A stretch of 64,000 nucleotides of DNA. Origin: an uncultured Monoglobus sp. Its GTDB lineage: Bacteria; Bacillota; Clostridia; Monoglobales; Monoglobaceae. The translations under genes and the position numbers were made by a program. The first letter of the stretch is position 1. Every line of letters begins with the position of its first letter. Positions 1 to 64,000 of this stretch are shown here, one piece after another. Below the pieces are notes generated by a model that had not been told where the DNA came from, ran no database searches, and was given only the letters and a program-made list of their open reading frames with translations. The DNA is taken from assembly GCA_947585115.1 (NCBI GenBank), contig CANPWW010000001.1:1-64000 (forward strand), in the 5' to 3' direction.

Positions 1-1995
1 GTAGATCTCGGTGTCTATCTTAAAGCTGTCGGCCACCGCGGGGTGGATCTGGCCGATATAGCCGATGAGGTCGCCGCCCGCCGTTACCTTTGCGCATCTG
101 CCGGGGTGGTATGACGGATTTTCTTTTTCGGTCTCAAATATAACGTCAGAAACGTCCAGACGGCTCAAAAGATTCTGAACTATGCCCTTGAGGTCAAAGA
201 AATCGGTTTTGCCGTACATGCCGATAGCAACGATCTGCCGCTCGTCGGGCAGGGTCTCGCCGATCGGGTTGTATGTCATGCCCAGCTCGAAAATCTTGGC
301 CGATGAGGCTCTGCGGTTGTAGTTGACCTTGAGAGTTTTTATTATCGATGAGAGCATCGAGGTTCTCATAACACTGTTTTCCTCACCAAGAGGATTGGTG
401 ATCTTCACAACGCTGTCCATGGGAACTCGGGTCTGCTTAAACTCTTTGGGGTCGATGAACGAGTATGTCATAGCCTCGTACAGTCCGCAGCCTGTCAGCG
501 TGTTTTTGATACTGTCGACTATCTTCTGCTTAAAGGTCTTGCCGCCCACAACCACTCTGCCCTGCATCATGGTGACGGGCAGGTTGTCGTAGCCGTACAG
601 TCTGGCGACTTCCTCGGCGATGTCCGCCATGCTTTCTATGTCGCCGCGGAAGGTGGGAACGATCACATTGCCGTCCTTAACCTCAAACTCCAGGCGGCCG
701 AGGTATTCGACCATGTCGCTCTCGGGAATGTCGGTGCCAAGGAACTTGTTTATTTTTTCGGGCTCAAAGGGGAGCACGGTGTTTTGCTTTTTCATGGGAT
801 ACACGTCGATAACGCCGCCGACAACCTCGCCGCCGCCCATGTCATGAAGCAGCTCGCAGGCGCGGTTGATCGCGGGCAGGCAGTTCTCGCTGTCCAGACC
901 TTTTTCAAACAGGGCGGACGCGTCGGTCCTCATGCCCAGCGCTTTCGCGCCGCGGCGGACCAGCACCGGATTGAAGCACGCGCTCTCAAAAAGAACTGTC
1001 GTGGTGTCGTCTGTAACTTCGGAATTGGCTCCGCCCATAACGCCCGCCACGCCGATGGCGCGCTTCTCGTCGGATATGGCGATCATGCCCGATCTCAGCT
1101 CTCTGGGCTTGTCGTCCAGAGTTTCAAGCATCTCGCCGTTTCCGGCGTCACGCACGATTATCTTTCTGCCCTCAACATGGTCAAGGTCATAGGCGTGCAT
1201 CGGCTGGCCGTATTCCAGCATGATATAGTTGGTTATGTCAACCACGTTGTTGATCGCGCGGAGACCCGCGGCGGTCAGTCGGTTCTGCATCCATTTGGGC
1301 GAGGGGCCGATCTTGACGTTTTTGACCGCTCTGGCCGTGAATCTGGAGCAGAGCTTGCTGTCCGCGATCTCAACGGCGGCGTAGTCGTTCACGTCCTCGT
1401 CGTTGCCCGTGGCCTTTATCTCGGGAATTTTAAAATCCCTTGCGAAGGTGGCCGCGGTCTCGCGCGCGAGGCCTATTATGCTCATGCAGTCGGGGCGGTT
1501 CGATGTTATCTCAAATTCCGCCACGCTCTCGTCAAGACCCAGAGTGTGGGTGATGTCCTCGCCTATCGGAGTGTCGTCGGGCAGGATCAGTATTCCGGTG
1601 GCGCGCTCCTTGGAGATGCCAAGCTCGTCGGTCGAGCACATCATGCCGAAGCTCATAACGCCTCTGAGCTTGCCCTTGGTGATCTTAACGCCGCCGGGCA
1701 GGGTGCTCTTGTGTTTGGCGACCGGAACCACCGCGCCCTCGAACACGTTGGGCGCTCCGGTGACTATCTGTATTTCCTCGTCCCCCACGTCGACTTGGCA
1801 CACAACCAGTTTGTCAGCGTCGGGATGCTTTTCTATTTTTGTGATCTTGCCCACGACCACATTTTTGAACTCGGCTCCGAGATTTTTGATACCCTCAACG
1901 ATCGAGCCGCTCATGGTGAGCCGATCGGCGTATTCCTTTTCGGATATGCCGTCGGTGTTCATGTAGTCCTTGAGCCATGAAAGTGGTAAATTCAT
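1..1995 (-). CDS. pheT: Phenylalanine--tRNA ligase beta subunit (3' end beyond window)
   Basis: Minus-strand frame open from ATG at 1995 (MNLPLSWLKDYMN...) to the window edge; downstream of pheS on the same strand; N-terminal sequence typical of PheT. Absent from the ORF track because it is truncated. Confidence 0.9.
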   Translation of the reverse strand, partial: MNLPLSWLKDYMNTDGISEKEYADRLTMSGSIVEGIKNLGAEFKNVVVGKITKIEKHPDADKLVVCQVDVGDEEIQIVTGAPNVFEGAVVPVAKHKSTLPGGVKITKGKLRGVMSFGMMCSTDELGISKERATGILILPDDTPIGEDITHTLGLDESVAEFEITSNRPDCMSIIGLARETAATFARDFKIPEIKATGNDEDVNDYAAVEIADSKLCSRFTARAVKNVKIGPSPKWMQNRLTAAGLRAINNVVDITNYIMLEYGQPMHAYDLDHVEGRKIIVRDAGNGEMLETLDDKPRELRSGMIAISDEKRAIGVAGVMGGANSEVTDDTTTVLFESACFNPVLVRRGAKALGMRTDASALFEKGLDSENCLPAINRACELLHDMGGGEVVGGVIDVYPMKKQNTVLPFEPEKINKFLGTDIPESDMVEYLGRLEFEVKDGNVIVPTFRGDIESMADIAEEVARLYGYDNLPVTMMQGRVVVGGKTFKQKIVDSIKNTLTGCGLYEAMTYSFIDPKEFKQTRVPMDSVVKITNPLGEENSVMRTSMLSSIIKTLKVNYNRRASSAKIFELGMTYNPIGETLPDERQIVAIGMYGKTDFFDLKGIVQNLLSRLDVSDVIFETEKENPSYHPGRCAKVTAGGDLIGYIGQIHPAVADSFKIDTEIY

Positions 1996-2027
1996 ATATA
2001 TTCCTCCTACTGTTATATGTCTTGTTT

Positions 2028-2537
2028 TTAAAGATTATTCAGAAAATCTTTGACTTCGCGAGGGGTTTTCAGCGTTTCGGTCCGCTTTCCCGAAGCGGCT
2101 GCCCCGCGGATCGCGGAGCGGTATTTCCCGCGGTTTTTCCGTCCGTCGAGCAGCACCCAGCGCAAAAATTCAAGGTCGATCTTTTCGGGGCAGCCCTCGC
2201 CCATGTCGGGTCGGGATCTTCCGCGGTAGTTAAGATACCGCTTTATCACCCGAAACAGGCAGACGAATCGGTTAAAGTCCATAAATATGACCGTGTCCGC
2301 CATATTAAGGCGCTCATTAAACAGCACTCTCGTATAATTGCCGTCTATGACCCATTTTTCCCTCTCGAGAATGGGGCGCAGGGCGTTCCGTTTGTGTTCC
2401 CTGCTGCTTTCGACCCAGCCGGGCAGCCAGTGGAGCGCGTCCAGATGGGTCGGCTCGGTCCCGATTTTTTCGGCTATCCGCCGCGCCAGCGTGGATTTGC
2501 CCGCGCCCGAAAATCCGAATATCATTACTCGTTTCAT
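2028..2537 (-). CDS. P-loop kinase-like protein (DNA topology modulation / FlaR-type adenylate kinase-like)
   Basis: MKRVMIFGFSGAGKSTLARRIAEKIG Walker A (GFSGAGKST), HLDALHWLPGW and WVIDGNY motifs typical of this family. Confidence 0.8.
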   Translation of the reverse strand: MKRVMIFGFSGAGKSTLARRIAEKIGTEPTHLDALHWLPGWVESSREHKRNALRPILEREKWVIDGNYTRVLFNERLNMADTVIFMDFNRFVCLFRVIKRYLNYRGRSRPDMGEGCPEKIDLEFLRWVLLDGRKNRGKYRSAIRGAAASGKRTETLKTPREVKDFLNNL

Positions 2538-2575
2538 ATAATCATTTCGAATAAACGTTTTGTATCATAAATATT

Positions 2576-3601
2576 TTATATCTTAAATTGCTTTAAAAAC
2601 TGAAGGTCGTTTTCATAGAACAGGCGCAGGTCCTTTATTCCGTAGCGGAACATGGTCACGCGCTCAAGTCCCATGCCGAACGCGAAGCCCGAATATACCT
2701 CGGGGTCAATGCCGCAGTTGCGCAGCACCTTGGGGTGAACCATTCCGCAGCCCAGTATCTCGATCCAGCCCTCGCCTTTGCAGATATTGCAGCCTTTGCC
2801 CTTGCAGTTGAAGCACGAGATGTCGACCTCGGCGCTGGGCTCGGTGAAGGGGAAATGGTGGGGACGGAAACGGAGCCTCGTGTCGTCGCCGTACAGCTTT
2901 TTCGCGAATACCTCGAGCGTTCCTTTAAGGTCGGCCATCGTTATGCCCTTGTCGATAACGAGACCCTCGACCTGGTGGAACACAGGCGAGTGAGTGGCGT
3001 CTACCGTGTCGCTTCTGTAAACTCTGCCGGGCGAGATTATGCGTATGGGCGGCTTTTGCTTTTCCATAACGCGCACCTGTACCGGAGAGGTCTGGGTCCT
3101 GAGCAGCACATTGTCGCTTATATAAAATGTGTCCTGCGTGTCTCTCGCGGGGTGGTCGGGCGGCAGATTCAGCGCCTCGAAATTATAGTAGTCAAGCTCG
3201 ACCTCGGGGCCCTCAACTATCGAGAATCCCATGCCGATAAAAATGTCCTGCAGATCGTCGAGCACCGTGGTAAGCGGATGCTTGGCGCCCGTCTCGGGCT
3301 TTCTACCCGGCAGCGCCACGTCGATGGTCTCGGCCTTGAGCTTCATTTCCTTCGCCAGCTCGGTCAGCGCTTTTTTCTTTTCCTCAAGAGCGCTCTCGAT
3401 TCCCGAGCGCACCTTGTTCGCCAGCTGTCCTATCACGGGGCGCTCCTCTTTGGAGAGCTTGCCCATGCCTTTCATAACCGCGGTGAGCTCGCCTTTCTTG
3501 CCGAGATATTTGACTCTGAGCGTCTCAAGGGTGTTTAAGTCCGCCGCGTTTTTGAGCTCGCTTTCGGCGCTCAGTTTTATACTGTTTAACCGGTCTTTCA
3601 T
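2576..3601 (-). CDS. pheS: Phenylalanine--tRNA ligase alpha subunit
   Basis: [32 protein letters not shown]..., [34 protein letters not shown] class II aaRS motifs. ORF extends to 3628, but MKDRLNSIK at 3601 is the likely start. Confidence 0.95.
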
Positions 3602-3810
3602 TATATAACCTCCCAATAGTGTTTTCACAAATTGTCATCTAAATATTTTAACATATAAAATTACATATTTCAAGCCAAAATAATAAATTTTGTAAGATAA
3701 TTTTTCTGTGATGTCAATAGAGTAACCGAAGTCGGCCGCAGGGCTGCCGGACAGCATGAAACGCGGTGCGGCAGTCTGCTCCGCGAGAATTTGAAATATG
3801 ATAAAAATAT

Positions 3811-4713
3811 TTAAAAATCCATATCTTTAACAGAACAACTGTTTGAATCCAATTTTTCTAACACCCGCTCAACAGGCGCGTCAATGCAGATTGACCTCTG
3901 CGCGATTTCGCGCGGGCATACCGCCTCTCCATAGTTTACGCAGGCGTATTTTGCCAATGTGTTTTGCGCTGTCATGCGCCAAAACGGGTATTTTATAATG
4001 ACCGGCGTATTGTAGCCGACGCCGAGTTCGAGGAATAAAATTCGCTTTCCGCTGCGCGTTTGCAGGAAATTTTCATATCGCTTTGCCGCCTCGATCCAGC
4101 CGCCGTCCTCAACAAATTTGTCGTCGGCGCGCAGATTCATCGTCAGCGGACTGCCGCAGTACGGGCAGACCGGCAATAATTCGGACGGAACGCGCATATA
4201 CTTTTGCTCGGCGATCATAGTGCGTATGATTTCCTCGTTGTCGAATGTCTCGCTGCGGCACGGAACGGAGCATTGAAAAAGTCCGTAATCACCCTGCGTG
4301 TAAAACAGCCGCGTTTTATCGAAGCCGGCTTTTTGAAAGCAGTGATCGACATTTGTTGTTATCACAAAATAATCCTTGTCTTTTACCAATGAAAACAGTT
4401 CATCATAGATAGGTTTCGGCGCGTCCGTATAGCGGTTTATGAAAATGTACCGCGACCAATACGCCCAGTGTTCCTCGGGAGTTTCAAACGGATAAAAACC
4501 GCCGGAATACATATCGGCAAAGCCGTATTTATTTATAAAATCCGAAAAATATTTCTTGAACCTTTCGCCCGAATAAGTAAAGCCCGCCGCGGTCGAAAGT
4601 CCCGCGCCCGCGCCGATCACAACCGCTTCGGCGGCGCCCAAAGCGTCTTTCAGGCGCTTAATATTTTCCGAGCAGCTTCCGGTAGATCTCGTGATCGACG
4701 TCCTTGAAAACAT
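3811..4713 (-). CDS. SirTM-like class M sirtuin (putative protein ADP-ribosyltransferase)
   Basis: GAGAGLSTAAGF NAD-binding motif, TTNVDH, YTQGDYG (QG where canonical sirtuins have HG), Cys pairs CSVPC and CPYC; adjacent to a macrodomain gene. Start uncertain: the ORF overlaps the macrodomain gene by 56 bp. Confidence 0.8.
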   Translation of the reverse strand: MFSRTSITRSTGSCSENIKRLKDALGAAEAVVIGAGAGLSTAAGFTYSGERFKKYFSDFINKYGFADMYSGGFYPFETPEEHWAYWSRYIFINRYTDAPKPIYDELFSLVKDKDYFVITTNVDHCFQKAGFDKTRLFYTQGDYGLFQCSVPCRSETFDNEEIIRTMIAEQKYMRVPSELLPVCPYCGSPLTMNLRADDKFVEDGGWIEAAKRYENFLQTRSGKRILFLELGVGYNTPVIIKYPFWRMTAQNTLAKYACVNYGEAVCPREIAQRSICIDAPVERVLEKLDSNSCSVKDMDF

Positions 4714-5437
4714 TGAATATCACCTCGTTTTTACTTTCTGTTCGCTCCCTGTATTCCTTCACGGTTTTTACCGCGATCTCCGCCGCCTTGTCGTTCGGGA
4801 AATGAAATTCGCCCGTGGAAATGCAGCAGAACGCGATGCTTTTCACATCGTTTTTATCGGCGATTTCCAAACAGGAACGGTAGCATGACGCGAGCAGGCT
4901 TTTGTCCGTTTCCGACAGCGCGCCGCGCACGATCGGGCCGACCGTGTGAATGACATAATCGCACGGCAGATTATATGCGGACGTGATTTTCGCGCCGCCC
5001 GTTTGTTCCTTATGACCCTGCTCTTTCATGATCCGCGCGCACTCAAGACGAAGCTGCACCCCGGCGTAGGTATGAATAACGTTGTCGATACAGCCGTGAC
5101 ACGGCACAAAGCAGCCGAGCATCTGCGAATTTGCGGCGTTCACGATCGCGCCGCATTTGAGCGTGGTAATATCTCCCTGCCAAAGATAGATCCCGTCAGC
5201 AACGGGCGTTAGATCCGTAATGTCGGTAACGCCTTTACCTGCAATTTCCTTCCGCAAATATTCGTTCTGAATTTTAAGAAAATCCTCATCGGTTTCTTTG
5301 GGCATACGAATGTTGAAAAGCGAGCGGAGAAAATTTTTCCGTTCCGCTTCGCTCCGCGGTATAGCTAAGTTACTATACCGCGGCTGCTCGGCTATGAGCC
5401 GCTCGATTAAAAATTTTTGTCTTTCACTTTGTGTCAT
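4658..5437 (-). CDS. Macrodomain protein, zinc-dependent type (putative ADP-ribosyl hydrolase)
   Basis: GAIVNAANSQMLGCFVPCHGCIDNVIHTYAG, ITSAYNLPCDYVIHTVGP, IAFCCISTGEFHFPNDKAAEIA; the PCHGCIDN segment matches Zn-macrodomains co-occurring with SirTM. Confidence 0.87.
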   Translation of the reverse strand: MTQSERQKFLIERLIAEQPRYSNLAIPRSEAERKNFLRSLFNIRMPKETDEDFLKIQNEYLRKEIAGKGVTDITDLTPVADGIYLWQGDITTLKCGAIVNAANSQMLGCFVPCHGCIDNVIHTYAGVQLRLECARIMKEQGHKEQTGGAKITSAYNLPCDYVIHTVGPIVRGALSETDKSLLASCYRSCLEIADKNDVKSIAFCCISTGEFHFPNDKAAEIAVKTVKEYRERTESKNEVIFNVFKDVDHEIYRKLLGKY

Positions 5438-5438
5438 A

Positions 5439-6056
5439 CTATCCTCTCTTTTCCACAGCGTGAACCGGACAAACCGAGTAGCAGTTACCGCAGTGCAGAC
5501 AATGCTCCTGCTGTATTTGATACGGTTTTCCCGAAGCTATACATCTTTGAGGGCAGTCTTTCACGCATTTCCCGCAGCCGATACAAGCGTCCGTAATCGT
5601 GTATCCCTTAAAGGTTACCTGTCCGTTTCCGATAACATATTTCTCTCGGAAAATCGGATTTACTCCGAGATTGAAATATTCTATTTCCGCGTCCGTTATC
5701 TCAAACACAATTCCCGCAAGATAACGCGTATCGCCGGGATATACGTTCGCCAGATACGGCTGTTCCTCAAATATGGCGTCGATCCGTGCCCTTTGTTCGG
5801 TTTCGGGAGAGGGAACGGCTTTCGCGGACAAACGTATCATTTCTTTATACTTCGTATATCCGAGAACCTGAACGCGCCCGTCTGTCATCAGCTCCTTGCA
5901 AAACGCCTTTCCCTTAGCGGTAAAAAAATACATCGCTTCCGTTTCATAGTGAATTGCGGAAATATTGCGTATCTGCGGCGCGCCGTTTTCGTCAACTGTG
6001 GCGAACGCGAGCACGCCAACGTATTCTAATTTCTTTAAGCAAGTTTGTGCATCCAT
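5439..6056 (-). CDS. Pyridoxamine 5'-phosphate oxidase-like flavoprotein fused to a 2[4Fe-4S] ferredoxin domain
   Basis: N-terminal PPOX-like (VLAFATVDENGAPQIRNISAIHYE), C-terminal CIGCGKCVKDCP and CLHCGNCYSVCP. Start overlaps the nitroreductase stop (TAATG). Confidence 0.85.
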   Translation of the reverse strand: MDAQTCLKKLEYVGVLAFATVDENGAPQIRNISAIHYETEAMYFFTAKGKAFCKELMTDGRVQVLGYTKYKEMIRLSAKAVPSPETEQRARIDAIFEEQPYLANVYPGDTRYLAGIVFEITDAEIEYFNLGVNPIFREKYVIGNGQVTFKGYTITDACIGCGKCVKDCPQRCIASGKPYQIQQEHCLHCGNCYSVCPVHAVEKRG

Positions 6057-6646
6057 TATATCTCACCTCGTTCAATAATCATGCTCCGATGAGCCTTTCT
6101 CGGCTTCGGCTGCGGATATTCGCCGTCGCAATAGCCGAGAGTTACAAAGCAGCGCGCGATATAGTTTTCCGGCACTCCCCATTCCTTTAACAGCACCGCG
6201 CCTGCTGCGTTGTCGAAGGTCTCCTCCGCGCGCGAAACGATGCACGAGGATATACCGAGGTCAAACGCCTCCATTTGCATCGTCTGAGCGCAGCAGAACG
6301 CGTCGGGAATGCCGAATATAAAATTTCTCTGCGCGAACACAATACACAGCGACGGCGCGCCGTAAAAACCGCTCTTGATTGAGGGATCGTCAATCACGCT
6401 CGGATGCTCTTTTGAAACATACGAACCTATAAGACGGCTTCGGTCAAATTTCGCCATGTTCATTCTTCCGAGCTTTTCCACTATATCCGCGTTATGTATG
6501 CCGATGATCACGCTTCGCTGACCGCCGCCCGCGTTTGGGGCGTATGTTCCGGCTTCTATTATTTTTTCAAGATATTCGCGCGGGATCTGCTTAGCCGTAT
6601 ATTTGCGGACAGACCGCCGCGCCCTTACCGCGTCTAACAATTCCAT
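6056..6646 (-). CDS. Nitroreductase family protein
   Basis: MELLDAVRARRSVRKYTAKQIPREYLEKIIEAGTYAPNAGG; LGISSCIVSRAEE; typical nitroreductase fold motifs. Confidence 0.88.
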   Translation of the reverse strand: MELLDAVRARRSVRKYTAKQIPREYLEKIIEAGTYAPNAGGGQRSVIIGIHNADIVEKLGRMNMAKFDRSRLIGSYVSKEHPSVIDDPSIKSGFYGAPSLCIVFAQRNFIFGIPDAFCCAQTMQMEAFDLGISSCIVSRAEETFDNAAGAVLLKEWGVPENYIARCFVTLGYCDGEYPQPKPRKAHRSMIIERGEI

Positions 6647-6667
6647 AATATCATATCCTTTATCGAA

Positions 6668-7699
6668 TTACAACTCTTTCCAGCATTGCGGGTCGGCGGA
6701 GTAAAAGCTGCCGTTCGTCCCTTTGGCCACGGCGGGACAGCCGCGACACCACGCTTTCAGTTCGCATTTTCCGCATTTGATGAATTTATCATAGTTCCGA
6801 TATTGTTCTGTTTCGCATACCCACACATCGGCGAGCCTGTCCTCAAGCGCGTTGCCGACCTTGCTTTCCGCCACGCGTCGGCAGGTGTAAATATCGCCCG
6901 TCGGCAAAATCGTGATATGGCAGTTACCGCAGTTGCATCCGCCGTAAATCATGCCGTCCTTTGCCGTTTCGGGAATTTTAAACTCGCCGGTTTCGTATTC
7001 GTAGAGAGTCCAGAGATGATCTTTTTTGTTGAAGTAGGTCTTGCAGCCCGCGGCTTTGTATTCCTTGAATTTTTTATCGCATACCTTCAGCAGATTACGG
7101 TAATCCTGCGGTGACATATTCGTGTTTAGCTCGCCGCCGCTCGGAACGTATCGGGAAAAGGCGAATACGTTTACTCCCGCCGCAACCGCAGCGTCGATAA
7201 TTCCGGGCACTTCCGCCATGTTATCGGCCGAAACCGTAGTCATTACAACGCTGCGTATTCCCGCGCGGTTAATACAGCCGATTTTATCTATCGTGCAGTC
7301 AAACGAACCGGGTTTTCTGAACCAATCGTGGGTCTCGCGGAGCCCGTCAAGGGAAAGCTGATATTTCTCGCAGCCGTATGATTTTAATTTTCGGCATACA
7401 TTGTCGTCAAGATGAAACGGATTTCCCATAATGGTAAACGGAATGTCGTGCTCGCGTATCAGCTTTAACAGCCGCCAAAAGTCGGGGTGCAAAATCGGGT
7501 CGCCGCCGGTGATATAGAAATACGGCAGTCTGTCATACATTTCGCAGAAATCAAGACAGTTATAAAACGTGTCTCGCATCTGCTCCCACGTCATTGAAAC
7601 AAGCGGCTTATCGTCGCTGCCCGAAAATATATAGCAATGCTTGCAGCGTTGGTCGCATACGTCTGTGATGTGCCATTGAAAAGAAAAGTATTGTTTCAT
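6668..7699 (-). CDS. Radical SAM/SPASM protein, putative peptide maturase (ACGX-type system)
   Basis: HITDVCDQRCKHCYIF (CxxxCxxC), SPASM-like C-terminus CGNCHITILPTGDIYTC...CGKCELKAWCRGCPAVA; immediately downstream of a small Cys-repeat peptide gene. Confidence 0.9.
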   Translation of the reverse strand: MKQYFSFQWHITDVCDQRCKHCYIFSGSDDKPLVSMTWEQMRDTFYNCLDFCEMYDRLPYFYITGGDPILHPDFWRLLKLIREHDIPFTIMGNPFHLDDNVCRKLKSYGCEKYQLSLDGLRETHDWFRKPGSFDCTIDKIGCINRAGIRSVVMTTVSADNMAEVPGIIDAAVAAGVNVFAFSRYVPSGGELNTNMSPQDYRNLLKVCDKKFKEYKAAGCKTYFNKKDHLWTLYEYETGEFKIPETAKDGMIYGGCNCGNCHITILPTGDIYTCRRVAESKVGNALEDRLADVWVCETEQYRNYDKFIKCGKCELKAWCRGCPAVAKGTNGSFYSADPQCWKEL

Positions 7700-7792
7700 A
7701 TTTTTGCCCCTTTATATAATCGTTTTACCGAATAATAATCGAGATCTTCCGACGGGATCGCTCCCGTCGGAGATGATTTAGGAACGAACAAA

Positions 7793-7978
7793 TTATTTGT
7801 CCGCCGCGCCGCAGGCGCTGCCGCAGGCCGCGGGCTTTTCGTCGGGCTTGTCCGCCGCGCCGCAGGCGCTGCCGCAGGCCGCCGGCTTCTCGTCGGGCTT
7901 ATCCGCCGCGCCGCAGGCGGCACCGCAGGCCGAGCCCGCCTTTTTGTCCGTCCAGTCCGAAAGATTTGAAAGAGCCAT
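7793..7978 (-). CDS. ACGX-repeat RiPP-like precursor peptide (61 aa)
   Basis: MALSNLSDWTDKKAGSACGAACGAADKPDEKPAACGSACGAADKPDEKPAACGSACGAADK; RBS aaggaggt upstream of ATG; near-identical 17-aa repeats PDEKPAACGSACGAADK. Confidence 0.85.
   Translation of the reverse strand: MALSNLSDWTDKKAGSACGAACGAADKPDEKPAACGSACGAADKPDEKPAACGSACGAADK
7798..7942. repeat. 51-bp direct repeat, two full units plus a partial third, inside the precursor gene
   Basis: Units at 7798-7848 and 7849-7899, partial from 7900 (tgtccgccgcgccgcaggcgctgccgcaggccgc...). Confidence 0.9.
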
Positions 7979-8109
7979 GTCATGACCTCCTTATGTTTAT
8001 TCGGGTCACCCCGTGCTCATATTCTTGCACATATTTTCCTCCGGCGCAAGTACGCACATTTTTGTAACTTTTGCGTTTTTATGGGGTTTTTGGATAAAAA
8101 ATTTTTCTA

Positions 8110-8138
8110 TTGAATTTTTATGAGTGCTACGGTATAAT
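8110..8138 (+). promoter_or_regulatory. Sigma-A-type promoter of the HxlR gene
   Basis: TTGAAT-17 bp-TATAAT. Confidence 0.65.
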
Positions 8139-8179
8139 ATGAGTGTAACATTATTTTTTAATGTAACGGAGGTATTATT

Positions 8180-8509
8180 ATGAAAACAAAAGCGGAAATT
8201 ATTCCCGAATGTCCAGTTGCGACAACCGTGCAGCTGATCGGAAACAAGTGGAAACTTCTTATTATACGAAATCTGCTCGACCGTCCGTGGCGTTTTAATG
8301 AGCTTCAAAGAAATCTGGACGGTATCAGTCAAAAGGTGCTGACAGACAGTTTGCGGTCTATGGAAAGCGACGGTCTGATCACCCGCACCGTTTATCCCGA
8401 AGTTCCGCCGAGAGTGGAATACGCTCTGTCGGAACTGGGAGCGACACTGAAGCCTATTTTGGACACTATGAAAGCGTGGGGTGAGAGTTATAAAAAGAGA
8501 ACGGAATAA
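8180..8509 (+). CDS. HxlR-family winged-helix transcriptional regulator
   Basis: CPVATTVQLIGNKWKLLIIRNLLDRPWRFNELQRNLDGISQKVLTDSLRSMESDGLITRTVYPEVPPRVEYALSELG. Confidence 0.93.
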   Translation: MKTKAEIIPECPVATTVQLIGNKWKLLIIRNLLDRPWRFNELQRNLDGISQKVLTDSLRSMESDGLITRTVYPEVPPRVEYALSELGATLKPILDTMKAWGESYKKRTE

Positions 8510-8551
8510 AATGTTAAAGAAGCTGTTGTTTTAGGGCTTTAAATAATTAAG

Positions 8552-8580
8552 GGTGTTAAGCCGTTTTTCGGCTTAACACC
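8552..8580. terminator. Intrinsic terminator between convergent genes
   Basis: GGTGTTAAGCCG-TTTTT-CGGCTTAACACC followed by ACTTTTT. Confidence 0.85.
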
Positions 8581-8590
8581 ACTTTTTGTC

Positions 8591-9121
8591 TTACTCGATG
8601 GGCTGCGCGTTGTCGGCGGGGACTCCCGCGGCGGCCGTGGGAACAACGTTGCCGTTGCTGCGCATCTCGCTTCTGTTGCTGCGAACAATGTTCACGCACT
8701 GCTCAAGATCTTTCATTGACGACATAACAACCTTCTCGACTGTCTCAAGCAGACTGTCCGCGTAGTTGTATGAAGAATCCGAGATCTGCTGAGCGCTGCT
8801 GCGCGCGTTTTCAATGATCTGGTTGCCCTGAACGATCGCCTTTTTCGTGATCTCGTTTTCGTTCACCATGGCGATAATCTTGTCCTCGGCGCTCTTGATA
8901 AGATTGTCGGACTCGGTCTGCGCCTCCTGAAGGATCCTCTGACGCTCTTCCTTGATCCATTTGGCCTGCTTTAGATCCTCGGGAAGCTTCAGCTTTATCT
9001 CCTGAAGCACATCCAGCAATTCGTCCTTATCGAGAATGCAGCGGCCCGAAAACGGCACCGAAGCGCCTTTATCAATTATATCCTCCAGTTCATCCAACAG
9101 TTCTAATGCATCCATTTGCAA
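8591..9121 (-). CDS. Conserved coiled-coil protein (ATPase/H+-ATPase subunit H-like annotation in Clostridia)
   Basis: MQMDALELLDELEDIIDKGASVPFSGRCILDKDELLDVLQEIKLKLPEDLKQAKWIKEERQRIL...; adjacent to coaD. Confidence 0.65.
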   Translation of the reverse strand: MQMDALELLDELEDIIDKGASVPFSGRCILDKDELLDVLQEIKLKLPEDLKQAKWIKEERQRILQEAQTESDNLIKSAEDKIIAMVNENEITKKAIVQGNQIIENARSSAQQISDSSYNYADSLLETVEKVVMSSMKDLEQCVNIVRSNRSEMRSNGNVVPTAAAGVPADNAQPIE

Positions 9122-9148
9122 ATACCTCCTTAAAAATATAAAGCCGAA

Positions 9149-9637
9149 TTATGCGTCCGCGTTTTCAAAACGACTCTTAATAACAGGGATTAAATCGTTC
9201 GGAACGAGCCCGTCAAGACATCCGCCGTACTTCGCGATTTCCTTAACGATGCTGGAGCTTAAAAACATGTAGTCCTGACTGGTGTGCAAAAACAAAGTCT
9301 CAAGCTCCGGGTTCAGCGTACGGTTGGTCAATGCCATCTGGAATTCATACTCGAAATCAGATACCGCTCTAATTCCCTTAATAATTATACTAGAATTAAT
9401 ATTTTTCATAAAATCCGCCAGCAGCCCGGAGAACGAACAGATCTCAACGTTGTCCATATCTTTCGTCACGCGTTTGAGCATTTCCACGCGCTCCTCAACC
9501 GAAAAGGACGGCTGTTTTGAGCTGTTTATAAGCACCGCCACGACAAGTCTGTCAAACAGGCGGGACGCTCTCTTTATAACGTCAAGATGTCCGTTGGTGC
9601 ATGGGTCAAAGCTGCCCGGATACACAGCAGTTTTCAT
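9149..9637 (-). CDS. coaD: Pantetheine-phosphate adenylyltransferase
   Basis: [44 protein letters not shown]. Confidence 0.95.
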
Positions 9638-9641
9638 AGCC

Positions 9642-10292
9642 TCACCTCTGCATAACCGTTATTATAGTCTTGCCATACCGCGCCTCTCTTGTGACATTGA
9701 AGCCGCACCGCGAAATTTCTTCTCCTCCGACCTCGGTCTCGGCCACGATCACGCCGCTTTCGCTAAGCAGGCCGAGCCTGCCGATCTCGCCGAGCGCTTT
9801 TGCGACATGCCCTTTGTTGTAGGGCGGGTCAAGGAATATTATGTCAAAACCGCGATTTGTGTCAAACCGGGTTCCGCCGGCTGTCACAGCGGTCACAGTT
9901 CCGTTTGCGAGGCGCTTAATCAGCGGATACGCGTCGGTCTTAAACAGAGCGGCCCCGTCAATCAGGCCCGAGCCGATGAGATTTGACTCAACGATTTTAT
10001 ATGACGACGGGTTTTGCTCAATGAACACGGCGCCTTCGGCTCCGCGGCTCAAGGCCTCGATCCCCATCGCCCCGCTGCCCGCGAACATGTCAAGCACAAA
10101 GCCGCAGGGCAGATGAGACTGAATTATATTAAAGACCGATTCCTTTACCCTGTCGGTTGTGGGACGGGTGCTGAGCCCGTCGGGGGCCTTTAATTTGTAT
10201 CCTCGTCTTTTGCCCGATATTATTCGCAAAACAAGCCTCCAAACGAAAGAATTTTTCAAAATAATTACATTCACCTTATATTTATATATCAA
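9642..10292 (-). CDS. rsmD: 16S rRNA (guanine(966)-N(2))-methyltransferase
   Basis: [61 protein letters not shown]. The true start is probably the TTG at 10229 ([10 protein letters not shown]). Confidence 0.93.
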
Positions 10293-10372
10293 AATTGTAA
10301 ATTTGTCAAGGGTTTTAAATAAATTTGTAAAAATACAGCGATTTTAACAAATTATTTGTCTGCATAAATAAA

Positions 10373-10557
10373 CCCCGCGATTGCCGTAGAATGACTAAAG
10401 TAAAAACCTGGAAACCAGGTGGGATTTTCTCGGAAACTTTACAAGTCCACTGGACGACCCCGAAGGGTGTGAGGCATGTGCGCCGCCCCCGAAGATTAAA
10501 ATCCCTTATTAATTTTGTTGGTTTTACATTAATGTCATAATTACGCACAACGCAGGG
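10373..10557 (-). ncRNA. ssrS: 6S RNA-like (ssrS-type) RNA
   Basis: 185-nt elongated hairpin: terminal stem CCCTGCG/CGCGGGG; inner pairings ATGAC/GTCAT, GTAAAACC/GGTTTT(T)AC, GGGATTTT/AAAATCCC; 3'-side hairpin ACCTGG-TTT-CCAGGT in the central bubble; minus-strand promoter TTGTAA-17-TATAAT at 10575-10603. Confidence 0.72.
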
Positions 10558-10574
10558 AATTATTTTATGCTCAT

Positions 10575-10603
10575 ATTATATCATATAAAACATGAAATTA
10601 CAA
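10575..10603 (-). promoter_or_regulatory. Promoter of the 6S-like RNA
   Basis: On the minus strand TTGTAA-17 bp-TATAAT. Confidence 0.6.
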
Positions 10604-10842
10604 CACATATTTATGTTCTTTTTATAACAATTTTAATTGATTATTGTTACAAACGTTTCTGTTTTGTTACAAGTTTTTTCGGGCGGTTTACAGGGAATTA
10701 ACAATTTCTTGTTTCCATATTTTTTGCATTGAAATTATATTTTATTTAGGTATAATTAAAATTGTGAGCGCATATTTTTGATTATAAATATATTGATAAG
10801 CTTTTATATTGATACGGTTTTCGAAAAATCAGGAGAAAAAAT

Positions 10843-11469
10843 ATGAGAATCGAAAAAATTAACGAAAATAAAATAAAGGTTCTGATCGATACCGACGAGG
10901 CTCGGGAATGGAACATCAGCGCCGGCAACATGGCGTCCGATTCACCCGCGGTTCAAGAGATGTTCAGAACGGCCATACGCCTGGCTCAGCAGGAGGTGCG
11001 GTTCAGCATCGACGGGGCCAAGCTGTTTGTTGAGGCTATTCCGGAGCATACCGACGGATTCGGGATGCTGATCACCAGAATTTTCAGCGACAAGGACCTA
11101 AACGCCGCTGTAGCCAACTGCTCCTACAGAGGCAAGATCAAAAAACGCTGTCTCTATCCGGAGAACGCGGAGAGCAAAATAAAAAGCTGCCGCATATTCC
11201 GCTTCGGTGATTTCGACAACGTGTGCCGCGCGGCCGAGGCGATACATAGAGATTTTTCGGGCGACAGCATGCTGTACAAGTGCGACGGCAGCTATTATAT
11301 GCTGCTCGCTCCCGACGATATAAGAATTATGCTGAGCGTTGAAAAAATAATGCTCGAGTTTTCAGACAAGCAGAACCGCACGCTCATATCACACGGCAGG
11401 CTCAACGAGCTGGGCGAGATCATGATAAGGCATGACGCGGTGAATGTGCTGGTTGAGTATTTTTCATAA
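10843..11469 (+). CDS. mecA: Adaptor protein MecA-like
   Basis: MRIEKINENKIKVLIDTDEAREWNIS..., FRFGDFDNVCRAAE, ISHGRLNELGEIMIRHDAV; matches MecA N- and C-terminal domains. Confidence 0.8.
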   Translation: MRIEKINENKIKVLIDTDEAREWNISAGNMASDSPAVQEMFRTAIRLAQQEVRFSIDGAKLFVEAIPEHTDGFGMLITRIFSDKDLNAAVANCSYRGKIKKRCLYPENAESKIKSCRIFRFGDFDNVCRAAEAIHRDFSGDSMLYKCDGSYYMLLAPDDIRIMLSVEKIMLEFSDKQNRTLISHGRLNELGEIMIRHDAVNVLVEYFS

Positions 11470-11482
11470 ACGGTTTTTTATG

Positions 11483-11512
11483 GGACGGCCTCGGCCGTCC
11501 TTTTAAATTTTT
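11483..11512 (+). terminator. Intrinsic terminator after mecA
   Basis: GGACGGCC-TC-GGCCGTCC followed by TTTTAAATTTTT. Confidence 0.85.
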
Positions 11513-11588
11513 GTCGGTTTTTCACAGTTGTCGGCCCGTGTTGCGCCTCGGCTTTTTAATTGACATATTTTGAGTTTTGTGCTAACAT

Positions 11589-11659
11589 AGTGAATAGTGA
11601 TTAGCGAATAGCGAATACGCGGATATAATTTATCCTAAAACGTTAAGGTATCTCCGCGT
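11589..11659 (+). repeat. Period-7 array plus hairpin element (copy 1), at the predicted 5' end of the glnA transcript
   Basis: AGTGAAT AGTGATT AGCGAAT AGCGAAT followed by ACGCGGATATA...TATCTCCGCGT; immediately downstream of TTGACA-17-TAACAT. Confidence 0.75.
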
Positions 11660-11703
11660 TCGTTCGGTTTATTGATTCGCGAAATTTTAATATAGAAAGG
11701 GTA

Positions 11704-12975
11704 ATGAGTATGCTGTTTTCTTTGGACGATATAATGGAGTATATCGAGGATAACGATGTTAAGTTCATACGTTTGGTGTTTTTTGACATATTCGGAAATA
11801 TGAAAAATATTTCTATCTTCGCCTCCGAGCTGCCGAGGGCGCTGGAGTACGGCGTGACCTTTGACGCCTCGGAGATCAACGGATTTATGAATGTGGGCGA
11901 GAGCGATCTCATGCTGCGCCCCGACCCGACCACGGCCGAGATACTGCCGTGGCGCCCGCAGCACGCCAGAGTTCTCAGAATATTCTGCGACATATGCTAT
12001 CCCGACGGCAAGATGTTTGAGGGCGATTCGCGAAACATACTCAAAAAGTCGATAGATGATCTGGGAGAGAACGGGCTGTACTGCGAGATAGGGACCGAGT
12101 GCAAGTTCTATTTGTTCAATCTGGACGAGCGCGGCGAGATGACCGACATTCCCCACGACAACGGAACGTACTACGACGTGGCACCGTCCGACAGAGGCGA
12201 GAATATCCGCCGCGAGATCTGCCTGACACTTGAGGAAATGGGGATACAGCCCAGAAGCTCAAAGCACGCGGGCGGCCCCGGCCAGCACCAGATCGTGTAT
12301 AACCACGGCGCGCCCGTTGAGGCGGCTGACCATGTGATGACATTTAAAAATCTGGTTCGGACGATAGCCGATATGAACGGGCTGTACGCCTCGTTTATGC
12401 CCCGTCCCATTCCCGACAAGAGCGGAAACGGAATGCACGTTCATCTGTCTTTATATGAGAGCAAGACCGGAAAGAGCCTTATTGACATAGGCTGCGAGAC
12501 CGGACGCCGCTTCATCGCCGGAATCATGGCGCATATAAATGAGATAAGTCTGTTCCTGTGTCCGACCGTGAATTCATACAGCAGGCTGGGTCAGTTCGAG
12601 GCGCCGAAGTTTGTGACGTGGTCGCACCAGAACCGCCAGCAGCTTATGCGCATTCCCACAAATACGGTGGGAGAGAGCCGTCTTGAGCTGCGCTCGCCCG
12701 ACGGATGCTCCAATCCGTATCTGGTTATCGCGCTGATGATCTACGCGGGTATCGACGGCATCAAAAACGAGATGCGGCTCGCCGATCCCGTTAACGTTAC
12801 CTATAAGGAAGGCATCGACGGGCTCGTGCGTCTGCCGCGGAACCTTGAGGAGGCCGTGCGCTTTGCCGAAAACAGCGAGTTTGTGAAACGGGTGCTGCCG
12901 CGCAACATAACGGCGACATATATCAACGAAAAGCGCCGCGAATACGAAGAATATCTCAGATCCGAGAAAAAATAA
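11704..12975 (+). CDS. glnA: Glutamine synthetase (type I)
   Basis: VKFIRLVFFDIFGNMKNISI, ILPWRPQHARVLRIFCDI, KHAGGPGQHQIVY, SGNGMHVHLSL, NTVGESRLELRSPDGCSNPYL. Confidence 0.93.
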   Translation: MSMLFSLDDIMEYIEDNDVKFIRLVFFDIFGNMKNISIFASELPRALEYGVTFDASEINGFMNVGESDLMLRPDPTTAEILPWRPQHARVLRIFCDICYPDGKMFEGDSRNILKKSIDDLGENGLYCEIGTECKFYLFNLDERGEMTDIPHDNGTYYDVAPSDRGENIRREICLTLEEMGIQPRSSKHAGGPGQHQIVYNHGAPVEAADHVMTFKNLVRTIADMNGLYASFMPRPIPDKSGNGMHVHLSLYESKTGKSLIDIGCETGRRFIAGIMAHINEISLFLCPTVNSYSRLGQFEAPKFVTWSHQNRQQLMRIPTNTVGESRLELRSPDGCSNPYLVIALMIYAGIDGIKNEMRLADPVNVTYKEGIDGLVRLPRNLEEAVRFAENSEFVKRVLPRNITATYINEKRREYEEYLRSEKK

Positions 12976-13029
12976 AAACGTGTTTGCGGCGGATCCGCAA
13001 ATTCATAACGGGAAAGAATGTGATAGCGA

Positions 13030-13599
13030 TTGAATGACAGGATTCTGATTGTTTCCGCGTCGGAAAAAAGCTCCGACGCGCTGGCGCGTATTCTGCGAAG
13101 ATACGCGATAAACAACATAGATTTTGCCTCGAGCGGAGCCGAGACAAGACGCGCGGTGCTGCGCGTCGGCTACGCGCTGATTATTATAAACGCGCCGCTC
13201 AAAGACGAGCAGGGAAACGACCTGGCGGCGGACATGATACGCGGCACAAGGTCGTCGGTGATATTGATCGCCAAAAACGATATCGCCGATGTGCTGGCCT
13301 CAAAGGTTGAGGGCGACGGGGTGTTCGTGGTCCCGAAGCCGCTTCAGCAGCGGCAGTTCTGGAGCGCGGTGAGGCTTGGGCTGGCGTTTTCGGCCCGGAT
13401 CGCCGAGATCGACAAAAAGATGGCGAAGCAGGAAAAAAAGTACGAGGAACTGCGGATAATATCAAGAGCCAAGTGCGTGCTGATAGAACGGGAGAGACTG
13501 ACCGAAAAAGAAGCCCACCGGTTTATAGAAAAGCAGGCTATGGACAAACGCGAAAGCCGAGCGAACATAGCCGCGGGAATTTTAAAGCGATATATTTAA
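13030..13599 (+). CDS. ANTAR-domain response regulator (RNA-binding antiterminator)
   Basis: N-terminal receiver-like domain; C-terminal ...RAKCVLIERERLTEKEAHRFIEKQAMDKRESRANIAAGILKRYI is a canonical ANTAR helix set; TTG start; follows glnA. Confidence 0.88.
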   Translation: MNDRILIVSASEKSSDALARILRRYAINNIDFASSGAETRRAVLRVGYALIIINAPLKDEQGNDLAADMIRGTRSSVILIAKNDIADVLASKVEGDGVFVVPKPLQQRQFWSAVRLGLAFSARIAEIDKKMAKQEKKYEELRIISRAKCVLIERERLTEKEAHRFIEKQAMDKRESRANIAAGILKRYI

Positions 13600-13627
13600 A
13601 TGATTTGTCATTTAAATATATCGCTTT
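13584..13627. terminator. Perfect 20-bp inverted repeat overlapping the ANTAR gene stop
   Basis: AAAGCGATATATTTAAATGA-TTTG-TCATTTAAATATATCGCTTT; contains the TAA stop codon at 13597-13599. Confidence 0.8.
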
Positions 13628-13720
13628 TAACGTAGGGGCTAGAGAATAGGGTCTAGGGACTAGGATCCCCCCTCAGTCGGGCTTTGCCCGACAGCTCCAT
13701 TTTACGTCAATTACTACGTT

Positions 13721-13789
13721 CGCGGGATAATGCAAATGTTTTTGCCAAATTATCTCCGCGTATTCGCTATTCGCTAATCACTAATCACT
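13721..13789 (-). repeat. Period-7 array plus hairpin element (copy 2, inverted)
   Basis: Reverse complement AGTGATT AGTGATT AGCGAAT AGCGAAT ACGCGGAGATAATTTGGCA...TGCATTATCCCGCG. Confidence 0.75.
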
Positions 13790-13877
13790 ACGTTGGCACC
13801 ACGCGGCACTCAAACCAGTTTATAATAAAATTGTGCTGGGGAAAACGGCGCAAAATTATTATGAAAGGAGCATAATT

Positions 13878-14453
13878 ATGCTTGGTTTTGGAAACAGAAA
13901 ACAGAATCCGGAGGAGCGGGAGTATCCCGAGGCCGCGCGCGGCGGATATCCCGTTCAGCCGCAAGGGTACCCCGCGCAGGCTCAGGCTCAGCCGGGAGCG
14001 GCGCCCATGCAGGGAATGGCGCCCGGAATGATGCCCGGTGCTATGCAGTACGGTATGCCGATGGCTGCTCAGGGTATGCGCGGCGCGGCCGATCCGCGGC
14101 TTGAGGCGTACATAGCCAAAAGAACCGCGGAGATCGACGCGCAGGTCAGGGAGTTCTCGAAAAAGAATCCCGATTTTGACATCAGACGCGAGCTTCAGGA
14201 CCCCAAATTCTGCAACTATCTGTGGGGCAACGGGCTCAGCGTTGAGGACGCCTACTATCTTACCCACCGCGGCGAGGAGCAGGCTGAAAACAACCGCGGA
14301 AAGCCCGAGGAGCCCGAAAAGAGGATCTCGGAGAACGGGACATCAAAGCCCGGCGGCAGCGGCATGGTAAAAAAGAACCCCGAGGACATGAGCGACGAAG
14401 AGGTCGACGACATCATAAGACGCGTCCGCCGCGGCGAGAAGATCTCGTTTTAG
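13878..14453 (+). CDS. Putative phage scaffold/assembly-like protein (hypothetical)
   Basis: MLGFGNRKQNPEEREYPEAARGG...; P/Q/G-rich N-terminus, charged C-terminus; directly upstream of the capsid gene; RBS gaaaggag before ATG 13878. Confidence 0.5.
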   Translation: MLGFGNRKQNPEEREYPEAARGGYPVQPQGYPAQAQAQPGAAPMQGMAPGMMPGAMQYGMPMAAQGMRGAADPRLEAYIAKRTAEIDAQVREFSKKNPDFDIRRELQDPKFCNYLWGNGLSVEDAYYLTHRGEEQAENNRGKPEEPEKRISENGTSKPGGSGMVKKNPEDMSDEEVDDIIRRVRRGEKISF

Positions 14454-14496
14454 TCCGAGGCGCAAAAAACAAAAATTTTAAACGGAGGTATTTTTA

Positions 14497-15729
14497 ATGA
14501 GTATTAATTACAACACCCAGACAACGACCACAAACCGCGTGGGCAACAACGTTACCCCCGAGATGAAGGCGTACTACGACAGGCAGATGATCCGCTTCGC
14601 CTCTCCCAAGCTGGTTCACGCCCAGTTCGGCCAGAGCAAGCCGATCCCCAAGGGCTCCGGCAAGACCATCGAGTTCCGCCGCTTCAGCCCTCTGCCCAAG
14701 GCGATGAAGCCGCTGACCGAGGGCGTTACGCCCAAGGGCAACCAGCTGAACGTGACAACCGTTGAGTCAACGGTCGATCAGTACGGCGACTATGTTACCC
14801 TGTCGGATATGCTGACGCTTTCGGCCATCGACAACGTTATCGTCGAGACCCAGAACGTGCTGGGCGACCAGGCCGGAAGAACGCTCGACACGGTGATCCG
14901 CGAGAAGATCAACGCGGGCACCAACGTGCAGTACGGCGACGGCAAGGCCGACAGAAACGTGCTTGTGGGCGGACAGGCTAGCGGCAACGACTATCTCAGC
15001 GTGGCTGCGGTAAAGAGAGCGGTCGCCACGCTCAAGCGCAACAATGCTCAGCCCATCAAGGACGGCTGCTATGTGGCGATAATCCATCCCGATGTGGCGA
15101 ACGATCTGACAAACGATCCCGAATGGAAGGCCGTTAAGCAGAACGTTGACCCCAAGGACTGGTACAACGGCACGATCGGCAAGATCCACGGCGTTGTGTT
15201 TGTTGAGTCTACCGAGGCGAAAATTTTCAGAGCCGCGCCTCTGCGCAAGATGGAAAATATCATGATCGGCGATCCCGAGAGCCTGACCGTGGCGGCGGTT
15301 TCCGGCAAGGTCATCACGGTGTCCGAGGAGATCGCGACGAGCGACGCGTCCGCTCTGACGGGCAGGGCGATCCAGATAAACGGCTTTGACTACACGATCG
15401 CGTCCGCGTCGGCCGGCGAGCCCGGAGCGGCGAAGATCACGGTGACCGAGACCCTGAGCCCCACTGTGACGGCGGGCTCGATAATCTATCCCGCGGGCGC
15501 CGGCAAGGATGGCAGAGATATTTACTCCACGCTGTTCATCGGCCAGAACGCCTACGGCGTCACAAATATCACGGGCGGCGGTCTTGAGACAATCATCAAG
15601 CAGAAGGGCAGCGCCGGCACGGGCGACCCTCTCGACCAGAGAAGCACCGTTGGCTGGAAGGCCACTCAGACGGCGGAGATCCTTTCTCCCGAGTTCATGG
15701 TGAGAGTCGAGACCACGTGCAGCTACTAA
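14497..15729 (+). CDS. N4-gp56 family phage major capsid protein
   Basis: TNRVGNNVTPEMKAYYDRQMIRFASPKLVHAQFGQSKPIPKGSGKTIEFRRFSPLP...; C-terminal TLFIGQNAYGVTNITGGGLETIIKQKGSAGTGDPLDQRSTVGWKATQTAEILSPEFMVRVETT. Confidence 0.9.
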   Translation: MSINYNTQTTTTNRVGNNVTPEMKAYYDRQMIRFASPKLVHAQFGQSKPIPKGSGKTIEFRRFSPLPKAMKPLTEGVTPKGNQLNVTTVESTVDQYGDYVTLSDMLTLSAIDNVIVETQNVLGDQAGRTLDTVIREKINAGTNVQYGDGKADRNVLVGGQASGNDYLSVAAVKRAVATLKRNNAQPIKDGCYVAIIHPDVANDLTNDPEWKAVKQNVDPKDWYNGTIGKIHGVVFVESTEAKIFRAAPLRKMENIMIGDPESLTVAAVSGKVITVSEEIATSDASALTGRAIQINGFDYTIASASAGEPGAAKITVTETLSPTVTAGSIIYPAGAGKDGRDIYSTLFIGQNAYGVTNITGGGLETIIKQKGSAGTGDPLDQRSTVGWKATQTAEILSPEFMVRVETTCSY

Positions 15730-15746
15730 ATCGGGAGGCGAAACAA

Positions 15747-15995
15747 ATGGCAATGACAAAAAAACAGAAATACGAGGCTGAGCTTGAGGCGTTCTATAAC
15801 GAGCCGGTGCCCCTTATGCTGGTGAAGGACAACTGGAAGAACAAGGACGATCTGACTGTGACGGTCAACGGCACCAACTACCAGATAAAGCGCGGCGAGA
15901 CAGTCACGGTTCCCCGAAAGGTAGCGCTGGCGGTGGAGCGCGCCCACAGGCAGGAGATCGCCGCCGAAAAATACGTGGACAGCCTGAAGGCGTAG
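15747..15995 (+). CDS. Small hypothetical phage structural-cassette protein
   Basis: MAMTKKQKYEAELEAFYNEPVPLMLVKDNWKNKDDLTVTVNGTNYQIKRGETVTVPRKVALAVERA; syntenic with capsid. Confidence 0.7.
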   Translation: MAMTKKQKYEAELEAFYNEPVPLMLVKDNWKNKDDLTVTVNGTNYQIKRGETVTVPRKVALAVERAHRQEIAAEKYVDSLKA

Positions 15996-16008
15996 GGCGG
16001 TGATGTGA

Positions 16009-16785
16009 TTGAAGCTTTTAAAAGCGATAGAGGCGGCTGACGCCCTCAGCCCCAACAGCTTTGAATTTGAGGAGAAGCTGGGCTGGTGCGGCGAGGTGTC
16101 GCTGTCCCTGCGCCGCCACGTCAAAAAATATTATGACATCATCGAGACTGTTGTGACCTGCCGCGAGGAGCTGGAGCTGCCCGAGGATATCTCGATAGAC
16201 AACATAGAGGCGGCCTATCTCGGAGGCAGACCGCTGACAAAGGCGGATCTCAGGAGCCTGCCGTATCTGGCGGGCGCCGACCTCCGCCGCAGGTTCGGCC
16301 TGACCTTCGGCTCGCCCAAGCTGCTCAAGCTCATTTATCTCACAACTCCGGGAGAGGTGCGGGATATCTGCGTCGAGGGCGAGTTCAACATAAGTGAGAG
16401 CGTGATCGAGGGCTGGATGCTGCCCTTTGAGCAGGGCGACGAGATCATCTGCGAGATGCCCGATGATCCGGAGTTTGAGCCCGCGCGCACCTACGTCTAT
16501 GAAAACGACGGCGAAAGGGTGCGTCTGACCGATGATATCTTCATTCCCGAGACGGGCGCCAGGCTTGTGATAAAGCGCGTGATAAACGATGAGACCGAGG
16601 CGGAAGCCCCCTATGACCGCATGTACATCGAATATCTGCTGGCGAAGATCGCTCTGTATCAGCACGACTACGACACATACTCGAGCCACATGATACAGTA
16701 CAACAACATCTACGATGAGTACAAAAGGGACTACAAAACGCGGAACCCGCTGAACGATTTGGCGCGTTTCAAAAATTACTGGTAG
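16009..16785 (+). CDS. Putative head-tail connector/adaptor protein
   Basis: C-terminal MYIEYLLAKIALYQHDYDTYSSHMIQYNNIYDEYKRDYKTRNP helical region resembles tail-tubular-A/connector proteins; cassette position. Confidence 0.5.
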   Translation: MKLLKAIEAADALSPNSFEFEEKLGWCGEVSLSLRRHVKKYYDIIETVVTCREELELPEDISIDNIEAAYLGGRPLTKADLRSLPYLAGADLRRRFGLTFGSPKLLKLIYLTTPGEVRDICVEGEFNISESVIEGWMLPFEQGDEIICEMPDDPEFEPARTYVYENDGERVRLTDDIFIPETGARLVIKRVINDETEAEAPYDRMYIEYLLAKIALYQHDYDTYSSHMIQYNNIYDEYKRDYKTRNPLNDLARFKNYW

Positions 16786-16796
16786 GAGGCGGAAAT

Positions 16797-18488
16797 ATGT
16801 ATATGCCGATTGCGGCTCAAAAGAGCAAAAACAAAAAGGTCGATATCCTGAGCTTTTTCGGATACGACCAAAGAGAAAAGATCGACGACAGGCAGCTGGC
16901 GGAAATGCTCAACATGTCCTCCGACGAGGCGCCCTGTCTGGCGCCTCGAAAGCCCAGACGGCATATCGCCTCGCAGAAGGGCATAACCGCTCTGGCTCTT
17001 CCGGAATATGACCCCGGCGGTCTTGACTCGTTCACGGGCGTCGCGGACGGAAGCTTTTACTACAAGGGCAAACGCGTTGACAATATCGCGCTGAGCAAGG
17101 GCGAAAAGTCGATCGTGGATTTCGGCGGAAACATCTGCATTTTTCCCGACAAGGTGTACTACCGTTATCTGCCCGACCCCGAGGACGGGCAGATCAAAAG
17201 CGAGCTCAGGCCGATGGGCAAAAGCATGACGGTGATAAACGCCTCGTTTTACTCCTACTACGACGAGATAAGCGGCAGATACAGAGCGAGGATCAGCCGG
17301 GACGCCAGCGCGCGGTTCGATCTGTTCTTCAAGCCGGGCGACAGCCTTGTGATCTCCGGCTGCTCCAAGACGCAAAACAACACGCGCGTGATTGACAGCA
17401 AAAAAGACACTGTCTCGGATGAGAGCATCGTCAGCGCGATCGTCAAGGAGGCGGGCATAAGCGATCTGGACCTGCTGCTTTATAACAAAAAGGGCGGCTA
17501 CGCTTTTTTTGAAAACGGACACGAGAGCGCGGAGGTCAAGATCGAGGCCTATATTCCCGATATCGCTTGCGCCTGCGTGCACAACAACCGCCTGTTCGGG
17601 GCCTCGGAAAGCGGCGAGTATATTTTCGCCTCAAAGCTGGGCGACTGCTTTAACTTCTCGTCGTTCCGCGGCCTTGCCGACGACAGCTGGTTCGCCGAGA
17701 TCGGCACGCCCGGCGCCTTTACCGGAATTGTCAGCTACAGGACCTCGGTCGTGGCGTTCAAGCGCGACTATATCCACCATGTTTACGGCGATTCGCCGAC
17801 CAATTTTTCGGTGCCGAAGCAGACGCTGAGCGGCGCTCTTGACGGAAAGAGCGTCGCCGAGGTCGGCGGCGTTCTCTACTACATGGCGGCGGACGGGTTT
17901 TACGAGTATACAGGCGGCGAGCCCGAGAGGATAAGCCGCCCGATCAAGACCTTGTTCGCGTCCTGCAAGAGCGGCACCGACGGCAGGCGTTACTACGCCT
18001 GCGCTGCGGACAAGAGCGGCAAAACGTCGCTGCTGGTGTATGATCCCGATATGGGCGTCTGGCACAGGGAGGACGACACGAAATTCGTTGATTTTGTCCG
18101 CCTGGGCGAGAGGCTGTATGGCGCGACCGAAACCGACATGTACCTGCTGGGAGACGAGGAAGCGGACGAGATAATAAGATGGTGCGTGGTATCCAAAAAA
18201 TTCACGCTTGACGATTTCGATTTCAAGAGCGTGAACGCCGTCTATATCCGTCTGGAATCCGAGTCAGACACCAAGGTCACGGTAAGTTTCGCGGCCGACG
18301 ATGAGGATTTCACCGCCCGGGGTGAGATCAAAGGCGAAAAGGGCTTTTCGGTACATCGTATACCGATAAGGCTCAAGAAATGCGACAGCTTCCGCATCAT
18401 GCTGGAGGGCGAGGGAAAAGCGGTCGTCCACGATATAGAAATGATAACCTACACAGGAGGTAAAACGAATGTCGAAGACATCAGGTAG
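16797..18488 (+). CDS. Putative tail nozzle/stopper structural protein (tail-tubular-B-like)
   Basis: 563 aa with propeller-like segments (CVHNNRLFGASESGEYIFASKLGDCFNFSSF, TSVVAFKRDYIHHVYG, VGGVLYYMAADGFYEYTGGEPERIS); located after the connector-like gene. Confidence 0.55.
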   Translation: MYMPIAAQKSKNKKVDILSFFGYDQREKIDDRQLAEMLNMSSDEAPCLAPRKPRRHIASQKGITALALPEYDPGGLDSFTGVADGSFYYKGKRVDNIALSKGEKSIVDFGGNICIFPDKVYYRYLPDPEDGQIKSELRPMGKSMTVINASFYSYYDEISGRYRARISRDASARFDLFFKPGDSLVISGCSKTQNNTRVIDSKKDTVSDESIVSAIVKEAGISDLDLLLYNKKGGYAFFENGHESAEVKIEAYIPDIACACVHNNRLFGASESGEYIFASKLGDCFNFSSFRGLADDSWFAEIGTPGAFTGIVSYRTSVVAFKRDYIHHVYGDSPTNFSVPKQTLSGALDGKSVAEVGGVLYYMAADGFYEYTGGEPERISRPIKTLFASCKSGTDGRRYYACAADKSGKTSLLVYDPDMGVWHREDDTKFVDFVRLGERLYGATETDMYLLGDEEADEIIRWCVVSKKFTLDDFDFKSVNAVYIRLESESDTKVTVSFAADDEDFTARGEIKGEKGFSVHRIPIRLKKCDSFRIMLEGEGKAVVHDIEMITYTGGKTNVEDIR

Positions 18489-19722
18489 AACTAAAACCAA
18501 TCAGGTCAAGGTCGAGGTCCCGCGGCGTCCCGACGGCATGGTCGGTGTCCGCGCCACTCTGCGCAACATGGGGATCGACAACAGCCTGATAGGCTACAAC
18601 GAGGCGAACAAAACGGTCACATTGGGCGGCAGAGAGCTGATGAGGCCGCAGTATATAAACGAGCAGGCGGGAATTTCTTTCTCGATGCCCGCGGATATAC
18701 AGCGCAGCGTGGCCCAATTTTACTCAAACACGAGCAATCCGGTCGTCAGGGTCTCGGACGCCTACAGCGGCTACGCGGGCAGATACGGCCTGTCCGCCGA
18801 CGCGCTGGGCTACTCCAACGGAGTTGTCACGATCGGCGGAATACCGCTTGACACGCTTTATATAGACGACGACGGCAAGGCATGGGCATTTCAAAACGAT
18901 GTGCGGTCGGCGGTTGACGATTACGTTAACTCGATCGGCGCGGTATCGCCGAACGAGCTGCTTGAGCAGTACAACGATATGTACCTGCCGCGGATCGAAA
19001 GTCTCAGTAATTCGAACATGAACCGAAAGGAATTTTCGTATGATCCCGCGGCCGACCCGGTGTACGGAGCCTACCGCGACCAATATATGCTCAATGCCGG
19101 CCGCGCTGCCGAGGATACGATGGCGGCGTATTCCGCCATGACCGGAGGATATTCAAACTCGGCGGCGGTGACTGCGGCGGGGCTGGCGCAGCAGTATTAT
19201 ATGAGCCAGCTTTCGGGAATGATACCCGAGCTTGCGCGGCAGGCGTATGAGAGGTACTCGGACGGACTGAGCCGCGACGCGGAACTGCTTGATAACATGA
19301 TCGGGCTTTACGACACGGTATGGAGCAACGCGTACGCCGCGAACAACAAGACGGTAAGCAACGCGAATTCCTCATTGTCGAGCAACGCCGAGAGAGACCA
19401 AGACGCTTTCGAGCGCCGCTGGGCGGAGGCGATGAACTCCCAGGACTACAACTGGAACGAGCTTTTGAATAACCAGAAGTACAACTGGACCGAGAGACAG
19501 AACAGTCAGGACTATAGCTGGACCGACGTGCTGAACGGTCAGAAATCGCAGTCTAACATGCTGGGGCTCGAAAACGCCGCTAACGAGAATATTATGCAGG
19601 GGATCTACATGGAATATTATAACGACATGCTCCGCGCGCAGCTGGAGGGCGACCGCCTCAACAACCGCCTGACGCAGGAGCGCATAAACCAATTGATCCT
19701 TCAGAACATGCTCGGCATGTAA
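18469..19722 (+). CDS. Putative internal virion/ejection-like protein with two copper-amine-oxidase-N-like N-terminal repeats
   Basis: Two N-terminal units (VRATLRNMGIDNSLIGYNEANKTVTLGGRELM; YGLSADALGYSNGVVTIGGIPLD) and a long helical part with NSQDYNWNELLNNQKYNWTERQNSQDYSW; overlaps the upstream gene by 20 bp. Confidence 0.5.
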   Translation: MSKTSGRTKTNQVKVEVPRRPDGMVGVRATLRNMGIDNSLIGYNEANKTVTLGGRELMRPQYINEQAGISFSMPADIQRSVAQFYSNTSNPVVRVSDAYSGYAGRYGLSADALGYSNGVVTIGGIPLDTLYIDDDGKAWAFQNDVRSAVDDYVNSIGAVSPNELLEQYNDMYLPRIESLSNSNMNRKEFSYDPAADPVYGAYRDQYMLNAGRAAEDTMAAYSAMTGGYSNSAAVTAAGLAQQYYMSQLSGMIPELARQAYERYSDGLSRDAELLDNMIGLYDTVWSNAYAANNKTVSNANSSLSSNAERDQDAFERRWAEAMNSQDYNWNELLNNQKYNWTERQNSQDYSWTDVLNGQKSQSNMLGLENAANENIMQGIYMEYYNDMLRAQLEGDRLNNRLTQERINQLILQNMLGM

Positions 19723-19735
19723 AGCGCTCATAAAA

Positions 19736-19766
19736 ACGCTTCCGAATCATAATTCGGAGGCGTTTT
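19736..19766 (+). terminator. Intrinsic terminator ending the phage-like cassette
   Basis: ACGCTTCCGAAT-cata-ATTCGGAGGCGTTTTTT. Confidence 0.85.
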
Positions 19767-19779
19767 TTGAATTAAATTA

Positions 19780-19808
19780 TTGACACTTTTCGAGGACGCT
19801 GTTATAAT
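19780..19808 (+). promoter_or_regulatory. Strong sigma-A promoter for the AgrA/AgrC-like pair
   Basis: TTGACA-17 bp-TATAAT. Confidence 0.85.
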
Positions 19809-19845
19809 TTAATATCATAGCTTTTAGGAAAGCGCTTATCAAAGG

Positions 19846-20583
19846 GTGAGACATGTGCGTGTTGCGATTTGTGACGACGAGAATGTTTGGGTGAACAGGA
19901 TAGAGGAACATCTGATCAGATTCAAGAAGTCTCACAAGGATATCGAATGGGAGGTATTCTATTCGGGCGAGCAGCTTGTTGAGCATTATTCCCGCGGGGA
20001 AAGACTTTTTGATATTCTGATACTTGATATCGAGCTTAAAGAGCTGTCGGGTATCGAGACCGCTTTAAAGATACGCGAGGCGGACAAAAAAGCCGCCATT
20101 TTTTTCATGACATCTCACACGAAATATGTTTATGACTGTTTTAAGCCCGCGCCCGCGAATTTTTGGGTCAAGCCTGTCGAGTATGAAGTTTTGCGCGATG
20201 ATTTTGAGGAAGTTATCCGAAAGTCGGCCGACATGAAAAAAGAGCTGATTTTCAAAAGCCGCGGCGAGTACAAAAAGATCCCGCGCGGAAGCGTGAATTA
20301 TATCACAAGCAGCGCGAAAAAGGTGCTGATCCATACCGAAGGCGGGGATTTTGAAATATACGGCACGCTGAAGGGCATTTCTGAGCGGCTCGGGCCCCGC
20401 GGCTTTTCGTCTCCTCATAAGTCATACTTTGTTAACCTTGACAAGGTGGAGACCTTTAACACAAAAGAAGTGATATTGAGCGGAGGGGAGCATATACCCG
20501 TCAGCAAGTCAAGGCGGCAGCAGTTCAAAAAGGATTTTCTTGAGTATGTGAGCGGAGATAATTATGATATATACGGCGATTGA
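19846..20583 (+). CDS. LytTR-family (AgrA-like) response regulator
   Basis: VRVAICDDENVWVNRIEEHL...LDIELKELSGIETALKIREADKKAAIFFMTSHTKYVYDCF; C-terminal LytTR (NYITSSAKKVLIHTEGGDFEIYGTLKGISERL...FSSPHKSYFVNLDKV). GTG start. Confidence 0.9.
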   Translation: MRHVRVAICDDENVWVNRIEEHLIRFKKSHKDIEWEVFYSGEQLVEHYSRGERLFDILILDIELKELSGIETALKIREADKKAAIFFMTSHTKYVYDCFKPAPANFWVKPVEYEVLRDDFEEVIRKSADMKKELIFKSRGEYKKIPRGSVNYITSSAKKVLIHTEGGDFEIYGTLKGISERLGPRGFSSPHKSYFVNLDKVETFNTKEVILSGGEHIPVSKSRRQQFKKDFLEYVSGDNYDIYGD

Positions 20584-21844
20584 CCTGATCACATTGGTGT
20601 TTGAGATAATAGTTACATATATGTTTTTTGACGCGGTGCTTGATTCGCGCAGGGGCGGCGTTTTGGCGCGCGCGGCGGTCGGCGCGGCATACTTCGTCCT
20701 GTCCTGGATATATAATGTTTATATCGAGTCGTTTGTTTTGTCGTTTGTCATTATGCTGCTTTTGACGTTTATGTGCACCGCGGTGTACAAAGACAGCGCG
20801 CTGAAAAAATTATTGATGTCGCTGCTTTATATGCTCTTTATGGCGGTCTCCAATTTTGTTTTTATTTTGGCGGGACTGGCGTTCGGGATCCCAATTGATG
20901 AAATGTTAAGAGAAAAAAGCATGTACAATATCATGGGCCTGGTTATTGTTATGATCCTGATGACTATTATGGTTAAAGCCGCGGGACTGTTTTTTAACAG
21001 AAACCGCGCGAAAGTCAGCGTGAGTTATTGGATATTGCTTCTCTCTATCCCTGTTGTAAATATTATTTTTATTCTGCATTACACCCGATATCTCTACAGC
21101 CTCAACGCGGAGTTTTCGTATTCTCTTGTTATACTGACGGTCTCAGCGATGTATTCGACCCTGCTTGTGTTTTATCTTTTCGATAAGCTGACGGCGCTGC
21201 TCTCGGAGCGCGACGCGCTGAGCGAGCAGGTGGGCGGACAGAAGCGTCGGAACGTTGAAATTGACAAAAAAGAGGAACATATTATGTCGGTCAGACATGA
21301 TATAATAAACCATATGCGGGTCATTCAATCGCTGATACGGCGCGGCGAGACGGAAGCGGCGGATCGGTACATAGACGAGCTGGATCTTGACTTCGATGGC
21401 GCCGACGGGCTGATCGACACCGGAAATACGGCGATAGATATTTTAGTCAGCGGAAAAAAGAGCGCCGCGCGGCGGCTCGGTATAGATTTTCGCGAGAAAA
21501 TAATCATTCCCGAAAATCTGAAAATAAGCAATGTTGACGCGGTGATACTTCTGGGCAACCTGCTGGACAACGCCGTTGAGGGCTGCGAAAGAGCCGCCGC
21601 GGCGGAAAAGCGGATAAAGCTGACGCTGAAATACAGAAACAGCTATCTGCTCTGCGTCGTTGAAAACACGTCGGATCCGGTCAAAGTCGGGCGCGGCTTT
21701 TTAAAAACGTCAAAGGCGGACGCGGACTCTCACGGTATCGGCCTGAGAAATATAAAGCGAATCGTGAACAAATACAACGGAGAGTCGGTCCAAAAATATA
21801 AAAACGGAGTTTTTATATCCGAAATTATGATTTTTATTGATTAA
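20564..21844 (+). CDS. Sensor histidine kinase, AgrC-like (GHKL ATPase)
   Basis: Multiple N-terminal TM helices; SVRHDIINHMRVIQSLIRRGE, ILLGNLLDNAVEGCERA, SHGIGLRNIKRIVNKYNGE. Confidence 0.9.
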   Translation: MIYTAIDLITLVFEIIVTYMFFDAVLDSRRGGVLARAAVGAAYFVLSWIYNVYIESFVLSFVIMLLLTFMCTAVYKDSALKKLLMSLLYMLFMAVSNFVFILAGLAFGIPIDEMLREKSMYNIMGLVIVMILMTIMVKAAGLFFNRNRAKVSVSYWILLLSIPVVNIIFILHYTRYLYSLNAEFSYSLVILTVSAMYSTLLVFYLFDKLTALLSERDALSEQVGGQKRRNVEIDKKEEHIMSVRHDIINHMRVIQSLIRRGETEAADRYIDELDLDFDGADGLIDTGNTAIDILVSGKKSAARRLGIDFREKIIIPENLKISNVDAVILLGNLLDNAVEGCERAAAAEKRIKLTLKYRNSYLLCVVENTSDPVKVGRGFLKTSKADADSHGIGLRNIKRIVNKYNGESVQKYKNGVFISEIMIFID

Positions 21845-21943
21845 TTTTTGCTTGATTTGCGCGATCGGTCTATTTTTCCCGAAAAACAGCCCAGTTTTAC
21901 CGTGTAGAGATTTTTTGCGCGATTTTTGTGTTATAATATGATC

Positions 21944-22032
21944 AGCGGACGCGGGCGGGTGCGGCGGCCGACTTGGTGAGTTTTATTAATAAAACCCTTA
22001 GAAAGACCCGAGCCGCGCGGCTCGGGTTTTTC
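21944..22032 (+). ncRNA. Candidate small RNA with its own promoter and terminator
   Basis: Extended -10 TGTTATAAT at 21929-21937; internal palindrome GTTTTATTAATAAAAC; terminator ACCCGAGCC-GCGC-GGCTCGGGTTTTT (22006-22032); no convincing ORF. Confidence 0.4.
22006..22032 (+). terminator. Intrinsic terminator
   Basis: ACCCGAGCC GCGC GGCTCGGGTTTTT. Confidence 0.85.
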
Positions 22033-22048
22033 CCTTCAAATTACTGTA

Positions 22049-22711
22049 TTATTCCGAAATAACCTCGGCTTTTTCGATCACTATCGGAGTTTGGGGCATT
22101 CCCTGAGAGTCTCTGGGAACATCGAGAAATCCGTCAACGACCTCCATGCCCTCGGTCACCTGTCCGAACACGGCGTAGTTGCCGTCGAGGTTCGGCAGAT
22201 CGTCATAGCAGATATAGAACTGGCTGGACGCCGAATCGGGAGCCTGCGAGCGCGCCATCGCCACGCTGCCGCGCAGGTGCGGAAGTGTGTTTTGCTCAAA
22301 GCCGTTTGAGTAGAACTCGCCTTTGATCGTTTTGTCGCTGCCGCCCGTGCCGTTGCCGTCGGGGTCGCCGCCCTGCGCCACAAACGCGTCGATCACGCGG
22401 TGGAAGGTCAGGCCGTCATAAAAACCGCTTTTTACAAGGCTCAGGAAGTTCTCGACCGTCTCGGGCGCGTACTCGGGCGCGCATACTATGGTGAAGGTTC
22501 CGCCGTCGCTCATGGTGAACTTAACGGTCGGGCCGTCATCGGGGACCTTGCCGTCAAACTCAAAGGCCTCGCCCTCGGTCTTTGGCGCGCTTTCGGTTTT
22601 TGAGCCGCTTGATTTTGACGAGCTCTGCGAGCCGCAGGCGGTCAGCGCCGACAACGCCAGAGCGAGCGCCGCGATCAGACATAGCAGTTTTAAAAATTTT
22701 GTGTGTTTCAT
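22049..22711 (-). CDS. Peptidyl-prolyl cis-trans isomerase (cyclophilin type), lipoprotein
   Basis: Lipobox LSALTAC; ENFLSLVKSGFYDGLTFHRVIDAFVAQGGDPDGNGTGG; GSVAMARSQAPDSASSQFYIC. ORF extends to 22747; likely start 22711. Confidence 0.93.
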   Translation of the reverse strand: MKHTKFLKLLCLIAALALALSALTACGSQSSSKSSGSKTESAPKTEGEAFEFDGKVPDDGPTVKFTMSDGGTFTIVCAPEYAPETVENFLSLVKSGFYDGLTFHRVIDAFVAQGGDPDGNGTGGSDKTIKGEFYSNGFEQNTLPHLRGSVAMARSQAPDSASSQFYICYDDLPNLDGNYAVFGQVTEGMEVVDGFLDVPRDSQGMPQTPIVIEKAEVISE

Positions 22712-22938
22712 TTGGATTCCTCCTGTATTAAAAAATATTTGATTCATTTTGCAAAAAGGTTGTTATATGTCACCGAGCGGGCGGATGATATCCGCCTCTA
22801 CAGGATCGGGATACGTCAGTATATTTTGCTATTTGGCTGTGATATATATTTTACATAAAATACGGCATGATGTCAAGGTCGGAGACGGTTTTACAAAAAA
22901 GCCGCGTATTTCGGCGGCTGTTTTGTATAATTTTTTTG

Positions 22939-22967
22939 TTGACTTTTTTCTCATACAGTGGTATACT
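22939..22967 (+). promoter_or_regulatory. Promoter of the glutamate synthase operon
   Basis: TTGACT-17 bp-TATACT. Confidence 0.8.
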
Positions 22968-22982
22968 GTATAAACCGAACAA

Positions 22983-23024
22983 AGGCGTTCGTCTGCTCAA
23001 TGAGCGGCGAACGCCTGTTTTTTT
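22983..23024 (+). terminator. Leader terminator/attenuator-like hairpin upstream of the glutamate synthase operon
   Basis: AGGCGTTCG...CGAACGCCT-G-TTTTTTT located between promoter and first gene. Confidence 0.75.
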
Positions 23025-23099
23025 GCTCGGAATACGGGCGTCGGGAGATTATTTTAGTTCAAATATCCCCCGATCGCTATGTTGGAAGGAGAAAGAGCT

Positions 23100-24221
23100 A
23101 TGCTACTCAGAGAAGGCGAAAACGGCAACAGGATTCCGGCGGGATGCGCTATATCCGGTATTTTCTCGAAAAGCGGAACGAGAATCAACGGCAAGCAAAT
23201 CATCGATTCGATTTCCGTTATGCACGACCGCTCAAACGGTCTCGGCGGCGGATTCGCGGGTTACGGCATTTATCCCGAATACAAGAATCAGTATGCCTTC
23301 CACGTTTTCTACGAAACAAACGAGGCGAAAGAAATCTGCGAAAGGTACCTCGACCGTCATTTTGACGTTATCAACCTTTCGAAAATACCCATCAGAAGGA
23401 TCCCCGAGATCAAGGACGAGCCCCTGATCTGGAGGTATTTTGTCGACCCTCTGCGCACGCGCCTGGCTGCCTCGCAGCTTGACGAAAAGGAGTACGTTGT
23501 GCGCTGCGTCAACAGGATCAACACCAAGCTTGACGGCTGCTATGTTTTTTCCTGCGGAAAGAACATGGGCGTGTTCAAGGCGGTGGGATTCCCCGAGGAC
23601 GTGGGCAGATTCTACAGATTGAACGAATACGACGGCTATTGCTGGACGGCGCACGGCCGCTACCCCACAAACACCCCCGGCTGGTGGGGCGGAGCGCACC
23701 CGTTCGCGATGCTGGATTACTCGATCGTGCACAACGGCGAGATCTCGTCCTACGACGCGAACCGCCGCTTTATCGAGATGTACGGCTACAAATGCAACCT
23801 TTTGACTGACACCGAGGTCATTACCTACATAACCGACTACCTGCTCCGCAAGCAGAAGCTGAGCCTTGAGGAAATGGCGAGCGTCGTGGCCGCGCCCTTC
23901 TGGTCGACCATAGACCACATGGAGGAGCCGGAAAAAAGCAGACTCAAGTTCCTGCGCAACAAGTTCAGCAGTCTGCTTATCACGGGCCCGTTCTCGATAC
24001 TGCTGGGCTTCACCGGAGGCATGATGGCCTTAAACGACAGGCTCAAGCTGCGCAGCATGGTCGTTGGCGAGAAGGACGACATGGTTTATATCGCCAGCGA
24101 GGAATGCGCCATGCGCGTGATAGAGCCCAACCTTGACACAATCTGGTCGCCCAGAGGCGGCGAGCCGGTGATCGTGCGGCTTTACGACGAGGCAATGGAA
24201 GAGATCGGAGGTGACGAATAA
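23100..24221 (+). CDS. Glutamate synthase, class II glutamine amidotransferase subunit
   Basis: RIPAGCAISGIFSKSG...GLGGGFAGYGIYPEY...WTAHGRYPTNTPGWWGGAHPFAMLDYSIVHNGEISSYDANRR. ORF from 23079; RBS GGAAGGAGAAAG favours ATG 23100. Confidence 0.9.
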   Translation: MLLREGENGNRIPAGCAISGIFSKSGTRINGKQIIDSISVMHDRSNGLGGGFAGYGIYPEYKNQYAFHVFYETNEAKEICERYLDRHFDVINLSKIPIRRIPEIKDEPLIWRYFVDPLRTRLAASQLDEKEYVVRCVNRINTKLDGCYVFSCGKNMGVFKAVGFPEDVGRFYRLNEYDGYCWTAHGRYPTNTPGWWGGAHPFAMLDYSIVHNGEISSYDANRRFIEMYGYKCNLLTDTEVITYITDYLLRKQKLSLEEMASVVAAPFWSTIDHMEEPEKSRLKFLRNKFSSLLITGPFSILLGFTGGMMALNDRLKLRSMVVGEKDDMVYIASEECAMRVIEPNLDTIWSPRGGEPVIVRLYDEAMEEIGGDE

Positions 24222-25726
24222 TGCTGCGTGACTACTTATATCCCGAATACGAGGCTGTGCGCAACTCCGATCTGTGTATCGGCTGCCGCGCCTGCGAGCG
24301 CCAATGCTCAAACGAGGTCCATCGCTTCGACAGCGACCTGGGCAAGATGGTGAGCGACAGCACAAATTGCGTCGACTGCCAGAGATGCGTTTGTCTCTGC
24401 CCGACCCACGCTCTCAAAATTGTAAAGAGCGACCATACATTCAAGCTCAACGCCAACTGGACACAGGAGGCGATAACCGACGTTATCCGTCAGGCGGGCA
24501 CGGGAGCGGTGCTGCTTTCCGCAATGGGAAACCCCAAAGAATACCCGGTCTACTGGGACAAGATGCTCATCAACGCGTCTCAGGTAACAAATCCGTCGAT
24601 CGACCCGCTGCGCGAGCCTATGGAGACAAAAACATATCTCGGCAAAAAGTCCGAGGAGATACAAAGAGACAGAAACGGGAATATTATTCCCGAGACATCG
24701 CCGCAGCTTGAACTGGAGACGCCGATTATGTTCTCCGCCATGTCCTACGGCTCGATAAGCTACAACGCGCACAAGAGCCTCGCTACTGCGGCCGAGGAGC
24801 TTGGCATCTTATACAACACCGGCGAGGGCGGACTGCACGAGGACTTTTACCAGTACGGTCCCAACACGATAGTTCAGGTCGCGTCGGGAAGATTCGGCGT
24901 GCACGAGGACTACTTGAACGCGGGCGCCGCCATAGAGATCAAAATGGGTCAGGGCGCCAAGCCCGGCATCGGCGGACACCTGCCCGGTGAGAAAATAGTT
25001 GACGACATTTCAAAAACAAGAATGATTCCCGAGGGAACCGACGCCATATCGCCGGCGCCTCACCACGACATATACTCGATCGAGGACCTGCGCCAGCTGG
25101 TGTTCTCGCTGAAAGAGGCCAGCGACTACAAAAAGCCGGTCATCGTCAAGATCGCGGCGGTGCATAACGTGGCGGCGATCGCCAGCGGCATAGCCAGAAG
25201 CGGAGCGGACATAATAGCCATCGACGGCTACCGCGGCGGCACGGGAGCGGCTCCAAAAAGAATACGCGACAACGTGGGTATTCCCATTGAACTGGCGCTC
25301 GCCAGCGTAGATCAGCGTCTCCGCGACGAGGGTATCCGAGACGAGGTGTCCGTTGTCGTCGGCGGAAGCATCAGAAGCAGCGCCGATGTGGTAAAGGCGA
25401 TAGCGCTGGGCGCCGACGCGGTCTATATCGCGACCTCGGCTCTTATCGCTATGGGCTGCCACCTCTGCCGCAGCTGTCAGGCGGGCAAGTGCAACTGGGG
25501 CATTGCCACCCAGGTGCCCGAGCTGGTAAAGCGCCTCAACCCCGCGGACGGCAAGGAAAGGCTTGTGAATTTGGTTCACGCCTGGACCCATGAGATCAAA
25601 GAAATGATGGGCGGCATGGGTATCAACTCGATTGAGGCCCTGCGCGGAAACAGGCTTATGCTAAGAGGAATAGGGCTCACAAACAAGGAGCTTGAGATCC
25701 TTGGCATCAAACACGCGGGCGAATAA
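24221..25726 (+). CDS. Glutamate synthase central/FMN-binding domain protein with N-terminal 4Fe-4S ferredoxin
   Basis: CIGCRACERQC, CVDCQRCVCLCP; FSAMSYGSISYNAHKSLATAAEELGILYNTGEGGLHED; GADIIAIDGYRGGTGAAPKRIRDNVGIP. Confidence 0.93.
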   Translation: MLRDYLYPEYEAVRNSDLCIGCRACERQCSNEVHRFDSDLGKMVSDSTNCVDCQRCVCLCPTHALKIVKSDHTFKLNANWTQEAITDVIRQAGTGAVLLSAMGNPKEYPVYWDKMLINASQVTNPSIDPLREPMETKTYLGKKSEEIQRDRNGNIIPETSPQLELETPIMFSAMSYGSISYNAHKSLATAAEELGILYNTGEGGLHEDFYQYGPNTIVQVASGRFGVHEDYLNAGAAIEIKMGQGAKPGIGGHLPGEKIVDDISKTRMIPEGTDAISPAPHHDIYSIEDLRQLVFSLKEASDYKKPVIVKIAAVHNVAAIASGIARSGADIIAIDGYRGGTGAAPKRIRDNVGIPIELALASVDQRLRDEGIRDEVSVVVGGSIRSSADVVKAIALGADAVYIATSALIAMGCHLCRSCQAGKCNWGIATQVPELVKRLNPADGKERLVNLVHAWTHEIKEMMGGMGINSIEALRGNRLMLRGIGLTNKELEILGIKHAGE

Positions 25727-25741
25727 GGAGGGAATGCCGAA

Positions 25742-26179
25742 ATGAAAAGAATTTATGTTAATGAGGAATGGTGCCTCGGCTGCCATTTGTGTGAGTACCA
25801 ATGCGCTTTTGCGAACTCCGGAATGGACGATATGGTCAAGGCCTTAAAGGGCAAGACCATCCATCCGAGGATACAGGTCGAGGGCGACAACAAGATAAGC
25901 TTCGCGGTCAACTGCCGCCACTGCTCCGACGCCCGCTGCGTCAAGGGCTGCATTTCGGGCGCCCTGTCCCGCGACAAGGACGGAGTCGTGGTGATAGACA
26001 CCGACAAGTGCGTGGGCTGTTTCACCTGCATACTGTCCTGTCCCTACGGCGCGATAATGCCGTCGAGCGATCATTCGGTCGTGCAGAAGTGCCAGCTTTG
26101 CATGGACAACGCGTCGGGAGAACCGGCCTGCGTCAAGGGCTGCCCCAACAGAGCGATAGTATATGAGGAAAGGATTTAG
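25742..26179 (+). CDS. 4Fe-4S dicluster ferredoxin (glutamate synthase-associated)
   Basis: CLGCHLCEYQC, CRHCSDARCVKGC, CVGCFTCILSCPYGAI, CQLC...CVKGCP. Confidence 0.92.
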   Translation: MKRIYVNEEWCLGCHLCEYQCAFANSGMDDMVKALKGKTIHPRIQVEGDNKISFAVNCRHCSDARCVKGCISGALSRDKDGVVVIDTDKCVGCFTCILSCPYGAIMPSSDHSVVQKCQLCMDNASGEPACVKGCPNRAIVYEERI

Positions 26180-26188
26180 GGTGATATT

Positions 26189-27427
26189 ATGAAATATGAT
26201 TACTTGATAATCGGTAACTCTATCGCCGCTGTCGGCTGCATCGAGGGCATAAGGGAGAACGACACCGAGGGCAGTATCTGCGTTGTTACCGATGAGAATT
26301 ACAGAGTTTACGGACGGCCGCTGATCTCCTACTATCTGTGGAACAAGACCACCGAGAAAAAGATGCTGAGCTACAGGCCGGATAATTTTTATAAGAAAAA
26401 CGATGTCGAGCTTATGCTTGGCACAAGGGCCGAGAAGATAAACCCCGAAAAGAAAACGGTCAGCATCAGCGGCGGCCGCGAGATCGGCTACGGAAAGCTG
26501 CTGATCGCCGCGGGCTCATCGCCGTTTGTGCCGCCCATGAAAGGCCTCGACGGCGTGGAAAAGAAATTCAGCTTTATGACGCTGGACGACGCCAAGGCTC
26601 TGGCGGAAGCGATAGACAAAGACAGCCGCGTGCTGATAGTCGGCGCCGGTCTTATCGGCCTCAAGTGCGCCGAGGGCATAAGCGACCGCGCGGGCAGCTT
26701 GACCGTTGTCGATCTGGCGAACAGGATACTTCCGAGCATTCTGGACGAAAAGGGCTCCGCCATAGTGCAGAAGCACATCGAGCGCCGCGGCGTTAAGTTT
26801 TACTTAAACGACAGCGTGGCCGAGTTTAAAGACGGAACGGCGACGCTTTCAAGCGGTAAAAAGATAGAGTACGACGCGGTGGTTATCGCGGTGGGCGTTC
26901 GGCCCAACACCGCTCTCGCGGCCGACGCGGGCGGCGAGGTGAACCGCGGTATCGCCACCGACTTAAAGTGCGTGACCACGATCCCCGACGTGTATGCCGC
27001 CGGCGACTGCGCTGAGTGCCTAAACAGCATAACGGGCAAAAGCCAGGTGCTGGCGCTGCTGCCGAACGCCTATATGATGGGGCACGCGGCGGGCGTCAAT
27101 ATGAGCGGCGGCGAGGAATTATACGACGACGCCATTCCGATGAACGCCATCGGCTTCTGGGGCCTGCATATCATAACCGCGGGCGACTATGAGGGTGAGG
27201 CTTATGTGAAGCGCGAGGGGACCAAGTATAAAAAGCTGGTTACAGCGAACAATAACCTGCGCGGCTTCATACTGATCGACGATATCGAAAGGGCCGGGAT
27301 CTACACCCGTCTGGTGCGCGAAAAGACGCCGCTTGACGAGATAGATTTCGAGGCGATAAAAGAGAGACCGCAGGAAATGGCGTTCTCAAGAGCGGTCAGA
27401 AAAGACGACTTAGGAGGTGTCAAGTAA
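26189..27427 (+). CDS. FAD-dependent pyridine nucleotide-disulfide oxidoreductase
   Basis: YLIIGNSIAAVGCIEGIRE, RVLIVGAGLIGLKCAEGI, VYAAGDCAE; NADH-rubredoxin/nitrite reductase-like. Confidence 0.92.
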   Translation: MKYDYLIIGNSIAAVGCIEGIRENDTEGSICVVTDENYRVYGRPLISYYLWNKTTEKKMLSYRPDNFYKKNDVELMLGTRAEKINPEKKTVSISGGREIGYGKLLIAAGSSPFVPPMKGLDGVEKKFSFMTLDDAKALAEAIDKDSRVLIVGAGLIGLKCAEGISDRAGSLTVVDLANRILPSILDEKGSAIVQKHIERRGVKFYLNDSVAEFKDGTATLSSGKKIEYDAVVIAVGVRPNTALAADAGGEVNRGIATDLKCVTTIPDVYAAGDCAECLNSITGKSQVLALLPNAYMMGHAAGVNMSGGEELYDDAIPMNAIGFWGLHIITAGDYEGEAYVKREGTKYKKLVTANNNLRGFILIDDIERAGIYTRLVREKTPLDEIDFEAIKERPQEMAFSRAVRKDDLGGVK

Positions 27428-28152
27428 TGAAGATAAACGCGGGACTCACATACTATGATGAGATAAACAAAAAGATCCGCGCCACACGCGACAAAAAAGT
27501 CGAGGTGGACAACTGCCTGGGTCAGAGATATATCGGCTGCGGAATTTCCGGCAAGGAGCTTGTGGTAAACGGCACGCCCGGCAACGCGCTGGGAGCCTAC
27601 CTAAACGGCGGCACCGTGACGGTCTACGGCAACGCGCAGGACGCCACCGGAGACACCATGAACGACGGCGTGATCTCGATTCACGGCTCGTCGGGCGACG
27701 CCACGGGCTACGCCATGCGCGGCGGCAAGATCTTCGTGCAGGGTGACGCGGGCTACCGCGCGGGCATCCACATGAAGGCGTACAAGGATAAGGTGCCGGT
27801 GCTGGTGATCGGCGGCAAGGCCGGAAGCTTTCTCGGAGAGTACCAGGCGGGCGGATATATAATCGTGCTGGGTCTGGGACACGACGACAGAAAGACGGTT
27901 GTCGAAAGATTCTGCGCCACGGGCATGCACGGCGGCAAGATATTCCTGCGCTGCGAGGAGCTGCCGTTTGACATTCCGCCCCAGGTCAATGCGCGCAAGG
28001 CCGAAAAGGCCGACCTTGACGAGATAGAAGGCTACATCGACGAGTATATAGAAATGTTCGGCGGCGACAAGGCGATAATTATGAAGAAAAACTTTTTCGT
28101 CCTGACCCCCGACAGCAAGAACCAGTATAAGCAGATATATACGGCATGCTGA
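27427..28152 (+). CDS. Glutamate synthase GXGXG-domain subunit
   Basis: GCGISGKELVVNGTPGNALGAYLNGGTVTVYGNAQDATGDTMNDGVISIHGSSGDATGYAMRGGKIFVQGDAGYRAGIHMK. Confidence 0.92.
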   Translation: MKINAGLTYYDEINKKIRATRDKKVEVDNCLGQRYIGCGISGKELVVNGTPGNALGAYLNGGTVTVYGNAQDATGDTMNDGVISIHGSSGDATGYAMRGGKIFVQGDAGYRAGIHMKAYKDKVPVLVIGGKAGSFLGEYQAGGYIIVLGLGHDDRKTVVERFCATGMHGGKIFLRCEELPFDIPPQVNARKAEKADLDEIEGYIDEYIEMFGGDKAIIMKKNFFVLTPDSKNQYKQIYTAC

Positions 28153-28335
28153 CGTCGCGTCACGCCTCTTGGCTCGTTCCGACGCAAGCGTCGGAAGCTT
28201 CGCCTTGCCGGCGGACGCTCCTCTTTCCCACAAAGCGCACTCCGTTGGCGCTTTGCGGGAGTAGGGGCGGATATTATCCGCCCATCTGCCTCCTCCTGGG
28301 AGGAGGTGTCAGGCGAAGCCTGACGGAGGTGGGAA
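28150..28335. repeat. Compound palindromic intergenic repeat island
   Basis: CCGACGCAAGCGTCGG; CAAAGCGCactccgttgGCGCTTTG; GTAGGGGCGGATATTATCCGCCC; CCTCCTCCTGGGAGGAGG; TCAGGCGAAGCCTGACGGAGGTGGGA. Confidence 0.75.
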
Positions 28336-28338
28336 CGT

Positions 28339-28409
28339 AGTGATTAGCGATTAGAGAATAGCGAATACGCGGGAATAATTCGGCAGATTTCTTTGCCGTG
28401 TTCCCGCGT
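28339..28409 (+). repeat. Period-7 array plus hairpin element (copy 3)
   Basis: AGTGATT AGCGATT AGAGAAT AGCGAAT ACGCGGGAATAATTCGGCA...TGCCGTGTTCCCGCGT. Confidence 0.8.
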
Positions 28410-28644
28410 TTGTTTTGTATGATCCTGTAGGGGCGGATATTATCCGCCCGCTTTGCGTACTGTCCGAAATAAAATGATCCCTCAGGTTTCACTATGACAA
28501 ATTGTCGTCGAAATTGTTAAAAATGTTTTTAATTTATATTTTAACTTGTAAAAGTTTCCAAAATGTGTATTGCACTTTTATTTAATTCATTGTATAATTA
28601 AGATAAAAGTAATCCTTGTTTGTTAATAAAGAAGGTAAATTTCA

Positions 28645-29280
28645 ATGAAAAAGATAAATGTATTTGATTATATACCGGGATTCCGCAGCCGCAAAATCTG
28701 GAAAATGGTCATAGCGGTAATATACTATATAAGTTGTTTTACCGCAATTTCCACTATGAGTTTTGCCGATTTTTTGGGTATGTTTTCATTGCCTTTTATT
28801 ATTTTCGGCATAACGGGAGCGATAAAAAGAAAATCTTTTATAAACTTAATAATCGGCGTTGCGGCAATCGCGGTATTCGCGGCATCTGTGCATTTTGCGC
28901 CGCCGAAAACGGAACCGATAAATGAGGCGGCGTTGTCCGCGGCCGCATCTGCGTCGACAGCCGCGCCCATTGCGGAGCCGACTCCAAAACCGACAGCCGC
29001 GCCCACTGCGGAGCCGACTCCAAAACCGACAGCCGCGCCTACTGCGGCGCCGACAATGCCGCCTGCCGCTGCGCCGGTTAACGGCGCGGTTGATGACAGC
29101 GCGGCTCAAACGCGCAGTATGCCGGGCAACGATGATTCCGAATATATTGTTTACAGAGGAAAAACAGGAGACAAATATCATAGAGCGAGCTGCCGAACGT
29201 TAAAAGGCGGCGGAATCCCAATAACCTTAGAGGAAGCAAAGAGCCAAGGACGTCAAGCGTGTAAAATTTGTAATCCGTAA
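28645..29280 (+). CDS. Membrane protein with Pro/Thr/Ala repeat linker and C-terminal Cys motif domain
   Basis: N-terminal TM segments, TAAPTAEPTPKP repeats (36-bp DNA repeats from 28961), C-terminal YRGKTGDKYHRASCRTLKGGGIPITLEEAKSQGRQACKICNP motif seen in secreted nuclease-associated proteins. Confidence 0.6.
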   Translation: MKKINVFDYIPGFRSRKIWKMVIAVIYYISCFTAISTMSFADFLGMFSLPFIIFGITGAIKRKSFINLIIGVAAIAVFAASVHFAPPKTEPINEAALSAAASASTAAPIAEPTPKPTAAPTAEPTPKPTAAPTAAPTMPPAAAPVNGAVDDSAAQTRSMPGNDDSEYIVYRGKTGDKYHRASCRTLKGGGIPITLEEAKSQGRQACKICNP

Positions 29281-29320
29281 AATAAATTTAAAAATAAAAT
29301 ATATAAAGGAGTTAGTAGGA

Positions 29321-29695
29321 ATGATTGATTTCAAAAACGGTGAATTTTTTAAACTGAAAAAGGTCGCAAACGATATGGTAGGATCAAATTTAACGGCGCT
29401 TCTCCTGCCGGACGAACGAATAATCGGCACATACAAAGGTATTCGTGATTATGTTGTTTTTACGGATCGGCGCTTTATTTCCGTGAATGTCCAAGGTATT
29501 ACCGGAAAAAAGCAGGACTTCACATCAATGCCATATAAAAAAGTTAGTGTGTTTTCGGTAGAAACATCGGGTACATTCGATTTGGACAGCGAGCTTGAAA
29601 TGTATTTCAGCGGCGTAGGAAAAGTTAAATTTGAGTTTACCGGCAAATCCGACATAATTGAAATCGGTAAATTGATAAGCCAATATGTATTATAA
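29321..29695 (+). CDS. PH-domain (bPH) protein
   Basis: LLPDERIIGTYKGIRDYVVFTDRRFISVNVQGITGKKQDFTSMPYKKVSVFSVETSGTFDLDSELEMY. Confidence 0.8.
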   Translation: MIDFKNGEFFKLKKVANDMVGSNLTALLLPDERIIGTYKGIRDYVVFTDRRFISVNVQGITGKKQDFTSMPYKKVSVFSVETSGTFDLDSELEMYFSGVGKVKFEFTGKSDIIEIGKLISQYVL

Positions 29696-29764
29696 GTTTT
29701 GTGCTTAAATATTTTTCCGCATACAGATGATTTTATCAATGGAATCGACATAGGTATTAATAAT

Positions 29765-29905
29765 TTGACGTAGGAGCGGGCGGCCGAGGTCGTCCGCCCC
29801 TATTTGCTAATCACTTAATTCCCACCTCCGTCTTTCCGCCAAAGGCGGAAATCCACCTCCTCCCGGGAGGAGGCAGAAACAGACGCTCCGCTCGGCGGGG
29901 CTTTT
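29765..29905. repeat. Composite palindromic intergenic repeat
   Basis: GGGCGGccgaggtcgtCCGCCC; CCCACCTCCGTCtttccgccaaaggcggaaatCCACCTCCTCCCGGGAGGAGG. Confidence 0.65.
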
Positions 29906-29969
29906 TTATTGCATAAAATTAGTTTGCGGCGCATAGGATTAAGCAGGAAAAATTCGGGAGGTGCGGAAG

Positions 29970-30254
29970 ATGGAGAATATCGAGGCGGGGGCGAAACACA
30001 CCGTGGTGATCGAGGATAGGAGCAGGATAAAGATCAACCGCGTGGAGGACGTTGAGAGCTTCAACGAGGAAAAGGCGGTGGTGTATACCGCGATGGGGGT
30101 CATGGTGGTGACCGGATATAATTTCAAGGTCAGCAAGCTGAACGTGGACGACGGTCAGCTTATAATCGACGGCGAGGTCGACAAGATCGAGTACACCGAG
30201 GCCGCGGGCGGCCAAGAGCAGAGCGGTGGATTTTTCGGCAGGCTGTTCAGGTAG
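29970..30254 (+). CDS. yabP: Sporulation protein YabP
   Basis: HTVVIEDRSRIKINRVEDVESFNEEKAVVYTAMGVMVVTGYNFKVSKLNVDDGQLIIDGEVDKIEY. Confidence 0.9.
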   Translation: MENIEAGAKHTVVIEDRSRIKINRVEDVESFNEEKAVVYTAMGVMVVTGYNFKVSKLNVDDGQLIIDGEVDKIEYTEAAGGQEQSGGFFGRLFR

Positions 30255-30283
30255 ACCGCGTATTATTTACGGAGGATAAAGCT

Positions 30284-30772
30284 ATGGATAAATTTACAGA
30301 CGCGAATGAGATCGCTTATTTTTTGGAATCTATGGGATGCGGCGCGCTTTTCGCGGCGGCTTATGACTTTCTGCGGGCGCGCAGGAGGGAGAAAAAAGTC
30401 AAAGCCTTTTTTGTGTACCTCGAGGATATCGCGTGCCTCGCCGCGCTGGGACTTCTGGCGTACGCGCTCGCGTTCCGCGAGAATGTCGGGATCATACGCT
30501 GGTACGGGATATTGGGTCTCGGTCTCGGCGCGCTGCTTTTGAAGCTGGCGCTGGGCGACCGGCTGATGCGCTTTTTCGGAAAGGTCTACCGTGTTTTTAC
30601 GCGTATCATGTGTTTTATAGCCAAGATCCTGCTTTTTCCCATTCGCCTGATCTCAAAGCTGATAAGGCGCCCCATAAGCGTGGTCGTGTGGCACTCGCGG
30701 GAGGGCTCGCGCGAGATAGCCGATATATGGCGGATGCTTAAAATCAGGATTTCAAACAGGCTGCGCTCATAG
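30284..30772 (+). CDS. yabQ: Spore cortex biosynthesis protein YabQ
   Basis: Membrane protein directly after yabP; GALFAAAYDFLRARRREKKVKAFFVYLEDIACLAALGLLAYALAF. Confidence 0.85.
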   Translation: MDKFTDANEIAYFLESMGCGALFAAAYDFLRARRREKKVKAFFVYLEDIACLAALGLLAYALAFRENVGIIRWYGILGLGLGALLLKLALGDRLMRFFGKVYRVFTRIMCFIAKILLFPIRLISKLIRRPISVVVWHSREGSREIADIWRMLKIRISNRLRS

Positions 30773-30918
30773 CAAAAAATTATTAAATTAAGACAAAATT
30801 TTCATTAATTTTGATTGACAAAGAGCGCGAGGTATTATATAATACAATATATAATGTGATAAATATGTACATATTGTATCATGTTGTATCTCAAATTTTT
30901 CGCGGCAGGTGGCCTGAT

Positions 30919-31290
30919 ATGAGAAGCATAACAAGAAACACAGGAAAAAGACGCTCCACCAATGTCAGAGACAGGGCGGCACGCACGATCAAAAAAACCG
31001 GAAAGGTTAAAATAAATTTCAAGAGGCTTGCGCTGAGCCTGTTTGTTTTGGTATTCTGCGTGTATTTTGTCTGCACCGTGATAAGCCAGCAGGCGGTTTT
31101 AAGCCGCAAGAATGACGAGATACAAAGCATTAACGAGCAGATCGAGACCGCGTCTCGCGAGACGGAGCGCCTAAACGGCGAGCTTGAGAGCGTCAACGAC
31201 CCGGAGTATATGGAGCGTATGGCGCGCGAGAAGCTCGGACTTGTCGCTCCCAACGAGCGGGTGTATATCGATTTGAGCGGCAGCAACTGA
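30919..31290 (+). CDS. divIC: Septum formation initiator (DivIC/FtsB family)
   Basis: Single TM followed by coiled coil and YMERMAREKLGLVAPNERVYIDL; yabP-yabQ-divIC synteny. ORF extends to 30811. Confidence 0.85.
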   Translation: MRSITRNTGKRRSTNVRDRAARTIKKTGKVKINFKRLALSLFVLVFCVYFVCTVISQQAVLSRKNDEIQSINEQIETASRETERLNGELESVNDPEYMERMAREKLGLVAPNERVYIDLSGSN

Positions 31291-31353
31291 TTTCGGAAAT
31301 AATTAATTAACATATCGGGAAGCGCTGGCTTCCGGAAGGGAACAAAACATAAT

Positions 31354-31806
31354 ATGCAAATTGAAGAAGGAACGGTACTCGATGCGAGAATTACCGGTAT
31401 TACGTCTTTTGGCGCGTTTGCCGATCTCGGAGAGGGAAAATCAGGTCTTATTCATATTTCCGAAATTGCCCCGACGTACGTCGAGGATGTGAACGACCAT
31501 TTGAAAAAGGGCCAAAAGGTCAGAGTCAAGGTCATTGCCGTTCAAGGTGACAAAATCAGTCTTTCGATCAAGCGCGTTGAGCAGGATCAGCAGAGAAAGC
31601 CGCGCCGAAGCAAAAAGGAGAAGACGGCCAAAAGACCGTCTCACAAGCTGACTCAGCCTCCCGAGGAGTTTGAGTTCGCGAAACGCGGCGATCTCAGTTT
31701 TGACGATATGCTTCAAAAATTCAAACGCGACAGCGACGAAAAATTCCAGGATCTGAAGCGCAGCAACGACAACAAGCGCAGCGGAGGCTACAAGAGAGCG
31801 TATTAA
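31354..31806 (+). CDS. S1 RNA-binding domain protein (YabR-like)
   Basis: EEGTVLDARITGITSFGAFADLGEGKSGLIHISEIAPTYVEDVNDHLKKGQKVRVKVI; downstream of divIC. Confidence 0.9.
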   Translation: MQIEEGTVLDARITGITSFGAFADLGEGKSGLIHISEIAPTYVEDVNDHLKKGQKVRVKVIAVQGDKISLSIKRVEQDQQRKPRRSKKEKTAKRPSHKLTQPPEEFEFAKRGDLSFDDMLQKFKRDSDEKFQDLKRSNDNKRSGGYKRAY

Positions 31807-31875
31807 AAATCACGAATCGGGACATGCTATCTTTTGAAAGGAACGCGGCTTGTTTCGCGCATTGTGGGTGATATT

Positions 31876-32316
31876 ATGACAAGTGCCTGTATTTTTTGGG
31901 TGATCGCGGCGGTGGTTTTCGGTATCATCGAGGGCGCCACTGTGGCTCTCGTCACGATATGGTTCGCGCTTGGAGCCGTGGCGGCGGCAGTTGCCGCGCA
32001 GCTCGGGTTTTCTCCCGTGGCGCAGGTGGGTACCTTTGTTATTGTGTCGGCGCTGTTTTTGTGCGTCACCCGTCCCGTTTTGAAAAAGATCGCGGTAAAA
32101 GACCCGCAAAAGACTAACGCCGACAGATTTATAGGAGGGATCGGTATCGTGACCGAGCAAATAGACGGAATAAACTCGTCGGGTCAGGTCAAGGTCGGAG
32201 GCAGCGTTTGGTCCGCGGTTTCCGAAAGCGGCGTGATTGAGAAGGGCGAAAAGGTCGAGGTCATACGTATATCCGGCGTAAGGCTGGTCGTCCGCCCGGC
32301 GGAGCGCGGCGGGTAA
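31876..32316 (+). CDS. NfeD family protein
   Basis: Membrane helices then IGGIGIVTEQIDGINSSGQVKVGGSVWSAVSESGVIEKGEKVEVIRISGVRLVVRP (NfeD C-terminal OB fold). Confidence 0.88.
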   Translation: MTSACIFWVIAAVVFGIIEGATVALVTIWFALGAVAAAVAAQLGFSPVAQVGTFVIVSALFLCVTRPVLKKIAVKDPQKTNADRFIGGIGIVTEQIDGINSSGQVKVGGSVWSAVSESGVIEKGEKVEVIRISGVRLVVRPAERGG

Positions 32317-32363
32317 GCGCCGTTCGGTGCCATATAGGATTACATAAAGGAGCGTGCGTCTGT

Positions 32364-33299
32364 ATGGAAGTATTTATCATAGTTTTAATCGCGCTGATTA
32401 TCGTTTTGGTGGCGGCGAATATAAAAATCGTTCCGCAGGCCAAGGCGTATGTTATTGAGCGCCTGGGCGCCTACAGCGCCACATGGAGCACCGGTCTGCA
32501 TGTGAAGATCCCGCTCATAGAGCGGATCTCGAACCGGGTGACGCTTAAAGAGCAGGTGGTGGACTTTCCGCCACAGCCCGTTATCACCAAGGACAACGTC
32601 ACGATGCAGATAGACACGGTCGTGTATTATCAGATAACCGACCCCAAGCTCTATACCTACGGCGTGGAACTGCCGATGGCGGCGATCGAGAATCTTACCG
32701 CCACGACGCTCAGAAACATAATCGGCGATATGGAGCTTGACGAAAGCTTGACGTCAAGAGACGTTATAAACACAAAAATGCGTTCTATTCTCGACGAGGC
32801 CACAGACCCGTGGGGCATCAAGGTGAACCGTGTCGAGCTTAAGAATATAATTCCGCCGGCGGGTATCCGCGAGGCGATGGAGAAGCAGATGAAAGCGGAG
32901 CGCGAGCGCCGCGAATCGATCCTCCGCGCCGAGGGTGAAAAGAAGTCGGCGATCCTTGTGGCCGAGGGCGAGAAGGAGTCCAGGATACTGGAGGCGGAGG
33001 CCGAGAAGGCCTCGCAGATACTTCGTGCCGAGGCGGACAAGGAGGCGGCCATTCGAATCGCGGAAGGCGAGGCGGAGGCCATCAGAAATGTGCAGCGGGC
33101 AACCGCGGACGGTATCAAAATGCTCAACGAGGCTATGCCCTCAAAGCAGGTGCTGACCATAAAGAGCCTTGAGGCCTTTGAAAAGGCCGCGGACGGCAAG
33201 GCCACCAAAATTATCCTGCCGTCGGAGATTCAGGGCATAGCGGGGCTTGCGGCATCGCTCAAAGAGGTGCTGTCAGACGACGGCGCGAAAAACAATTAA
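32364..33299 (+). CDS. SPFH/Band 7 (stomatin-like) protein
   Basis: NIKIVPQAKAYVIERLGAYSATWSTGLHVKIPLIERISNRVTLKEQVVDFPPQPVITKDNVTMQIDTVVYYQITDPKLYTYGV. Confidence 0.95.
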   Translation: MEVFIIVLIALIIVLVAANIKIVPQAKAYVIERLGAYSATWSTGLHVKIPLIERISNRVTLKEQVVDFPPQPVITKDNVTMQIDTVVYYQITDPKLYTYGVELPMAAIENLTATTLRNIIGDMELDESLTSRDVINTKMRSILDEATDPWGIKVNRVELKNIIPPAGIREAMEKQMKAERERRESILRAEGEKKSAILVAEGEKESRILEAEAEKASQILRAEADKEAAIRIAEGEAEAIRNVQRATADGIKMLNEAMPSKQVLTIKSLEAFEKAADGKATKIILPSEIQGIAGLAASLKEVLSDDGAKNN

Positions 33300-33334
33300 A
33301 TCTTAATCAAACGAAAACAGGAGGAAATTAACGT

Positions 33335-34072
33335 ATGTCGGGACATTCGAAATGGGCAACTATTAAGAGAAAGAAAGGCGCTATCGACGCCAAGAGAGGC
33401 AAGATATTCACCAAGATAGGCCGCGAGCTTATGGTGGCGGTCAAGGAGGGCGGCCCCGATCCGGGCTCGAACTCAAAGCTGCGCGACGTTATCGCCAAGG
33501 CAAAGGCCAACAATATGCCCAACGATAATATACAGAGAAGCATCAAAAAGGCGGCGGGCGAGGGCAGCGCCGACAACTACATGAACATGATATACGAGGG
33601 CTACGGCCCCAGCGGTATCGCGGTCATGGTCGAGACCCTCAGCGACAACAAAAACAGGACCGCTGCCGACCTGAGACATTATTTTGACAAAAACGGCGGG
33701 AACCTGGGTCAGAACGGCTGCGTGAGCTTTATGTTCGACCACAAGGGTCTGATTGTCATTGAAAAGGCGGACGGCGTCGATGAGGACACTCTCATGATGG
33801 ACGCTCTTGACGCGGGCGCCGAGGACTTCAACGTTGAGGACGAGTGCTACGAGATACTCACCGCCCCCGAGGCGCTGGGCTCCACCCGCGAGGCTCTCGA
33901 GGAAAAGGGTTATACATTTGCCCAGGCGGAGGTCAACTACATACCTCAGACAACGACCGAGCTGACAAACCCCGAGGATATCGCCAAAATGGAAAAGCTG
34001 ATCGACATGCTCGAGGAAAACGACGACGTTCAGAACGTTTATCACAATTGGGACATGCCCGACGAGGAATAG
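33335..34072 (+). CDS. YebC/PmpR family transcriptional/translational regulator
   Basis: [55 protein letters not shown]. Confidence 0.95.
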
Positions 34073-34170
34073 TGAATTTAAGCGACCGCGGCTTGCATTG
34101 AGACGGCTCTTTGTGCGCCGCGGTCTGTTATTTGATAAATATTATCGATTGTTTTGGAGGCGGCGATCAA

Positions 34171-35280
34171 ATGGCGAAAATTCTGCATATTGCCGATTTG
34201 CATCTTGACGCGCCCCACACCGCGCGTTTGAGCGTGGAACGGGCTGCGCTGCGCAGGAGCGAGCAGCTGGAGACTTTTTCGAGAATTATGGACACCGCCG
34301 CCGAAAACGCGGACGTTGTGCTGATTTCCGGGGATCTGTTCGACGGCGAAAACGCGCGCCGCGAGACCTTGAGCGTCGTGCGCCGCAGGTTTGAGGCGCT
34401 GGGCGATATTCCCGTTTTTATCAGTCCGGGCAATCATGACCCGTATCCGGTGTATCAAAGGCTTGGCCTGAGCGAAAACGTTGTCGTTTTTCCGCCCGAG
34501 GGCGGCGCCTGCGATATCGAAAGGCTCGGGATCAGGGTGTGCGGCGCGGGTTTTGCATCAAGATACGAAAAGCCTGCCGCGGCTCCGCTTGAGTTTGAAA
34601 AGAGCGAGGCTCTCGCGAATATCCTGCTGATCCACGGCGATATAAGCGGAGCGCCCGGCTCGGAGCGGTACAATCCGCTGAGCGGCGGCGACTTTGACGG
34701 TTTTGACTATGCGGCGCTGGGCCATATACACAGCCACGGCGGAATATGCGGGACCGAGAGCGGCGCCAAATGGGCGTATCCGGGAATACCCGAGCCCGGC
34801 GGATTCGATGAGGGCTTTGGCGGCGGCTACATAATCGGCGATATAGAGCGCGGCAGGGTCGAGCTTAAACACGTGAGGTCGGCCAAGCGCGGATATGTTG
34901 ATATTGAGCTGGATTTTCCGAAAGGCGTTTCGGACAACGAGGCAGTGATAGAAAAGGCGTCCCGGAAAATCGCGGAGTTCGGCGAGGGCAATATCGTCAG
35001 AATAAGCTTGATCGGCAGAACAGAAAAGGGGTTCAGCCCCGACGCGGCCCTTATAGCGGAGCGTTTAAAGCCGATCTGCTTTCACGCCGAAGTGATCGAC
35101 CGAACGCGAAGGCATCTCGATCTGAGCGCGGACGACGGCGACCGAAGCCTGCGCGCGGTATACATAAGGCACATGAGAAAGATAGCCGAAAATTATTCCG
35201 AGGGCAGCCGCGAGCGGAGATTAGCCGACAGGGCGCTGCGCTTGGGTCTCGAGGCGATGGAAGGCGGCCCGATGATATGA
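34171..35280 (+). CDS. Metallophosphoesterase (YhaO/SbcD-like DNA repair exonuclease)
   Basis: MAKILHIADLHLDAP...VVLISGDLFDGENARRE...FISPGNHDPYP...ALGHIHSHG. ORF from 34111; likely start 34171. Confidence 0.9.
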   Translation: MAKILHIADLHLDAPHTARLSVERAALRRSEQLETFSRIMDTAAENADVVLISGDLFDGENARRETLSVVRRRFEALGDIPVFISPGNHDPYPVYQRLGLSENVVVFPPEGGACDIERLGIRVCGAGFASRYEKPAAAPLEFEKSEALANILLIHGDISGAPGSERYNPLSGGDFDGFDYAALGHIHSHGGICGTESGAKWAYPGIPEPGGFDEGFGGGYIIGDIERGRVELKHVRSAKRGYVDIELDFPKGVSDNEAVIEKASRKIAEFGEGNIVRISLIGRTEKGFSPDAALIAERLKPICFHAEVIDRTRRHLDLSADDGDRSLRAVYIRHMRKIAENYSEGSRERRLADRALRLGLEAMEGGPMI

Positions 35281-37337
35281 CGAGAATAGAAAGGCTGGAG
35301 CTTATCGCCTTCGGCAGATTCAAAAACAAGACAATAGAGCTAAGCGGCGGGCTTAACTTCATCTGCGGCCTCAACGAGGCCGGGAAGTCCACGGTTCAGC
35401 TTTTTATAAAATCAATGCTGTACGGCGCGGGCGGCGGCCGAGGCAGGGGCGCGAAGCTCCGCGACCGCATGATCCCGTGGGGCGAGAGCCGCGCGTCGGG
35501 CAGGATGATAATCGAAAAGGACGGAGTGCCCGTTGAAATTTATCGTGAGTTCGGAGCAAAACCATCCGAGGATGTGACAAAGGTCACCGCGGCGGCAGAC
35601 GGCTCCGATTGGTTCGGCGCGCCTGTGAGCGGCACCGAGGTCGGCGAGCGGCTGCTCGGCCTGAGCGAGGACATGTTTTCAAGAACGGTGTTCATAGCGC
35701 AGGACAGCGCGGCGCTCAGCGGCGGCAGCGATGAGATCGAGGCTCGGCTGACAAACCTGCTGGCGGGCGGCTCCGAGACGGTGTCGGCCGCGGCGGCGGA
35801 GGCGAGGCTCAAAAAACGGATCGCGTCGCTCAAGGCAAAGGACAGACGTGCGGCGCCCGGCGAGATCGACAAATTGGAAGCGGAGCGGCGGAGCCTTGCA
35901 GAAAAGCTCCGCGATCAGGAAAAGACGCGGAGCGAGGCCGCGAGGATCCGTTCGGAGATAGCTGCACTCGAGGCGGAAGCCGACATGGCGGAAAAAGAAA
36001 AAACGCGGCTCCGCGCGCTGGAGCTTTCCGAGGCAGCAAAGGAAAAGGCCGAGCGGCTGAAACGGCTCGACGCCTGTCTCGCCGAGGAGATACAGCTCGG
36101 CAACAGCCGAAGATTTCAGCTGTTCAAACATAAAATTAAAGACGACACTTCGGACAAAATACATGATCTTTCCGACAGTATCGACGAGATCGAGTCGGGC
36201 GCGTACCGCTTGGGAGACGAGCGTGATTCCTACGCCCGTATGGCGGAAGAGTCGGCAAAGCGCGCAAAACTGTTTTTGATTATTGGCATTGTTTTGGCGG
36301 CGGTCGGGCTCTGCTGCGCGGTTTTGGGAATAATATTCAAGACCTATGATTTGCTTTCGGGAGCGGCGCTTATAATTATCTCGCCGATCGGATATCTGAT
36401 CACGCGCCGCAAATACGCGGGAATACTAAAGCTGCTCGGTGAGACCGATCGAAAGATCGGCGATACGCGTAGGCGCGTGTCGGAGCTTGAGAAGGAGCTT
36501 TCGAAAGCCTTGAATAGGCTTGAGTGCGATACTGTGCGCGACTTTGATAAAAAATACGCCGACTACCGCGCGGCCGAGGCGAAGATCGAAACGGTCCGCG
36601 GCATATACGATAATATTCTGGGCGGCGGAGATTACGCGCAGATCAAGGCCGAGGCCGATGAAGCCCGCAAATATATAATAGAAGAAACTCCGCCCCCAAA
36701 TATGGATCCGAGACGGGCGGCGATCGAGGCGGAGCGGCGGCGCGACACGGCGGTCAAAAAGATCACCGAGCTCAGAATTGCCGAGGGGCGTTTGCCCGAA
36801 ACCGTTCCGATCAGCGATATAGAAAACAACATAAATTCGATAGACGAAAAGCTCGAAGAAAAACGCGATGAGCTTGAGGCTCTCGGCATGGCGCTCGAGG
36901 GAGTGAGAGACGCCGAGCGGCATATTCGTTCCGACTACGCGCCGCTGCTCAACGAGCGGGCGGGCGAGATACTGGCGGCGATGACCGACGGGCGCCGCGG
37001 AGATATCATGGTCGCGGCGGATTTTTCCGTAAAGCTCAGAGACGATAGCGCGCCCGACGCGAAACGGGCGGAGCTGTTCAGCGCGGGAACATACACCCAG
37101 GTTTATCTGGCGGTCAGACTGGCGGTCGCGGAGCTTGTTCAAAACGCGGAGGACACGATCGTGTTTCTTGACGACATTCTGACGGGGTTCGATGACGAAC
37201 GCGCCTACAATGCGGCGCTTATGCTGAAAAAGCGCTGCACGGACAAAAGGCAGGCCGTGCTGTTCAGCTGCCATGGCAGAGAAAGACAAAACGCCGAAAA
37301 AATCGGCGGCATAAATATAATTGAAATAGACGATTAA
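35277..37337 (+). CDS. YhaN-like/SbcC-type AAA ATPase with central coiled coil and TM segments
   Basis: FICGLNEAGKSTVQLFIKSMLYG Walker A; LFSAGTYTQVYLAVRLAVAEL, TIVFLDDILTGFDDERA; overlaps the YhaO-like gene. Confidence 0.9.
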   Translation: MTRIERLELIAFGRFKNKTIELSGGLNFICGLNEAGKSTVQLFIKSMLYGAGGGRGRGAKLRDRMIPWGESRASGRMIIEKDGVPVEIYREFGAKPSEDVTKVTAAADGSDWFGAPVSGTEVGERLLGLSEDMFSRTVFIAQDSAALSGGSDEIEARLTNLLAGGSETVSAAAAEARLKKRIASLKAKDRRAAPGEIDKLEAERRSLAEKLRDQEKTRSEAARIRSEIAALEAEADMAEKEKTRLRALELSEAAKEKAERLKRLDACLAEEIQLGNSRRFQLFKHKIKDDTSDKIHDLSDSIDEIESGAYRLGDERDSYARMAEESAKRAKLFLIIGIVLAAVGLCCAVLGIIFKTYDLLSGAALIIISPIGYLITRRKYAGILKLLGETDRKIGDTRRRVSELEKELSKALNRLECDTVRDFDKKYADYRAAEAKIETVRGIYDNILGGGDYAQIKAEADEARKYIIEETPPPNMDPRRAAIEAERRRDTAVKKITELRIAEGRLPETVPISDIENNINSIDEKLEEKRDELEALGMALEGVRDAERHIRSDYAPLLNERAGEILAAMTDGRRGDIMVAADFSVKLRDDSAPDAKRAELFSAGTYTQVYLAVRLAVAELVQNAEDTIVFLDDILTGFDDERAYNAALMLKKRCTDKRQAVLFSCHGRERQNAEKIGGINIIEIDD

Positions 37338-37354
37338 AAAACGGAGGTAGAAAG

Positions 37355-37708
37355 ATGAGCGGAAAATTTGACAGTTCAAAAGGCAGCGTAAGGATTGCCA
37401 ACAGTGTTATCGCCAAGATCGCCGGATACGCGGCCACGAGCTGCTACGGCGTTGTCGGAATGGCGGTAAGGAGCAGCAAGGACGGCATTGCCCGTATGCT
37501 CAAGCGCGAGCAGATGGACAAAGGCGTCAAGGTCAAGGTGGCGGGCAGCGGCATCGACATCGCCCTTTACATTATCGCGGAGTACGGCACGAACATAGGC
37601 ACCATAGGCGAGCTTATCAAAAACAACGTTAAGTACAACGTGGAGCAGATGACGGGCATAAACGTGAACGCGGTCAACGTAAACGTCGAGGGAATTCGCG
37701 TGAACTAG
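37355..37708 (+). CDS. Asp23/Gls24 family protein
   Basis: GSVRIANSVIAKIAGYAATSCYGVVGMAVRS...GINVNAVNVNVEGIRV. Confidence 0.92.
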   Translation: MSGKFDSSKGSVRIANSVIAKIAGYAATSCYGVVGMAVRSSKDGIARMLKREQMDKGVKVKVAGSGIDIALYIIAEYGTNIGTIGELIKNNVKYNVEQMTGINVNAVNVNVEGIRVN

Positions 37709-37736
37709 CAGCGCGGCGCGCAATGAGGAGAAAATT

Positions 37737-39401
37737 ATGGATAATAACAGCGTATACAAAACAATCAGTAACGACGACCTGAGGCTTATGATCCTGTCCG
37801 CCTCGCACAGCATACTCAATCGCGCGGGCGAGGTGAACGACATGAACGTTTTTCCTGTGCCGGACGGAGACACGGGCACAAACATGAGCCTCACGTTCAG
37901 CGCGGCGGCCGAGAGCGTGATAGGACTTGACGACGGCGCGGGCGCGGGCGAAATGCTCGACACATTGGCAAAGGCGGCTCTGCGCAACGCGAGAGGAAAT
38001 TCGGGCGTTATTCTGTCTCAGATACTGCGCGGAATCAAGCAGGGTCTGGGCGGTTCCGATGAGCTTGACGTGGCGGCGGTAAAGCGTATGGCTTGCTCCG
38101 CCAGAGACACCGCTTACCGCGCGGTCATGAAGCCTACCGAGGGAACGATCCTGACGGTTATCCGCGAGATCGCCGAGTTTGCCGAGCAGAGGTTCCCCGA
38201 GTTTGAGGATGTGCGGGAATTTCTCAAAGCGCTGCTCGGCGCGGGCGAGGAAAGCTTAAAGCGCACCCCCGAGATACTGCCCGTGCTCAAACAGGCGGGT
38301 GTGGTCGACGCGGGCGGCTGCGGAGTCACGGTCCTGCTCGGCGGCGCGGTGACTGCGCTTGAGACCGGAGCGGCGGTGCCTCTTGAGGACGAGGTAAAGG
38401 AAGGCGCCTCAAAAGCGGCCGATAAAGAGGATATCGACACGGCGAATATAAAATACAGCTATTGCACAGAGTTTTTGATAAACAAGAGCGCCTCAAGGAG
38501 CGTGACGCAGTTCAAGGCGTCGATAAAGCCCAAGGGCGACTGTATGCTTGTGATCGACGACGAGGAGATCGTGAAGGTGCATATCCACACGAACCACCCC
38601 GGCTTTGTGATCGAGCAGGCGCTGAAACTGGGCGAGCTGACGAATCTTAAAATTGACAACATGAAGTATCAGCACAACGAGATCATCGGAAACACGATCA
38701 AGCCCGAAAGCGGCGCGGACGAGGAGGAAGAAGCCGAGCCGCCCAAGAAGTACGGCTTTGCGGCGGTTTGCAGCGGCAGCGGAATGGACGAGCTGTTCCG
38801 CAGCTTAAACTGCGACGTGATAGTCAAGGGCGGCCAGACCATGAACCCCAGCACCCAAGAGCTGCTTGACGCCGCCGAGACCGTGAACGCGGAGAATATA
38901 TTTATCCTGCCGAACAACAAAAACATAATCATGGCGGCGGAGCAGGTGAACGGACTCACGGAAAAAAACGTGATAGTCATACCCACGCGCAGCATGCCCC
39001 AGGGCATAACGGCTCTCGCGTCGTTTGACGAGGACGCATCCCCCGAGGACAACGAGGTCATAATGACCGAGACATCCGAGACCGTGAAGTGCGGCCAGAT
39101 TACATACGCCGCCCGGGATTCCGAGGCGGACGGCTTTGACATAACCGAGGGCGACATTATGGGAGTTATAGAGGGCAAGGTCAAAGTCTGCGGCCAAGAC
39201 GTTGAGAAGGTTTTCTTCGACACGGCCAAAGAACTGGTTGACGACGAGTGCGGCGTTATCTCGGTCTACTACGGCATTGACGCCGACAAGGACGAGGCCA
39301 AGCGTTTGACGGCCGCTCTTGAAAAAGAGTACCCCGACCTCGACGTGAGCCTGAACTACGGCGGCCAGAGCGTGTATTTCTATATAATATCCGCCGAGTA
39401 A
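37737..39401 (+). CDS. DAK2 domain (YloV/FakA-like fatty acid kinase) protein
   Basis: NVFPVPDGDTGTNMSLTFSAAAESV; ARGNSGVILSQILRGIKQGL; YCTEFLINKS...GDCMLVIDDEEIVKVHIHTNHPG. Confidence 0.93.
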   Translation: MDNNSVYKTISNDDLRLMILSASHSILNRAGEVNDMNVFPVPDGDTGTNMSLTFSAAAESVIGLDDGAGAGEMLDTLAKAALRNARGNSGVILSQILRGIKQGLGGSDELDVAAVKRMACSARDTAYRAVMKPTEGTILTVIREIAEFAEQRFPEFEDVREFLKALLGAGEESLKRTPEILPVLKQAGVVDAGGCGVTVLLGGAVTALETGAAVPLEDEVKEGASKAADKEDIDTANIKYSYCTEFLINKSASRSVTQFKASIKPKGDCMLVIDDEEIVKVHIHTNHPGFVIEQALKLGELTNLKIDNMKYQHNEIIGNTIKPESGADEEEEAEPPKKYGFAAVCSGSGMDELFRSLNCDVIVKGGQTMNPSTQELLDAAETVNAENIFILPNNKNIIMAAEQVNGLTEKNVIVIPTRSMPQGITALASFDEDASPEDNEVIMTETSETVKCGQITYAARDSEADGFDITEGDIMGVIEGKVKVCGQDVEKVFFDTAKELVDDECGVISVYYGIDADKDEAKRLTAALEKEYPDLDVSLNYGGQSVYFYIISAE

Positions 39402-39432
39402 TTCCGAAAAACGCATAGGTGGGCAAAGCAAT

Positions 39433-41490
39433 ATGAAACTGAGCGACAATATACAGTATTTAAAAGGAATAGGTGAAAAAAGAGCCGGGTTGTTTCACAA
39501 ACTCGGCATTTTCACGGTGGGGGACCTGCTCTATCATCTGCCACGCGGTTTTGAGGACAGGACAAGCACCAGAAATATCTGCGATCTGATCGACGGCGAG
39601 ACGGTTTGCGTCCGCGGCGTGCTGGCGTCGGGCGTGCGCAAATTCAGGGCGCGGCGCGGCGGCTGGGTCGTGCAGACCACGCTGTCGGACGGCACGGGCG
39701 TTATGCGCCTCACATGGTTCAACGCCTCGTATATCGACAAAAGTCTTTCCGATCCGGAGGCCGAGTATATGTTCTACGGCAAGGTCATCCACCGCACAAT
39801 GGCGGCCGAGATGGTGAATCCGGTTATAGAAAAGCTGGAGAGCGAGGAGTCAAAGAAAATGGGCGTTATCCTGCCCATATATCCGGCGACGGCGGGGCTC
39901 AACCAGCGCGGCATCAGAGAAGCGGTCGGCCGCGCCCTTGAGGGACTGAGCGAGAAGATCCCCGAAATACTGCCCGACAGCGTTAGAGCGCGCAACAACC
40001 TGATGGGAATAGACGAGGCTATAAGGCTGGTTCACGCTCCAGAGGATTATGACCGCTTTTATGAGGCGAGGCGCAGGCTGGTATTTGAGGAGTTTTTAAA
40101 GCTCCAGCTCGGTGTGTCGACCGTGAAGAGTATAAAAAAATCCCGCAGAGCGGTGGTTATTTCGGACGTCAAGTGCATAGCGGAGTTTGCGCGCAGCCTC
40201 AGCTTTGATCTGACAAACGCACAGAAAAAGGTGATAAACGAGATCGCCGCCGACCTGAAGAGCGGCGTGCCCATGAACCGTCTTGTGCAGGGCGATGTTG
40301 GCTCGGGAAAAACCGCAGTCGCTGCCGCCGCCATGTTCGCCGTGGCGCGGTCGGGCTGCCAGTCGGTAATGATGGCGCCCACCGAAATTTTGGCGGAGCA
40401 GCATTATAACAGTCTAAAAAACTTTTTCGAGCCTTGGGGAATAAAGGTCGCGTATCTCATCGGCGGCCAGTCGGCAAAGGAGCGCGCGGAGAATACCGCG
40501 CTTATAGAAAGCGGCGAGGCGGCGGTCGTTGTGGGCACCCACGCGGTCATCACCGACAAGGTGAATTTCAGCAATCTGGCGCTGTCGATAACCGACGAGC
40601 AGCACCGCTTCGGAGTGAGCCAGCGCAGCAAACTGAGCGCCAAGGGCCTAAACGTCCACACTCTGGTTATGACGGCGACGCCGATACCGAGGACGCTGTC
40701 GCTGGTGATATACGGCGATCTTGACATTTCGATCATAGACGAGCTGCCTCCGGGCAGAAAGCCGGTCAAAACTCTGGCGCTGACCGAGGCGCAGCGGCTG
40801 CGGCTCTACGATTTCGTGCTGCGTGAGCTGAACCGCGGCAGGCAGGCGTATTTTGTCTGCGCGCTGGTTGACGAGTCTGACGCGGTCGAGGCAAAGGCCG
40901 CCGCGGAATATGTGAAAAAGCTGAGCCAAGGCGTGCTGTTCGGCAGATCGGTCGGACTGCTGCACGGCAGAATGAAAACCTTTGAGAAGGACGATGTCAT
41001 GCGCCGTTTTGCCGCGGGCGAGATCGAGGCGCTTGTGGCCACCACGGTGGTCGAGGTCGGAGTTGACGTGCCCAACGCCACGATAATGGTTATCGAGAAC
41101 GCCGAGCGTTTCGGCCTGTCGCAGCTCCATCAGCTGCGCGGCAGAGTCGGCAGAGGCGCCGACCAGGCCTACTGCGTTATGTTCGGCAATACCAAGAGCG
41201 GCGTTGCGAAGGAGCGCATGCAGGTCATGTGCGAGACCAACGACGGATTCAAGATATCCGAGAAGGATCTTGAGATCAGGGGTCCGGGCGAGTTTTTCGG
41301 CACGCGGCAGCACGGCCTGCCCGAGATGAAGATCGGAAATTTTTTCACCGATATGGAAATTTTGAAGCAGACCCAGACCGAGGCGGAGATAATACTCAAG
41401 TCCGATCCGTTCCTGAAAGCCCCCGAGCACAGGCTGCTCTCAAAAAGCATAACCGACACATTCGCCAAAGCCGGCGATATATTAAATTAA
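39433..41490 (+). CDS. recG: ATP-dependent DNA helicase RecG
   Basis: QYLKGIGEKRAGLFHKLGIFTVGDLLYHLPRGFEDR; QGDVGSGKTAVAAAAMFAV; DEQHRFGVSQRSKLSAKG; QLRGRVGRGADQAYC. Confidence 0.97.
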   Translation: MKLSDNIQYLKGIGEKRAGLFHKLGIFTVGDLLYHLPRGFEDRTSTRNICDLIDGETVCVRGVLASGVRKFRARRGGWVVQTTLSDGTGVMRLTWFNASYIDKSLSDPEAEYMFYGKVIHRTMAAEMVNPVIEKLESEESKKMGVILPIYPATAGLNQRGIREAVGRALEGLSEKIPEILPDSVRARNNLMGIDEAIRLVHAPEDYDRFYEARRRLVFEEFLKLQLGVSTVKSIKKSRRAVVISDVKCIAEFARSLSFDLTNAQKKVINEIAADLKSGVPMNRLVQGDVGSGKTAVAAAAMFAVARSGCQSVMMAPTEILAEQHYNSLKNFFEPWGIKVAYLIGGQSAKERAENTALIESGEAAVVVGTHAVITDKVNFSNLALSITDEQHRFGVSQRSKLSAKGLNVHTLVMTATPIPRTLSLVIYGDLDISIIDELPPGRKPVKTLALTEAQRLRLYDFVLRELNRGRQAYFVCALVDESDAVEAKAAAEYVKKLSQGVLFGRSVGLLHGRMKTFEKDDVMRRFAAGEIEALVATTVVEVGVDVPNATIMVIENAERFGLSQLHQLRGRVGRGADQAYCVMFGNTKSGVAKERMQVMCETNDGFKISEKDLEIRGPGEFFGTRQHGLPEMKIGNFFTDMEILKQTQTEAEIILKSDPFLKAPEHRLLSKSITDTFAKAGDILN

Positions 41491-41509
41491 AAGATTTAGA
41501 GGAGGAAAG

Positions 41510-42163
41510 ATGAGCAAAGCTGAGACTATAAAGCGCTATGCGCTTTTGATTTTGGGACTGTTTCTGGCGGCTTTCGGAGTGGCGCTTACGCGTCACGGTG
41601 AACTGGGCGTGTCGCCGATCTCGTCGGTGGCGAACGTTCTGAGCTACAAATTCACGTTTTTCACGATGGGCACATGGCTGATAATATGGAACTGCGTCCT
41701 GATCGTCGGCCAGATAGTTATTTTAAGGCGGAATTTTAAACCGATCGAATTTTTGCAGGTGCCAATCTCGTTCCTGTTCGGATGGTTCACCGATTTCGGG
41801 CTGTGGTGCGCTTCGATTATTCCTAATGATTTTTATCCTGTTCGGCTGGCATTGGTCGTGTCGGGCGTCGTTGTGCTGGGGCTCGGCATCTCGCTGGCGT
41901 TTATCGCCGGGGTCGTCATGAACTCGGGCGAGGCGTTTGTCAAGGCGGTATCAAGTGTCACCGGGTTCGAGTTCGGCAACGTGAAGATCGGGTTTGACAT
42001 ATTCTGCGTGGTGAGCGCGGTCGTGCTGTCGCTGATATTTTTTAATTTCAGGATAGTCGGCGCCCGTGAGGGCACGGTCATATCCGCGCTGCTGACCGGT
42101 GTTATGGTGAAATTTTTCAACAAGCGGCTCAAAGACCCGCTCAGTAAAATGCTGACAAAATAA
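41510..42163 (+). CDS. YczE/YitT-like integral membrane protein
   Basis: LGLFLAAFGVALTRHGELGVSPISSVANVLSYKFTFFTMGTWLIIWNCVLIVGQIVILRRNFKPIEFLQVPISFLFGWFTDFG. Confidence 0.85.
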   Translation: MSKAETIKRYALLILGLFLAAFGVALTRHGELGVSPISSVANVLSYKFTFFTMGTWLIIWNCVLIVGQIVILRRNFKPIEFLQVPISFLFGWFTDFGLWCASIIPNDFYPVRLALVVSGVVVLGLGISLAFIAGVVMNSGEAFVKAVSSVTGFEFGNVKIGFDIFCVVSAVVLSLIFFNFRIVGAREGTVISALLTGVMVKFFNKRLKDPLSKMLTK

Positions 42164-42183
42164 ATAAATGAAAAAATTCGGTT

Positions 42184-43776
42184 TTAGTCCGAGTGATTTA
42201 TAACCAGCATATCGTTCTGGCGGATTATCGTGTCCCCGTTGGGGATCAGTATTTTTCCGTCGCGGTTTATCATGATTATCAGACGGTCGTCTGTGTTGGG
42301 CAGTTTGCGGATGGGCTTATCTATCCACTTGCTGCCCTCTCTTATTGTCTTTTCCGAAAGGCGTATGCCCGAGATCTCTCCGGGCGACTTGGCGCTCAGC
42401 ACCACATAGTCGCCTTTTTTGATCCTTGTTGAGCCGTTGGGCACTATCTTTTCGTCGCCCCGCTGTATCAGCACCAGAATGGTGTCGGGCGGATTAACGA
42501 TGTCCTGCACCCTGAGCCCTGTCCAAGGGTGCTCCTCGGTCATTTTGAATCTTATAAACTGCACAGGCACCTCGTCGGAATAGTCGTTAAATGTTTTCAT
42601 AACGTCCTCGTTTTCGTCGATCATGTTGAGCTTTTTGGCGAGCGGCGCCAGCAGGCCGCCCTGTATCAGTATCGAGAACAGAACCACGCAGAACACGATA
42701 TGGAAAACGTCGTATGTGCTGTTGCTGAGCATGACCATGACCGCGAACACGATCGAGGCCGCGCCTCTCAGGCCCGACCATGACACCATCAGCATCTGGC
42801 TGAGCTTGCTCTTAAAGGGCGTCAGCAGCAAAAACACAGCGGCGGGTCTGGCGATAAACGTCATAAACAGAGCGATCGCGATCGAGACCGGAAGCACCTG
42901 CGGTATCTGCGACGGGTGCGACACCAGTCCCAGCAGAAAAAATATGCTCATTTGCATAATGCTTGTGATCCCGTCAAAGAACGGCACCAGACTGCGCTTG
43001 TTTTTGATGCCCGCGTTTCCCAGAACTATGCCCACGATATAGGCGGACAAAAATCCGTTGCCGTGGACGATCTCGGGCAGCGCGAACGAGAGTATAACTA
43101 TCGCGAACATAAACACGTTGTCAAAGCCCGGAGCGCTGAACCGGGCGCGCTTGAGCACCCACGCCGAGGCTATGGCAATAATGATGCCCGCCATGCCGCC
43201 GTAGAACAGCTGGGCGAATATCGTGTATAAAACCGCGCCCGCGCCGCCGACTCCGGCTTTGACCGAGAGCAGTATCGCCGTCAGCATATAGGCGAACGGG
43301 TCGTTGCTGCCGCTCTCTATCTCAAGCATAGAGGCCGTATTGTATTTCAGGTTCAGCCGCTTTGAGCGCAGCACCGAGAACACCGATGCCGCGTCGGTCG
43401 AGCTTATCACCGCGCCTATCAGCAGCGCGTCTATAAGCGGCATGTGAAGGGCGAGCATACAGAACAGCCCCACCAGTCCGCAGGTCATAATAACGCCGAC
43501 TGACGACAGCAGTATCGACTGCGCGGCTATGGGCTTTGCCGCCTCTGTATTGGTTCCGAAACCGCCGTAAAACATGATAAAAGCCAGGGCGGTGCTGCAG
43601 ATCTCCTCGGCAAATTCATAGTTGTCGAAATGAATTTTTATCAGACCGTCGCCGCTGAACAGCATTCCCAGCAGTATAAAAGCCAAAAGGGCGGGAACGC
43701 CCAGCTTGCCCGACAGCCTGTGAAGAAAGATACTGGCAAACATAACGATTGCCGCGAGCAAAAGATATGTGTACAT
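42184..43776 (-). CDS. Potassium/proton antiporter (CPA1 family, TrkA-C domains)
   Basis: TM-rich N-terminus, VISSTDAASVFSVLRSKRLNLKYNTASMLEIESGSNDPFAYML; C-terminal TrkA-C-like (GDYVVLSAKSPGEISGI). Confidence 0.9.
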   Translation of the reverse strand: MYTYLLLAAIVMFASIFLHRLSGKLGVPALLAFILLGMLFSGDGLIKIHFDNYEFAEEICSTALAFIMFYGGFGTNTEAAKPIAAQSILLSSVGVIMTCGLVGLFCMLALHMPLIDALLIGAVISSTDAASVFSVLRSKRLNLKYNTASMLEIESGSNDPFAYMLTAILLSVKAGVGGAGAVLYTIFAQLFYGGMAGIIIAIASAWVLKRARFSAPGFDNVFMFAIVILSFALPEIVHGNGFLSAYIVGIVLGNAGIKNKRSLVPFFDGITSIMQMSIFFLLGLVSHPSQIPQVLPVSIAIALFMTFIARPAAVFLLLTPFKSKLSQMLMVSWSGLRGAASIVFAVMVMLSNSTYDVFHIVFCVVLFSILIQGGLLAPLAKKLNMIDENEDVMKTFNDYSDEVPVQFIRFKMTEEHPWTGLRVQDIVNPPDTILVLIQRGDEKIVPNGSTRIKKGDYVVLSAKSPGEISGIRLSEKTIREGSKWIDKPIRKLPNTDDRLIIMINRDGKILIPNGDTIIRQNDMLVINHSD

Positions 43777-43887
43777 TATATACTCCGTTTCTGTTTATTC
43801 TTAATTATCTTAATTATATATATAATACCATATTTTTGCTTTTGGGTCAATCACTGATTTAGTCGAATTGAGATTAAAATAATTAAT

Positions 43888-44238
43888 TTACATAACATAA
43901 TCCAGAGTGCACGGCAAAATCATTTCCCGAACCATCATAAGCATTCGCGTGCTGCACTCCGAAAGCGTCGCGTATCTGCGGTGGATCTCTCCGCGGTCCA
44001 CTATCCTGTTGTCCGCGTCGCGCATCACGGCTTTTATACCGTACGGCGAGTAGTCGTCGTCGCTCACGGTGAGCGTGTATTCTACCGTCATTTTTTTGTT
44101 GTTGGGAGTTGTGAATTCATATATGTATCTGAGAAAGCCTTCCGCTATACAGTTTTTTGCCTTGCAGTTTTGCGGAAGGTTGATCTCGCGCGATATAACG
44201 TCGAATAACTCCCTACTGTCATAAAACATTTTAACCAT
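43888..44238 (-). CDS. Conserved hypothetical protein (DUF6514-like)
   Basis: MVKMFYDSRELFDVISREINLPQNCKAKNCIAEGFLRYIYEFTTPNNKKMTVEYTLTVSDDDYSPYGIKAVM. Confidence 0.55.
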   Translation of the reverse strand: MVKMFYDSRELFDVISREINLPQNCKAKNCIAEGFLRYIYEFTTPNNKKMTVEYTLTVSDDDYSPYGIKAVMRDADNRIVDRGEIHRRYATLSECSTRMLMMVREMILPCTLDYVM

Positions 44239-44873
44239 CTCCCTGTTGTATAGTTAAATATTGATTTTATTTTTAACAAAAATAAATATACAGCAAATAC
44301 ATACTAAACATATATGGGTTTACGCATAACTAAAATATAATACCGTATAAAAATTTTGTCAAATTTTGTTTTGTAACATAACGTAAAGCCCAGAAAACGG
44401 CGCCAATTCGGCACTTTTTACTTTTGCGCGTAACGCGGATGTAAAATAAAATCCGCGTTAATGTCGAAAAATATTATATATTAGTAATTTTTGGAAAAAT
44501 ATTTGCGATTATAAATATATCCCAAAAAACGGTTATACCTCTGTAACAGTATTTTAATGATTTTGGTTTCAGAAAACAGGATATTATTGTTATAGATTAC
44601 AACATTTTTGACAAGGGCTTTTTATATTGCGCGGGAGCGGCCTAAAGGCGCAATGCCGTGAGGCGCGAAATAGGCATATTTTTATCTTTTTATGTGTAAT
44701 ATAAATAAAAATCCGCGACTTTAACATGAGCGGCATAGGTAATTTTTGTGCAAATTGACTAATTTAACCTGAAAATGAAAAAAATAATATTAAATTTGTG
44801 ATTCGATTTTTTAATGCTTTTTATGCAAAGTAAATATAATTTTTTGAAAAACACAAAAATATTCAAATAACGC

Positions 44874-44902
44874 TTGCGAACATCAGAAAAGCGTGCTATA
44901 AT
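44874..44902 (+). promoter_or_regulatory. Promoter of the first SLH gene
   Basis: TTGCGA-17 bp-TATAAT, about 100 bp upstream of the start codon. Confidence 0.7.
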
Positions 44903-45003
44903 ACCTAAAGTCTAATAGGTTTTGTGTGTTGTCAAACCGAACAAAAACAAATTTGCAAAAAAATAATTAAACATAAATTTTAAGCAACATGGAGGAATGC
45001 ATA

Positions 45004-47754
45004 ATGAAATCAAAAAGAAATCTGGCATTGATAATTGCGGTTTGCATGATGTTAAGCGCTTTTGGTTTTACGGCATATGCAGACGCGCCCGTCGCTAAAG
45101 ACGCGAAGCGTGCCGCCGACATAACGACGGTGGATCTTGCGGATCTCGGAGGCGCGCAGCCCGTTGCATATGGTATAGAACTGGCGGAAGAATCGGCAAG
45201 CCCCGAGCCTGAGACATCAAGCGAGCCCGAGACATCGAGCGAGCCCGAGACTTCAAGTGCGCCTGAGACATCAAGCGAGCCCGAGGCATCAAGTGAGCCC
45301 GCGGCATCAACTGAGCCTGCGGCATCAACCGAGCCCGCGGCGTCAACCGAGCCTGCGGCATCAACCGAGCCCGAGGCGTCAACCGAGCCCGAGGCATCAA
45401 CCGAGCCCGAGGCATCAAGTGAACCTGCGGCATCAAGTGAGCCTGCGGCATCAAGCGCACCTGCGGCATCAAGTGAGCCTGAGACATCAAGCGAGCCTGA
45501 GACATCAAGCGAGCCTGCGGCATCAAGCGAGCCCGAGACATCAAGCGAGCCTGAGACATCGAGCGAGCCTGCGGCATCAAGTGAGCCTGAGACATCAAGC
45601 GAGCCCGAAACATCAAGTGCACCTGAGACATCAAGCGCACCTGAGACATCAAGCGAGCCCGAGACATCAAGCGCACCTGCGGCATCAAGTGAGCCCGAGA
45701 CATCGAGTGCACCTGAGACATCAAGCGAGCCCGAGACATCAAGCGAGCCTGAGACATCAAGCGAGCCTGAGACATCAAGCGCACCTGCGGCATCAAGCGA
45801 GCCTGAGACATCAAGCGAGCCTGAGACATCAAGCGCACCTGCGGCATCAAGCGGGCCTGAGACATCGAGTGCACCTGAGACATCAAGCGCACCTGCGGCA
45901 TCAAGTGAGCCTGAGACATCAAGCGCGCCTGCGGCATCAAGCGAGCCTGAGACATCAACCGAGCCCGAGGCATCAAGCGAGCCCGAGACATCGAGTGCAC
46001 CTCAGACATCAAGCGAGCCTGCGACATCAAGCGCACCTGCGGCATCAAGCGAGCCTGAGACATCGAGCGAGCCTGCGGCATCAAGTGAGCCCGAAACATC
46101 AAGCGAGCCTGAGACATCGAGTGAGCCTGCGGCATCAAGCGAGCCTGCGGCATCAAGCGAGCCTGCGGCGTCAAGTGAGCCCGAAACATCAAGCGAGCCT
46201 GAGACATCGAGTGAGCCTGAGACATCAAGCGAGCCCGCGGCATCTGCAACGCCCGAGGTAATTCCGGTTACGGACGTTACGCCGAACGGCAATGCTGCGT
46301 CTGAGCCGGTTCAGCTTGAAGAAGGAACCGGATATACAGAGGAAGTTAAAGCGGTATTCGGCGATGACTTTGCCGGAATCGCGGATAACAAGATAACGGG
46401 TATCAACGATCAAAATACTGTTACGGCTAATGTAAAGATCGCGGAAAAAGGCGACTACGAGTTCAATGTTCTCGCGGTCGGCGACAAAGAAAACAACGTG
46501 ATCACGCTGACAAAAAATGTTACACTTTCGGAGGAAGGTTTTGAAAACGAAAAGCTTGAGGCTGGAAATTCTGTCGGCAAAGCCGGAGAAGATGAAGTAT
46601 ATCTCTATACATATCTTGCCAAAGACCTTGAACCCGCTGATTACACGATAACATATAAATCAGCTACGCAGGAGGATGCGTCCGACTTTATCGCGATGGC
46701 GATCGTAAATGTTACCGAGGAGCCCGCAGCATCGAGCGAGCCTCAGACATCGAGCGAGCCTCAGACATCAAGTGAGCCTCAGACGTCAAGTGAGCCGCAG
46801 ACATCAAGCGAGCCTCAGACATCAAGCGAGCCTCAGACAACAACTGAGCCTCAGACATCGAGCGAGCCTCAGACGACGAATGAGCCGCAGACATCAAGTG
46901 AGCCTCAGACATCGAGTGAGCCTCAGACATCGAGCGAGCCCGAGACATCGAGCGAACCTCAGACGACGAATGAACCTCAGACGACGAATGAGCCTCAGAC
47001 ATCAAGCGAGCCTCAGACGTCGAGCGAGCCCACCGAGACACCCGCGGCGACGCCCACAAGAAGACCTTCTTACAGCGGCGGCGGTTACGGCGGCGGAGGC
47101 GGATCGTTCGGAACAGGCAATGCCACGGCGACACCCAAGCCCGCGGCCACAGCTGCCCCGAACGCGACGGCTGACCCGAACGCCACAGCAACACCCGACA
47201 CAACGGTTGTAGGACCCGGTCCCGTTTCTGATCAGGTATTCGAGGACGTGTCCGCGGATCACTGGGCATACAGCTACATTATGGACCTCTACAGCATGGG
47301 TATCATAAACGGCGAGACGCCCACAATGTTCGTTCCCGACGACAACGTTACAAGAGCGGAGTTTGCCAAGATGGCGGCTATGCTGTTCGGCCTGACGGCG
47401 CAGAGCACGGATTCGCAGTTTGTTGACGTAACGTCCGGTGACTGGTTCGCGCCCTATGTGATAGCGGCGACAGAGGCCGGAATCGTGAACGGCACAAGCG
47501 AGACCACGTTCAGCCCGAACGACAACATCACGCGCGAGCAGATCGCGGCGATAATCGGCAGACAGATGAGCTGGGCATCCGAGAACGCGGCAAGCTACAG
47601 CGACGCGGCCTCGATCGAGGCATACGCGCTGCCGTACGTGAACGGACTTTCCGAGCAGGGGATCCTGACCGGAGACAACGGAATGTACAGACCCAAGGAC
47701 AACGCCACCAGAGCGGAAGCCGCGGCGATCATCGACAGAGTGAAGAATCACTAA
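45004..47754 (+). CDS. Secreted S-layer-homology (SLH) protein with long Ser/Pro/Glu/Thr repeat stalk
   Basis: Signal peptide MKSKRNLALIIAVCMMLSAFGFTAYADA; SSEPETSSEPAAS arrays; C-terminal SLH repeats ([53 protein letters not shown]...). ORF from 44989. Confidence 0.93.
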   Translation: MKSKRNLALIIAVCMMLSAFGFTAYADAPVAKDAKRAADITTVDLADLGGAQPVAYGIELAEESASPEPETSSEPETSSEPETSSAPETSSEPEASSEPAASTEPAASTEPAASTEPAASTEPEASTEPEASTEPEASSEPAASSEPAASSAPAASSEPETSSEPETSSEPAASSEPETSSEPETSSEPAASSEPETSSEPETSSAPETSSAPETSSEPETSSAPAASSEPETSSAPETSSEPETSSEPETSSEPETSSAPAASSEPETSSEPETSSAPAASSGPETSSAPETSSAPAASSEPETSSAPAASSEPETSTEPEASSEPETSSAPQTSSEPATSSAPAASSEPETSSEPAASSEPETSSEPETSSEPAASSEPAASSEPAASSEPETSSEPETSSEPETSSEPAASATPEVIPVTDVTPNGNAASEPVQLEEGTGYTEEVKAVFGDDFAGIADNKITGINDQNTVTANVKIAEKGDYEFNVLAVGDKENNVITLTKNVTLSEEGFENEKLEAGNSVGKAGEDEVYLYTYLAKDLEPADYTITYKSATQEDASDFIAMAIVNVTEEPAASSEPQTSSEPQTSSEPQTSSEPQTSSEPQTSSEPQTTTEPQTSSEPQTTNEPQTSSEPQTSSEPQTSSEPETSSEPQTTNEPQTTNEPQTSSEPQTSSEPTETPAATPTRRPSYSGGGYGGGGGSFGTGNATATPKPAATAAPNATADPNATATPDTTVVGPGPVSDQVFEDVSADHWAYSYIMDLYSMGIINGETPTMFVPDDNVTRAEFAKMAAMLFGLTAQSTDSQFVDVTSGDWFAPYVIAATEAGIVNGTSETTFSPNDNITREQIAAIIGRQMSWASENAASYSDAASIEAYALPYVNGLSEQGILTGDNGMYRPKDNATRAEAAAIIDRVKNH
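45210..46248 (+). repeat. 18-bp periodic low-complexity coding repeat (SSEPET/SSEPAA/SSAPET units)
   Basis: About 1 kb of imperfect 18-bp units (gagacatcaagcgagccc). Confidence 0.95.
46725..47035 (+). repeat. Second 18-bp periodic coding repeat (SSEPQT units)
   Basis: Units of type cagacatcaagcgagcct. Confidence 0.93.
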
Positions 47755-47766
47755 GATAAAAAAATT

Positions 47767-47796
47767 TCTCCCCCGATTTCGGGGGAGATTTTTTTA
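47767..47796 (+). terminator. Intrinsic terminator after the first SLH gene
   Basis: TCTCCCCC-gatttc-GGGGGAGATTTTTTT. Confidence 0.85.
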
Positions 47797-47816
47797 TGCG
47801 CAAAACAAGGATACGT

Positions 47817-47895
47817 TCCCACCTCCGTCAGGCTAACGCCTGACACCTCCTCCCGGGAGGAGGCAAACGGGCGGATGATATCCGCCCCTACGGGT
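47817..47895. repeat. Composite palindromic intergenic repeat
   Basis: TCCCACCTCCGTCAGGCTAACGCCTGACACCTCCTCCCGGGAGGAGG followed by GGGCGGATGATATCCGCCCCTAC. Confidence 0.75.
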
Positions 47896-48109
47896 GCCTG
47901 TGGTGATTGAGTGCCGCAATCCGCGCGATAGGCGCCAAACTCTGTAGTGGCGGCAATCTGCCGCCCGTGTGGGCGGTCGAAAAATGGGGATTTTTGTTTA
48001 CAATTTTTTGCATTTGTGAAACCTCACAAACAAAAAATCGAAATGGGGGGGGGTGTTTTGTGTATATTGACGAAAAAAGCGCATAATTTAAAATTTGTAT
48101 ATGTACAAC

Positions 48110-48138
48110 TTGACAATTTCAAAGCAGCGTGATATAAT
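48110..48138 (+). promoter_or_regulatory. Consensus sigma-A promoter of the giant SLH gene
   Basis: Perfect TTGACA-17 bp-TATAAT. Confidence 0.9.
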
Positions 48139-48223
48139 AACATAAAATTGCCTTAAGTACGCTTAATCGAACAATTTGACTCGAAAAAAATTTAAAAATT
48201 TTATATAAACGGAGGAAAAGTTT

Positions 48224-51200
48224 ATGAAAGCAAAAAGAATTCTTGCATTGGTTCTTTCGCTTTGCATGATCGCGAGCGCGCTCGGCGTCGGCATGCCCGT
48301 ATTCGCCGCGGGCAGCGGCGACACGGCGGCGGACACCGCGGCTGTTGCGGCGCAGGACGACGCGGCTGTCGGTCAGCCGGCGGAAGAAGCATTGACGGAA
48401 GACGAGGCGGCGCCCGAACAGGCGGCTGCCGACGAGGCTTTGCCCGATGAGGCTCAGCCCGACGAGGCTCAGGCCGAGGAAGCTCAGCCAGAGGATTCGG
48501 AGCAGGAGGCCGCTATCCCCGCGATAGCCCGGCCGGACGCCAACCGTTTTGTCGGCCTTTCGGGCGAGGAGATCATCAAGGTCTTTAATCAGACGAGCGC
48601 TGGACGCGAATCCCTGCTCGCGGGCATGACCGACGAGGAGTGGGCCACGATCAACGCCACCCTCACCGAGGACGAAAAAGCCCGTCTCGATGCCATACTC
48701 GCCGGCGGCGAGGATCAGCCCGCCGCGATCTCGAACGAGTCCGGCATAGAGCTTGCCTCGATAGACGGAGGCCTTACCCTGTCGGAAGCCACAAAAGGTT
48801 ACCTCGCGGCTCACGCCGGAACCTATGTGACTGAGAAAAACTATACAAACGGTGACAACGTATACCAGGGCACCGATTGGACGGTAGAGATCCCGGAGAG
48901 CGGAGAAGATATCATACTGAAGTATCAGGGCACAGACACCGGAGCTAAGGTTACCGCCCTGGGTGGAGTAAATGACACTACCGGCGCTTTTACAAGCATT
49001 ACATTCAGCAACAGTGCCGATGAGGTCGGTAATTTCAAATGGACGACCGGTGAAAGTAACAATTTAGAAGCGACGCTTGTGTTTGGTTGGAACGCCGCCG
49101 GTTGGATACAGTTCCCGAACAACGGTTTAAATTTCTGGTGGGACAAAGATGGCGACGGCAAAAAAGAGCAGTACAAATTCTCAAACGCTGCTTATATGTA
49201 CAATCAGACCAAGACGACAGAGTACTTTAAAAACTATATTGACACATATACCATCAATGACGGCTCTAACTGGAAGATAGAAGTCAATAGTGATGGAAAG
49301 CTTCACATGACAGACGGTGCGGAGCCCGACGATATTATAGTACGTTCTGTCAACTTTGGAACAACAGCCGAGACATACGGAACCGTTGCCTCGGTTACAT
49401 TTGAGAGCCCGACATGGTATAACAACGCAGCAGTACCGGCTCCATATCAGGCACTGACCTTCACATGGTCGCCGGTGGTAAACGCAGGTACTGTCGGTAA
49501 GGAAGAAGGCTTTGAGCGCAATGTGTTCACAAGTCCTAACGCATATATTTATGACCCGGACAAAAACGTAATCAAGCGTTTTGTCGCCAATAATATGTTT
49601 ATGCCCGATAACACGGAAACATATTCGCGCAGCTATTTCAAAGACTACGCGGGTACGTATGATATTTCAGATGACTTTGGTAAATATTACGACCCCGCAT
49701 TTGAGGGCTGGAACCTTGAAATAGACGATAAAGGAAACGTTACCATGCAGTATAAGGCGGACGGCCCGAAATATCCGGCGGTTATGATCAGCGGACGCAA
49801 CAGAGAGTGCACATCAGCCGATGATTCGAAAACCAATGTTCAGTCCGTAAATCAGATGTATGTCTATGTTCCCGATTTTTATACAAGCGCGGCTATGACG
49901 GATCCCGCATATCTGACGCTGACATGGTACATAAACGATACGCCTAAAAACGCTTCCGAGGGTAAGGGCGCTTGGAGATTCCAGATAAGCAACGCCAACC
50001 TTTACAGAGCCGGAGCGGACGGCGAAGCGGAGCTTTTGCGCACGCCGACTATATACTGCGACCATACGGAAAAATATATCGGTATGGCAAAAAATTTCCT
50101 TAAAGAATACAGCGGAAATTATTCCTATAACTACGCCGGAACAACGGGCGAGTATATACAGATAACAGGAGACGGTGATGTTATCTGGTATTACTATGAC
50201 GGAAATACTTTAGTAGCGCGCACGCCCGTTCACTATAATTTCGGCGCTTACAATATCAACGGCAACAACACACCGAACAACTATCTCAACGGAGAGCCGA
50301 GCATGGACAATCCGTATCAGGTAAACGGTATGATCTTTGCCGACGGAAATTGGTATGCCGACGAGGACAAAACACCGGCAAACGACAGAATTACGGTTAC
50401 GTTAGGTTTCAATTTTGAATATGAAAACTTCACCACGCCGGCGAATAATGCCACACAGGGTTACAAGCTCTATTCGGCGAAAAACGGCGACGCGCCGGGT
50501 CAGCTTTTGCGTACCTTTAACGAGTACGGACCGGGCAACGGCGGAACCGACCGCGAGAGATATATCAATTTCAACAAGGTAAACGAATTTCTCGGAAACG
50601 CTCCGAGAGAGTATACCCTGAACGATAACTCCGGCTGGAAGATCACGATAGACCCGACCACCGGTCAGCCCACGCTCACCAACAGCGACGTCGCAACAGC
50701 GGGCAATATCAAGATCAAGTATGTTTCATACAATGAGGACAAGACTGTATTCCCGTATGTAAAAACCGGTCTCAGCTCGTTCACGTTCACAAGCTCCGAT
50801 TGGTATAATCAGCAGGGAACGCAGAACTATCAGACGTTTGCTCCCGCATGGTCGCATTATGTGAGCGCGTCGGCAACCGCGACCGATAAGCCCGAGGGCT
50901 TTGAGCGCTACGCGTTCAGCGGCAATATGACGCTTTATGATAGTACCGAGCCCGGACACATTCTCAAAAAGACTCAAAGCGCGGCATTCTTCACAGCCGA
51001 CGGCGGATATACCAACGAGTACTTCAAGAACTACACGGGCGAGTACACTCTGGCTCCCGGATTCGGCGCCAACTATAACGAGATGTACAAAAACTGGAAG
51101 ATCAATATAGACGATATGGGCAATGTAACGCTCGATGAGGGCGCAAACGGAATTTATAAGCCGGTGCTTAACGCGGTTAACAGATTCACAAGAGCGGACG

Positions 51201-54200
51201 CGGAAGGCAATAACCAGCCCGATAATTTTGTTTACTCGGTTGGCAATATGTACGCGTATCTGCCGGGATATTATACCGACACGGCGTGCACGACCCCGGC
51301 GTATCTGACGCTCACATGGGCTGTAAACAACGATAACAGAGCCCATGAGAACAAGGGCGATCCCTATAAGTATTTCACTATCGGCGGCGGATATTTCTAT
51401 CAGCCCGATGCGGACGGCGACGGCGAGCCGGAGAAGTTCAAGGCTCCCACGCTGTACTTTATGCACACCGATTATATGAATTGGTACAAGAACTACTATA
51501 AGGATTACGCGGGCAAGTATTATATCAACAGACCGGGCACAACAGAGAATTTAAATGACGAGTATATCGAAATCAAGGACGACGGCACGCCCGTATACCA
51601 CGCGTTTAACAACAAGGATTATGAGGTTGCGTTCGTCAATATGAGCGACGCTCAAAAGTATGTTATGAAGGATCCGACGGTTTATCCCTCATCGATCGTG
51701 TTCACGGACTATGATTGGTACAGCAGAAACGACAATGAGTCAACAGCCAATATTTATCCCGCGACATACGCATTTACATGGGCGAATGATATGACCGCGC
51801 CTTTCCAGCAGCCGAGACGTTTCACCGCGCCTACCTCTGCGGTTTACGCCGTTCAGCAGAAGGGCGAGGACGGCAACTGGAATGATCCTACCAAGACCGA
51901 GCTTTTGCATTACTTCTCGGGCTATATGAACTACACCTATCCCGGAAGCGCGGAGTTTGATCCTTCAACATCAGAGGAGAACCCGGTCAATGACAAGGAT
52001 AAGGCGTCTATCGCCGAGATGAAGCAGTATCTGAAAAAATTCGCGTATATCCCCGAAGGCGCGTCTGATGATTACACCGAGTACAGCTTCAACGACCCCA
52101 ATATCGACTGGGGAATCAGGATCACCAAGGATGGCGACGTGCTTGTTGATTTTGACGATAAAGAAAATAATTTTGTTAAGGTAAATCCGAAACCGGTATT
52201 CGCATATAATGCCACCAATCCGGCGGTCGGTATAAACGGCAGATATTTAACTCAGCTGTTTATCGAGGTGCCCGACCATATCGGCAACGATCTTGAAGCC
52301 AAGCCGAACGATCCTCCGCAGCCCGCATATATCACGCTGACGTGGGGCGGCGGAAACAGCGCAGATATAATAACGCACTACTTCACCGCGAGCGGCACAA
52401 TATATCACAAAGCCGATTCGGAAAGCGCCCACAAGGTAGTTCTGAGCACAACCGAGCGCTTTGTGTGTGACGCCGAGCTTAACGAAGACAGACAGTATAT
52501 GACGGAGTTCGCGGGCGAATATTACGCGAACGACGGCTCCGAGTGGCGCATGAAGATCGACGAACAAGGTAAAGTATCACTCAAGTTCGACGAATCGGAG
52601 AACAAGGAAGAAAACTACAAGGAAGTTGTAGTCGCTCCGACGTTTATCGATAACGCTACATACGGCGGAAGATATGTTTCAAGCATAGTTGTTCCGCTGG
52701 AGGGCTGGTATGACAATACCGAGTGCACGCAGCCCGCATCTCTCACGCTCACTCCGTATCTCAGAAATTCGGGTGCCGCCGAGGATCAGCAGTATCTGAA
52801 TAACTACTTCACGATGACGGCGAAAACCGTATACAAGCCGGACGATGAGAGCGACGAGGATGAAGATCCGCAGCACATGACGGTATCGGCGATAGATCTC
52901 TGCGCGGAGCATGATTATCTGAACGCGCAGCAATGGCTCTCGCAGAACAAATACAAGGGCACATATCGTCCGCAGATGACAGATAAGTGGTACGCCGAGG
53001 TAGAGAAAGACGGCAGCGTATACTTCTATGTTGACGATGGTACGGGCACGGACGACACTATTCATTATAAGAAGATCAAGCCTCGTGTTACGCTCAGATC
53101 GGAAATCAGCGAGGCGACGCACGTAGCGAACGGCGTAAGCGGATTTGCCGTAATGTTCCCCAACGCGCGCGCGTATCAGGCGAACAACAATCTCCAAGCC
53201 GTCGAGCAGATGCAGAAGGTTTCCTTCGGCGCGGCGACGATTAACGGTCAGGCTCCCGTATTGGGCGACGAGACGGCGTATATCTACGCGGGCAACACAA
53301 TGCTCTATGATCCCAAAAAAGCGGACGGAAGCGATTGGGAAGTTGTGACAAAGAACACAGAACCCAATTTCAACAAGACTTTCACAAAGCTCTACGCAAA
53401 CGACAGAGCGTACAGCGATGAGAATAAGGACAAAGCGCATGAATACTTCAAGCAGTTCAAGGGCACATATTATCTGGATGATCCGAGTGTGCATCACTAT
53501 ATAAATATTGATGAAACCGGCGATATCACATGGGTGCCTGAGGACAATGTTTCGGAGGATCAGACAATATACAGCGCGGACGTGGCGTTCAACAGCGATA
53601 ACCTGACGCTCGGCGAGGACGGAATGCATCTGCCCAAGACCGTAAGCGTATTGTACAACGGTTTCAGAACCGAGGCAAACGATAAGGATAATGTAGTAAA
53701 CGGCTACACTCCGTTCCAAAGAGGCGATATAACCTGGAACCAATACAACAGAAACGCTACGGAACAACTGACATATCACACATTCGCAGGCGGAGCTACA
53801 CTCTATAAGGACAATAAGGGCACAGAAGGCGAGCTACCGCTCTCGATAAACGGAAATAACCGTTATTATAAGACCGATCAGAGCAACTACGCATCGGTAA
53901 TTAAAGACGGCACATATGAAACGGGCGACGGACAGTATAAAATAGAGGTAAAGACAACGGATGCAAACACAACGTATACGCTCACCACACCCGACGGCTT
54001 AACGTATCCTCTGTCGCCTCTCGGCACAGAAGAGGGCGGCTACTACCTCAGAGGCAAGATAGGCACGACATGGGTATTCGGTATGTTCGGCATATACGGC
54101 GAAGCGATCGTATCGAATCCCACAGCGCAGATAAGCTATAGGGATAAAGATAACAATGCCGTGGTAATTCCCGCGAACACGACGTTTACCGACTTCGGAC

Positions 54201-57200
54201 CTTCCGAGGAAGGCAGCATAGTTGTCGCGAATCCCGGTCAGACAGTAGACACCGGCACGAAATACGCGCGTTTCTATAAGGCTATGCACGATGTTCAGGA
54301 CGGCGGCACGATCTACCTTACCGATGATTTTGAGATGGGCTATATGGCTGAGCTTGGCAAGAGCGCTGACGGCAAAGGCAAGAAAGTTACCATCGACGGT
54401 CAGGGACACACTATAACCCGCGCGACTATCGGCGGCGTTACATACACAGGCTCACTGTTCAAGGTTGACAAGGGCGACGAGTTAACGATCAAGAATGTCA
54501 AGATCGACGCGGGCGCTTACTGGTACTGGGATAATCCTATGGTTGACCAGCTCATACAGATGAGCGTCTACGGCACAAGAGTTTCTGCGACAGGCAGATC
54601 ATGGTACAGCGACTCATACGCTCACGGCGGAAGAAAGCCGATCGTGTACGGCAAGAGAGACCCGAACTCAACCATGCTTGATCCCACAAAGCCTTTGAGC
54701 GAACAGGATTTCCCCAGAGAGCCGTATGACCCCAACGGTTACGCGTCCGGCGCGGCTTTGTCGTCGGATATAGGCGCTGACGCGGCGGAAGGCAAGAATA
54801 TCACAACCACAGGCAACCTCATTCAGGTAGGCGGCACGGTTACTCTCGAGAACACCGAGATCGGCTATATGAGCACGTATAACGCTGACACAAATACCTA
54901 CGGAAACTACGCGGTATTCGGTGTTACCGACACGGACGCCACGATAAACATGAACGAAGGCACCGATATACACAATCTCGATGCCAACAGCGGACAGCTC
55001 GTGCGTGAACTGAAGGAAAACACGACCGTTAATATGACGGGAGCGAAGATCCACGAGTGCCACAGCGCATGGCAGAACGGCGGTCTTCTGAGCACGGCCG
55101 CGACGCAAAACGTTGTGATCAACGAAGGCACGGAAATATATGATGTTTACGCGTACAACTGCAACGGAAGCGTTATTATAGTTCATGGCGGAAAACTTAC
55201 CATGACCGGCGGACGCATACATCACATTTTCGGCCCCGGCGGCGTAAACAACGGCCATGGCGTTGCGATCTATCTCCATAACAGCAGTAACTTCCAGATG
55301 ACCGGCGGTAAGGTCGATAACAATATCGCTCACGACGTCAGCACGATCTATCAGTGGAGCAGCAACACGCAAATGGAGCTTGACGGCGGAACGATGAGCG
55401 ACAATCTGCACTGGGATTACAGCGGCAACGAGCTCGGCGGAGTTGAATGGGACTACTATTTGAACGGACAGGATGTATTCGGTCCGAACATGACGGTTGA
55501 CGGCGACATTGTTATTGACGGCAATACTTTGACCAACCACGGAACGATGACAGGCTCCTTGGCGGTATTCAGTGAGGCAAATGGCACGTTCTCAAACTAC
55601 GGAACTGTAGAGGGCGACGTTCATCTCGAAAACGGCGCTAACGTTACAAACGAAGCCACGGGCGTGATGAAAGGCAATGTTACGATCGAGGATCCGCAAG
55701 AATACACTGATCCCGAAAACGAGTATTTCGTAAACAAGGGCGAGATCGTCGGAGACCTGACTGTTGCGAACGACGCGAAGGTATTCAACAGCGGCCATAT
55801 TGACGCTAACGTTACCGTAAAGAACGGCGGCGAGATCGTTCTCGACGGCGGCGGATATATCGAGGGCGACGTTACACTCTATCCGGGCAGCGAGCTGAGA
55901 ACAAACGACAACAGCCAGCAGGGTAAAGTGGTAGGTAAGCTTACCATTGAATACAAGGACGAAGAGGACAGACAGCGCTTTGAGGATATAATCAGAGACT
56001 CGAATATAGACGCATCGGGCGGAGTTGAATATAAACTGCACGAGCACAGCGGCAGAGAAGTACACCGGGATGCGACATGCTATAGAGAGGGCTACACCTA
56101 TCTCGACTGCCCGTGCGGAGAGCAGAGTAATTATACGACGATCCCGATGACGCCGCATAACCTGCAGCGCAATACGGCTCTTGAGCATACGGCTACCTGC
56201 ACGGAGCCCGCAACGGTAGTATTCGCCTGCGTTAACGAGGGATGCACATACAGCGAGACAACCACCACAGGCGTGGCGCTCGGACATGATCCGGTTCTTG
56301 ATGAAGAAAACAGCGTAGCGCCCACAACGGTAAGCGAAGGTATTGTAGCGATGAAGTGCAGCCGTGATTGCGGCTGGACCGAGACGGCTTCGATCCCCAC
56401 GCTGTCGATCGGCTCGGAAGGTCATAATATGCAGCCTGACGAGCAGCTGAGTTATCCCGCGGGATGTGACCACACGGGAATGTATGTTTTGAAGTGCGAA
56501 GACTGCGGTCAGATAGTCGCGGTATCTATTCCATCAACGCCGCATAACTTTAATTCGAACGCGGTAGAAATTCCGGGCAGCCGCATTGAGCCCGCAGACT
56601 GCGTAACGGACGGCGAGTACCAGACGCACAGAGTATGCCAGGTTTGCGGCGCCGAAGAAGAGGGGTCCGTTGAGACGGTAGCTATACCCGCCCAAGGACA
56701 TCAATGGAGCGAATGGGATATTAACGAGGAAAGCAGAAGATTCTGCACGGACGAGACCACGCAGACGCGCACATGCTCGGCATGCGGCGAGACCGAGACC
56801 GAAGTCGCGCGCGCAAAGGCGCACACATGGCAGGAGTTCGGCGACGGAAGCATGGAGAAATGCGCTGAGTGCGGCATGGTTCAGGGCGGTCTGAACATCG
56901 AATATAACGTAAACGGCGGAACAGCTCCCCAGACTCTTCTGAGCCATATCAAGATGACATACGCGCCCGGAGACGCTGACTCGATCGGAATCAAGCTGTG
57001 GCAGCCCACAGATGAGACGGATCCCGACAGCGCCGCAAGCGCGGGAATTGTAAACGGAAGCTGGACTAAGTACACAGCCTTCGGCAACGCGGTATTCGTT
57101 GGCTGGAGCGATGTGGACTGCGGCGCGGAGCCGTTTTACAACGAGGCGCCGACGAACGCGCACTTTATCACAACGGTCGACATAACCGAAACGGTTGTGA

Positions 57201-60028
57201 ACGATCCGCAGGTATACGCGGTTTGGGCGCTTGACAGAAACAACAACCAGATAGCGGACTATACCGAAAACAAGGTATCGCTGGCGTACCAGGCGCTGGG
57301 CGGCGAAGGCACAGTGCCCGAGCCCTTGACGGATCTGCTTGTAGGCGCGAGCTATCCGCTGACAACCGAGACAAATCTGTACAAGAACGAAGGCAAAGCG
57401 ATATTCGCGGGCTGGAGTGTAATACCGGAGACTGTGGATATACCGGCGCACGGTACGACAATAGACAGCAGCGTAATTGACGCTTACGGCAACCCGGTAT
57501 CAGAGGTATCGTGGACCGACGCGGAAGGACATGAACAGTCTGTAGAGCTTGTGACAAGCCCGTATACGATCCCGCAGCCGTCCGCAGGAACAAGCTATGT
57601 AAATCTCTACGCGGTATACGCCGAGACGGACGACCAGGGTAACGCCGGATTTGACAGCAACTACCATCATGTAGAATACTACGCGCCCGGCGCGACCGGA
57701 AACCGCGACTATGCTATCGACGAGAATGGAAAGTTCTACACATGTAACGACCATCATTCACCGGGCGAGTTGGCGCCACTTATGACAACGCAGTCGGCGT
57801 CCGTAATGATCTACAAACCCGGCGCGGTTCTGATAGGCTGGACGCAGAACGAGGAATGGAACAATCCGGGTCATGCCCTTATCGACAACGAGAATGATGA
57901 GTCAACCACGCTCGTGACTGAAGTAGCCATACCGGACAACGAAAACGCCAAGGTATACGCGGTATGGGCGGTCGATTCGAACGGCAACGGTATTCGCGAC
58001 TACGGCGAGAACAGACTGGCGCACGCGTATAACCTGAACGAGCGTTTCAGCAACCACGCCTCCAGCGGCAGCGATATTCCGACGCTTCCCTATGAGGACG
58101 AGAACGGCAATCCCATCACCGAGGATACGATAAGGATATCCGAAGAGAACAGAGCCAAGCTGCCCGCCATACAGTATAATGTCCTGCCCGGAGATTATGT
58201 TGCGTTCCCCGGAACGAATATCGACAGCCCGGACGAGAACATCAAGTTTGCGGACAGCAACGTGATCAAAGAGGCTGATCTGTACCTCGCGGACGGCGAG
58301 ACCCTGTATCACCACTACGCGCAGATCGGCTGGAGCGGATTCTCGCACGGAGTTTCGCGGAGCCTGACGGATGAGAATAACTGGGTAATCGGAAAAATGC
58401 TCCTGCCGGATACCAGGAACCCGAACCCCGATGTCGCGGAGAGCGATTCAAACGGATATCTCGACCATGACGGATACTATTACAGAGCCATCGTTGACAC
58501 GAGATTCATAAACGCCTACGTAGTATGGGCGGTAGACGACAACTACAACTACATCGCGGACTACAACGAGACGCCTTACAAGGTGACCTTCGACGGCAAC
58601 GGCTGCGACGCGGCATCGGTTATCCCCGAGCCCATCGACAATGTGCTGCCTCACTCGAATATCACGGTTCCCACAGAGGGCGTAACAAGGCAGAACGCGG
58701 TTCTGGTAGGCTGGAGCGTTACAAAGCTCGACAGCCCCGCAACGGCAAAATCGCAGCTGCCCGAGAATCTCTCCGGCGAGGGAACGCTTATGATCCCCGA
58801 GAGAGCGGACGACGATAACAGCACAGAACTTACCGTTTACGCGGTATGGGCAGCCGATAATAACAACAACGGAACACCCGATTATGAGGAATCCGCGCCT
58901 CCCGTTGAGCCTTCGAGCGAGCCCGGAGAGCCTACTGCGGAGCCTTCGAGTGAACCTGCGGAGCCCACAACAGAGCCTTCGAGCGAGCCTGCGGAGCCCA
59001 CAACAGAACCTTCGAGCGAGCCCACGGAGCCCACGGCTGAACCTACGGTTGAGCCTACGGAGCCCACGGCAGAGCCTACGGTTGAGCCCACGGAGCCCAC
59101 GGCTGAACCTACGGTTGAGCCCACGGAGCCCACGGCAGAGCCTACGGTTGAGCCCACGGAGCCCACAACAGAGCCTACGGCAGAGCCCACGGAGCCTACG
59201 GTTGAGCCTACGGAGCCTACGGTCGAGCCTACGGCAGAGCCTTCGAGCGAGCCCGCGGAGCCCACGGCTGAACCCTCGATCGAGCCTTCAACATCGCCTT
59301 CGAGCGAACCCACGAACACACCCACGCCGACTCCCACACGGAGACCTTCCTATTCCGGCGGCGGCGGTGGCGGCGGCGGAACCTTTGGTACAGGTGCCAC
59401 GGCTACACCCAAGCCTACGGCTACAACCGAGCCGGGTGATATAGCTGCGCCGAACGCGACAGCCACACCCGACACGACGGTTGTAGGACCCGGTCCCGTT
59501 TCTGATCAGGTATTTGAAGACGTACCCGCCGATTACTGGGCATACAGCTATATTATGGACCTCTACAATATGGGTATCATAAACGGCGAAACTCCCACAT
59601 TGTTCGTTCCCGACGGCAACGTTACAAGAGCCGAGTTCGCCAAGATGGCTGTACTGATGTTCGGTCTGACGGCGCAGAACACCGAGTCGAAGTTCGTTGA
59701 CGTAACGCCCGGCGACTGGTTCTCGCCCTATGTAATAGCGGCGACAGAGGCCGGAATAGTTCTGGGCACGAGCGAGACGACTTACAGCCCGAACGACAAC
59801 ATCACCCGCGAGCAGATCGCGGCTATCATCGGCAGAGAAATGAACTGGACGTCAGACAATCCGCTTGACTACAGCGACGCGGACACCATAGAAGATTACG
59901 CGAAGCCTTATGTAGCAGGACTTACCGAGCAGGGAATCCTGACAGGAGACAACGGAATGTTCAGACCTAAGGATAATTCCACCCGAGCGGAAGCCGCGGC
60001 GATCATCGACAGAGTGAAGAATCACTAA
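48224..60028 (+). CDS. Giant secreted SLH-anchored surface protein (3934 aa): repeat domains, beta-helix-like region, Cys-rich repeats, InlB/Listeria-Bacteroides-type repeats, Pro/Thr/Glu linker, SLH
   Basis: Signal peptide [29 protein letters not shown]; about 12 copies of Y(F/L)KxYxGxY...W.(I).(I)D..G.V-type units; [23 protein letters not shown] beta-helix-like motifs; CxxCG pairs; [19 protein letters not shown]...LVGWS; C-terminal SLH repeats. Confidence 0.92.
58890..59340 (+). repeat. Pro/Thr/Glu repeat linker ([14 protein letters not shown])
   Basis: Periodic gagcccacggagcccacggctgaacctacggtt units. Confidence 0.93.
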
Positions 60029-60035
60029 GATAAAA

Positions 60036-60066
60036 AATCTCCCCCACCCCGGGGGAGATTTTTTGT
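60036..60066 (+). terminator. Intrinsic terminator after the giant SLH gene
   Basis: AATCTCCCCC-acccc-GGGGGAGATTTTTT. Confidence 0.85.
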
Positions 60067-60098
60067 GCTTAATGTAACAATTTTTTAAATAAAACCGC

Positions 60099-60127
60099 TT
60101 GACAGGGTTTTGTATGTTAATTATAAT
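60099..60127 (+). promoter_or_regulatory. recA promoter
   Basis: TTGACA-17 bp-TATAAT. Confidence 0.85.
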
Positions 60128-60193
60128 TATATACAGGAAAATTATATCCAAATGAAAATAACCCACTATATTTCACGAAACGGAGAAAATATA

Positions 60194-61258
60194 ATGAACG
60201 AGGAAAAAAGAAAAGCACTTGACCTGGCTATGGGACAGATCGAAAAACAATTCGGAAGCGGCGCCGTTATGCGTCTGGGCGAGAAGCCAAACGCCAACGT
60301 TGAGGCGATACCCACAGGCGCGCTGTCGCTCGATATCGCGCTGGGCATCGGCGGCCTGCCCCGAGGCAGAATCATAGAAATATACGGACCTGAATCATCG
60401 GGCAAAACCACGGTCGCGCTTCACGTTGTGGCGCAGGTCCAGCAGATGGGCGGCGAGGCCGCGTTTATCGACGCGGAGCACGCTCTTGACCCGGTGTACG
60501 CTGAGGCGCTCGGCGTGCATACCGACGATCTGATCGTATCGCAGCCCGACACGGGCGAGCAGGCTCTTGAGATAACGGAGCAGCTCGTGCGCAGCGGCGC
60601 GGTCGACGTTATTGTTATCGACTCGGTCGCGGCTCTGGTGCCCAAGGCCGAGATCGAGGGATTAATGGGCGACGCGCACGTCGGCCTCCAGGCGAGGCTG
60701 ATGTCCCAGGCGCTCAGAAAGCTGGCGGGCATAATCTCAAAATCAAACACCACCGCCATATTTATCAACCAGCTGCGCGAAAAGGTGGGCGTTATGTTCG
60801 GAAATCCCGAGACGACCACCGGCGGACGCGCGCTGAAGTTCTACGCCTCGGTGCGCCTTGACGTGCGCAGGATCGACACCCTGAAGGGCGATGACGGCGT
60901 TATGGGCAACCGCACGAGAGTTAAAGTAGTCAAAAACAAGGTCGCTCCCCCGTTCAAAGAGGCGGAGTTCGACATCATATACGGCGAGGGCATTTCCCGT
61001 ATGGGCAATGTGGTCGACGCCGCCACCGACCTGGACATCATACACAAGAGCGGCTCGTGGTTCAGCTATGAGGGTGAGCGCCTCGGTCAGGGCCGCGAAA
61101 AGGTGAAAAAGATACTTGAGGAAAATCCCGAGCTCGCAGTCGAGATCGAGAACAAGGTCCGCGAGCAGGCGGGGCTGCCGCTGCTGGGCGGCGAGGGTCC
61201 GTCGATGTTCGACGACGCCCCCGTTGAGGGACTGGAGAAGCCTAAGAAGAAGAAGTAG
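60194..61258 (+). CDS. recA: Recombinase RecA
   Basis: [73 protein letters not shown] from 60110; start at 60194. Confidence 0.98.
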
Positions 61259-61261
61259 GGC

Positions 61262-61338
61262 CTGCGCAGGCGCGGGCGGCAAATTGCCGCCCCTACAACC
61301 GTGGTGAAGCCTGTAGGGGCGGATATTATCCGCCCGTA
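61262..61338. repeat. Two adjacent palindromic intergenic repeats (GGGCGGCAAATTGCCGCCCCTAC and GTAGGGGCGGATATTATCCGCCC)
   Basis: Direct reading between recA and recX. Confidence 0.8.
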
Positions 61339-61370
61339 AAGCATGAATATATTGTGAATGGAGATAAATT

Positions 61371-61835
61371 ATGGATAATTTTACAAAGGGGCTGCATTTG
61401 GCGGCGCGGTATCTGGCGTCGCGGATGTACACGTCCCGCGAGATATACGACCGCCTGCGCCGAAAGGGCTACGACGAGGAGACCTCGGAGCAGATCGTGG
61501 GCAGACTGATCGAGGAAAAGCTGCTCGACGACGCGCGGTATGCCGAGTTTTATGTGGCCGACGGCGTGAACCTCGGCCAAAAGGGCGAGTACCGCATAAG
61601 GCAGGAGCTTTTGCGCAAGGGCGTGGCGCCCGTTCTGATCGACCGGGCTTTTGAAAACACCGATGCGGACTTTGACGCGGCTTTACGTGAATACGTGGAG
61701 CAGAGGCTGAGGGTCACCGAGATCACGGACTACAAAGACCTTATGCGCTTTAAGGCGGCGCTGGCGAGGCGTGGGTACTCGCCCTCGGAGATACGCCGGG
61801 TCCTTGATGAGTATGACTTCGACTTCGGCCGATAA
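61371..61835 (+). CDS. recX: Regulatory protein RecX
   Basis: AARYLASRMYTSREIYDRLRRKGYDEETSEQIVGRLIEEKLLDDARYAEFYV; downstream of recA. Confidence 0.92.
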   Translation: MDNFTKGLHLAARYLASRMYTSREIYDRLRRKGYDEETSEQIVGRLIEEKLLDDARYAEFYVADGVNLGQKGEYRIRQELLRKGVAPVLIDRAFENTDADFDAALREYVEQRLRVTEITDYKDLMRFKAALARRGYSPSEIRRVLDEYDFDFGR

Positions 61836-61857
61836 ACAATAAATTAGGAGAAAGAAT

Positions 61858-63189
61858 TTGAAAAAGGTATCTATCGCATCATTGGGATGCTCAAAAAATC
61901 TGATCGACAGCGAGCAGATGACGGCGCTGCTCAAATCGGGCGGCTTTGAGATATGGGAAAACGAGGCCGACGCGGATATTATGATCGTCAACACCTGCAC
62001 GTTTGTGGAGGACGCTCAGACCGAGTCGATAAACTGTATTTTGGAGCTTGCGCAATATAAAAAAGCCGATAAAAACAAGAAAAAACTGCTGATCGTCACC
62101 GGCTGCCTCGCGCAGCGCTACAAGGAGCAGATACTCCGCGAGATCCCCGAGGTCGACGCGGTTATCGGCGTTAATGAGTACGACAGGATCGTTGACATAA
62201 TAAACGCGCGTATCGGCGGAGGGCCGGCCAGCGTCAGCTGCTCCGAAAAGCCGCTGCTGTTCGAGGGAGAGCGCGAGCGCTCGACTCCGGGCTACACCGC
62301 GTTTTTAAAAATCGCGGAGGGCTGCGACAACCGCTGCACATACTGCGTTATTCCGTCGATCCGCGGCGCGTACCGCAGCAGAAAGATCGAGGACATAGTA
62401 GCCGAGGCGGAAAAGCTGGCGGCGGACGGAGTTAAGGAGCTTATTGTGATAGCCCAGGACACCACGCGCTACGGCATTGACATCTACGGCGAGTACCGCT
62501 TGGCGGAGCTTCTCAAAAAGCTGTGCGCCGTTTCGGGCATCGAATGGGTGAGGGTGCACTACTGCTACCCGGAGCTTGTGACCGACGAGCTTATAGAAAC
62601 ATTCGCGGGCGAGCCAAAGCTCTGCGATTACTTCGACATACCGATACAGCACTCCAGCGACCGCGTTCTGAAAAGAATGGGCAGGCGCACGAACCGAGCG
62701 CAGATAACCGAGATGATAAAAAAGATCAGGGCGGCTATCCCCGACGCGGTGATAAGAACCACGCTGATTGTGGGGTTCCCCGGCGAGACCGAGGAAGATA
62801 TGGACGATCTGCTCCGCTTTATCGACGAGGCGAGATTTGACCGTTTGGGCGTGTTTATATATTCCCGCGAGGAGGACACCCCGGCATATGATATGCCCGA
62901 TCAGATCGACGAGGAGGAAAAGCGGCGGCGCCTTGAAAACGTTATGGTGGCGCAGGCCGATATCGACGACGAGAACAACGCGGCGAAGGTCGGAACGGTG
63001 CAGACCGTTCTGGTCGAGGGCCGAGATGAGATAATAAAAAGCTACTTTGGCAGGACATACGCCGACTCGGTGGATATCGACGGCATGGTATTCTTCAAAT
63101 CCAAAGAAAAGCTGAGACCCGGAGATTTCGCTCGGGTCAGGATAGACGAGGCGGAGGACATGAATCTGTTCGGAAGAGCGGTTAAATAA
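61858..63189 (+). CDS. rimO: Ribosomal protein S12 methylthiotransferase RimO
   Basis: VSIASLGCSKNLIDSEQMTALL; AEGCDNRCTYCVIPSIRGAYRSR; TRAM-like C-terminus. Confidence 0.95.
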   Translation: MKKVSIASLGCSKNLIDSEQMTALLKSGGFEIWENEADADIMIVNTCTFVEDAQTESINCILELAQYKKADKNKKKLLIVTGCLAQRYKEQILREIPEVDAVIGVNEYDRIVDIINARIGGGPASVSCSEKPLLFEGERERSTPGYTAFLKIAEGCDNRCTYCVIPSIRGAYRSRKIEDIVAEAEKLAADGVKELIVIAQDTTRYGIDIYGEYRLAELLKKLCAVSGIEWVRVHYCYPELVTDELIETFAGEPKLCDYFDIPIQHSSDRVLKRMGRRTNRAQITEMIKKIRAAIPDAVIRTTLIVGFPGETEEDMDDLLRFIDEARFDRLGVFIYSREEDTPAYDMPDQIDEEEKRRRLENVMVAQADIDDENNAAKVGTVQTVLVEGRDEIIKSYFGRTYADSVDIDGMVFFKSKEKLRPGDFARVRIDEAEDMNLFGRAVK

Positions 63190-63202
63190 CGGAGGGGATA
63201 TT

Positions 63203-63769
63203 ATGAGTTTGCCGAATAAACTGACGCTTATCAGAGTGATTCTGATCCCGGTGTTTATGGTGCTTAACCTGTGCTGCGGCACGGTCGGGCTGTATCTGTC
63301 GCTGGTCGTGTTTTTGCTGGCGGCGGCGACCGACTATTTGGACGGGCAGATTGCTCGCAGGACCCGCAGCGTCACCAACTTCGGCAAGCTGATGGACCCG
63401 ATGGCCGACAAACTGCTGACTATCGGCGCCCTTGTATGCTTCCTGGCGTCGGATCAGCCCTACATAAACGCGGGAGTTGTTATAATCATAATCGCCCGCG
63501 AGCTGATCGTCACAGGGATCCGCATGCTGGCGCTTGAGGAAAACCGCGTTATAGCGGCGGGATTTCTGGGGAAACTCAAAACGGTGTCGCAGTTCTTTAT
63601 GATAATCGCGGTCATCATAACCCAGATCATAAACGTCTACAGCGATCCACTGTCGGGCGGCGTCCGTAACCTGATCGTGCTCGTTCTGGTAGTGGTCTCA
63701 ACGGCGCTCACCGTGCTTTCGGGACTTGACTATATTTTCAAAAACCGTAACTTGTTAACATTTAAGTAA
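63203..63769 (+). CDS. pgsA: CDP-diacylglycerol--glycerol-3-phosphate 3-phosphatidyltransferase
   Basis: NKLTLIRVILIPVFMVLN; ATDYLDGQIARRTRSVTNFGKLMDPMADKLL (CDP-alcohol phosphatidyltransferase motif). Confidence 0.95.
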   Translation: MSLPNKLTLIRVILIPVFMVLNLCCGTVGLYLSLVVFLLAAATDYLDGQIARRTRSVTNFGKLMDPMADKLLTIGALVCFLASDQPYINAGVVIIIIARELIVTGIRMLALEENRVIAAGFLGKLKTVSQFFMIIAVIITQIINVYSDPLSGGVRNLIVLVLVVVSTALTVLSGLDYIFKNRNLLTFK

Positions 63770-63851
63770 CAAAAATGTTACATGAATGTGACATGTATTG
63801 AAATTGATCTGGTTTTATATTATGTTTTAATCGACAGATAGGATTGATTGT

Positions 63852-64000
63852 ATGAATATAATTGTTGACGCTATGGGCGGAGACAACGCTCCCGCGGAGA
63901 TCGTCAAGGGCTGCGTTACAGCGGCGCGGGAGTTTGGCGAAAACATCACGCTGGTCGGACGGGAGAGCGACATAGAAAAGGAACTCAAGGCAAGCGGCTA
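63852..64000 (+). CDS. plsX: Phosphate acyltransferase PlsX (5' part only, truncated by window)
   Basis: [49 protein letters not shown]. Confidence 0.92.

Follow-up and report, generated by a model that had tools for sequence, protein, structure and literature searches.

Within the 64,000-nucleotide window that was analysed (positions 1 to 64,000, forward strand, of contig CANPWW010000001.1 of a Monoglobus MAG, family Monoglobaceae, GCA_947585115.1), six intact, co-directional genes were located between host genes for glnA and an ANTAR-type regulator on the left and a LytTR/histidine kinase pair on the right (Table 1). No terminase, portal or lysis gene was present beside this cassette, and none of the six predicted proteins had a terminase or portal family match. 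The identification of the capsid gene was firm. That these are real genes rather than chance ORFs was indicated by collinearity of the whole cassette in 10 other members of the genus. Thus, the arrangement described in the earlier note, i.e., an intact podovirus-like head and neck cassette without packaging or lysis genes, was confirmed; the term "orphan", which was also used there, needs correction since a portal gene and a TerL gene were found elsewhere in the same genome.

Table 1. Features of the cassette and its flanks (window coordinates).
Position	Strand	Feature	Supporting data
11704..12975	+	glnA, host gene flanking on the left	Syntenic in 4 sister genomes
13030..13599	+	ANTAR-type regulator, host gene on the left	Syntenic in 4 sister genomes
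13793..13828	+	Composite late-promoter motif TTGGCAC-N5-GGCACT-N9-TTATAATAA (TGGCAC direct repeat plus -10 box), 85 bp before the scaffold start	Same motif precedes the portal locus (contig C32:11436), fibre locus (C113:2850), lysis locus (C13) and a wHTH gene (C33:4962) of the source genome
13878..14453	+	g1, scaffold-like protein (191 aa)	phrog_13908 8.7e-11 (searched from the upstream GTG at 13833); position before MCP as in related phages; conserved in the genus
14497..15729	+	g2, major capsid protein (MCP), N4-gp56 family (410 aa)	TIGR04387 8e-82; phrog_1357 7.9e-82; 86-99% identical in 10 of 11 other genus members, one copy each
15717..15995	+	g3, small protein (92 aa) after MCP, function unknown	phrog_15239 1.1e-18; conserved in GTA-like and phage loci
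16009..16785	+	g4, head-to-tail adaptor (258 aa) with an inserted beta domain	AF2 model pLDDT 84.7; best viral fold match "Head to tail adaptor" 2.8e-6; PDB matches weak, about 1e-2
16797..18488	+	g5, podovirus tail nozzle (563 aa)	AF2 model pLDDT 87.7; best 29 PDB matches are phage tail proteins, mostly podovirus nozzles (P22 gp10 8.4e-15, T7 gp12); phrog_511 7.2e-43
18469..19722	+	g6 (417 aa), neck/tail-proximal protein	41-48% identity over 90-120 aa to phage genes in loci L079 and L082; no family match
19741..19758	.	Hairpin followed by T-run, terminator-like, ends the cassette	Number of terminators found by the scan of the region not above chance
19846..21844	+	LytTR response regulator and histidine kinase, host genes	Own perfect sigma-70 promoter at 19780-19808

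The earlier note had proposed structure prediction for the unassigned proteins and had named a portal or terminase domain among them as evidence against its reading. No such domain was found, either by family scans or from the modelled folds of g4 and g5, which instead agreed with the "connector-like" and "nozzle-like" assignments made in the note. The assignment of g6 as "internal-virion-like" was not confirmed. This protein shares a domain of approximately 100 aa with a gene that lies before the giant tape-measure-like gene of related phages. These phages, i.e., Page/Pony-like Bacillus megaterium podoviruses and gut podoviruses of IMG/VR (e.g., loci L079 and L082), carry homologous TerL, portal, scaffold, MCP and g3-g6 genes in a contiguous genome in the order TerS-TerL-portal-scaffold-MCP-g3-g4-g5-g6-tape measure, with a full-length TerS and a giant tape-measure-like protein.

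The capsid gene was present as a single copy in 10 of 11 other genus members and was found across much of the family. Small-genome genera g2, g4 and g9 lacked this gene, and the members of these genera that were tested for the portal lacked it as well. Conservation at the same locus, dN/dS and a search of the rest of the genome for a portal and terminase had each been suggested beforehand as checks. Values of dN/dS ranged from 0.035 to 0.23 at the same dS as flanking host genes. One portal and one strong TerL locus were found in every genus member, including the source genome, in which they lie on a contig (C32) other than that of the cassette; in a one-contig genus member (G008) the two loci are about 270 kb apart. 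Distance matrices for the capsid protein and TerL agreed with each other (r=0.963, 325 pairs) and with that of the host gene ruvX (0.925 and 0.980, respectively, 55 pairs each). Of the outcomes that the note had listed as contrary to its reading, neither a complete prophage at this site in relatives nor pseudogenes in sister species were seen. Recent deletion of a prophage at this site was rejected because sister species have the same cassette between the same flanks.

In addition to the portal and TerL, the locus on C32 encodes a fibre-like protein, an S24-type repressor on the opposite strand and, before TerL, a sigma-like gene and a short TerS candidate. The cleavage site A-G and the catalytic Ser/Lys of the S24 repressor were invariant in 8 orthologues, and the Walker and nuclease residues of TerL were present. 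No sigma or TF family match was found in Pfam for the 144-aa gene, which gave only a weak PHROG match to "transcriptional regulator" (2.1e-5). The TerS candidate, identified by position and size, is an ORF of 59-106 aa directly before TerL in most genera as opposed to 154-162 aa with an HTH-like N-terminus in related phages, which is the pattern described for GTA TerS (PMC6854486). This ORF had no family match, and profile comparison with phage TerS gave nothing, so that the question of whether it is a small terminase lacking a sequence-specific DNA-binding domain was left undecided.

A fibre locus (C113) and a holin-amidase locus (C13) were also found in the source genome, the fibre gene of the former being cut by a contig end. 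Contig C83, which was hit by the fibre query, was considered as the continuation of this fibre locus but was rejected, as it is a separate, myophage-like prophage fragment. Thus, a complete set of genes for a DNA-filled particle, comprising capsid, portal, TerL, neck/tail, fibre and lysis, occurs within the one genome. However, no homologue of the giant tape-measure/internal virion protein of related phages was found in six genomes, a search made without a positive control, and DNA ejection is therefore uncertain.

One composite motif preceded the late genes at all four loci. Searches with the motif gave 25 and 29 matches in 9 and 12 genus genomes, compared with 3 and 1 for reversed-pattern controls. 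A PWM trained on the capsid and portal loci alone also marked the lysis locus, the fibre loci and a wHTH gene, the latter belonging to two different protein families in different species. The PWM was run only on fetched stretches, many of which had been fetched because of the motif; the lysis loci, which were fetched by an endolysin search, and the fibre locus of genus member G006 were not, and these constitute the independent tests. In another genome (G017), both the capsid and portal loci shared the same derived variant of the motif.

The interpretation offered in the earlier note was partly supported by these results. Domestication was supported by conserved single-copy genes, purifying selection and a host-congruent tree. 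Of the three alternatives that were offered, a gene transfer agent (GTA) with split loci was strongly favoured whereas the other two were disfavoured. A nanocompartment-like empty capsid used for storage, suggested by the absence of packaging genes at this site, is very unlikely, since a portal, packaging motor and lysis genes are kept in the same genomes, the portal and capsid loci share the promoter motif, and an adaptor and nozzle would be useless in a closed shell; the element thus does not fit the description of an encapsulin, i.e., a closed HK97-fold shell without portal or packaging motor. A satellite or helper-dependent element that supplies capsid parts to, or takes parts from, a resident phage is also very unlikely. 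Although the prophage fragment on C83 shows that a separate phage element exists in this genome, the present element has its own capsid, portal, TerL, fibre, holin and endolysin, is inherited with the chromosome and is fixed in the genus (10 of 11 other members), and no helper-dependent, integration or replication module was seen beside its loci in the ORF listings.

The genes also did not form a prophage in the sense of a contiguous genome able to excise and replicate. A slowly decaying prophage that was broken up by rearrangement and survives by chance could be invoked from the dispersal of the pieces, which sit in different flanks in different genera, and from the absence of the capsid gene in the small-genome genera. 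This is considered very unlikely in view of the intact ORFs throughout, the low dN/dS, the congruent trees of two unlinked loci, the shared and co-varying promoter motif and the preserved gene order within each module.

The best explanation, held with reasonable though not full confidence, is that the cassette is the head-neck module of a split-locus GTA of podovirus origin that is inherited vertically in the family Monoglobaceae. The gene content of the four loci, the motif they have in common before the late genes and the purifying selection on these genes follow directly from the sequences, whereas the mode of action is inferred. In this view, DNA damage or another signal would cause the S24 repressor to cleave itself, thereby freeing a conserved sigma-70 promoter for the sigma-like/TerS/TerL operon. 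The sigma-like protein, possibly with a replication-initiator-derived winged-helix protein, would then activate the TGGCAC-repeat promoters. Podovirus-like particles would assemble, TerL with a TerS that has no recognisable helix-turn-helix would pack chromosomal DNA without preference, and holin and amidase would lyse the cell and release the particles. Neither particles nor packaged DNA nor transfer has been seen, and random packaging and delivery have not been shown. Whether the element lacks functions for self-replication and integration, and is unable to package its whole gene set, was likewise not settled: the genes are spread over separate loci and no integrase appeared in the ORF listings of the fetched loci, but integrase was not searched for genome-wide.

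The main rival, although considerably less likely, is a domesticated particle that packs host DNA but does not deliver it, acting instead as a bacteriocin-like killer or in some other way, as does PBSX of Bacillus subtilis. PBSX is a contiguous element. It is described as a domesticated GTA-like element that acts as a tailocin and does not inject its DNA (PMC12946183). In agreement with this possibility, no tape-measure/internal virion protein homologue was found, and fibre genes varied strongly between species while the rest was conserved, as expected for target-specific killing. However, fibre variability fits recipient choice as well, a short podovirus neck is not a known tailocin form, and nothing else points to killing. 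The same question is left open by the authors who described FpGTA of Faecalibacterium (PMC12946183).

Similarities were also noted with RcGTA and the Caulobacter GTA (PMC9638019, PMC9632790, PMC6854486), in which a main cluster plus scattered auxiliary loci (tail fibre, head spike, lysis) are under one activator with replication-initiator-like (DnaA domain IV) and sigma-like parts, the RogA repressor is of HTH + S24-like build and TerS is without HTH. These GTAs belong to Alphaproteobacteria and have long-tailed particles and an unrelated capsid lineage. RogA lacks the catalytic residues whereas the repressor described here keeps them, and the regulators described here are separate phage-type proteins, the role of which is inferred. 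A more far-reaching possibility, not excluded by the evidence but tentative, is that of a family-wide "exploded" GTA, the parts of which sit at four or five chromosomal sites and are re-joined only by one dedicated promoter code (TGGCAC direct repeat plus -10) under an SOS-type autocleaving repressor, a sigma-like factor and a winged-helix protein derived from a phage replication initiator. This would be an independent invention of the RogA-GafYZ logic of alphaproteobacterial GTAs.

Few GTAs are known outside Alphaproteobacteria, and the first podovirus-like one, FpGTA, was reported in 2026 (Borodovich et al., Nat Commun, PMC12946183). A literature search for Monoglobus together with GTA found nothing, and searches for a Monoglobus genome paper found nothing useful. 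If the present interpretation is right, GTAs are not a Faecalibacterium oddity in the gut, since much of another family of anaerobes, including cultured species, carries one. The scattered loci would explain why prophage finders miss them, and the shared promoter motif gives a way to find the missing parts of split GTAs by sequence and makes testable the question of how a phage genome that has been broken into pieces keeps acting as one machine.

FpGTA, which provides the closest precedent, is also from gut Clostridia, is podovirus-like and near-universal in its genus, and packs 8.4-8.9 kb host DNA. TerS, TerL, portal, scaffold and capsid genes are kept, the small TerS is without an evident DNA-binding domain, and a separate operon carries fibre/RBP, holin and endolysin genes. 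The packaging and capsid genes of FpGTA form one 10.5 kb operon, accompanied by one 5.5 kb operon; in Monoglobus, the capsid-neck and portal-TerL genes are separate loci, and fibre and lysis genes are often separate again, so that the set is spread over at least four loci. Monoglobaceae was not among the taxa named in that report, and no shared promoter motif was mentioned in the sections consulted. Homology with the proteins of FpGTA operons I and II was not examined. Compact clusters with homologous TerL, portal and MCP genes were found in a further family, designated f16.

The six co-directional ORFs described in the earlier note are real and intact, and no terminase, portal or lysis gene lies beside them; the observation on which that note was based was, in this respect, confirmed. 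The second gene of the cassette (g2) encodes an N4-gp56 major capsid protein, as indicated by matches to TIGR04387 (8e-82) and to phrog_1357 (7.9e-82). Structure prediction, which had been proposed beforehand for the unassigned proteins, gave informative folds for two of them. The model of g5, built with an alignment of 20 sequences (pLDDT 87.7), matched podovirus tail nozzles, including P22 gp10 at 8.4e-15, T7 gp12 and Sf6, and the best 29 PDB matches were phage tail proteins. The best viral fold match of the g4 model (pLDDT 84.7) was a 'Head to tail adaptor' (2.8e-6), although matches of this model to PDB entries were weak. The products of g1 (phrog_13908) and g3 (phrog_15239) fall in phage families of unknown function but hold the scaffold and post-capsid positions, respectively, in related phages, while that of g6 shares about 100 residues with phage genes that lie before the giant tape-measure-like gene. 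The nearest named records, with 99-95% capsid identity, were 'uncultured Monoglobus sp.' MAGs of a 'Lapin' (rabbit) series. Downstream of the cassette, a perfect sigma-70 promoter (TTGACA-17-TATAAT) was noted in front of the LytTR/kinase pair, so the downstream genes have their own start.

A search of the rest of the genome for portal and terminase genes, which the earlier note had named as a test, showed that the cassette is not an orphan. The interpretation placed on the cassette in that note was partly supported. Profiles of TerL and portal, made from related phages and from genomes in which these genes sit beside the capsid gene, identified one strong TerL and one portal at one place in every member of the genus, now and then with an additional unrelated TerL. 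In the present genome both were found on contig C32, and in the one-contig genus member G008 (2,757,678 bp) the portal/TerL locus and the capsid gene were about 270 kb apart. The layout of this second locus (locus 2, as opposed to the capsid cassette, or locus 1) was read out in the sequence stretch L150, where it holds a fibre-like gene, the portal (PF16510, 3e-28), on the opposite strand an HTH + Peptidase_S24 repressor (PF00717, 8.8e-21), then genes for a 78-aa CxxC protein, a 144-aa sigma-like protein (phrog_36, 2.1e-5), a 78-aa TerS candidate and TerL (phrog_979, 9.5e-51), followed by the host gene ruvX. The same layout holds across genera of the family. On contig C27 of another genome (G027; stretches L158 and L046), the portal/TerL and capsid loci lie about 11 kb apart with host genes between them, a possible intermediate stage of the break-up.

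Positions of features in the source genome and in related genomes
Feature	Sequence	Position
TerL	source genome, contig C32	16024-17382
Portal	source genome, contig C32	12432-14018
Portal/TerL locus	G008	1,634,110-1,639,110
Capsid gene	G008	1,908,802
Motif match leading to the tail-fibre locus	source genome, contig C113	2850
Motif match leading to the winged-helix protein gene	source genome, contig C33	4962
Winged-helix protein gene	L195 (source genome, contig C33)	5031-5546
Winged-helix protein gene	L206	6956-7897
Winged-helix protein gene	L208	6488-7135
Motif match without a clear gene behind it	L201	10022
Motif match without a clear gene behind it	L202	3216
Motif match without a clear gene behind it	L203	7279
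Motif match without a clear gene behind it	L204	1196
Short dispersed repeats	window	13767-13790; also 11604-11611, 13663 and 28346 on -
Sigma-70 promoter before the LytTR/kinase pair	window	19780-19808

Vertical inheritance and selection were evident from comparisons within the family, which included the conservation and dN/dS analyses called for in advance. The capsid gene was single-copy in 10 of 11 other genus members, and the whole six-gene order was kept in all ten and in several other genera. The one exception, G005, is an 88%-complete assembly that still has portal and TerL, and as most of the genomes are MAGs, a missing gene can be an assembly gap. Pairwise distances of the unlinked capsid and TerL genes correlated at r=0.963 (325 pairs), and each correlated with those of ruvX (0.925 for capsid and 0.980 for TerL, 55 pairs each), with the same main clades. 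Between close species, dN/dS, calculated as a simple Nei-Gojobori estimate, was 0.035-0.23 for the cassette and 0.023-0.145 for locus 2, at dS values like those of the flanking host genes. Flanks differed between subclades and between genera, so modules have moved within genomes while being inherited with them. No capsid match was found in genera with small genomes (designated g2, g4 and g9), and the members of these that were tested had no portal.

Comparison of the promoters of loci 1 and 2 gave one composite motif, TTGGCAY-N5-GGCACT-N9-TTAYAATWA. Searched in whole genus genomes with up to 3 mismatches, two versions of this pattern gave 25 and 29 matches in 9 and 12 genomes, respectively, whereas the reversed-pattern controls gave 3 and 1. 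New matches led to a tail-fibre locus, present in the source genome, where the fibre gene runs off the contig, and in G005, G007, G009 and G011, and to a gene for a winged-helix protein like the N-terminus of phage replication initiators (phrog_186, 7.3e-13, in the source genome; a different family, PF14297, in the genus members G008 and G001). Single genes for such winged-helix proteins, of two different families in different species, sit behind the motif next to housekeeping genes. In G007 the fibre gene is followed by holin and amidase genes, while in the source genome and several others the holin-amidase pair stands alone beside housekeeping genes. This pair was found by protein search, and a PWM trained only on loci 1 and 2 marked it as well (14.8 bits at -51 in the source genome), with only 34 places above 10 bits in 1.49 million. 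The PWM scan covered fetched stretches only, many of them chosen by the motif, and the independent tests are therefore the lysis loci and the fibre locus of G006. In G017 both loci carried the same derived variant of the motif, whereas some loci in other genera (G018) showed no recognisable motif. Other matches had no clear gene behind them, although the site in L201 and L202 is the same place in two species. Short dispersed repeats (CTATTCGCTA, CTAATCACTA) end just before the motif in the window and in several sister promoters, and a repeat family may have inserted at these promoters.

A different arrangement was seen before the sigma-like/TerS/TerL operon. The promoter of this operon lacks the motif and is instead TTGACA-N17-TATAAT, strongly kept in the genus, with an inverted repeat in its spacer. 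The repressor keeps its A-G cleavage site and catalytic Ser and Lys in 8 orthologues. In the most likely mode of operation, cleavage of the repressor, for example in the SOS response, would free the early operon; the sigma-like protein, perhaps with the winged-helix protein, would then switch on the TGGCAC promoters of locus 1, portal, fibre and lysis; and particles would form, be packed by TerL and be released by holin and amidase. Of this scheme, the identities of the genes, selection, co-inheritance and the shared motif were established by the present analysis, whereas the regulatory steps, random packaging and transfer are inferences. The short TerS candidate without recognisable HTH fits the GTA type (PMC6854486), but its homology to phage TerS could not be shown. 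No tape-measure homologue was found in a search run without a positive control. Regulation of this kind recalls that of alphaproteobacterial GTAs, in which RogA (HTH + S24-like, without catalytic residues) represses GafYZ, whose parts resemble DnaA and sigma factors and act on scattered loci (PMC9632790, PMC9638019).

A podovirus-like GTA of Faecalibacterium, FpGTA, which is encoded in two operons and forms 40-nm particles with 8.4-8.9 kb DNA, was described by Borodovich et al. 2026 (PMC12946183), who also saw GTA-like packaging in Ruminococcus callidus, Gemmiger and CAG-115, with no locus for these noted in the text consulted. The present system is probably the same kind of thing, but broken into more pieces; common origin with FpGTA was not examined. 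An unrelated myophage-like prophage fragment with baseplate and tail genes was also present in the source genome (contig C83, stretch L259). In the class sample, five genomes of one genus (designated g104, family f16; stretches L376-L380 and L391) had compact clusters of about 10 kb with homologous TerL, portal, capsid and nozzle in a different gene order in each, some beside holin and amidase, and with a 74-aa ORF before TerL in L376. These clusters look like a second GTA lineage, possibly the FpGTA group.
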